NCBI GenBank assembly: GCA_013332095.1
Contig: JABENI010000005.1
Location: forward strand, 1 to 37,856
Reading direction: 5' to 3'
DNA from: Candidatus Bathyoplasma sp. NZ
GTDB lineage: Bacteria > Bacillota_I > Bacilli_A > MAG-NZ
Length of the DNA: 37,856 nt
In this document: positions 1 to 37,856 of the stretch, piece by piece
Position numbering within the stretch: the first letter of the stretch is position 1
Layout of the letters: each line of letters starts with the position of its first letter
Notes under the pieces: generated by a model
The model's input: only the letters and a program-made list of their open reading frames with translations
What the model was told of the DNA's origin: nothing
Database searches by the model: none
Program-made: the position numbers and the translations under genes

Positions 1-1
1 A

Positions 2-2200
2 GCACCAGAATTAACAACAGTAACAATAGAAAGTAGCAGTAATACAGAATTTGCAAAATTAGGAGATATAATTACCTTATCAATAACATCAGATGAACCT
101 TTAAAAGATGCCCCAATGGTTAGTTTTGATGGAGAACCTGCAGAATCAGCAATATTAGAAGCAGGTAATAGTTACAAAATAACGTATACAGTAGATGCAG
201 ATACTGATGAACAAGTATTAGTATTTACGATAAACTTTGTTGATGAAGCAGGAAACGATGGTGCGGAAGTAACAGCAATAACAGAAGGAAATGGAGTAAC
301 AGTAGACAGAACAGCACCAACATTACCGACAGTAACAATAGCAAGTAACAATACATTTGATACAGCATTTGCAAAAGCAGGAGATATAATTACGTTAACA
401 ATAATAGCTAGTGAAGACATCCAAGAACCATTAGTAACAATAGCAGGACAACCAGCAACAGTTTTAGGAAGTGGGATGAATTATACTGCAAAATATACAG
501 TAGCAGCAGAAACTCCAGAAGGAGTAGTAGCAGGAATTACCATAACATATGCAGATTTAGCAGGAAACGATGGTACTCCAGTAACAGAAACAAAAGATGA
601 AAGTACAGTAACAGTAGATACAATAGAACCAACAGTATTAGGACGCTCAATGATATATGGACAAACGTATAAGATAGTTGGAGATGAAAAATTTGTAAAA
701 TATTCAGTAGATGGTGGAGAATGGGTAGTAATGTTTAAAGGTGATGATTATGTAAAAGAGTACTTAATTGATTTACATACCGAAGGAGACTACGAAATTA
801 GAATAATGGATATAGCAGGAAATGAATCTATTAACCCTAAACAAGTAAACTATTCTAAACCGAATGTGGCAAAGACACCAGTAATAAACCTTAAAGGACG
901 AGCAACAGAAAGAGTAGTAGTAGGAAGTGAATTTAATGATCCAGGCTTCGAGGCATTAGATGAAGATGGAATAAATTTAGATATCAGAGTAACACAAGTA
1001 ACTGATTTAGATACTACTGTAGTAGGTACATACTTAATATCATATACAGTAACTAATGATGATGGAGTAACAGTAACTGTGGATAGATCAGTAGTAGTAT
1101 ATAATCCAACAGCAGGTAACCCAGGATCAGGTTCAGGATCAAACCCACCAGTAGATGTAGATAAAGCAGAAATGACATTAAAAGGAAGTTCACCACTGTA
1201 TTTAAGTGTTGGTGATGAGTATGTTGAATATGGAGTAACTGTAGAAAATGCTGAAAACTATTCAGAGGTAATAATTACTGAAGAAATAAATACAAATATT
1301 GGAGGAACTTATAAAGTAAAATATTCAGTATCCGATGATGATAACAAGAATAGCATTATAGAAAGAATAGTAATAGTAACAGCGATTTCAAGTGTAGAAA
1401 TAGAAGTGGATATAGCAAATGGATTTGAAATATTTAAGGTGGATTTAAGTTCAGCAATATTAACATTAGCAGATAGTGAAATAACATACGTAGTATCAGA
1501 TACAATACCAAGTGTAGACAGTGATTGGCAAGCGATAGTGAATAATAAAATAAATCTATCACTTATTACAGAACAAATGAGTTTATACGCATTAGTACGT
1601 AACGGTGATTCATATGAAATAGTAGAATTAACTGATTTGAATCCATATGAAGAAGTATCACTAGAAGATGAAACAAAAATTATCCATAGAGTAAACGGAA
1701 AAAAAAGCACATTAGCAGATGCAACAGAAGATAACAGTTGGTTATATGATAATGAAATAGTTAAAATATATAAAAAAGGTGATAACACAGTAGTAGAATT
1801 TGAGAATAGTGATCAACAACAAATAGAAAAAATAAAAGTATACTACAAAATAGTTAAAGCTACAACACCATCAAGTCTAAGTTTAATTCCAATTGTAAAT
1901 GCGACACCTCCATCACCTACAAGTAAATTGAAGTTAATAGAATTAGATAAGGGAGAAAAAATAGCATTAGAAATTGGAGCAGATGAAATATTAGAATACT
2001 CAGTAAAATCTATTAATGATGATGAAACTACAGATACATCACAAAAGTATAAAATTGAATTAGATGAAAATGGAAAAATAGTAGTTGATACAGTGTTGCC
2101 AAAAACAACTAATACTACAATGATAATAACAATAGTAGTAGCAGTGGTAGGAGTAATAGCATTAGGATATTTAGTAATGAAGAGAAAAAAAACTGCATAA
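2..2200 (+). CDS. C-terminal part of a large Ig-repeat cell-surface protein (5' end outside window)
   Basis: The reading frame is open from the first bases, so the start lies upstream of the window. The visible part begins with at least two bacterial Ig-like modules of about 95 residues, each opening with a 'TVTI-(A/E)S-(S/N)N' strand, containing 'GDIITL' and ending with 'DLAGNDG'. A 'GDEKFVKYSVDGGEW' module follows, then two DUF5011-like domains (starting 'INLKGRA' and 'MTLKGSS') separated by a Gly/Ser/Pro linker near 1120-1150. A unique C-terminal region comes last. The tail is LPKTT (2096-2110), a hydrophobic helix and a basic RKKTA end. This resembles an LPXTG sorting signal with Thr in place of Gly, so the protein is probably wall- or membrane-anchored and may be an adhesin. 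Two decayed paralogues follow downstream. The Ig/DUF5011 architecture is clear; the ligand and true function are unknown. Confidence 0.85.
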   Translation, partial: APELTTVTIESSSNTEFAKLGDIITLSITSDEPLKDAPMVSFDGEPAESAILEAGNSYKITYTVDADTDEQVLVFTINFVDEAGNDGAEVTAITEGNGVTVDRTAPTLPTVTIASNNTFDTAFAKAGDIITLTIIASEDIQEPLVTIAGQPATVLGSGMNYTAKYTVAAETPEGVVAGITITYADLAGNDGTPVTETKDESTVTVDTIEPTVLGRSMIYGQTYKIVGDEKFVKYSVDGGEWVVMFKGDDYVKEYLIDLHTEGDYEIRIMDIAGNESINPKQVNYSKPNVAKTPVINLKGRATERVVVGSEFNDPGFEALDEDGINLDIRVTQVTDLDTTVVGTYLISYTVTNDDGVTVTVDRSVVVYNPTAGNPGSGSGSNPPVDVDKAEMTLKGSSPLYLSVGDEYVEYGVTVENAENYSEVIITEEINTNIGGTYKVKYSVSDDDNKNSIIERIVIVTAISSVEIEVDIANGFEIFKVDLSSAILTLADSEITYVVSDTIPSVDSDWQAIVNNKINLSLITEQMSLYALVRNGDSYEIVELTDLNPYEEVSLEDETKIIHRVNGKKSTLADATEDNSWLYDNEIVKIYKKGDNTVVEFENSDQQQIEKIKVYYKIVKATTPSSLSLIPIVNATPPSPTSKLKLIELDKGEKIALEIGADEILEYSVKSINDDETTDTSQKYKIELDENGKIVVDTVLPKTTNTTMIITIVVAVVGVIALGYLVMKRKKTA

Positions 2201-2212
2201 TTTAAATAAAAG

Positions 2213-2240
2213 GGTTGCTTGTTAGCAGCCTTTTTTTTTT
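2213..2240 (+). terminator. Rho-independent terminator of the surface-protein gene
   Basis: A 7-bp stem (GGTTGCT / AGCAGCC, one G-T pair) with a TGTT loop is followed by ten T residues, 13 bases after the stop codon. Confidence 0.9.
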
Positions 2241-2598
2241 GAAAAAAATATATTTTGAGAAAAGAATAATATATTTAAAACTAGAAAATAAGCACTGAAC
2301 AGGAAGATTGTAGGATTAATATAACAGAAAAACATAAATTTCTAAGTTAGTTATTAAAATTTTTTCTAAAGCAACTGACTATTAAACCAATGTTGTGATG
2401 AACGACGTTTTAAATAGAGCTATTGGAGTTAAGAAATAAAATATAACAAATAAAATTATTATAGAATTTCTAAATAGATTTCGGTATCTGAAGTCCAAGA
2501 CAGTCTAATTGTACTATAACTGAAATTAATGATATTAAGAATAAAGTAGAAAATATATACGATATAAAAATAAAACAAAAATAAAGCAAAGGAATACA
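2241..2598. other. Gene-free A+T-rich spacer
   Basis: I see no convincing open frame, RNA or repeat here. The stretch separates the intact surface-protein gene from the first decayed copy and may itself be eroded coding sequence, but nothing can be aligned by eye. Confidence 0.4.
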
Positions 2599-3470
2599 AT
2601 GAAAGGAAGAAAAAAGTTTAAAAAAACCATGTACTTATCAATGATAATAATATTAACAACAGTGTGATTGTAATATCTATATTTTTAGAAAAAAAAGGTG
2701 AATGCAACAATTAGTAGTCGTTATCTTTCATGCATCTGATGGAAGGTATACGGTAAATTTAAATAGTGGAAAGTACTTAAATATAAAGTTGGTGAAGAGA
2801 TTAAACAACTTTCTTAAATTATAGTCAACATCAATTATAATTTTTAAAACACTGAGTTGAATTAATTAAAAGCAACGGATATCAGGGAAATAGTTTTACT
2901 GAAACATAATAAAGATAGAACAGCACTGACATTATCAATAGCAAGACAAACTATTACATTAACTGAAAATGACACCCATATTCTCACTTACAAGGTCGTA
3001 TTAGAAATTCGAAATTAATGGCAAGAATTAACACAAGCTATGCTGATGAAGCAGGAAATGTTGAAGTAGGAGAATAAGCAGTAGATAATGGAACTATTGA
3101 GATCTATTTTAAGGCATCGCAATATTAAATGAAGCTAAGTGGCATTTGTAACATATTAGGCGATGAAGAATTTAAAAAATATTCATAGAGAAAAAGTAAT
3201 TTGGATAGAAATGAATCAGCAGGCGAAACCTTCTTATTGGTCAACATTCTGAAAAAGTGATAAAATTAAAATAAAGGATAAAACAAAGAGATATTTCTAA
3301 TAATATTAAAATAGTAAGATGTCATAGAAAAATTGTGTTGTATAAATGCCATAAATTTGAAAGGAACAACAACTATAAAAACATTAGCAGATGCTTCTTG
3401 ATACTAGGAATTAGGAAAATGTTTAAGGCACATACAGTAATCAATGTTGGTGAGGAAATAGTAAATGGAA
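2599..3470 (+). pseudogene. Heavily eroded paralogue of the Ig-repeat surface protein
   Basis: A plausible ribosome binding site (AAAGGA) precedes ATG 2599. The frame encodes a basic start and a hydrophobic run (MKGRKKFKK then YLSMIIILTTV), which looks like a signal peptide, and then hits TGA. Further on, in shifting frames, family fragments remain: 'YADEAGN' near 3040, 'GDEEFKKYS' near 3160 ending in a stop, and 'INLKGTT' near 3355, which matches the DUF5011 start of the intact gene. Stops and frameshifts are too many for sequencing error. The copy ends before the C-terminal region, at a terminator. It is best read as a dead, internally deleted paralogue. Confidence 0.7.
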
Positions 3471-3472
3471 AC

Positions 3473-3502
3473 AAAAAAAGTCTATTATAATAGACTTTTT
3501 TT
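3473..3502 (+). terminator. Strong, possibly bidirectional terminator after the eroded copy
   Basis: A perfect 8-bp inverted repeat (AGTCTATT / AATAGACT) is flanked by seven A on the left and seven T on the right, so it could work on both strands. It has survived although the gene before it is dead. Confidence 0.8.
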
Positions 3503-3746
3503 ATCTGTGTAAAATATTTCTTTTATTTAAAAATATTTTAAAAAAATGAAATTAGATTTATACAGAAATAATTAATAAAATTCAGAAAGAGATTAATTTG
3601 TCCACAAAGAAACAAAAAAATATGCAATAAAAATTGTAATATTTAACGGATTAACTTACTACTGAAATATTTCGTAGGTTTTGAATTTTCTCTATGCTAG
3701 AATGATAGCGAAAGTAAATAAAAATAAATTAATAGGAGTGGATAGA

Positions 3747-6700
3747 TTGAAAGTTTACAAAAAATTTTTTAAAAAAATTACTATTTAATGATGTTAATCG
3801 TTTTAATGGTATTGGTAATATTAAATCTTTTAGAAAATGAAATAAACGCTCTCGAAATTACTGGTATGACCTATGTTAATGGTAATAACTAATAACTACG
3901 GATACTAATTTTATTGAATATAGGATCAACGGTGGTAGTTATATAAATGTTGGAATTGCAACAAATAATAACACTAATAACAGGAGAAAATACCTTAATT
4001 GTAAAAGATTGAACAGGAACCACCTCAATTGTGAAACAATAACAGTTGATCAAACTGCGCCAATTATAATAAGCGAAGCAAGCATTCAAAATACAACTAG
4101 TTATAAAGCAGTTGCAGATGAAAAATTCAGCAGTTATAGTACGGATAACGGTATAACTTGGGCAACAATTGTTCCATCTACAAATTTTTTTATTAATGGA
4201 CTTAGTGTAGGAACTTATAGGGTAAAAGTAAAAGATCAAGCAGGAAAGATATCTGTTGAATCATTAATTGTAAAAATTGAGCAGACAGTACCGCTAATAA
4301 CTAGTTCAGCAAGCAGACAAATGGCTACAAGTTATACAATTACTACAGATGAACAAATCTTTAGAGGATAGTTTAGATGGTGGTCTTAGTTGGCTAAAAA
4401 TTACTCCTACAACAAATTATACAATTATTGATTTAAGGAAAAATATTTATTAGATAAAAGTAAAAGATGTAACTGAAAATATATCATTAGAGGTAACAGT
4501 AAAAGTCGATCAAACTGCCTCAACATTAATCAGTTTAAAAACTGTACAAAATACAACTGATTACCGACTAACTGCAAATGAAAAAATTAAAGAATATAGT
4601 AAAGATAATGGTCTTACTTGGATAGCAATTATACCGGATACAACTTATCCAATAAATGACTTAGTTGTTGGTAATAACTATATAAAAGTGAAAGATATTG
4701 CTGATAATACATCGGAAGCCATAACGATAACGGTTGACCAAACAGTACCAATTATAACAAGTTTATCAAAAACACAAAATACAGTTAGTTATACAATAAG
4801 TGGAAATAAGGAAATTAAAGAGTATAGTCGAGATGACGGAAAAACTTGGACCGTAATTAATCCAACGATCAGTTATACTATGACGGGGCTAAGTGTGTGG
4901 TGCTCATCATATAAAAATAAAAGATGTAGCAGGAAACGTATCCACTACATCAGTAACAATAGCCGTAGACCAAACACCACCTACGATAAAAAGTTCATCA
5001 AAGACACAATACTCTACTAGCTATACAGTAACAACAGATGAAAAAATTAAAGAATACATTAAGGATAATGGTTATACTTGGATTACAATTGAACCAGAGA
5101 TGAGTTTTACGATTGATGATTTAAGTATAGGAAGAAATAATATAAAAGGAAAAGATATAGCAGGCAATCCATCAATTACAGGAGTAGTGGTGACAATTGA
5201 TCAAACAGCACCTACGATAATAGCCGAAATAACAAGCAGTAACATTAATAGTGAGCGAGCCGAATTAGGAGATACAATTACCTTAACTTTAATTGCCAGT
5301 GAAGAATTAGTAAACGCTCCCGTTGTTACGATAATCGGAAATGAAGTGACAATGATTAGAAGGGGAATTAATTATGTTGCAACGTATACGGTAACGGAAA
5401 ATGATATTAATGGAAATATAAAGATTAATGTAAGTAATTACAGTGATTTGGCCGGAAATGCTGGTCTAGATTTGATCAATGTAGAAGTAGGAAACGTTGT
5501 AATCAGAGAAGAAATACCGACATTAACAGTGGAAACAGCAAGTAATAATATTAATGAAAGATATGCAAATTTAAGCGACACAATTGTGCTGACGATAACG
5601 GTAAGTGAGATGTTAGTAAGTGAACCCACCGTTACAGTTGCAGAAAAAAGAGTAGTTGTCACAGGTGATGGCCTAAATTACACTGCTACCTATACCGTAT
5701 CTGAAACAGATGTTGATGGACCGATAAACATTAGGATAAGCGAAGATAGAGATATTGCAGGGAATAAGGGAATAGATTTAACAGTACCGTTAACAGACAC
5801 TGTGGTAATTGATAGAAGAGCGCCAACTGTATACTAAGTTCAGGAACTCCGTCAACGTTTAATTATCAATTGAGAGCCTCCTAAACTAATAGAAGGATAT
5901 TCAATAGATGGTGGGGTAACTTGGATTAATTTAAATTCAGCGGTTGCTGAAGTAACAATTTCGATAAATTCACATAATCTATATCAAATCCAAGTGAAAG
6001 ATTTAGCAGGAAATATTTCAGAAACTAAATCTGTCAAATATTATAACTGAAGAACTGTTTTAAGACCGACCATTGAAATTACCGGATTAGGAACAATTCA
6101 ACTAAAAGTAGGGACTCAATTTTTATGATTATGGGTTTGAAGCAGTAGATGGAGATGGAACAGATTTAAATAGTAAAGTAGTGCTAACCAGTGATTTAGA
6201 TATTAACAAAATAGGAGAATATTTAATTACTTACACCGTAATAAATGGTGATGCAATAAAAAAAACAGTAGCTAGGTCGGTAATAGTGGTAGCAGAAAAA
6301 ATAACTAATTTAGAATTTTCTAAAATGCTCTTAAAAGGAAGCCATCCAATATATTTAAGGGCAGGAGATAAATATATTGAGTATGGAGTGTCAATAATTG
6401 ATGAAATAGAATATAGTGAAGTATCAACAAGTGGAACAGTTGAGGTAAATAAAACAGGAATGGATGAATTGACCTATTCTACTTTCGATTCAATCGGCAA
6501 AAAAAATAGTGTAGTTACAACAATAATAGTTAGTGAAAGAGAAGAAATTATTGAATTGGAAGTGAATTTAAATAATGGACTTGAGAAATTTATAGTGAGT
6601 GTAAGTTCACCGTTATTAGGACTAGTTGGAACAGAGATGTATTACTTAATAACTACTGAACAGCCAGTGATTAATGCTGAATGGAAAATTGTTCGAAACG

Positions 6701-7357
6701 TTATTAACTTACCGAATACTTTAGATGGAAATAATCTTTACATATTAGTCCGAAATGGTAATTCGGATGAAATTATAAAGTTGGATAACTTAAATCAATA
6801 TCAAGAAATAAAATATACTGATGAAAGAAAAATAACTTATAAAATAAATGGTAAAGAAACTAATTTAGAAAAAGCAATAAAAGCAACACAAAGCGAATGA
6901 ATATTTGATAAAGAACTTTTAAAAATGGATGAAGGAAAAGATAGTCACATTATTGAATTTGGAAATAATCAGCAGTATCAATTTGAAAAAGTACATATAC
7001 ACTACAGCGTTAGTAGAGAAATATTAAATTCACAATCCGGATTAATTCCAACTGTAAATACAGCAAATATACGAATAGTAGAATTAAAAAGTGGAGATAA
7101 ATTTACAGTACTATTAGAAAAAGGTGAGACTCTAGAATATAAAATGGAAATTTTAGATAATCAAAATAAAAAAATATCAACTTTTTACAAACTTACAACC
7201 GGAATAGGAGAAAGAATTACAATTGATACGGCCTTAGCAGTAATAAAAAACAATTATTTTACGTTGATAATGTTAGGTAGTAGGAATTATTTTTATTTCT
7301 GTAGGGGCGTATGGCTATTTAACTGTAAAAAATAGAAAAACCGCTAAAACTAAATAG
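3747..7357 (+). pseudogene. Frameshifted paralogue of the Ig-repeat surface protein
   Basis: AGGAGTGG stands before a TTG start (3747); the frame breaks after 13 codons, and a hydrophobic signal-like segment continues in another frame. About five modules of 76-77 residues follow, starting near 4045, 4276, 4505, 4733 and 4965. Each opens with '(V/I)DQT-(A/V)-P' and contains 'EYS-DNG-TW' and 'IKVKD-AGN'. Next come two longer Ig modules (5196-5830), then DUF5011-like and C-terminal regions (6060-7357) homologous to the intact gene at the window start. Breaks include a frameshift near 4362-4372, TAG 4451, a frameshift near 4895, a stop at 5837, shifts near 6050 and 6125, TGA 6898 and a shift near 7275. 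In the third frame the tail still reads as a membrane helix ending NRKTAKTK, stopping at 7357. The position matching LPKT reads LAVI. Confidence 0.85.
4045..5200 (+). repeat. Five tandem ~231-bp modules inside the third surface-protein copy
   Basis: Boundaries marked by the VDQT/IDQT codons lie near 4045, 4276, 4505, 4733, 4965 and 5196, giving spacings of 231, 229, 228, 232 and 231. The values that are not multiples of three mark indels that broke the frame. The modules are diverged, not recent identical duplications. Confidence 0.75.
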
Positions 7358-7367
7358 GATGATAATT

Positions 7368-7406
7368 CCTCTGTTCAATTATAAAATCAAACAGAGGATG
7401 AAATTT
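7368..7406 (+). terminator. Possible terminator after the surface-protein cluster
   Basis: An 8-bp perfect stem (CCTCTGTT / AACAGAGG) with a 14-base loop lies just after the end of the decayed gene. The T run after it is short and interrupted, so termination is likely but weaker than at the other sites. Confidence 0.5.
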
Positions 7407-7480
7407 TTAATCTAAAAAAAATATTAATTTTCACATTTTTCAACTGTCCATTAATATTTTTCGATGATTGGTTTTATTTA

Positions 7481-8086
7481 TTAAAAAGAGTGTATAACCG
7501 TTTCTAAAATATTGTATTCAAAGTTAGCATTAGTAAGTTTAGTAAACGTTTCAAGAAAACTGTCTAGACAATTTTTATCTACTAAATATAAAAATTTTAC
7601 ATCTTTTGTGTATTCGATATTTAATAATAAATAATCAATTTTATTTTTTATTAAATTGGCAATTGAGTAATTGACAGTAATTTCTACTTTGGTCATCTCT
7701 TTAACTGTAATTATTTCAGCTGTTTTTAAAGCGGAAGTTACACTTTGAGTATAAGCTCTTATAAGTCCACCGGTACCTAATTTGATACCACCAAAATATC
7801 TAGTCACAACAACCACAATATTAGATAAATTGTTCATCTTTAAAACATTTAACATCGGATTTCCAGCTGTACCACTAGGTTCTCCATCATCACTTGAGCG
7901 CATGGTATTTGAATTCAGACCAATTATTAAAGCAGAACAGTTATGACTTGCGTTGTAATGCTCTTTTTTTAAAGAATTAATAAATTCAATTGCTTGTTCA
8001 AAAGTATCAACACTTTTTAAACTACAAATAAATTTACTTTTTTCGATAATTATTTCATTTTTGATTTCATTTTTAATTGTTTTCAT
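7481..8086 (-). CDS. yigZ: YigZ/IMPACT family protein (UPF0029)
   Basis: About 201 residues, typical for bacterial YigZ. The N-terminal half holds the IMPACT signature: 'KSKFIC' near residue 18, 'A.HNCSA', 'SSDDGEPSGTAG' and 'TRYFGGIKLGTGGLIRAY'. The C-terminal half matches the ferredoxin-like domain of the family. Eukaryotic IMPACT regulates GCN2; the bacterial role is not settled, though nucleic-acid or translation-factor binding has been suggested. ATG 8086 is preferred over the in-frame GTG 8089 because GAGG lies six bases upstream of it. The gene is divergent from cca, and the two share a 57-bp promoter region. It looks intact and monocistronic. Confidence 0.9.
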   Translation of the reverse strand: MKTIKNEIKNEIIIEKSKFICSLKSVDTFEQAIEFINSLKKEHYNASHNCSALIIGLNSNTMRSSDDGEPSGTAGNPMLNVLKMNNLSNIVVVVTRYFGGIKLGTGGLIRAYTQSVTSALKTAEIITVKEMTKVEITVNYSIANLIKNKIDYLLLNIEYTKDVKFLYLVDKNCLDSFLETFTKLTNANFEYNILETVIHSF

Positions 8087-8128
8087 CACAGACCTCGATA
8101 TTGATTATATAAATAATTATACAATGTA

Positions 8129-8137
8129 TGATATAAT
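8129..8137 (+). promoter_or_regulatory. Extended -10 promoter for cca, placing the transcript start at or near the start codon
   Basis: TGATATAAT is a perfect extended -10 element with no good -35. The cca ATG (8144) begins only six bases after it, and no Shine-Dalgarno sequence fits in between, so the mRNA is predicted to be leaderless. Confidence 0.65.
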
Positions 8138-8143
8138 TTTACT

Positions 8144-9262
8144 ATGGAAAATATAATAAAAAAAGTTTTAAAAAAAATAATTGATGCGGGCTACGAAGCA
8201 TATTTAGTTGGAGGATATGTGCGTGATAGTCTATTAGGGATTGAAGCGTTTGATATTGATATTACGACAAATGCATTACCTAATGACATTGTTGAAATAT
8301 TTGATAAAGTATATTTAACGGGAATCAAATATGGAACAGTTACCGTTTTAATATCTGGTTATACCTTTGAAATTACCACGTATCGATTAGAAGATAATTA
8401 TATTAACAATCGTAAACCTAGTGAAATTGTGTATACAAGTGATTTAAAAAGTGACTTGAAAAGAAGAGATTTTACTATCAACGCTCTATGCCTAAATTAT
8501 AATTATCAGTTGATAGATTTTTTTAATGGAAAAGATGATTTAAATAATAAGATAATTAAAGCAATTGGTGAGCCAAATAGCAGATTTGAAGAAGATGCTT
8601 TGAGGATGTTAAGAGCTATCAGGTTTAAAAGTAAATTAGGTTTTGAAATAGAGGAAAATACTTTTCAGGCAATTATTAAAAATAGAGATTTATTAAACAA
8701 TGTTTCTATTGAACGAATTAGAAAAGAGTTAATGGGGATATTAAAAGGAGAATATTACCTAGAGATAATTGAAAACTTAATAGAAATTAATTTTGATTTT
8801 TTGAGTTGTTTTGAATTGCCTAATTTTAAAATTGACAGTTTAAATGACAGAGAAGTATACGCCTTGCTTTATCATTTGAAAAACTTTAATTTAGGAAAAT
8901 ATAAACTTTCAAATAATGAAAAATCTTTGTGTTTAAAAGTTGATAAATTTTTAAATAAAGCTAAGATTAACAATTTAGATATTTATGATAATTTAAAGAT
9001 TCTTGATAGTATTGAAAAAATATACAACTTAATTAATAATAATAAAATTGATTTTACTCTTTTAAAGAAAAAACTAGTAGTTTTAAATAAAAATGAAATT
9101 AAGATTGATGGTAAAATTTTAAAAGAATTCGGCTATAATGGAAAAATTGTTGGAACAATTTTAAAAAAAATAGAAGAAGAGATAGTTTTAAGAAAGTTAG
9201 AAAATAAAAAAGAAGTTATTGAGAAATTTGTTAGGAGGGAGTACCGTGATACAAAATATTGA
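8144..9262 (+). CDS. cca: CCA-adding enzyme (tRNA nucleotidyltransferase)
   Basis: Adds or repairs the 3' CCA of tRNAs in the cytoplasm using CTP and ATP. The class II nucleotidyltransferase core is at the N terminus: 'GGYVRD' at residues 23-28, metal-binding Asp37 and Asp39 in 'FDIDI', then 'RRDFTINAL' and 'RFEEDALRMLRAIRF' (motif D region). The C-terminal half is helical and less conserved, as in the family. The length (372) is normal. There is no ribosome binding site before ATG 8144, and the extended -10 element ends six bases upstream, so translation is probably leaderless. The 3' end overlaps the likely start of the next gene by 17 bases, so the two form an operon. Encoded tRNA-Ser in this window already carries CCA, so a repair role is at least part of its job. 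Confidence 0.95.
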   Translation: MENIIKKVLKKIIDAGYEAYLVGGYVRDSLLGIEAFDIDITTNALPNDIVEIFDKVYLTGIKYGTVTVLISGYTFEITTYRLEDNYINNRKPSEIVYTSDLKSDLKRRDFTINALCLNYNYQLIDFFNGKDDLNNKIIKAIGEPNSRFEEDALRMLRAIRFKSKLGFEIEENTFQAIIKNRDLLNNVSIERIRKELMGILKGEYYLEIIENLIEINFDFLSCFELPNFKIDSLNDREVYALLYHLKNFNLGKYKLSNNEKSLCLKVDKFLNKAKINNLDIYDNLKILDSIEKIYNLINNNKIDFTLLKKKLVVLNKNEIKIDGKILKEFGYNGKIVGTILKKIEEEIVLRKLENKKEVIEKFVRREYRDTKY

Positions 9263-10163
9263 GATAAGCAAAGAAATTAAAATAATTGGCAAAGTTAAAT
9301 TATTAAATAAGGGAATTACAAATAACAAAGAAGAATTTTACAGTTTTCGCTTATTCGATGGTGTTGATGATATCCAAGCTAGAATATGGAATGCTAGTGA
9401 TATAATTATCAAAGAAGGTGGAGTTTACCAGTTTACCGGTAAAGGCCATGATCATAATGGTAAATTGCAATTAATAATTACCGATTTTGAAATTTCAAAA
9501 CTTAATAAAAAGCAAGAAAAACTGTTTTATAAAACTGCTCCAGTTGGAAAAAATATCTTGAATGAAGAAATTAAACAATATATTAATACAATTGATAACG
9601 TAATAATAAAGGAAGTTTTAAAAGAGGTGTTAAATAGGTACGGTGAACAACTGTTAGTTTATCCCGCTGCCAAACAAAATCACCACGCCTATTTATCAGG
9701 GTTAGCATACCATACAGTTACGATGCTTAAATTAGCAGAAACATTTAAAAATCTATATCAATTTCTAGATAAAGATTATTTATATGCGGGAGTTATTTTG
9801 CATGATTTTGCTAAAATTATTGAATTGTCAGAAAGTAAAAATCCTGAATACACCATGGAAGGAAAATTGTTAGGTCACTTAGTAATTGGTAATAATTTAA
9901 TAAAAGAAATAGGAAATTATTTAAATTTTAACGATAGAGAAGAAATACTTTTTTTACAACATTTAATAATATCTCATCATGGACATAAGGAATGGGGAAG
10001 TGCTCAAAGACCAATGTTAGCAGAAGCAGAAGTTCTTTATTATCTCGATAGCATTGATTCAAAACTAGAAAGTATTCGTTTAGTATTTGAATCTACCGTA
10101 ACTGGAAAATGGAGTAAAAAAATTCCAGTTTTAGAAGGTCGGTCTTTTTATAAACATAAATAA
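9246..10163 (+). CDS. yhaM: YhaM-type 3'-5' exoribonuclease (OB-fold plus HD domain)
   Basis: About 305 residues. The N-terminal OB-fold (roughly residues 1-90, with 'ARIWNASD' and 'YQFTGKG') should bind single-stranded nucleic acid. The HD phosphohydrolase domain follows: 'HHAYLSGLAYHTVTM', 'GVILHDFAK' and 'ISHHGHKEWG' supply the metal-binding His/Asp set. YhaM of Bacillus degrades short RNA and DNA 3' to 5' with Mn2+. GTG 9246 is chosen because GGAGGG stands seven bases upstream; an in-frame ATG at 9219 lacks a good site and would overlap cca further. Translational coupling with cca is likely, which joins tRNA 3'-end repair with RNA turnover. The gene looks intact. Confidence 0.9.
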   Translation: MIQNIEISKEIKIIGKVKLLNKGITNNKEEFYSFRLFDGVDDIQARIWNASDIIIKEGGVYQFTGKGHDHNGKLQLIITDFEISKLNKKQEKLFYKTAPVGKNILNEEIKQYINTIDNVIIKEVLKEVLNRYGEQLLVYPAAKQNHHAYLSGLAYHTVTMLKLAETFKNLYQFLDKDYLYAGVILHDFAKIIELSESKNPEYTMEGKLLGHLVIGNNLIKEIGNYLNFNDREEILFLQHLIISHHGHKEWGSAQRPMLAEAEVLYYLDSIDSKLESIRLVFESTVTGKWSKKIPVLEGRSFYKHK

Positions 10164-10166
10164 ATC

Positions 10167-10188
10167 TTGTGAATTCAAGGTTTTTTTT
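10167..10188 (+). terminator. Weak terminator after yhaM
   Basis: A short hairpin, CTTG/CAAG around TGAATT, is followed by eight T. The stem is only 4 bp, so it is less certain than the next hairpin. Confidence 0.45.
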
Positions 10189-10191
10189 AGG

Positions 10192-10217
10192 AAAAAAACA
10201 CCTCGATTGAGGTGTTT
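10192..10217 (-). terminator. Terminator of the minus-strand foldase gene
   Basis: A perfect 9-bp stem (AAACACCTC / GAGGTGTTT) with loop GATT is followed on the minus strand by a run of T (the A run 10192-10198). It overlaps the foldase stop codon by two bases and separates two convergent genes. Confidence 0.85.
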
Positions 10218-12585
10218 AAATTTTTAAAAATTGATAAAATTCTTCTTCCATTGAAAGATTAGTAAATGAAACAGGATTACTATTATCAATAAACTCAGCA
10301 ATAATATCATCTTGATTTTCAGTTATGTATTCAGTTTTAGCTGGTACATAGTAAGTTTCAATAAACAAGGTAATAGGAGTAGATAATTCTTCGTCTGTAT
10401 CACCACTAACAAATATATCAATATCATCCCTTGTTGGATAAGTTAAGTTTGAATCATCTTTATAAGCATCTAATTTGTTAGATGTTCCATGTGAATAAAT
10501 CAAGTGGAAGCCAAATTCAGTTTCGACATTATTCGGCGAAATTAATTTATTAAAATCTTCAGCAATCATTTTATCGTACATGGTTTTTGATTCTTCCTCG
10601 AAGGCATCAGCCATTTGACCTTCTGTTACAGTTGATAAGTCTTCAGTTTTTAAAAGTAGACCAGCTAATTTATATTTGGCATATTCAGAATAATCAGGGT
10701 CATTTTTATCTGTAATATAACTTGCTTCTAGATAGTCTGAATAAATAGCATCTAAAGCAGTAAATGTAATTTCTTCAGTTGTAGAAATTGTATTTAATTT
10801 AGTTCTCAATAAATTTAATAATTCAGAAGCTAAATTTTTTTGATTGTCAGACCAATCTACATTATTAAGTGATTTGTCAGGTTTACTATCTTGGTCAGAA
10901 TCTATATAAACTAAGAAGTGGAATAAATCTATAGTGAATGCTTTTTCATAGTTTTCCACCATCTTACTATAGTAAACCGTTTCTAATTCTGGAGTTGTGG
11001 TTAATTCTTCAAGATGTTCTTCAATTGCTCTTGATTTTAATAATGAATTATATAGCTCACTTTCACTACGAACCTTAAAGTTACTCACCATAAATTGTTT
11101 CCACGTTGAGTTAGTTGGAGTAAATCCAAAAGAAGCATATTGTCCACTTTGGAAATTTAATTTATAACTTGTAATTTGAGAAGTTAATTCATCTTCTACT
11201 TCTGAGGGAGTACCATCAGAATAAATCTCATTGAAAGAAAGATCTCTAAAGATGAGATTTTTAGAATAAGGTACAGCATATCTGTAGTTTAGTCTATTGA
11301 AGAAAGTATCAGCATTTATTTCTTTAGTAACATCATTCAATTTATAAGAATAGACAATATTAGAACTACCTTCATTATCTGCTGTCTCATAACCAAATTT
11401 ATCATAAGAAAATTTTAAATAACTATCATAAATTGTAAGTTCACTTTTTTCTTTTAAATCTAGCATTGCGTCATTAATTTCTGTTGAGTTGGAACTTATA
11501 GATTTGATGTAATCAATTAATAATCGATGAACCTCAGTATCATTTGCGCTATTTGGACTTAGAGGAGATGTTGTTAAAATATCATTGTATTCTTCATCAG
11601 TTAAAGAAGAGTAGAATGTTTTAAAATCATTAATTTTATCTCCATCAGATTTATAGATCAAATAATATGTTTGATTACCGTCAAATGATATTAAATCTGA
11701 ATATGGTTTTAAATCACTCGCAATTTCAGATTCATCGTTTTCAGCTGCTAGTGAAGAAAATACATATTTTGCTAATTGAGCAGACTCTTCTTTTAAATCA
11801 TCATATGAATATTCTTGAAGTGGCGTATCATTTAAATAACTGTATTTATTGTTATAAATGTTACTATAAGCGGTAAGAATATCGGCAGCATTCACTTCAT
11901 TAACAAAGTCACCACTGCTATCAATTTCGATATTTTGGCTTTCTAATAAAACTGTAGCATCCTTAATATTGTCAAATCTAATTTTAATTAAGTTTGCAGT
12001 TTCATATTTAGTATCTTCATAAAATTTAGCAATATCACTCAATTCAATAATTGGGCTATCTTCACTAGTTACTAACTCTGAATAAATAAAGTTTCTAGTG
12101 TAAAGCTCCTTTGCGTGATTTAAATAAAATATTTCTTCGTATTCAGCTAAGTTGTGAAATCCAGAATTTTTTAAATTTTTCTCAAAATCTGTTTCAAACT
12201 CTGCCATTTCTTCAGCAGTGTGAATTTTTTGAGCTTCTGCTAAAGTTAAACTTTCATATTTCATTTTTTCAATCTCTTCATCAATATTAAAGTCTTCATC
12301 ATTTTTTGCTAAATCGATGTAATTTGTTGAAGCGTTTGTCAATAAATCTGTAAGTAAATCATTTTCAAGTTGAGAGGTTCCGTACTTATCTAATAATGTA
12401 AAGTAATATTCATTATTTTCAATAAATGTTGAGGAATCAATTTTTACAAATTCCCCTTTGGGGTTAGAAATTTGTGGTACATCATTCTCTTTCTTACCGG
12501 TAGTAAGAATAAGGGCAATTGCTACTATCACAATTAAACTAAGAAAGATTGGTAAAACTTTTTTCATACTTTGCATATTATCCAT
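10216..12585 (-). CDS. Large membrane-anchored foldase-like protein with a parvulin (PpiC) domain
   Basis: 789 residues. A basic start and one hydrophobic helix (about 8-30, ending at TTGKKEN) predict an N-terminal membrane anchor with an extracytoplasmic body. There is no lipobox Cys, unlike PrsA. The body is acidic and rich in Glu, Asp, Ser and Tyr. A SurA/PrsA-like helical region seems to occupy the N-terminal third. Near residues 555-700 the order of motifs fits a parvulin isomerase: 'FHFLVYID', then 'TEGQMADAFEEE', then 'ETEFGFHLIYSHG', comparable to the usual HILV...GQM..F...FGYHII pattern but with a longer insertion. It probably helps fold exported proteins, perhaps the large surface proteins. 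Ribosome binding site GGAG lies seven bases before the ATG, and TATAAT lies upstream near 12622. The parvulin call is by eye; the isomerase may be inactive. Confidence 0.6.
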   Translation of the reverse strand: MDNMQSMKKVLPIFLSLIVIVAIALILTTGKKENDVPQISNPKGEFVKIDSSTFIENNEYYFTLLDKYGTSQLENDLLTDLLTNASTNYIDLAKNDEDFNIDEEIEKMKYESLTLAEAQKIHTAEEMAEFETDFEKNLKNSGFHNLAEYEEIFYLNHAKELYTRNFIYSELVTSEDSPIIELSDIAKFYEDTKYETANLIKIRFDNIKDATVLLESQNIEIDSSGDFVNEVNAADILTAYSNIYNNKYSYLNDTPLQEYSYDDLKEESAQLAKYVFSSLAAENDESEIASDLKPYSDLISFDGNQTYYLIYKSDGDKINDFKTFYSSLTDEEYNDILTTSPLSPNSANDTEVHRLLIDYIKSISSNSTEINDAMLDLKEKSELTIYDSYLKFSYDKFGYETADNEGSSNIVYSYKLNDVTKEINADTFFNRLNYRYAVPYSKNLIFRDLSFNEIYSDGTPSEVEDELTSQITSYKLNFQSGQYASFGFTPTNSTWKQFMVSNFKVRSESELYNSLLKSRAIEEHLEELTTTPELETVYYSKMVENYEKAFTIDLFHFLVYIDSDQDSKPDKSLNNVDWSDNQKNLASELLNLLRTKLNTISTTEEITFTALDAIYSDYLEASYITDKNDPDYSEYAKYKLAGLLLKTEDLSTVTEGQMADAFEEESKTMYDKMIAEDFNKLISPNNVETEFGFHLIYSHGTSNKLDAYKDDSNLTYPTRDDIDIFVSGDTDEELSTPITLFIETYYVPAKTEYITENQDDIIAEFIDNSNPVSFTNLSMEEEFYQFLKI

Positions 12586-12757
12586 AATAAAACTCCATTT
12601 CTCTTATATAATTTTCACTTTATTATAATACCATTTTAATCATATAAAAACAACTTAGATTGACTCAACATATGTAAAAAGGTTAATAAATGGGTAGATG
12701 TAATGCAACATAATTGAATATTTGAATAGTATATATTGAATGAAAGGAGGGATTAGC

Positions 12758-12853
12758 ATGGGTCACGGCAATAACAATGAGTGTGGGTATGCTTTAATTT
12801 TAGTATTATTCATTTTATTAGTAATTATTGGAGCAGCTTGGTACTGCTGCTAG
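12758..12853 (+). CDS. YjcZ-like 31-residue membrane micropeptide
   Basis: A very good ribosome binding site (AAAGGAGG, seven-base spacer) precedes ATG 12758. The product has a short Gly/Asn/Cys-containing start (MGHGNNNECGYAL), one hydrophobic helix of about 17 residues, and ends WYCC. This matches the YjcZ family of tiny transmembrane proteins known from spore-forming Bacilli, where they are called sporulation-associated; their function is unknown. It is monocistronic, with its own strong terminator, and divergent from the foldase gene. The N-terminal segment and paired C-terminal Cys residues are notable. Its presence hints at, but does not prove, a sporulating lineage. Confidence 0.8.
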   Translation: MGHGNNNECGYALILVLFILLVIIGAAWYCC

Positions 12854-12859
12854 TTTATA

Positions 12860-12888
12860 AAAAAAGGGGTACTCCCTTTTTTTTTTTT
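12860..12888 (+). terminator. Terminator of the micropeptide gene
   Basis: The stem AAAAAGGG / CCCTTTTT around GTACT is followed by about twelve T, seven bases after the stop codon. Confidence 0.9.
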
Positions 12889-13011
12889 ATTTTGTAGATT
12901 TTTTTTTGATTTTATGACTTTTATATTATTTAGTATTAGCAGTTTAATTAGTGAAATGCAAAAAAAATATAACCACTTTAATATAAGATGAAAGAAAAAA
13001 TTTAGAATTTA

Positions 13012-13020
13012 TGGTAAAAT
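13012..13020 (+). promoter_or_regulatory. Extended -10 promoter of walJ
   Basis: TGGTAAAAT fits the extended -10 pattern about 20 bases before the start codon. No clear -35 is seen. Confidence 0.45.
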
Positions 13021-13042
13021 ATTTAAGAGAAAGTAAGTGATA

Positions 13043-13816
13043 ATGATGAAAATTTTAGTATTAGCCTCCGGTTCAAAAGGAAATGCAACTTATTTAGAAA
13101 CTGAACAAACCAAAATAATGATAGATTGTGGGATATCATTTAGACAAATAAAAAATCGTTCTCTAAAGATGGGAATTGAGATAAAAGAATTAGATGCTTT
13201 GATTATTACGCATGAGCATAACGATCACGTGGGTGGAGTTACCAGTTTACTCGGTAATATTGAAACCAAAGTTCATCTTAGATGCGGAGCATATGCTAAA
13301 ATGCACGAAAATGTTAAAAATGGAATTAAAGTCGATTCGATAAATTTCATCGAAGATCAGTTCGTAATAAATGATTTGAAAATTACAGTAATTAATGTAA
13401 GTCATGATTCTGGTGATCCTGTTGGTTTTATATTTGAGAACAAAGGAAAAAAAGTAGTTTTTATAACTGATACCGGTTATATTCACGAAAGACTTCTGGA
13501 AAAAATCATCTATGCAGACGCTTATTTTATAGAAAGTAATTATGAACCAGAACTATTATTAGAATCAAATAGACCTTTTTATCTGAAACAACGAATATTA
13601 AGTAATAGAGGACACTTGTCTAATATCCAATGTGCTCTAATTTTAAAAAATATTTTATCTAAAAAAACTAAAATTGTCTGTTTTTTGCATATTTCAGAAG
13701 AGTGTAATAGTCCAAGTGAAGCAGAAAAAACACATCGAGAGTTGATAAATAATTATAACAAATTTAAGATGATTTATGCTAAACAACATCAACCAACTGA
13801 ATTAATTGAGATATAG
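13043..13816 (+). CDS. walJ: MBL-fold metallohydrolase, WalJ/YycJ family
   Basis: About 257 residues with the metallo-beta-lactamase fold: 'LASGSKGNATYL' at the start, the metal site HEHNDH near residues 57-62, a second cluster around 'VSHDSGDPVGF', 'ITDTGYIHE' and 'ESNYEP', and 'LHISEECN' late. This matches YycJ/WalJ, a DNase-like hydrolase linked to the WalRK cell-wall regulon and, in some bacteria, to mismatch repair. In many Bacillota it lies near rlmH, as here, although walRK and htrA are not present in this window. Start choice is uncertain: GTG 13037, ATG 13043 and ATG 13046 are all in frame, and the upstream GAGAAAG site fits an ATG best. Confidence 0.88.
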   Translation: MMKILVLASGSKGNATYLETEQTKIMIDCGISFRQIKNRSLKMGIEIKELDALIITHEHNDHVGGVTSLLGNIETKVHLRCGAYAKMHENVKNGIKVDSINFIEDQFVINDLKITVINVSHDSGDPVGFIFENKGKKVVFITDTGYIHERLLEKIIYADAYFIESNYEPELLLESNRPFYLKQRILSNRGHLSNIQCALILKNILSKKTKIVCFLHISEECNSPSEAEKTHRELINNYNKFKMIYAKQHQPTELIEI

Positions 13817-13865
13817 AAATAATAAAATAATCACTGAAAAAACAAAAACTCTTGAACAAATATTA

Positions 13866-13874
13866 TGTTAAAAT
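13866..13874 (+). promoter_or_regulatory. Extended -10 promoter of rlmH
   Basis: TGTTAAAAT lies about 17 bases before the GTG start, between walJ and rlmH. It suggests rlmH has its own promoter in addition to any read-through. Confidence 0.45.
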
Positions 13875-13890
13875 AAAAGAAGGTGATTTG

Positions 13891-14370
13891 GTGAACATCC
13901 AAATAATAAGTGTAGGAAAGTTAAAAGAAAAATATTTAAAAGATGGAGTAAACGAGTATTTAAAGAGATTGTCTAGATATTGCAAAATGGAGATTATCGA
14001 AATAGATGATTGCCACGCTCCCGATAATATAAGCGATAAAGATATTGAAAAAATAAAAGATATTGAGGGTGAAAAAATATTAGCTAAAATATCACTTAAA
14101 CAATACGTTATCGCCTTGGATTTAAAAGGTAAAGAAAAAACTAGTGAGCAACTCGCAAGTTCACTAAATAATTTAGGAACTTACGGAAACAGTAAAGTAA
14201 CATTTATAGTTGGGGGCTCATTTGGATTATCTAAAAATGCTTTGGGAAGAGCGAATGAAAGTTTATCATTTTCTAAAATGACCTTTCCACATCAATTATT
14301 TAGACTGATCTTAGTAGAACAAATTTATCGAGTATTTAAAATTATTAATAATGAGCCATATCATAAATAA
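13891..14370 (+). CDS. rlmH: 23S rRNA pseudouridine-1915 N3-methyltransferase
   Basis: 159 residues from GTG 13891, the usual RlmH length. It is a SPOUT (trefoil-knot) methyltransferase: an N-terminal 'VGKLKEKYL', central 'YVIALDLKGK', the SAM-binding knot 'FIVGGSFGLS' and a C-terminal 'FPHQLFRLILVEQIYR' ending YHK. It uses S-adenosylmethionine to methylate pseudouridine 1915 in helix 69 of the assembled ribosome. GTG 13891 is preferred because GAAGGTG lies just upstream; the more upstream in-frame ATG-type starts would add about 13 residues absent from the family. The gene ends in a clear terminator, and its place behind walJ is conserved in many Bacillota. Confidence 0.95.
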   Translation: MNIQIISVGKLKEKYLKDGVNEYLKRLSRYCKMEIIEIDDCHAPDNISDKDIEKIKDIEGEKILAKISLKQYVIALDLKGKEKTSEQLASSLNNLGTYGNSKVTFIVGGSFGLSKNALGRANESLSFSKMTFPHQLFRLILVEQIYRVFKIINNEPYHK

Positions 14371-14382
14371 AGATAAATTAAC

Positions 14383-14406
14383 AGGAGTGAACAGGACTCC
14401 TTTTTT
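14383..14406 (+). terminator. Terminator of rlmH
   Basis: A 6-bp stem (AGGAGT / ACTCCT) with a seven-base loop is followed by six T. Confidence 0.8.
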
Positions 14407-14497
14407 AATGGAATAAGGTTTTATTTTAGTTTTGAATTATCATTTTTTATGTGCTTTTTTGCTATGTGAAAAATAATTTATTTCATATAAAAGTTAA

Positions 14498-16515
<2,018 letters not shown>

Positions 16516-16516
<1 letters not shown>

Positions 16517-16546
16517 AAAAGAATCGCTTTTATAGCAATTCTTTTT
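16516..16546 (+). terminator. Terminator between ligA and rubrerythrin
   Basis: The stem AGAATCGCT / AGCAATTCT (one mismatch) is flanked by A and T runs, so it may serve both convergent genes. Confidence 0.75.
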
Positions 16547-16549
16547 TAA

Positions 16550-17086
16550 TTAAAAGTATCTTTTTAATAATCCTGCTAAGGCTTTTCCGTGACGTGCTTC
16601 ATCTTTAGCCATCTCATGAACTGTATCATGAATTGCATCTAAATTTTCTTTTTTAGCTCTTGTTGCGATATCTTTTTTATGTTTACAAGCACCATTTTCG
16701 CCAGCTAACATTTTTTCGATATTTTCCTTAGTAGAAGAACCGACTAATTCACCTAATAATTCAGCAAATTTTGCAGCATGCTCTGCTTCTTCGAAGGCAA
16801 TTTTTTCTAAAGTTAAAGCAATTTCAGGATAACCTTCTCTATCGGCTACTCTACTCATCGCTAAATACATACCTATTTCAGAACATTCTCCGTTAAAATT
16901 ATCTCTTAATCCTTGGAGAATATCTTCAGGAGCCCCTTTAGCTATACCTATTTTATGTTCATCGGCCCAAGTTAATGAACCACTGTTTTCATAAGGTACG
17001 ATATGCTCAGCTCCAGCATTACATACTGGACATTTTTCGCTTGAATCAATAATTTGACCACAAACAGTGCATTTAAATTTACTCAT
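16550..17086 (-). CDS. Reverse rubrerythrin (rubredoxin domain first)
   Basis: 178 residues. The N terminus is a rubredoxin-like iron site (Cys6, Cys9, Cys19, Cys22). The remainder is a ferritin-like four-helix di-iron domain with '[11 protein letters not shown]', 'EEAEHAAKF' and 'KDEARHGKA' as metal-binding helices. In classical rubrerythrin the rubredoxin domain is C-terminal, so this is the reverse type found in anaerobic Clostridia, which reduces hydrogen peroxide using electrons passed through the rubredoxin site. AGGAGG precedes the ATG, and TGTTATACT on the minus strand near 17123-17131 is an extended -10 element. It suggests an oxygen-sensitive organism. It is a single gene convergent with ligA. 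Confidence 0.93.
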
Positions 17087-17205
17087 TTTTCTTTTTCCTC
17101 CTATTTAGTTTTATACAGTTAGTATAACATAATTGAAATTTTTTAAAAGTAATATGAATTATATTTGCCAATGTAACTAAAAATAAGTTGAAGGAGTGAT
17201 TATTC

Positions 17206-18321
17206 ATGGATATGAAATATAAAGTTAAAAATAATGAATTGATTTTATACTTAGATTACAATTCTGAATTTGCAAAAAGTTTTGACAAAGATTCGGAAAC
17301 CGGTAGTACAGATTTAAAAGAAAACATTCTTAAGTTAAGAAACAAGATTAACTTTAAAGGAAATGTGGTAAAAGTTGTTGTTGGTGGAGCTCTAATTACC
17401 ACATTATTAGTAGGGGCAAATAATTCTTTTCAAAAAGTCGATAATAATGCTTCACAGATCGATAGTAATCCCATTACGTTTGTGGAAAATCCATCAGAAA
17501 ATTTTGATGGTACTACTAAAAATTTAGGAGGATTTAATATTGGGGACAATGTAAATTCTGAAGTTGATGATACAACGAATTCAGGAGCTGGGAGCACAAC
17601 AAATACGGGAGTTGGGAGCACAACAAATCCGGGAGTTGAGAGCCCAACAAATACGGAAACTGAGAGCACAACGAATTCAGGAGCTGGTAGTACAACAAAT
17701 ACGGGAGTTGGGAGCACAACAAATACTGAAACTGAGAGCACAACAAATACGGAAGTTGAGAACCCAACAAACACTGAAACTGAAGCTAAAGAGGAGATTG
17801 ATACTAGAGCCGCATTGAACAAAGAAGTTTCAGATATGACAAATCAGAAATTATTAGGTCCATCATCGATCAAATACGGATATCAGATGGAAACACCTAA
17901 ATACATTGTAGTCCATAATACAGCGAATAATGCTAGTGCCGCTGGTGAAGTTAATTATTTACATTCTAGTGAAAATACTTCATATACTTCTTTTCATTTC
18001 GCCGTAGATGAAAAGGAAATTTGGCAAGCACTTCCTACAACGGTAACTGGTTGGCATGCTGGAGATGGTGGAGCAGAAGATTCACACAACGCAAATGCCA
18101 TCGGTGTCGAGATTGCTCGAAGTACATCAGATGATCTAGCTACAAGAGATCAAGCTATTGAAAATGCTGCTAAATTAGTTGCAAGTTTATTAATGGAATA
18201 TGATTTAGGAATAGAAGATATTGTAACTCATAAAGATGTTACTGGGAAACATTGCCCGCATGATATTTTTGACCGCTATGGTTATGAAAATTTTGAAGCA
18301 TTAATTGAAAGTCATATGTAA
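17206..18321 (+). CDS. Membrane-anchored N-acetylmuramoyl-L-alanine amidase (Amidase_2)
   Basis: 371 residues. A short cytoplasmic region is followed by one membrane helix (about residues 52-70), a low-complexity linker rich in Thr, Asn, Gly and Glu (about 117-195), and a C-terminal Amidase_2 domain (about 215-365). The zinc site fits the T7-lysozyme pattern: His237 in 'VVHNTA', His342 and Cys350 (seven residues apart), with Lys348 matching the catalytic Lys. 'FHFAVDEKEIWQ', 'GWHAGDGG' and 'IGVEIARS' are also family motifs. It should cut the amide bond between muramic acid and the stem peptide. No holin or phage gene is adjacent, so it looks like a chromosomal wall-remodelling enzyme, not a prophage lysin. 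AAGGAG stands before ATG 17206. Confidence 0.9.
   Translation: MDMKYKVKNNELILYLDYNSEFAKSFDKDSETGSTDLKENILKLRNKINFKGNVVKVVVGGALITTLLVGANNSFQKVDNNASQIDSNPITFVENPSENFDGTTKNLGGFNIGDNVNSEVDDTTNSGAGSTTNTGVGSTTNPGVESPTNTETESTTNSGAGSTTNTGVGSTTNTETESTTNTEVENPTNTETEAKEEIDTRAALNKEVSDMTNQKLLGPSSIKYGYQMETPKYIVVHNTANNASAAGEVNYLHSSENTSYTSFHFAVDEKEIWQALPTTVTGWHAGDGGAEDSHNANAIGVEIARSTSDDLATRDQAIENAAKLVASLLMEYDLGIEDIVTHKDVTGKHCPHDIFDRYGYENFEALIESHM
17554..17769 (+). repeat. Nine 24-bp tandem repeats coding for the amidase linker
   Basis: Units of 24 bases begin with AAT/AAC codons and encode an 8-residue repeat of the form N-x-G-x-G-S-T-T or N-x-E-x-E-S-T-T. The first unit (17554) is degenerate; those at 17602 and 17698 are identical. 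Whole units keep the frame, so copy-number change would alter only linker length. Confidence 0.85.
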
Positions 18322-18375
18322 AATATGTTATTATATGGAGAACAGAATATATCATAGATGAAAATGGGTGTTGGG

Positions 18376-21207
18376 ATGGAACAAAAATACATTGTAGTAA
18401 AAGGTGCAAGAGAAAATAATTTAAAAAATATAGATGTGAAAATACCTAAAAATAAATTAGTAGTAATGACAGGGTTATCCGGTAGCGGAAAAAGTTCTTT
18501 AGCATTTGATACTATTTACGCTGAAGGGCAAAGAAGATACGTAGAAAGTTTAAGTGCCTATGCTAGACAGTTTTTAGGAAATATGGACAAGCCAGATGTT
18601 GACCAAATTGAAGGGTTATCGCCAGCTATTAGTATTGAGCAGAAAACTACTAGTAAAAATCCAAGATCAACAGTAGGAACAGTTACTGAAATATACGACT
18701 ATTTGCGATTATTATTTGCCAGAGTAGGTGTGCCTTATTGTCCTACTCATAATGAACCGATATCTTCACAGACAGTTGACCAAATGGTCACTAAAATTTT
18801 TGAATATAAAGAAGATTCTAGAATACATTTATACTCTCCAGTAGTCAGTGCACAAAAAGGAACACATGCTAAAGTTATTGAATCTTTAATAAAAGATGGC
18901 TATGTTAGGGGAAAAGTAAACGGTGAGGAAGTTGAATTGTCTGAGAGTATAAAATTAGAGAAAAACAAAAAACATTCTATCAGTGTGCTAGTTGATAGAT
19001 TAAAATTAAATAAAAGGAATAAATCAAGATTAATTGATTCATTAGAAACTAGTATTACCTTATCAGGGGGACTAGCAACAGTAGATATTGAGAACAAGCA
19101 GTTAGTTTTTAGTGAAAATTTTGCTTGTAAATATTGTGATTTTACTATTCCAGAATTAGAGCCAAGATTATTTTCCTTTAATTCTCCTTTTGGTGCTTGT
19201 CCTGAATGTAACGGACTAGGGAGTAAAAGTAAAGTTAATATTGAGTTAGTAATTGATTACGATAAAAAACTTTTTGATGGAGCGATTAAACCGTTAGGTG
19301 CTGCAGTAGATAGAGATTCTTATTTTGCCAAACAAATATTGACAACTGTTAACCACTACAACATCGATATCAGTAAAAAACTAAAAGATTATTCCAAAAA
19401 AGAGTTAGCAATGATTTTGTACGGTAGTGATGAGGAAATAAATTTTTCAATACAGGCAAAAAGTGGACAACGTTACGAGAAGAAACGTAAATTTGAAGGA
19501 ATTATTGAAAATATGGAACGCCGAAGAATGGAAACTTCAAGTGAATGGGTAGCAAGATGGATAGAAAGTTATTCCACTGAATCAACTTGTCAAGTTTGTA
19601 AAGGAAAAAGATTATCGCCCAAAGCTTTAAGTGTAAAAGTTGGGGGAATCGACATCTATAAATTTACTGAGTTTTCAACTAAAAAGGCTTTGAAGTTTAT
19701 CGACCAACTAAAATTAAGCGAAAAGAACGAAAAAATTGCGGAAATGATCTTAAAAGAACTTAAAGAAAGATTATCATTTTTAGTTGATGTGGGGTTGGAT
19801 TATTTAACCTTAAACCGAAAATCAGGAACTTTAAGTGGTGGAGAAGCTCAAAGAATTAGATTAGCCACTCAAATAGGTAGTCGCTTATCAGGAGTTTTAT
19901 ACGTTTTAGATGAACCTTCAATTGGATTACATCAAAGAGATAATCACAAGTTGATTAAAACTTTAAAGTCAATGAGAGATTTGGGAAATACGCTAATAGT
20001 CGTAGAACACGACGATGAAACAATGTTAGAATCTGATTATATTATCGATATTGGACCACTGGCGGGAATACATGGTGGAGAAGTTGTAGCAAAAGGTACG
20101 CCAAAACAGTTGATGAGAAACAATAAGAGTATTACTGGACAGTATTTGGCAAGTAAACTTCGAATTGAAATTCCCGAAAAAAGAAGAAAGCCGAATGGTA
20201 AATTTATTGAAATTAAAGGGGCAAAACTTAACAATTTAAAAAATATAAATGTTAAAATACCTTTGGGATTAATGACCGTAGTCACAGGTGTAAGTGGTAG
20301 TGGAAAATCAACGCTAATCAATGAACTTTTATATAAAGGATTATCCAAAAAAGTTTACAATAAAAAAATAGTTGTCGGTGGACATAAAGAAATATTGGGC
20401 TGGGAAAATATTGAAAAAATTGTTGATATTGACCAATCACCTATTGGAAGAACACCAAGATCAAATCCTGCTACTTATACAGGAGTATTTGATGACATTA
20501 GAGATTTGTACGCCCAGACCAATGATTCTAAATTGAAAGGATATCAAAAAGGAAGATTTTCCTTCAACGTTAAAGGTGGTAGATGTGAGGCCTGTCGTGG
20601 AGATGGAATGATTAAGATTGAAATGCATTTTTTACCAGATGTTTATGTTGTTTGCGATGTCTGTAAAGGAAAAAGATACAATCAAGAAACTTTAAACGTC
20701 AGGTATCGAGGGAAAAATATTGCTGATATTCTTGATACGACAATAAGTGAGGCTTGTGAATTTTTTGAAAATATACCGAAAATATACCGAAAATTAAAAA
20801 CGATAGAAGAAGTAGGATTAGGGTACATAAAATTGGGACAGTCAGCAGTTACTCTATCAGGCGGGGAAGCACAAAGAGTTAAATTAGCTAGTGAATTGCA
20901 CAAGAGAATAACAGATAAAACTATTTATATTTTGGATGAGCCGACAACAGGGTTACATGCAGATGATGTAAAAAAATTACTCATTGTTTTAAATACAATT
21001 GTTGAAAAAGGTGCTAGTGTAGTTGTAATTGAACACAATTTAGATGTTGTCAAAGTCGCCGATTATATTATTGATTTAGGGCCTGAGGGCGGAGATGAGG
21101 GTGGAACTGTTTTAGTTACCGGAACTCCAGAGAAAGTAGCAAAATGTGAAAAATCGTACACTGGACAATTTTTAAAAAAGGTCTTAAATAATGAAAAACC
21201 AAATTAG
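18376..21207 (+). CDS. uvrA: UvrABC excinuclease subunit A
   Basis: About 943 residues. It is a duplicated ABC ATPase that finds bulky DNA lesions and loads UvrB. Walker A motifs are 'GLSGSGKSS' near the N terminus and 'GVSGSGKST' in the second half; ABC signatures 'LSGGEAQRIRLA' and 'LSGGEAQRVKLA' and Walker B 'VLDEPSIGLH' and 'ILDEPTTGLH' are present. Zinc modules include CKYC with CPEC, a middle CQVC, and CEAC with CDVC. The start is uncertain: ATG 18358, 18364 and 18376 are in frame. GGTG lies six bases before 18376, while the nearest GGAG is too far from 18358. uvrB is not in the window. It is probably the only gene of its transcript. Confidence 0.96.
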   Translation: MEQKYIVVKGARENNLKNIDVKIPKNKLVVMTGLSGSGKSSLAFDTIYAEGQRRYVESLSAYARQFLGNMDKPDVDQIEGLSPAISIEQKTTSKNPRSTVGTVTEIYDYLRLLFARVGVPYCPTHNEPISSQTVDQMVTKIFEYKEDSRIHLYSPVVSAQKGTHAKVIESLIKDGYVRGKVNGEEVELSESIKLEKNKKHSISVLVDRLKLNKRNKSRLIDSLETSITLSGGLATVDIENKQLVFSENFACKYCDFTIPELEPRLFSFNSPFGACPECNGLGSKSKVNIELVIDYDKKLFDGAIKPLGAAVDRDSYFAKQILTTVNHYNIDISKKLKDYSKKELAMILYGSDEEINFSIQAKSGQRYEKKRKFEGIIENMERRRMETSSEWVARWIESYSTESTCQVCKGKRLSPKALSVKVGGIDIYKFTEFSTKKALKFIDQLKLSEKNEKIAEMILKELKERLSFLVDVGLDYLTLNRKSGTLSGGEAQRIRLATQIGSRLSGVLYVLDEPSIGLHQRDNHKLIKTLKSMRDLGNTLIVVEHDDETMLESDYIIDIGPLAGIHGGEVVAKGTPKQLMRNNKSITGQYLASKLRIEIPEKRRKPNGKFIEIKGAKLNNLKNINVKIPLGLMTVVTGVSGSGKSTLINELLYKGLSKKVYNKKIVVGGHKEILGWENIEKIVDIDQSPIGRTPRSNPATYTGVFDDIRDLYAQTNDSKLKGYQKGRFSFNVKGGRCEACRGDGMIKIEMHFLPDVYVVCDVCKGKRYNQETLNVRYRGKNIADILDTTISEACEFFENIPKIYRKLKTIEEVGLGYIKLGQSAVTLSGGEAQRVKLASELHKRITDKTIYILDEPTTGLHADDVKKLLIVLNTIVEKGASVVVIEHNLDVVKVADYIIDLGPEGGDEGGTVLVTGTPEKVAKCEKSYTGQFLKKVLNNEKPN

Positions 21208-21649
21208 ATTATCATAAATTTTAATTCCGCTTAGAAATTCATTTGCCGGAAATAAATTATTAGATTTTTTGATTAAGTACACTATAAATCTACTAGTAGG
21301 TTACGCGATGCTAGTGATTTAAAGATAGTTAGTTATTAGGAAAAGTATTATAATTTAATATTTTTTTTAATCTTTACAACAATTGAATACTTGATTAGTA
21401 ATATTATTTATAGATATTTTTTTAAATATGTTCTGGATACTTTTGCTAGCATAATGATAATTTCAGTAATAATTTCAAGGTCTTAGCCTACACTTTTTCA
21501 GTACAACTATTATTTTTTAGAACAACAGAAATATTTTTAGATTTTACCGTGATGTTAATCATCGTTAGAAAAATTATCTACTTATATATAATTAATCGAA
21601 AGATAAAAAAAATGATAAAAAAAATAAAAGATAAATAAGGAGAGATAGT
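21208..21649 (+). pseudogene. Possible decayed small membrane-protein gene between uvrA and lgt
   Basis: No intact gene is present in these 442 bases. Reading the plus strand in changing frames gives hydrophobic pieces: 'GNKLLDFLIKYTINLLVGYAML' near 21258-21320, and 'FTTIEYLISNIIYRYFFKYVL' near 21373-21440, followed by more hydrophobic text up to about 21600. Stops separate them. This is compatible with a dead membrane protein, perhaps RDD-like, but the assignment is only a guess. The last 30 bases carry the ribosome binding site of lgt. Confidence 0.3.
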
Positions 21650-22573
21650 ATGGAACATGTTTTTAAGCCGTTAATCGACAAAATAGATTTAGGTTTTTTT
21701 AATATTCAATTGTATGCCATCTGCATTTTAGTAGGTGTCTTAGTCGGAACTTGGTTAGGCTATCAAGAAATTAAGAAATTCAACTTAAAGCAAGAAGATT
21801 TATCAGATGGATTAGTGTATGGATTTATTTTTGGAATTTTAGGAGCTAGATTATATTATGTAATATACGAATGGGATAATTATAAAGATAACATTATTAG
21901 TGCTCTGTATATTTGGGAAGGCGGGTTAGCCATCCATGGGGGTATAATAGCTACTGCTATATTTATATATTATTTTACTAAAAAACGTCAGATGGATATA
22001 TTCAAAGTTTTAGAAGTAGTAGTACCAGGATTTTTACTAGCTCAAGCATTTGGGAGATGGGGAAATTTCTTTAACCAAGAAGCGCACGGTGGTGTAGTAC
22101 CAGGAGCAACATTGGATTTAAAAAGAGATTTTTTAAGTAATACTTTACATTTGCCACAATTTATTGTAGATCAGATGTATTTATATGGTCCTAATGGACT
22201 TAATTATTATCACCCAACATTTTTTTATGAGATGACTTGGAATTTACTAGGTTTTTTAATTATGTATTTTGTTTTAAGAAAGATAAAAAAATATTGGGTT
22301 GGTGAATGTTTATCATTTTATTTAGTGTGGTATTCAGTAGGAAGATTTTTTATCGAAGGGATGCGTACAGATAGTTTAATGTTAGGTAGTTTTCGAGTTG
22401 CGCAATTAATTTCAATAGTGTTAGCAATTGTCGGTATTATTTGGTTTGCTTACCGCCGATATAAAAGAATATTTCCAGTGAGTTATATCGAAGAAGTAGA
22501 AAGAAATAAAGACGAGCAAACTGTTTTAGTAGCAAAAAATTCAACTGAGGATCAGTCGATGGAGGAGAAATAA
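21650..22573 (+). CDS. lgt: Prolipoprotein diacylglyceryl transferase
   Basis: 307 residues with about seven membrane helices. It transfers diacylglycerol from phosphatidylglycerol to the lipobox Cys of exported lipoproteins. The family signature is clear: 'GGLAIHGGI' and 'AQAFGRWGNFFNQEAHGG', plus 'HPTFFYEM' and 'GRFFIEGMRTDSL' later. The C-terminal ~25 residues are charged and cytoplasmic. AAGGAG precedes ATG 21650. Its stop is directly followed by the trxB GTG, and trxB overlaps whiA, so the three form one operon. A client exists in the window (lipoprotein at 34274). Confidence 0.97.
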   Translation: MEHVFKPLIDKIDLGFFNIQLYAICILVGVLVGTWLGYQEIKKFNLKQEDLSDGLVYGFIFGILGARLYYVIYEWDNYKDNIISALYIWEGGLAIHGGIIATAIFIYYFTKKRQMDIFKVLEVVVPGFLLAQAFGRWGNFFNQEAHGGVVPGATLDLKRDFLSNTLHLPQFIVDQMYLYGPNGLNYYHPTFFYEMTWNLLGFLIMYFVLRKIKKYWVGECLSFYLVWYSVGRFFIEGMRTDSLMLGSFRVAQLISIVLAIVGIIWFAYRRYKRIFPVSYIEEVERNKDEQTVLVAKNSTEDQSMEEK

Positions 22574-23488
22574 GTGGAAAAAGTTCATGATGTAATTATT
22601 ATCGGTGCTGGACCAGCAGGCATGAATGCGGCCATTTATGCTAATCGAGCAGGGTTAGAAGTGTTGATGTTAGAAAAGGGTGCTCCTGGTGGACAAATGA
22701 TTAATACTTCTGAAATTGAAAACTATATCGGACTAAATAAAATAACTGGACCAGAACTTTCACTAAAAATGTTTAACCACACACAACAATTAGGAGTAGA
22801 GTACAAGTACGGTGATGTTACCGAAGTACAGGATGGAGATATAAAAACAATTGTTACAACTGATGGTACTTATAAAACAAAAGCAGTTATTATCGCAACA
22901 GGGACAAAACCAAAATTGTTAAACATTGAAAATGAAAATAAATTTGCCGGAAGAGGGATATCGTGGTGTGCTATTTGTGATGGTCCATTGTATAAAGGGA
23001 AAGACGTGATAGTTATCGGTGGTGGAAATAGTGCTATTGAAGAAGCAATTTACTTATCAGGATTAGCAAATAAAGTAACTGTTTTAGTAAGAAAAAAATT
23101 ACGAGCAGCCAAAGCCTATATCGATGTTTTGAACAGCAAAAAAAACGTTGAAATTAAACTTAACACTTCGGTAGTTGAATTTATTGGACAAGATAATATT
23201 GAAGGGGCAATTATCGTTGATAACGAAACTAAAGAAAAAAGCAAAATTCAATTTGCAGCAACTTTTATCTTTATCGGTTATAATCCAAAAACGGAGATTG
23301 TTCGAAATTTAAATATTACTTCGGATAATAGTTATATCACAGTTGATGAAAACATGAAGACAACTGTAGCTGGAATATTTGCCTGTGGTGACGTAGTTGA
23401 TAAAAAAATTAGACAGATTAGTACAGCAACGGCAGATGCCTCAATCGCCGCCATTAATGTTGTTAAATATTTAGAAAAAATACAATGA
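22574..23488 (+). CDS. trxB: Thioredoxin reductase
   Basis: 304 residues. It reduces thioredoxin with NADPH and FAD. The N-terminal FAD site is 'IIIGAGPAGMNAA'; the redox disulfide is Cys132 and Cys135 in 'CAICDG'; the NADPH site is 'VIVIGGGNSAIEEA'; the C-terminal FAD motif is 'GIFACGDV'. The GTG start (22574) follows the lgt stop codon with no gap, and GGAGG lies at the end of lgt, so translation is coupled. In many Bacillota, rapZ and yvcK separate trxB from whiA; both are absent here. Confidence 0.95.
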   Translation: MEKVHDVIIIGAGPAGMNAAIYANRAGLEVLMLEKGAPGGQMINTSEIENYIGLNKITGPELSLKMFNHTQQLGVEYKYGDVTEVQDGDIKTIVTTDGTYKTKAVIIATGTKPKLLNIENENKFAGRGISWCAICDGPLYKGKDVIVIGGGNSAIEEAIYLSGLANKVTVLVRKKLRAAKAYIDVLNSKKNVEIKLNTSVVEFIGQDNIEGAIIVDNETKEKSKIQFAATFIFIGYNPKTEIVRNLNITSDNSYITVDENMKTTVAGIFACGDVVDKKIRQISTATADASIAAINVVKYLEKIQ

Positions 23489-24423
23489 GTTTCTCAGCAG
23501 AAGTAAAAGAAGAACTGAGTAGAAAAAGTTCTAATGACTGTTGTTATTTGTCTGAATTATCAGCGCTTTTAAGAAGTAATGGAGAAATCTTATTATCTAA
23601 TAGCAGCTTAGAAATAGATTACCATACCCAAAATGCAACAATTGCTAAAAGAGTTGTTAAACTTTTGAAAAATTGTTATTCAATATCAATTGATTTATTT
23701 ACTAAAAAACAAGTAACTTTAGACAAAAAAAAAATTTATATTGTTATAGTAAAAGAAAGAGCAAAAGAAATAGTTGAAGATTTAAAGTTGTTAGATCAAT
23801 TGCAAAAAAAAAATAATATACCATTAGAATTAACTGAAAAAAACTGTTGTAAGCGAGCGTATTTAAGAGGAGTATTTATGGCTTGTGGATCCATTAGTAA
23901 TCCCCAAACTTCTAACTATCATCTAGAATTGAATTTAAAAAGTTTAGAACATGCAAAAGAAATAACTGATTTAATAAATGTTCAAAAATTAAATGCCAAA
24001 ATAATTGAAAGAAAAAAAAATTATATGATTTACATAAAACAGTCAGAAAATATATCAGATTTTTTAAAAATTATCGAAGCGTATAATTCAGTTATGTTTT
24101 TCGAAGATGTTAGAATCTATAAAGATATTAAAAATTCTATCAACCGGGTAGATAACTGCGAAATTGCCAATCAGAAGAAAATTTTACTTTCAGCAAAAAA
24201 GCAATTTGATGAAATACTATTTATCGAAAAAAGAACTGGGTTAGATGTATTAGGGGATAAACTATTAGAAGCTGCTACTATCAGATTGAAAAATCCAGAG
24301 GCAAGTATTAATGAGCTTACCTTAGTATATGAAACGATGTATGAAAAAAAAATTAGTAAATCAGGATTGAATCACCGCTATAGAAAAATAAGAGAATGGG
24401 TTAGCAAGTTAAAAGAACAATAA
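23485..24423 (+). CDS. whiA: WhiA family DNA-binding protein
   Basis: 312 residues. It starts with 'SFSAEVKEELS', the WhiA signature, continues with a degenerate LAGLIDADG-like domain ('CCKRAYLRGVFMACGSISNP'), and ends with a helix-turn-helix of the WhiA type ('SINELTLVYETMYEKKISKSGLNHRYRKI'). In Bacillus it affects division and chromosome segregation; in actinomycetes it controls sporulation genes. The ATGA overlap with trxB shows coupling. The gene is the last chromosomal gene before the inverted IS remnant, which starts only 16 bases after its stop. Confidence 0.95.
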   Translation: MSFSAEVKEELSRKSSNDCCYLSELSALLRSNGEILLSNSSLEIDYHTQNATIAKRVVKLLKNCYSISIDLFTKKQVTLDKKKIYIVIVKERAKEIVEDLKLLDQLQKKNNIPLELTEKNCCKRAYLRGVFMACGSISNPQTSNYHLELNLKSLEHAKEITDLINVQKLNAKIIERKKNYMIYIKQSENISDFLKIIEAYNSVMFFEDVRIYKDIKNSINRVDNCEIANQKKILLSAKKQFDEILFIEKRTGLDVLGDKLLEAATIRLKNPEASINELTLVYETMYEKKISKSGLNHRYRKIREWVSKLKEQ

Positions 24424-24438
24424 AATATTGATATGAAA

Positions 24439-24767
24439 AAAAGGGGCTGTAAATAAATAGAATTTTATTCTATTTATTGCAGTTTTTTATTTATTTTCGT
24501 GAAAATTTAAAAATAAGCATAACTAAATAGCAAACAAGAGTTTGCTTTTTTAAAATATGAGGCATAATATCAGGATATTATTATATCGTTTCTTTTTAAT
24601 TTATTGTGTGCTTTCATTAAATTAAATCCAATACACACTAAATCCCACTCAATTTTAACTCTTTCCATTGAAGTTGATTTTATATCTTCTAAATTTAGAA
24701 TCTTCTTTTATAATACCAAATGCACCTTCTACTTGAATAGACCTTTGCATTCTCCTATTAATTCCTT
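24439..24767 (-). mobile_element. Inverted fragment of an IS1182-family element (right end only)
   Basis: On the minus strand this stretch matches the last ~315 bases of the element at 31806-33609, with about ten differences by eye. It holds the C-terminal codons of the transposase ('SIQVEGAFGIIKEDSKF' and 'VKIEWDLVCIGFNLMKAHNK') and the terminal AAAAGGGGCTGT. A 12-bp palindrome (AATAAATAGAAT) lies just inside the end. The similarity stops near 24767. It keeps two bases that the other copy has lost in the transposase frame, so it is not simply a younger copy of that element. Confidence 0.85.
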
Positions 24768-24891
24768 TAAATCAATTAAATGGGACAAAATCGGTAAACT
24801 TGTAGGTACTCTTTTAAACAAGAGTATTGATGTGGGTGTTGCAATACTTCCCTATATAAGTAATATATTAAATTCTTTAAATACTAAGTAA
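24768..24891 (+). other. Fragment encoding a cationic amphipathic peptide tail, cut by the IS
   Basis: Right after the IS homology ends, an open frame encodes about 40 residues beginning 'FKSIKWDKIGKLVGTLL' and ending 'ISNILNSLNTK' before TAA (24889). It is Lys-rich with alternating hydrophobic residues, as in some unmodified bacteriocins or membrane-active peptides. It has no own start codon or ribosome binding site, because the IS lies across its 5' side. The match to bacteriocins is only compositional, and I recognise no family. Confidence 0.3.
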
Positions 24892-25079
24892 AAAAATAAT
24901 TTTAATTGATTTCAGAAAGAAATGACAGTTTAAATGACTTATGAGTGACTTATTTAACTAAAAAATGATTATTTTCTCATTATTTTAGTGCTTAAAGTGA
25001 CTAGTATTAAGGTGTTTATTGATAATACAATGTGTTTTGTTTTTCCTGTCTTCCCGACCAATTGAAAGAGGTGGCAGTT

Positions 25080-25707
25080 ATGTTTACTAAAGAGGACATA
25101 TTTACATAAAAAAATACTTTATTTATACTCAATCTTTATGTGAAGAATTAAATATTAAAATCGATTTATTAGGTAATTTAATAAATAAAAAAGTCTTTCC
25201 ATTAGCTACTTATGCCATTAAGAATGATAAAGTCATATGGAATGCGTTTGATGAAAAAGAATTTAAATATTTAGAGGAAGGTTTTTTTAATAAAAGTGTA
25301 ATAAATTTTTATAAAAAATATGCCCTTAGTTATGATTGTAATTTTGACATATTTAAAAATTCATTTATTGTAGAGTTAGAAAGAGAATTAAATAAATTTG
25401 AGTTAAAATACTCATTGACTGAGATAAAAGAATTATTTAGTTTTGTTATGAAGGGTATGTTCAGAGTTTGTCTAAAAATTTTAGAACCAGAGTTTATAGT
25501 GAAAAAATTATATTCAATTCATATGCTAGATAAATTATATGAAGCGGTAAAGATAAGGTATTGCCGTATATGAAATTGTATGATGAAACATGTTTAGAAT
25601 TTCCTCCATCCGATAGAGAGAGTACTTCTAGAAATAAATATATTGATAGCCTTGTGAAGAAGTATAATATGGATTATAAGATTTATGATTATAAAGATAT
25701 ATTGTAA
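25080..25707 (+). pseudogene. Frameshifted gene of unknown function (~208 residues when repaired)
   Basis: GAGGTGG stands just before ATG 25080. The frame reads MFTKEDIFT, stops at a TAA, and a neighbouring frame continues from about 25107 for some 150 residues ('YFIYTQSLCEELNIKIDLLGN' onward) to TGA near 25574. A third piece in a further frame, from about 25555 to TAA 25705, reads naturally as its end ('LPYMKLYDETCLEFPP' to 'IYDYKDIL'). Two single-base shifts would therefore restore one protein. The part around residues 20-50 vaguely resembles the tail of small nucleotidyltransferases, but without a visible catalytic motif. I do not recognise the family. Confidence 0.55.
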
Positions 25708-25939
25708 GTGTAATTTTGGATAGGATAAAAAAACATTAGTATCAATATATAATCGAATCTTCCGATAAACTATTTGAATTTATAAAATTTATTAATCAAT
25801 TAAATAATTATTGATTAGATATATAGTCAATGCTTGATATTACTAAACAAACTAATATTTTTAATTAAATAGTAACTTAAGTTACTATGAGTCGCTATAA
25901 TTTTATGAGTAAATGTTATCTGATTAGTTTGGTCTACTG

Positions 25940-25966
25940 AAAACACATGTTAATCGTGTTTTTTTT
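25940..25966 (+). terminator. Terminator-like hairpin in the island
   Basis: AAAACAC and GTGTTTT form a 7-bp stem, followed by further T. No intact gene lies just upstream on the plus strand, so it may be a relic. Confidence 0.5.
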
Positions 25967-26138
25967 GGTTATAATCCCATATCTCAAAGGATATAAAAAA
26001 AGTAAACAGTTAGCGCTACTTACTAATTGTCTTATAAGTGATAAACACTACAAAAACTAATCTACTTGCACATAGTTTTCATAATAAGGCTATTTTGCAA
26101 GCCCTAAAAATAATTTTAGGAAGAGATATGAAAAACCA

Positions 26139-26381
26139 TTATATTTGCATAAATAATTTAAAATTTATTTTTTGATTACGCATTAATATACGACTAGATA
26201 CATTTGAATTGTAGTAAAATACTGAATGTAATGAAAAGTTATCATAAAGATGTCTTGTATTTTTATCTGCAAGATTTTTGAAAGTTACATAAGAAATCTT
26301 ATCTCCTTTTTTTCTAGATGAATTAATTATTTTTTTTATAAATTCGTAAGAATTTTTAACTCGCCTAAATTGAATGGACAA
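26139..26381 (-). other. Doubtful 80-residue frame, perhaps a gene remnant
   Basis: The minus strand is open for 80 codons ('SIQFRRVKNSYEFIKKII' onward), with protein-like Lys/Ile/Asn/Ser composition. The only start is TTG, and there is no ribosome binding site. I recognise no family. It could be the remains of a longer gene or a chance frame. Confidence 0.2.
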
Positions 26382-26575
26382 TCATTTTTTTAAGATAGAT
26401 TCCGATATCGTCCTTACTCCAAATACAGTAGCAGTGTGACTTAGGTGATTAATTATTAATCATTGATAATAGATATTTCTTTGAAAACAGTTTTGAGAAG
26501 GTTTCATCACTAGTTAAAATATATTTTAGTATTATAGTAAAATATCATAAAAAATATGTACCTACAATACTGAAT

Positions 26576-26606
26576 TATGTCTACAAAAATAAAAAATGTA
26601 GACATA
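26576..26606. promoter_or_regulatory. Perfect 9-bp inverted repeat upstream of the fic promoter (candidate operator)
   Basis: TATGTCTAC and GTAGACATA are separated by 13 bases, and the right arm ends at the base before the -35 box. The arms are about two helical turns apart, as for a dimeric repressor or activator. A related TACCTACAA lies upstream at 26559-26567. Confidence 0.6.
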
Positions 26607-26635
26607 TTGACAAAAAGCACAAAGCGTGCTAAATT
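26607..26635 (+). promoter_or_regulatory. Promoter of the fic-hsdM-hsdS operon
   Basis: TTGACA (26607-26612), a 17-base spacer and TAAATT (26630-26635) form a good vegetative promoter 18 bases before the fic ATG. The spacer holds a 5-bp inverted repeat, AGCAC (26616-26620) and GTGCT (26626-26630), a second possible operator. Confidence 0.7.
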
Positions 26636-26652
26636 ATACATGAGGTGATTTT

Positions 26653-27795
26653 ATGTTTGAAAAAACAAGACCATACAACGATTTACCAAAACTAAGTAGT
26701 ATTAAAAATATTGAAAATAAAAAATTATTGAAAGCATGTATTGAGGCTACAGCTGAATTATCGACTTTAAATAGAGCATTAAAGACTTTGATAAATCCTA
26801 ATATTATATTAGATACTTTAGCGCTTCAAGAAGCAAAAGTATCTTCGGAAATTGAAAATATTGTCACAACTAATGATGATATATATAGAAGAATTGCATT
26901 TGATGAAAAAACCCCTGCGGCAAAAGAAGTTGTAGATTATAAAGATGCTTTATTTTTAGGAGTCGGTGAATTGCGTAGCAAAGATTTAATTTCGGCAGCG
27001 GATATTAATGAAATCAACATGCTAATAAATACAGGTAAAAAGGGATATAGAAAAAATTTAGCTGAAGGTTCAAACCATACACAAATCGGTACAACTGTTA
27101 ATGGAAAAATGGAAGAAGTATTATATACCCCACCACATGGCTTAGATATTATAAATGATTTAATTAAGGACTTATTGGGATTTATGTATTATTCTGATAA
27201 GTATGAGATTGATAATTTGATTAAGATTGCTATGGCACATTATCAATTTGAGGCAATACATCCATTTTATGATGGTAATGGTAGAACAGGTAGAATACTT
27301 AATATTTTATTTTTAATGTATTATAAATATATTGATTATCCAGTGTTATATCTTAGTGGTTATATTGTGAGGAACAAGACCGAGTACTATGATTTGTTAA
27401 TGGGGGTAACTAAAGAAGGTGATTGGCATAAATTTATTGATTATATGCTAAATGGTATTATCGAAACTTCTAAAAAAACGGTCACTCTTATAGATAATAT
27501 AACAAAGTGCTATGATAATTGGAGTGAAAAATTAGTAAATAAAGAAATAAAGATAGCTAAAGAATTTGCAGATAGTAAAAAGGTATTAGAAATGACTTTT
27601 GAAAAAGTATATATAACCATCTCCGATTTAACTAATACTAGTGAGGAGTTTGCAGGTTTTTCAAGAGAGTCAGCAAGTAATTATCTGAAAAAATTAGTTA
27701 AATATGGACTACTTGAACAAGAAGAAAGTAAAGAAGATAAAAGAAAAAAAATATATAAAAATATTGAGTTGTTAAAAATTATAGAGAAAGACTAG
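26653..27795 (+). CDS. Fic-domain protein (predicted AMPylase) with N-terminal inhibitory helix and C-terminal winged helix
   Basis: 380 residues. Fic proteins usually transfer AMP from ATP to a target hydroxyl. The catalytic motif HPFYDGNGRTGR starts at His203 and is complete. The Fic_N region before it carries Ser64-x3-Glu68-Asn69, which fits the (S/T)xxxE(G/N) inhibitory motif, so this is a class II, self-inhibited Fic. The last ~90 residues look like a winged helix ('ITISDLTNTSEEFAGFSRESASNYLKKL'), suggesting DNA or partner binding. GAGGTG precedes ATG 26653. hsdM starts 10 bases after the stop, so the two are co-transcribed. Fic genes beside type I methylase genes have been seen elsewhere; the target here is unknown. 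Confidence 0.93.
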   Translation: MFEKTRPYNDLPKLSSIKNIENKKLLKACIEATAELSTLNRALKTLINPNIILDTLALQEAKVSSEIENIVTTNDDIYRRIAFDEKTPAAKEVVDYKDALFLGVGELRSKDLISAADINEINMLINTGKKGYRKNLAEGSNHTQIGTTVNGKMEEVLYTPPHGLDIINDLIKDLLGFMYYSDKYEIDNLIKIAMAHYQFEAIHPFYDGNGRTGRILNILFLMYYKYIDYPVLYLSGYIVRNKTEYYDLLMGVTKEGDWHKFIDYMLNGIIETSKKTVTLIDNITKCYDNWSEKLVNKEIKIAKEFADSKKVLEMTFEKVYITISDLTNTSEEFAGFSRESASNYLKKLVKYGLLEQEESKEDKRKKIYKNIELLKIIEKD

Positions 27796-27805
27796 AGGAC
27801 TAACT

Positions 27806-29689
27806 GTGAATGAAATAGAGTTTAGTAATAGTGTTAAGAAAAAAGCAGACTTAGTAATAAAAATTGCAGACCACTTAAGAGGAGCATATACTCCTGGAAA
27901 ATATGGGAGTATTATTATCCCGATGACAGTCATAAGAAGGTTTGATGCAATTATTGAGAGTAATTTTGATGAGTTACAAGATGCATATGATCTATTTAAA
28001 AAATCACAAAATGACAATATTGAATCAAATGTTTTTAATTACTGTGGTATCCCATTTTTTAATAAGAGCAAATTAACATTAAATAAAATACTAAATGATC
28101 CGGATAATCTTTTTATTAATTTTAAAAAATATTTAAAAAGTTTTTCAGATAATGTTTTTGAAATCATCGATAAACTTGGTTTTATAAATGAATTAGAGAC
28201 ACTTGAAAAGCATAATTTGTTATTTACAATTATAAAAGAATTTTGTAATGAAAAATTGAATTTTCAAAATTCAACAGATATTGAAATGGGGTATATCTTT
28301 GAAGATATTATTAGAAGATTTAAAGAAAACGCTGAAGCGGGGGACCATTACACACCTAGAGAAGTTATTGAGCTTTGTACTGATTTACTTTTATCGGATT
28401 ATGAAGATATGGATGTTAATGGAAAACTATTTAAGGTCTACGATGGGTGTTTTGGTACAGGTGGAATGCTATCGGTTAGTGAAAGTAAAATAGTTGAAAA
28501 ACGAAAACAAAAAGGTATAAAAAATACAACAATAAGACTTTATGGTCAGGATATTAATGATGAAGGATATGCGATATGTAAAGCCAATATGCTTATTAAA
28601 GGGCAAGATGTTGATAATATCAGACATCGTGATACTTTAACAGAAGATCAATTTAAAAAAGAAAAATTTAATTTTCTTATAACGAATTCTCCTTTTGGGG
28701 TTAATTGGAAAACTTCAAAGAAAAAAGTTTTAGATGAATGTAATAGTATGGATAGTAGATTCAAAAAAGGGTTACCTAAAATTAGTGATGGGCAATTATT
28801 ATTCTTACAAAACATGATAAGTAAACTTGATAAAAAAGGTCGTTTAGTTATTATTATGAATGGTTCTCCATTATTTAATGGTGATGCGGGAAGCGGTGAA
28901 AGTGAAATAAGAAAGTGGATTATAGAAAATGATTGGCTAGAAAGTATTGTTGCACTTCCTACAGACATGTTTTATAATACATCTATAGCAACTTATATAT
29001 GGGTTTTAACAGAAAAGAAATCTAGTTTAAGACAAGGAAAAGTACAGTTGATTGATGGTAGAAAGGAGTTTAAGCTACTGCAAAAATCACTTGGTAAAAA
29101 ACGTAAAGAATTACATCAAAATAATATTGATAAAATAAAAGACGTCTTTAAAGAATTTGCAAATTGTGAACAATCAAAAATCCTATCAAACAAAGAGTTA
29201 GGATATAATCAAATAACGTTAGAAATTATAAATGAAAATGAGGGTAAATTAGTTGAGGATGTTTATGATACATTAAAGGAAAAAGCTAGTTTTAAAAAGT
29301 TAAGCGATGATGATAAAATGGTAATCATAGATTCTTTAAGAGATTTAAATATAACTAAATATGATACAAAGCAGTCATTTGAAAAATGCATAGAAAAATC
29401 AATTAAAATTAATTTATCATCACAAATATTAAATGATATTATAAAATCTTGTTTAAGTATTGATAAAGAGAATATACCTCTAGCAGTTAATCAAAATAAA
29501 TACTTTGATGAAGAAGTAATGCCGCATGTTAAAAATTATTTTGTTGATGAAAAGAAGAGCAAAATTGGCTATGAAATTCCAATAACTAAATATTTTTATG
29601 AGTTTAAAGAACCAGAAAAGTTTGATACTTTATGGAGTGAAATAAAAGATTTGGAACATCAACTTTCAGAGTTACTTGATGAGGTGTAA
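27806..29689 (+). CDS. hsdM: Type I restriction-modification DNA methyltransferase subunit
   Basis: 627 residues. It should methylate adenine at N6 together with HsdS. The N-terminal helical HsdM_N domain is followed by 'GYIFEDIIRRF' and 'AGDHYTPREV'. Motif I is 'DGCFGTGG' from Asp213, and the catalytic motif IV reads 'TNSPFGVNW' with Asn294-Ser-Pro-Phe297 in place of the usual NPPF/NPPY. 'GSGESEIRKWIIENDWLESIVALP' is also typical. The C-terminal extension ends with 'KIGYEIPITKYFYEF', normal for the longer HsdM type. The GTG start has GAGG seven bases upstream. It is between fic and hsdS in one operon. It looks intact, but the Ser in motif IV makes activity worth testing. Confidence 0.94.
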   Translation: MNEIEFSNSVKKKADLVIKIADHLRGAYTPGKYGSIIIPMTVIRRFDAIIESNFDELQDAYDLFKKSQNDNIESNVFNYCGIPFFNKSKLTLNKILNDPDNLFINFKKYLKSFSDNVFEIIDKLGFINELETLEKHNLLFTIIKEFCNEKLNFQNSTDIEMGYIFEDIIRRFKENAEAGDHYTPREVIELCTDLLLSDYEDMDVNGKLFKVYDGCFGTGGMLSVSESKIVEKRKQKGIKNTTIRLYGQDINDEGYAICKANMLIKGQDVDNIRHRDTLTEDQFKKEKFNFLITNSPFGVNWKTSKKKVLDECNSMDSRFKKGLPKISDGQLLFLQNMISKLDKKGRLVIIMNGSPLFNGDAGSGESEIRKWIIENDWLESIVALPTDMFYNTSIATYIWVLTEKKSSLRQGKVQLIDGRKEFKLLQKSLGKKRKELHQNNIDKIKDVFKEFANCEQSKILSNKELGYNQITLEIINENEGKLVEDVYDTLKEKASFKKLSDDDKMVIIDSLRDLNITKYDTKQSFEKCIEKSIKINLSSQILNDIIKSCLSIDKENIPLAVNQNKYFDEEVMPHVKNYFVDEKKSKIGYEIPITKYFYEFKEPEKFDTLWSEIKDLEHQLSELLDEV

Positions 29690-29692
29690 CAT

Positions 29693-30955
29693 ATGAGTAA
29701 TGTAGAATGTCAACCGTATAAATCAAAGGATATAAAATTAAAATATATCGGAAAATTTTACTCCGGATTAGTTGGCAAATCTGGTGAAGATTTTCCAAAA
29801 GAAAGTAAAATAGGATACAGCCCATATGTGTCATTTACAAATATATTGAAAAATTTTGAAATTAATTATAACAGTTTGAATTTCGTTAAAGTAAATGAAA
29901 AACAAAATAAAGTTAAGAAAGATGATTTATTATTTCTTATGACCTCTGAAAATTATGAAAACCTAGGGAAAAGCGCGATTGTTATTAGAGATATAACGGA
30001 TCTGTATTTGAATAGTTTGTGTAAAGGATATAGATTAAGTGATGAGAATGTATTTCCCAGATATTTAGGCTATTTACTCAATTCTCATGCTATTAGAAGT
30101 AAAATTTCAATTAATGGAAAAGGATCTACCAGGATTAATTTAAATGTAAAAATTCTCTTAAATTTGAAGGTACAGTTACCTTTGTGTGTAGTACAAAAGA
30201 AAATATCAAATTATCTAGATAAAAAATTAGGACTATTGAGCGAAACAATAGAACTTAATAATAAAATAATTGATAAATTAGATAGAGCAAAACAGAGTTT
30301 GATAAATGAAACTTTAATGAAACTCAAAGATGTAGAAACGAAAAAATTTAAATATTTGTTTAATATAAGTAGCGGTTATCCTCTATCAAGAGATATGATA
30401 GTTGAGGAAGGAATAAGTTATTTACACTATCGTGACATTCATACAAAGTATTTATATAATTTGGATTTAAATAAAAATGAATTGCCTAAAGTTAGTGAAG
30501 AATATATTAATAAAAAGAAATCAGCAATTTTAAAAGAAGGGAATTTTATATTTTGCGATATTTCAGAAGATGTAGAAGGTAGTGGTAATTTTACTTATAT
30601 TGAAAATATGGGTGGAGAAATTGTTTTATCAGGACTACATACTTTAGTTGCAAAGGCAAGAAAAGATATATGTTGTAAATATTTTAGTTATTATTTTAGA
30701 TCTGAGTGTTTTAAAGATTTAATAGCAATAAATATTTATGGAGTGAAAGTATTAAGTTTAACACAAAAGTCTTTAAGCAGTATAAAAATTTCGTATCCAG
30801 ATATTGAAACTCAGGAAAAAATTGCTGAATTGCTAGATAGAAAATGTAAAAGCATCAATGATCAAATATCTTTAAGAAAGAGAGTAATCGAGAAAATGGA
30901 ATTATCAAAAAAATCACTAATCTATGAAGCAGTAACTGGTAAAATTAATATTTAA
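29693..30955 (+). CDS. hsdS: Type I restriction-modification specificity subunit
   Basis: 420 residues with the usual two-fold layout: target-recognition domain 1 (about 1-165), a coiled-coil conserved region ('YLDKKLGLLSETIELNNKIIDKL', about 170-215), domain 2 (about 220-375) and a second coiled coil ('LLDRKCKSINDQISLRKRVIEKM', about 378-415). Each domain reads half of a bipartite DNA target and recruits HsdM; the target itself cannot be read from sequence. ATG 29693 follows the hsdM stop by three bases, with GAGGTG inside the end of hsdM. Both halves look complete. The following hsdR gene is broken, so the complex probably only methylates. Confidence 0.94.
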   Translation: MSNVECQPYKSKDIKLKYIGKFYSGLVGKSGEDFPKESKIGYSPYVSFTNILKNFEINYNSLNFVKVNEKQNKVKKDDLLFLMTSENYENLGKSAIVIRDITDLYLNSLCKGYRLSDENVFPRYLGYLLNSHAIRSKISINGKGSTRINLNVKILLNLKVQLPLCVVQKKISNYLDKKLGLLSETIELNNKIIDKLDRAKQSLINETLMKLKDVETKKFKYLFNISSGYPLSRDMIVEEGISYLHYRDIHTKYLYNLDLNKNELPKVSEEYINKKKSAILKEGNFIFCDISEDVEGSGNFTYIENMGGEIVLSGLHTLVAKARKDICCKYFSYYFRSECFKDLIAINIYGVKVLSLTQKSLSSIKISYPDIETQEKIAELLDRKCKSINDQISLRKRVIEKMELSKKSLIYEAVTGKINI

Positions 30956-30995
30956 ATAGTGCAACTATTATAGCAAACGAAGGAGGCGAGTCCTT

Positions 30996-31518
30996 ATGAA
31001 ATTAGATGAGAAAAATTTCAATATAATGAGATACTCAAGCACTTAGTAAAAAAAAGTTGATACATAAAAAGAAGTATGAATGACTATTATAAAAAATATA
31101 CAATAGATAAAACTTCTTTGATTGAATTTTTAGAATCGACTCAAAAGGAAATGATAGAGGAATTTAAGAGTAATTGCGAAGACTTTTGGGAAAATGAAAT
31201 TGTTAAAGTAGTTTATGAAACTATTGAAAAGGATTTTTTAATACATATTTTAGGGCATGGAATTAGAGATTGGAGAGTTGGAAAAATATATTTACTTAAT
31301 AGTAAGTTTAACATTGAAAATGAAGAACAAAATGAATTATACAAGAAAAATATTTACAGTGTAATTGATGAACTCGAATATGAAGATAAAGAAAATAATA
31401 ATAAAGTTGATTTAGCCCTATTTTTGAAAGGACTTCCAGTAAGCATGTGTCTACAGGGGTAGATGCTCCCCCTAGAGTGATAATTGAGTTGATTATTAAT
31501 GTGGATGATTTTGTGTAA
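30996..31518 (+). pseudogene. hsdR: Truncated and frameshifted type I restriction subunit (hsdR remnant)
   Basis: GGAGG precedes ATG 30996. The first codons read MKLDEKNF, then the frame shifts and continues 'NEILKHLVKKS', TGA, 'YIKRSMNDYYKKYTIDK'. From 31076 an open frame covers the HsdR N-terminal domain: 'LIEFLESTQKEM', 'LIHILGHGIRDW', 'LYKKNIYSVIDELEY' and 'VDLALFLKGLP', where HsdR enzymes carry the first Asp of the D...ExK nuclease site. The sequence leaves the family just before ExK. From 31441 another frame reads 'STGVDAPPRVIIELI' and stops at 31518. This may be the helicase motif V region brought in by a large internal deletion, but that part is uncertain. Most of the nuclease site and the ATPase/translocase are gone, so no restriction is expected. 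Confidence 0.75.
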
Positions 31519-31805
31519 AATTTTATTAAATAGTACGGCTATAGGTGGTGTAAGCAATTGATAGAAAATTAATACTTCATGCAATTATAGTCATCTAAAG
31601 AAACTATGAAGTATTAGTATTTTATCAAACAAACTCTAAAGCAAAAAAAAGACCTATATAATTGAATAGTTTTTTTGTTAATTACTTGATTTACTATAGT
31701 AATACAATATATATGTCTGCTGCAGAGAAGTAATATTAGCACATTTACATGTTTGTTTGAAAGCCAATCATAAAAATAGTTATTAATATAAAGAGAAAAA
31801 TAAAC
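31519..31805. other. Spacer between the hsdR remnant and the IS element
   Basis: No gene is visible. An 11-bp perfect inverted repeat (TAATACTTCAT at 31570-31580, ATGAAGTATTA at 31606-31616, 25-base loop) is present without a clear T run. No copy of the IS terminal AAAAGGGGCTGT is found here, so the left IS end is either degenerate or lost. Confidence 0.4.
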
Positions 31806-31850
31806 ACCAAAAAAGCCGTTGGAACTTAAAACTCCAACGGCTTTTTTGGT
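31806..31850. terminator. 18-bp perfect hairpin at the left side of the IS
   Basis: ACCAAAAAAGCCGTTGGA and its exact complement flank a nine-base loop, with A and T runs making it a bidirectional terminator. It should block outside transcription into the transposase. The last base overlaps the TATAAT (31850-31855) that would drive the transposase. Confidence 0.85.
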
Positions 31851-31861
31851 ATAATATAACT

Positions 31862-33452
31862 ATGAACACAAATTTTATAAAACATAATTAGAACATATTT
31901 CAGTCAATTTTACCGATAGAAATTGGATTAATTATTCCAAAGGATTCGCTGGTTAGAACTTTTGATTACTTATTTCACCAAATAAATATGGAGGTAATTG
32001 TTGAAATAAGTGTTGCTAAATTGAGTAGACCAACACTTAATCAAGTAGTCTTATTAAAACTAGTTTTGGATGGTTTTATGACTGGAATTAGAACATCAAG
32101 AAAAATTAGTAAAGCTTGTATAAGAGAATATAAATTTTATGTACCTGCTAGGTGATTATAAAGCACCATCACATACAAGTATTAATAATTTTATTAAGAA
32201 ACTAGCAGGAAAGACTAGTATTCTTTTTGGTCGTTTAAACAAGCATATTATCAAACAATTTAATGTTAATTTAACAACAATATATATAGATGGAACTAAA
32301 TTTGAAGCTGATGCAAACAGATATTCTTTTGTGTGGCGTGGTAGAATTATGAGTTCTATTTTTAAGTTAGGTAAAAAAATAAATGAAAATATTAATTCAC
32401 TTAACGAGATTTACGGTGCATACGATATTAAAAATCCAGTGTGATACATTGAATATCCTGAAAATTATCAGAAAAATTTAAAATTTGATCATTATAGTGA
32501 GCATAGATTAATGAAAATGAGCAGAGTGTTGAAACGAATAGTTAAAATGTTAAAAACTATATTTTTCCATGGAAAAGGTAAGAGAAAAAACAAAATACAG
32601 AAAATGTTTGAATTAATGGATGAAGCGTATGTTAAGATGAAGGAAAACAATAAATATTTAAAAATTATCGGACCAAATAGAAATAGTTATGCAAAGACTG
32701 ATTACGATGCTACTTTTATGCATTTGAAAGATGATCATAGGCAAAATAGTCAATTAAAACCTGCATATAATATGCAAATTGCAGTTGCAGATGAATTTAT
32801 AGTAACTACTGATGTTTTCCAAGATAGAGCAGACTTTGTTACTTTTATTCCTTTAATTGAAAAACACGTGGATTTATATAATCAATATCCTCTTAATCCT
32901 GTTGCTGATGCTGGATATGGAAGTTATCATACTTATACATATTGTAAGACGTACGGAATGAATATTGCAATGAAATTTGGAATGTATAAACAAAAACGAA
33001 GTAAAAAATATAAGAAAAATTTGTTTCACAAAGATAACTATGAGGTTAATGAAAGGAATAATCCTGTTTGTCCAAATGGTGTAGAATTTATTTATAAGTA
33101 TACTCGTAAAAATAAAAACTCAAAATTTGGAAGTGAAAGTAAAATATATAAATCAACTGGCTGTAGCGGATGTATGTTGAGCGAGTCTTGTGGTAACAAA
33201 TCTGGAAATGATAAAAGAATTTCTTTTAATGAGCAACTAGATGAATACCAAAAAGAAGCTATAGAATTTCTTGATACCGAAGAAGGAATTAATATGAGAA
33301 TGCAAGGTCTATTCAAGTAGAAGGTGCATTTGGTATTATAAAAGAAGATTCTAAATTTAGAAGATATAAAATCAACTTCAGTGGAAAGAGTTAAAATTGA
33401 GTGGGATTTAGTGTGTATTGGATTTAATTTAATGAAAGCCACAATAAATTAA
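31862..33452 (+). pseudogene. IS1182-family transposase, disrupted
   Basis: ATG 31862 begins MNTNFIKHN, hits TAG, then continues in the same frame with 'FQSILPIEIGLIIPKDSLVR', typical for the N terminus. A frameshift near 32150 leads to 32139-32444, which holds 'IYIDGTKFEADANRYSFVW', a hallmark of IS1182 transposases. A TGA and a shift follow, then a long frame (32511-33320) with 'VADAGYGSYHTY' and a Cys-rich 'CSGCMLSESCGN'. One lost base near 33305 breaks the last part ('SIQVEGAFGII'). At least four lesions are present, so it is inactive. Confidence 0.88.
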
Positions 33453-33645
33453 AAAGAAACGATATAATAATATCCTGATATTATGCCTCATATTTTAAAA
33501 AAGCAAACTCTTGTTTGTTTTTTAGTCATGCTTGTTTTTAAATTTTCACGAAAATAAAAAAGAAACTGCAATAAATAGAATAAAATTCTATTTATTTACA
33601 GCCCCTTTTAATTTTTTGGAATGTTAAAATAAACCAAAAATAAGT

Positions 33646-33876
33646 TTATTTTTTTGGCTCATCTAAATTTTTGTAATTAAATAATTCGCTCGGATCAATT
33701 TTTAAGGCTTCGGCAATTTCAAAAATTTTGATTAGTGAAACGCTTCTGTCTGCTCTTTCTACATGTCCGATATATGTTCTATGGACACCAGCCTTAAAAG
33801 CAAGTTCTTCTTGCGAAATACCTTTTTCTTTTCTGATTTGATTTAGTCTTTTCCCAAACTGTTCACGTTTAGTCAT
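33646..33876 (-). CDS. Small XRE-family helix-turn-helix regulator
   Basis: 76 residues from ATG 33876. One HTH_3 domain fills the protein: 'FGKRLNQIRKEKGISQEELA', 'AGVHRTYIGHVERADRSVSL' and 'IFEIAEALKIDPSELF'. It resembles the controller (C) proteins of restriction-modification loci and other small Cro/C1-type repressors. GGTG lies six bases before the ATG; in-frame GTG codons upstream are also possible. It stands just outside the right IS end and is oriented towards it. Its upstream region shares two motifs with the fic promoter region, so it may once have regulated the fic-hsdMS operon. That link is inference. Confidence 0.9.
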   Translation of the reverse strand: MTKREQFGKRLNQIRKEKGISQEELAFKAGVHRTYIGHVERADRSVSLIKIFEIAEALKIDPSELFNYKNLDEPKK

Positions 33877-33917
33877 ATTTATCACCACTTTAAAAATAGA
33901 ATACGTAAAAATTTGCT

Positions 33918-33965
33918 TATAGTCTACACCCTATAAGTAGCATAGTTATAGATGTTTTGTAGGTA
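33918..33965. promoter_or_regulatory. Candidate operator upstream of the XRE gene, resembling that of fic
   Basis: On the minus strand, TACCTACAA (33965-33957) is followed 37 bases later by TGTAGAC (33928-33922). Upstream of fic the same two words occur 38 bases apart (26559 and 26597). The first word here lies inside the last codons of the DUF378 gene, which weakens the case. Confidence 0.4.
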
Positions 33966-34149
33966 TAATTGTTGAAAGGGCAGTTATCATGGAAGAAATT
34001 CCAATTAAACTGAAAATTATTTTTGCTAAAAAGGTTTGGGAACCACCAAAGATAACTCCAATTAAGTCAAAATTAAACAAACCGATTAATCCCCAGTTGA
34101 AACCGCCTAAAATTGTTATTGATAAAGTTGTTTTTTGTAAAGCAGTCAT
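33946..34149 (-). CDS. DUF378 family small membrane protein (YuzA-like)
   Basis: 67 residues with two hydrophobic helices: 'TLSITILGGFNWGLIGLF' and 'FLAKIIFSLIGISSMITAL'. The 'GGFNWGLIGLF..DLIG.IFG' block is the DUF378 signature. The function is unknown. AGGAGG stands six bases before ATG 34149. It is followed on the same strand by the XRE gene with a 69-base gap. Confidence 0.88.
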   Translation of the reverse strand: MTALQKTTLSITILGGFNWGLIGLFNFDLIGVIFGGSQTFLAKIIFSLIGISSMITALSTIIPTKHL

Positions 34150-34273
34150 CAAAATCCTCCTAATTTACAATTTCGTTTTTATTAATAGTATTAACAAAAA
34201 TTAAAAAAATATGTGAATGTTACATAATCCGGTAATTTCAATCATAAGTTGTTGTAGAATTAAGGAGTGACAT

Positions 34274-35257
34274 ATGAAAAAAATATTTTTAGTTTTAGGT
34301 TTAATTTTAGTTTTGGTTGGTTGTGGGAAAATTAATAGTGAAGATGTTCCCGCCGATTTTGCGAAGACGTTAGCAGATATAGATAGTTATAGTGTGACTG
34401 CTACGATGTCGGTGAAAAAAAGTGATGAAGATGTAAAATATTATGATTTAGAAATTAGTTATTTAGAGCCAGACTATTTTAAAGTTAAAATGGTGAACAA
34501 AGAAAATAACGGTACTCAAGTTATTTTGAAAAATAACGAAGGGGTATTTGTAATTACGCCAGAGTTAAGCAAAAGTTTCAAATTTAATAGTCAGTGGCCA
34601 TTGAATGCTTCTCATTCTTATCTTTTACAATCTTTAGTGAAAGACACATTGAATGATGAAAACGCTCAAATTGTTGTCGATGAGGATACGATAATTATCA
34701 GTTCTTCAGTTGCTTACAAAGCGAATGATAATTTGAAAACACAAAAAATTATATTAGATAAAAAAACATTTTTACCAAAAAAAGTTACAGTATTTGATAA
34801 ACAAAATGAACCTGTAATCACAGTAACATTCAATGAATTTGAAATTAACAAATCTATTGATGAATCTTTCTTCGACAAAGAGAGCAATTTAGAAAAAGAA
34901 ACTTTAGCAATGGGCGAAGGTGGAAGTTTAGAAAAATACTCAGCTTACCCAACGTACTATGATGTCGGTGTCGAGATTTTAAATGAATTTGTCAGTGAAG
35001 AGTATGTTATTACTACGTTTGGAGGAACCAAAGAGTTTACCGTTTATCAAAAGTTTGTAGATGCACTAGAAACATCAACTTTACCTAGTGTGATAGATGG
35101 GGATCCCATTTTAGTGAGTGGTGTGATTGGTTCAATTGATGATAAAACGGTAAGTTGGTACAGAGATGGAATTGAATTTATGGTTGTCTCAAATGAGTTG
35201 AGTCAACAACAACTATTAGAAATTGCGAACTCATTTCATTTAGCAACAGATAAATAA
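34274..35257 (+). CDS. LolA-fold lipoprotein, YdcC-like
   Basis: 327 residues. A lipoprotein signal (basic start, hydrophobic core, lipobox LVGC with Cys17) predicts processing by Lgt and signal peptidase II and anchoring to the outer face of the membrane. The middle (about 30-210) reads like the LolA/YdcC fold: 'LADIDSYSVTATMSV', 'EISYLEPDYFKVKM', 'ILDKKTFLPKKVTVFD' and 'VTFNEFEINKSIDESFF'. The C-terminal 100 residues (from 'YYDVGVEIL') resemble a DUF4367-type domain. YdcC-like proteins are sporulation- or envelope-related in Bacilli, and the related GerS of Clostridioides aids spore cortex processing. AAGGAGTG precedes ATG 34274. The family assignment is by eye. Confidence 0.75.
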   Translation: MKKIFLVLGLILVLVGCGKINSEDVPADFAKTLADIDSYSVTATMSVKKSDEDVKYYDLEISYLEPDYFKVKMVNKENNGTQVILKNNEGVFVITPELSKSFKFNSQWPLNASHSYLLQSLVKDTLNDENAQIVVDEDTIIISSSVAYKANDNLKTQKIILDKKTFLPKKVTVFDKQNEPVITVTFNEFEINKSIDESFFDKESNLEKETLAMGEGGSLEKYSAYPTYYDVGVEILNEFVSEEYVITTFGGTKEFTVYQKFVDALETSTLPSVIDGDPILVSGVIGSIDDKTVSWYRDGIEFMVVSNELSQQQLLEIANSFHLATDK

Positions 35258-35283
35258 TCCCTTGTAAAAAAGGGATTTTTTAT
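35256..35283 (+). terminator. Terminator of the lipoprotein gene
   Basis: AATCCCTT and AAGGGATT form an 8-bp stem followed by a run of T. The stem begins within the stop codon. Confidence 0.88.
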
Positions 35284-35290
35284 TTATAAT
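35262..35290 (+). promoter_or_regulatory. Promoter of tex, overlapping the upstream terminator
   Basis: TTGTAA (35262-35267), a 17-base spacer and TATAAT (35285-35290) lie 21 bases before the tex start. The -35 box sits inside the terminator stem-loop of the lipoprotein gene. Confidence 0.6.
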
Positions 35291-35310
35291 CTAATTAGAT
35301 GGGGTGAAAT

Positions 35311-37491
35311 ATGGAAATTAATGAAAATGTAATTAGGAAAATAATTAGTGAAACCAAAATTAGTCAATCGCAAATTAAAATTGTATTAAAGTTATTAGAA
35401 GAAGGAAATACTGTCCCTTTTATTGCGCGTTACCGTAAAGAAATGACTAAAGGTTTAGATGAAGAGGAAATAAGAAGTGTAAGTAAAGAATACGAATACG
35501 GAGTAAATTTACAAAAAAGGAAACAGGATGTAATTAGGTTAATAAATGAAAAAGAGATGTTGACTGAAGAGTTAAGAACGCAAATATTAAATGCAAAAAG
35601 TTTATCTGAGGTTGAAGATTTATATAGACCATTCAAAGAAAAGAAAAAAACGAGAGCAACGGAAGCGGTTAGAAAAGGACTAAAACCGTTAAGTGATTTT
35701 ATTAAAAATGATCCGCAAAGTAGTATTGAAGAAGAGGCAAAAAAATATTTGAATGAGGAAGTAATAAAGATAGAAGAGGCGATTGCTGGAGCGCTAGACA
35801 TTATCGGTGAAGAAGTTTCTGATAATGCTGAGTATCGTAAATTCATTAAAGAAGAGTTTAGAAAGAATGCGGTGATTTCAACTAAGGTAGTTACTAAAAA
35901 TGAGAAATTAGATGAGCGAAAAACATATCAAATGTATTACGAATATCAAGAACCTATTAAACGGATAGTTCCTCACAGAATTTTAGCAACAAATCGTGGA
36001 GAAAAAGAAAAAATTTTAAAAATTTCAGTAGTTGAAGATACAGAAAAAATTATCAATTACTTAAATAAAAAAGTATTAACAGATAATAAATACAACACCG
36101 AGTACATTAAACAAGCAATTGTCGATGCCTATAAAAGGTTAATAAAGGGTAGTATTGAAAGAGAAATAAGAGCTGAATTAAAAGAGAGTGCTGGAGAACA
36201 GGCGATTAAAATCTTCAGTATGAATATCGAAAATTTACTACTTCAACCACCGATGAAAAATAAAGTGGTATTAGGGGTGGACCCTGCTTTTAGGACAGGA
36301 TGTAAGTTATGTGCGTTGAGTACAACAGGAAAAGTTTTAGAAATCGGGGTTATTTATCCGCACCAAAAGAAAATAAATGAAGTTATTCCAGAAGGAAGAA
36401 TAAAAAAATCAAAACAAAAAATTTTAGAGTTGTGTAAAAAATATAAAGTTGATATTATTGCGATTGGTAATGGTACTGCTTCAAGAGAAACGGAAACGTT
36501 TATAGCTGAGGTCATTAATGAAGAAAAATTGGATGCTGCTTATGTTATCGTCAATGAGTCAGGAGCAAGTGTTTATTCGGCTAGCCAAAATGCTCGAAGA
36601 GAGTTTCCTGATTATGAGGTAGAGGAAAGAAGTGCTGTAAGTATCGGAAGGCGCTTGCAAGATCCATTGAGTGAATTAGTTAAAATTGATCCTAAAAGTA
36701 TTGGAGTGGGACAATACCAACATGATGTTTCTGATAAAAAATTAACCGATCAATTAAATTTTGTTGTTGAAAAAGCGGTTAACCAAGTTGGAGTTAATAT
36801 CAATACAGCTAGTGAAGAATTATTGCAACACGTTTCAGGAGTCAGTAAAAAAACAGCAAAAAATTTAGTTTTGTACCGAGATGAAGTGGGAAAATTAAAA
36901 TCTAGAAAAGAGCTTTTAAAAGTTCCGAGTATGGGACCTAAAAGTTATGAGCAGGCAGTAGGGTTTTTAAGAATCATCGATGGAACAGAACTTTTAGATA
37001 AAACATCTATTCATCCTGAGAGTTATCAGAAAACTTTGTTAGTACTGGATACTTTAGGTTTTGAAAAAGAAGATATCGGTAATCAAGCGTTAGTAAGTAA
37101 AATTAATAGTATCAATAGAAATGAGTTGTTAAAGGTTATTGATATCGATGGATATACGTTAGATGATATTTTAGATTCATTAATATCACCAAATAGAGAT
37201 CCTCGAGATGAATTTGATGCCCCAATATTGAAAAAAGGAATTTTGAAGTTGGATGATATTTTTACTGGCATGGAGTTAACCGGAACAGTGAGAAATGTGG
37301 TAGACTTTGGAGCATTTGTTGATTGTGGTTTAAAAGAAGATGGATTAGTACATATTTCTAAAATATGTTCCAAATTTATCAAACATCCGTCAGAAATCGT
37401 TCAAGTGGGGGATATTGTGACAGTGTGGGTTCATAATGTAGATTTAGAGAAAAAAAAGATAGCATTAACAATGAAAAATCCAACAAAATAA
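35311..37491 (+). CDS. tex: Tex family S1 RNA-binding transcription accessory protein
   Basis: 726 residues, the normal Tex length. Order: N-terminal helical Tex_N ('GNTVPFIARYRKEMTKGLDEEEIR'), central helical region with 'DLYRPFKEKKKTRATEA', a YqgF/RNase-H-like domain ('LGVDPAFRTGCKLCAL', 'IAIGNGTASRETE'), helix-hairpin-helix ('GVNINTASEELLQHVSGV' and 'KVPSMGPKSYEQAVGFL') and a C-terminal S1 domain ('GMELTGTVRNVVDFGAFVD' to 'DLEKKKIALTM'). Tex binds RNA and RNA polymerase-associated structures and is related to eukaryotic Spt6; its exact role in this group is not settled. GGGGTG precedes ATG 35311. It has its own promoter and terminator. Confidence 0.96.
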   Translation: MEINENVIRKIISETKISQSQIKIVLKLLEEGNTVPFIARYRKEMTKGLDEEEIRSVSKEYEYGVNLQKRKQDVIRLINEKEMLTEELRTQILNAKSLSEVEDLYRPFKEKKKTRATEAVRKGLKPLSDFIKNDPQSSIEEEAKKYLNEEVIKIEEAIAGALDIIGEEVSDNAEYRKFIKEEFRKNAVISTKVVTKNEKLDERKTYQMYYEYQEPIKRIVPHRILATNRGEKEKILKISVVEDTEKIINYLNKKVLTDNKYNTEYIKQAIVDAYKRLIKGSIEREIRAELKESAGEQAIKIFSMNIENLLLQPPMKNKVVLGVDPAFRTGCKLCALSTTGKVLEIGVIYPHQKKINEVIPEGRIKKSKQKILELCKKYKVDIIAIGNGTASRETETFIAEVINEEKLDAAYVIVNESGASVYSASQNARREFPDYEVEERSAVSIGRRLQDPLSELVKIDPKSIGVGQYQHDVSDKKLTDQLNFVVEKAVNQVGVNINTASEELLQHVSGVSKKTAKNLVLYRDEVGKLKSRKELLKVPSMGPKSYEQAVGFLRIIDGTELLDKTSIHPESYQKTLLVLDTLGFEKEDIGNQALVSKINSINRNELLKVIDIDGYTLDDILDSLISPNRDPRDEFDAPILKKGILKLDDIFTGMELTGTVRNVVDFGAFVDCGLKEDGLVHISKICSKFIKHPSEIVQVGDIVTVWVHNVDLEKKKIALTMKNPTK

Positions 37492-37518
37492 AGGGGAGTA
37501 ATTTCTCCTTTATTTTTA
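37488..37518 (+). terminator. Terminator of tex
   Basis: ATAAAGGGGAG pairs with TTCTCCTTTAT (one G-T pair) across a short loop and is followed by a T-rich run. The stem overlaps the stop codon. Confidence 0.75.
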
Positions 37519-37542
37519 TTTAATTAAAAGTTAAAAAATCTA

Positions 37543-37571
37543 TTGACATAGTTATTCAAATACGATAAAAT
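37543..37571 (+). promoter_or_regulatory. Strong promoter of tRNA-Ser, possibly also of the rRNA operon
   Basis: A consensus TTGACA (37543-37548), a 17-base spacer and TAAAAT (37566-37571) end 19 bases before the tRNA. No equally good promoter is visible between the tRNA and the 16S gene. Confidence 0.8.
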
Positions 37572-37590
37572 GTATAAGCATTATTAATGT

Positions 37591-37681
37591 GGAGCAGTAC
37601 TCAAGTGGCTTAAGAGGTGCCCCTGCTAAGGGTATAGATCGGGAAACCGGTGCGAGAGTTCAAATCTCTCCTGCTCCGCCA
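37591..37681 (+). tRNA. tRNA-Ser (anticodon GCT)
   Basis: The acceptor stem GGAGCAG pairs with CTGCTCC (37671-37677), with discriminator G and an encoded CCA (37679-37681). The anticodon arm GCCCCTGCTAAGGGT has loop CTGCTAA with anticodon GCT, reading AGC and AGT. A long variable arm (around ATCGGGAAACCGGT) and a T arm with GTTCAAAT are present, as expected for class II tRNA-Ser. Confidence 0.96.
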
Positions 37682-37799
37682 TTAGTTCTACTATAGGTTG
37701 ACGAAACTTAACGGCTTTGGGCAATTTATAAGTAATGGTCTTTGAAAACTAAACAGGAAACAAAAGAGCTAAGGAAACAAACAAACGAACTATAAATAA
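37682..37799 (+). promoter_or_regulatory. 16S rRNA leader with boxA-like element
   Basis: This 118-base spacer contains GGTCTTTGAAAACTAAACA (about 37738-37756), the pre-16S leader motif typical of Bacillota and similar to the boxA antitermination signal. It supports processing of the 16S rRNA from a transcript starting at or before the tRNA. Confidence 0.6.

Positions 37800-37856
<57 letters not shown>

Follow-up and report, generated by a model that had tools for sequence, protein, structure and literature searches.

One open and two decayed members of a large Ig-repeat surface-protein family in a Mycoplasmatota relative

Is a head-to-tail run of one open and two broken surface-protein genes a store of donor sequence, or the ordinary turnover of a large family? 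The earlier note offered both possibilities for positions 1-7357 of the window, the whole stretch of 37,856 nts analysed here. The window is the entire contig 10 of a 44-contig genome of Candidatus Bathyoplasma sp. NZ (1.82 Mb, 97% complete, contamination estimate 0.19%). We name the three members A, B and C, and write other contigs and the family members on them as C with a number. The features of the locus are as follows.

2..2200, + strand: gene A, the 3' part of an Ig-repeat surface-protein gene, 732 codons in an open frame
2208..2235, + strand: terminator-like hairpin behind A, from a terminator scan
about 2323..2585, + strand: decayed 3' end of a ymdB-like gene immediately upstream of B, by DNA and tblastn similarity
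2599..about 3470 (end approximate), + strand: pseudogene B, by DNA similarity of its head and tail to the family
3455..3520, no strand: inverted repeat between B and C, 76% complementary
3747..7357, + strand: pseudogene C, by matches to A and the C9 gene in several frames

As the earlier note stated, members of one family follow each other head to tail at different stages of erosion; all three lie on the + strand, A being open and B and C full of stops. The end of the stretch is also well placed, as position 7357 is the old stop of C; its start is only the contig edge. The first base of the contig cuts A, whose 5' end is missing and which begins before the contig, so that the description of A as intact holds for a frame open to its stop and not for the whole gene; judged by that frame, A is apparently a working copy as far as it is visible. 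The decay of the other two is borne out by their stops and frame changes. What does not stand is that the three are the same protein: A and C are old paralogues (35-37% identical in amino acids), and B is of another subtype. Nor is the whole stretch surface-protein DNA, as about 2323-2585 belongs to a ymdB-like gene.

Gene A consists of PF16403 domains, a C-terminal region and a membrane helix. Its PF16403 match (Bact_surface_Ig-like, of which DUF5011 is presumably the old name) reaches 89.6 bits for a Pfam cut-off of 27, which makes A a member of that domain family, and the domain is also over the cut-off in a piece of C (6181-6900, 55.4 bits, cut-off 27) and in three other members scanned. 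A differs from known PF16403 proteins in the 266-aa region behind the domain, which has no Pfam match over the cut-off. Used as a query, this region matches 2 of 296 genomes of the class, namely its own and one borderline case (E 8.5e-4); the same short query has no match in Mycoplasmatota bacterium zrk6 (CP074575.1), a comparison genome placed in the same taxonomic family. The predicted structure of the last 452 aa is a poor model (mean pLDDT 49, pTM 0.32) made mostly of strands and the last helix, and the hydrophobic tail scores 2.82. A is not an LPXTG wall protein anchored by sortase: Gram_pos_anchor reaches 16.2 bits, below its cut-off of 20, and sortase PF04203 has no match in the draft genome of the window (a control search found sortase in 3 of 14).

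In a comparison with 60 genomes, none of the others from the same genus as the window's, A has some match in 19, its own genome counted in; beyond its own genome and one zrk6 protein, the matches listed cover little sequence, almost always within the PF16403 Ig part. The zrk6 surface protein (CP074575.1; L031/L082) aligns with residues 285-730 of A, helix included, at 28-29%, and differs in that its genome has only 2 matches to A. Used as a query against genome contigs and viral contigs, A gave no match. Terminator-like sites in 1900-7600 number 4 where 1.2 are expected. The promoter scan finds 34 sites where 34.0 are expected by chance, a chance number that shows a promoter for none of A, B and C.

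Pseudogene B is the most eroded of the three, each + frame having 27-30 stops in 290 codons; C is less so. The ATG of B is read directly from the sequence at 2599, its type-1 signal head (2564-2721) resembles several intact heads in DNA, and remnants of Ig repeats (about 2886-3063) and of a last domain (about 3056-3469) follow. These features point to a subtype other than that of A. Directly before B, the remnant of a gene that we take to be ymdB-like is 77% identical in DNA to an intact copy over 2346-2585, and tblastn finds it in two frames with stops inside (E 2.9e-15). The intact ORF sits on another contig (G000:C33:63243-64022), where its neighbours on contig 33 are presumably spoVS and miaB. 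The inverted repeat at 3455-3520 is possibly an old terminator; the terminator scan did not flag it. A type-1 gene much like B, heavily eroded but with its signal head still recognisable, is found at about 5600-6600 of L067 (C18:1-10000), just upstream of an open family gene.

Pseudogene C has a head, repeats of about 75 codons, Ig domains, a PF16403 remnant, a C-terminal domain and a helix, in pieces separated by several frame changes. Each frame has 92-122 stops over 1199 codons, with all three kinds of stop among the pieces, and the start is recognisable but reads TTG. C matches A at 6112-7251 (35% in amino acids, E 3e-66) and the intact C9 gene (L064:1690-5421:-, 1243 aa) at 5190-7332 (37-39%, E 5e-116); the match of its head to the C9 gene head is weak (29%, E 0.003). 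In DNA, A and C are about 60% alike. We compared the C-terminal domains of A, C9 and C over 343 codons. The differences at codon positions 1, 2 and 3 are 152/116/141 for A-C9, 155/130/150 for A-C and 149/126/158 for C9-C, so that at none of the three positions is C closer to A than to the C9 gene, and A and C, which differ about as much as A and C9, are not the same protein. A, B and C are not recent copies of one gene. Changes special to one copy are 64/52/71 in C, 67/42/54 in A and 61/38/62 in C9; these counts do not by themselves demonstrate that C lost constraint, and a fairly late death would fit them.

The neighbouring genes, which we take to be yigZ, cca, yhaM and then a foldase-like gene on the opposite strand, occur in the same order in zrk6, where yigZ and cca are separated by what is presumably a degV-like gene. 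On the far side of yigZ, the 12 kb read in zrk6 hold an M23-like peptidase gene but no family member; the array is therefore either particular to the lineage of the window or lost in zrk6. Elsewhere in the window, an Amidase_2 protein (17206-18321) carries a low-complexity linker of Thr/Asn/Gly-rich repeats, its host genome being placed near Mycoplasmatota. A Fic/DOC family protein (26653-27795) lies just upstream of a type I restriction-modification locus (27806-33614) with hsdM and hsdS. Of HsdR, no more than a short N-terminal piece is recognisable after them (31076-31462, 24.7 bits, cut-off 25.1), followed by a broken insertion sequence with a DDE transposase (31801-33614), so that the restriction gene seems to have been lost. 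An end piece of this insertion sequence recurs in inverted orientation about 8.5 kb away (24439-24767 against 33283-33609, 97% identical), and related copies are found on C21, C33, C34 and C44.

The family itself is large. A census of the window and of 362 kb selected because they had matches (about 400 kb in all) finds 44 family ORFs of at least 300 aa, one of them a fragment of C. Together they cover 173,694 bp, or 9.5% of the genome, which is a lower bound. Members are many and diverged, in tandem and dispersed, and at different stages of decay, which is the pattern of birth-and-death evolution; several carry dead remnants of a neighbour just upstream. The suggestion of repeated gain and loss is supported by this large, partly tandem family with its many decayed remnants. 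Complete 3' ends are seen in 25 family ORFs, the fragment of C left out. Ten of them (A, C5, C7, C9, C22, C27, C29, C32, C33 and C38) end in a strongly hydrophobic stretch (2.3-3.0). The other 15, with no strongly hydrophobic stretch (at most 1.04), are all 12 of those with type-1 heads, as assigned by motifs, together with C42 and C44, whose heads are unseen, and C19, a broken member. Some intact members are mosaics. C5 resembles C37 as far as 2650 (92%), whereas from 2578 onwards it resembles C38 and C32 (90%), and a gene at the end of C34 has a C35-like front (82%), a middle like the second gene of C5 (88%) and an end like C21 (83%). A C13/C16 tract (96%) begins at the start codon, although a looser alignment extends some 190 bases upstream of it, and a C9/C7 tract ends about 9 bases past the stop. 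Outside family ORFs, a stretch of 926 bases (L061 5161-6086, L078 6825-7749) is 99% identical between two arrays and more alike than the surrounding genes.

Dead anchor-domain tails before other family genes may keep a trace of how the anchorless members arose. For 33 family heads, we took as many as 600 upstream bases each and aligned them with the stretch of A round its lysine codon at 1949. Eleven upstream stretches score at least 34 (shuffled maximum 24.4), all of them before type-1 heads and all dead, and at the lysine codon of A they read TAG in nine, TAA in one and TA plus a gap in one; at C16 the dead tail is present and the nonsense site missing. With a score of 28, the stretch before the type-1 gene on C9 comes twelfth; it reads AAA, being the end of the intact C9 gene itself. 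The remaining 21 are uninformative (score at most 22). The controls have no stop at this site, which is a lysine codon in A, C9 and C5, GAA in C38 and AGT in pseudogene C. Because C13/C41 and C3/C6 are close copies, the 11 tails are not all independent. On its simplest reading, the common nonsense site means that the anchor domain probably died once, and that units then spread with the fossil attached and copied along.

Do B and C then act as donors? Exact matches of A with the decayed stretch reach 15 bases at most. No tract of at least 90% over at least 100 bases touches 1-7480 in comparison with the fetched stretches, and none appears there among the listed matches of a whole-genome DNA search; the only such tracts in the window are insertion-sequence pieces (24425-24767 and 31801-33614). 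We also tested 11 pairs among 11 aligned C-terminal domains (888 polymorphic sites, 1000 permutations each), using the longest identical run and the best segment, with p given in that order. The pairs A-C (0.51, 0.36), C9-C (0.095, 0.32), A-C9 (0.71, 0.094), C5-C (0.56, 0.22) and C38-C (0.52, 0.22) are negative, as is C7-C9 (0.068, 0.20), a pair nearly identical throughout. The positive pairs are C5-C38 (0.004, 0 of 1000), C5-C27 (0 of 1000 by both statistics), C22-C33 (0.002, 0 of 1000) and C29-C33 (0.004, 0.004), and C22-C29 is mixed (0.077, 0.028); positive results could be partly due to uneven constraint along the gene. Recombination thus appears to act within the family, and not visibly through B and C. 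Since it is clear among intact members elsewhere, old or short conversion from B or C may have occurred.

That B, C and similar remnants form a silent archive, donating segments to expressed copies by gene conversion for antigenic variation, is what the earlier note proposed with its donors. Head-to-tail relatives of a single surface family invite the comparison, as do the mosaics and near-identical tracts among other copies and a 173-base tract (91%) that links the inside of the C6 ORF to non-ORF DNA on C41. Nevertheless, we regard it as improbable at this locus, where neither the tracts nor the permutation tests support donation. Identity tracts of the kind expected between silent and expressed copies are absent for B and C (other decayed pieces are covered by the tract list only); their many stops would mostly damage a recipient; and, where silent cassettes lack a start region, B has a head that matches intact heads and C a recognisable start. 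In Mycoplasma synoviae, one promoter serves the single expressed vlhA haemagglutinin gene, which recruits pseudogene sequence (PMC2825196). That family is also one of many related surface-protein sequences, some in tandem and some incomplete (PMC2825196), and the likeness is one of organisation. Here, by contrast, many copies are open, B and C have retained heads of their own, and neither shows any sign of exchange.

Two further accounts question the material itself. A draft assembly or mixed strains could inflate part of the family size and the mosaics, with B and C poorly assembled. The genome is in 44 contigs, at least 30 contig ends (on 29 contigs, several with one end examined) fall inside family ORFs, and C13/C41 (96.8% over 3.2 kb) or C32/C38 (92.8% over 7.5 kb) might each represent a single place in two variant forms. 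This is nonetheless a slim prospect given the low contamination estimate, the presence of A, B and C on one contig and the modest DNA likeness of A and C. Exact 127-base ends common to C3, C6 and C42 suggest that the assembler worked with words of about that length; if so, the overlap at the C5 switch point, about 73 bases, is short for a mis-join. Similarity that continues across the breaks might also be taken to mean that B and C are functional through another code or programmed frameshifts. We reject this as scarcely credible in view of the mixture of all three stop kinds, the several frame changes, and sister ORFs of up to 3053 codons under table 11.

We favour the reading, with a probability of about 0.8, that the locus is a small cluster from an Ig-repeat surface-protein family, large and lineage-expanded, which evolves by birth and death in this relative of the Mycoplasmatota. 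It rests on the 44 ORFs, on C being equidistant to A and C9, on the lack of an A-C or C9-C conversion signal in an alignment that has positive pairs, on the position of B behind a dead ymdB-like end, on the common nonsense site and on zrk6 having no family member beyond yigZ. Against it, the changes of C are not clearly neutral by codon position and the 5' end of A is unseen. Under birth and death, copies would spread as units carrying a few hundred bases of upstream flank, B would have died before C, and neither would do anything as a donor. The proteins would lie outside the membrane, held by the C-terminal helix in the A and C9 type and only by an N-terminal segment in type 1, and may serve attachment or shielding. 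It is unlikely, if less so than donation from B and C, that the family is a live cassette system, with gene bodies swapped among intact copies, an early anchor death after which an anchorless population multiplied, and B and C as spent cassettes; the C5 and C34 mosaics, the C13/C16 and C9/C7 tracts and the dead anchor tails speak for it. Under the birth-and-death reading that we prefer, the stretch itself is ordinary decay within a remarkable family.

We found nothing on such an Ig-like surface-protein family in Izemoplasma or the related group among titles and the openings of abstracts. Here, a single surface-protein family takes up about a tenth of the genome of a bacterium outside the well-studied mycoplasmas, and readable fossils of how the copies move and die are retained. 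The common nonsense site suggests that the anchor was lost before the anchorless type spread, which is a testable order of events. Active exchange among the intact copies, if confirmed, would make the family another, independent case of coat variation.
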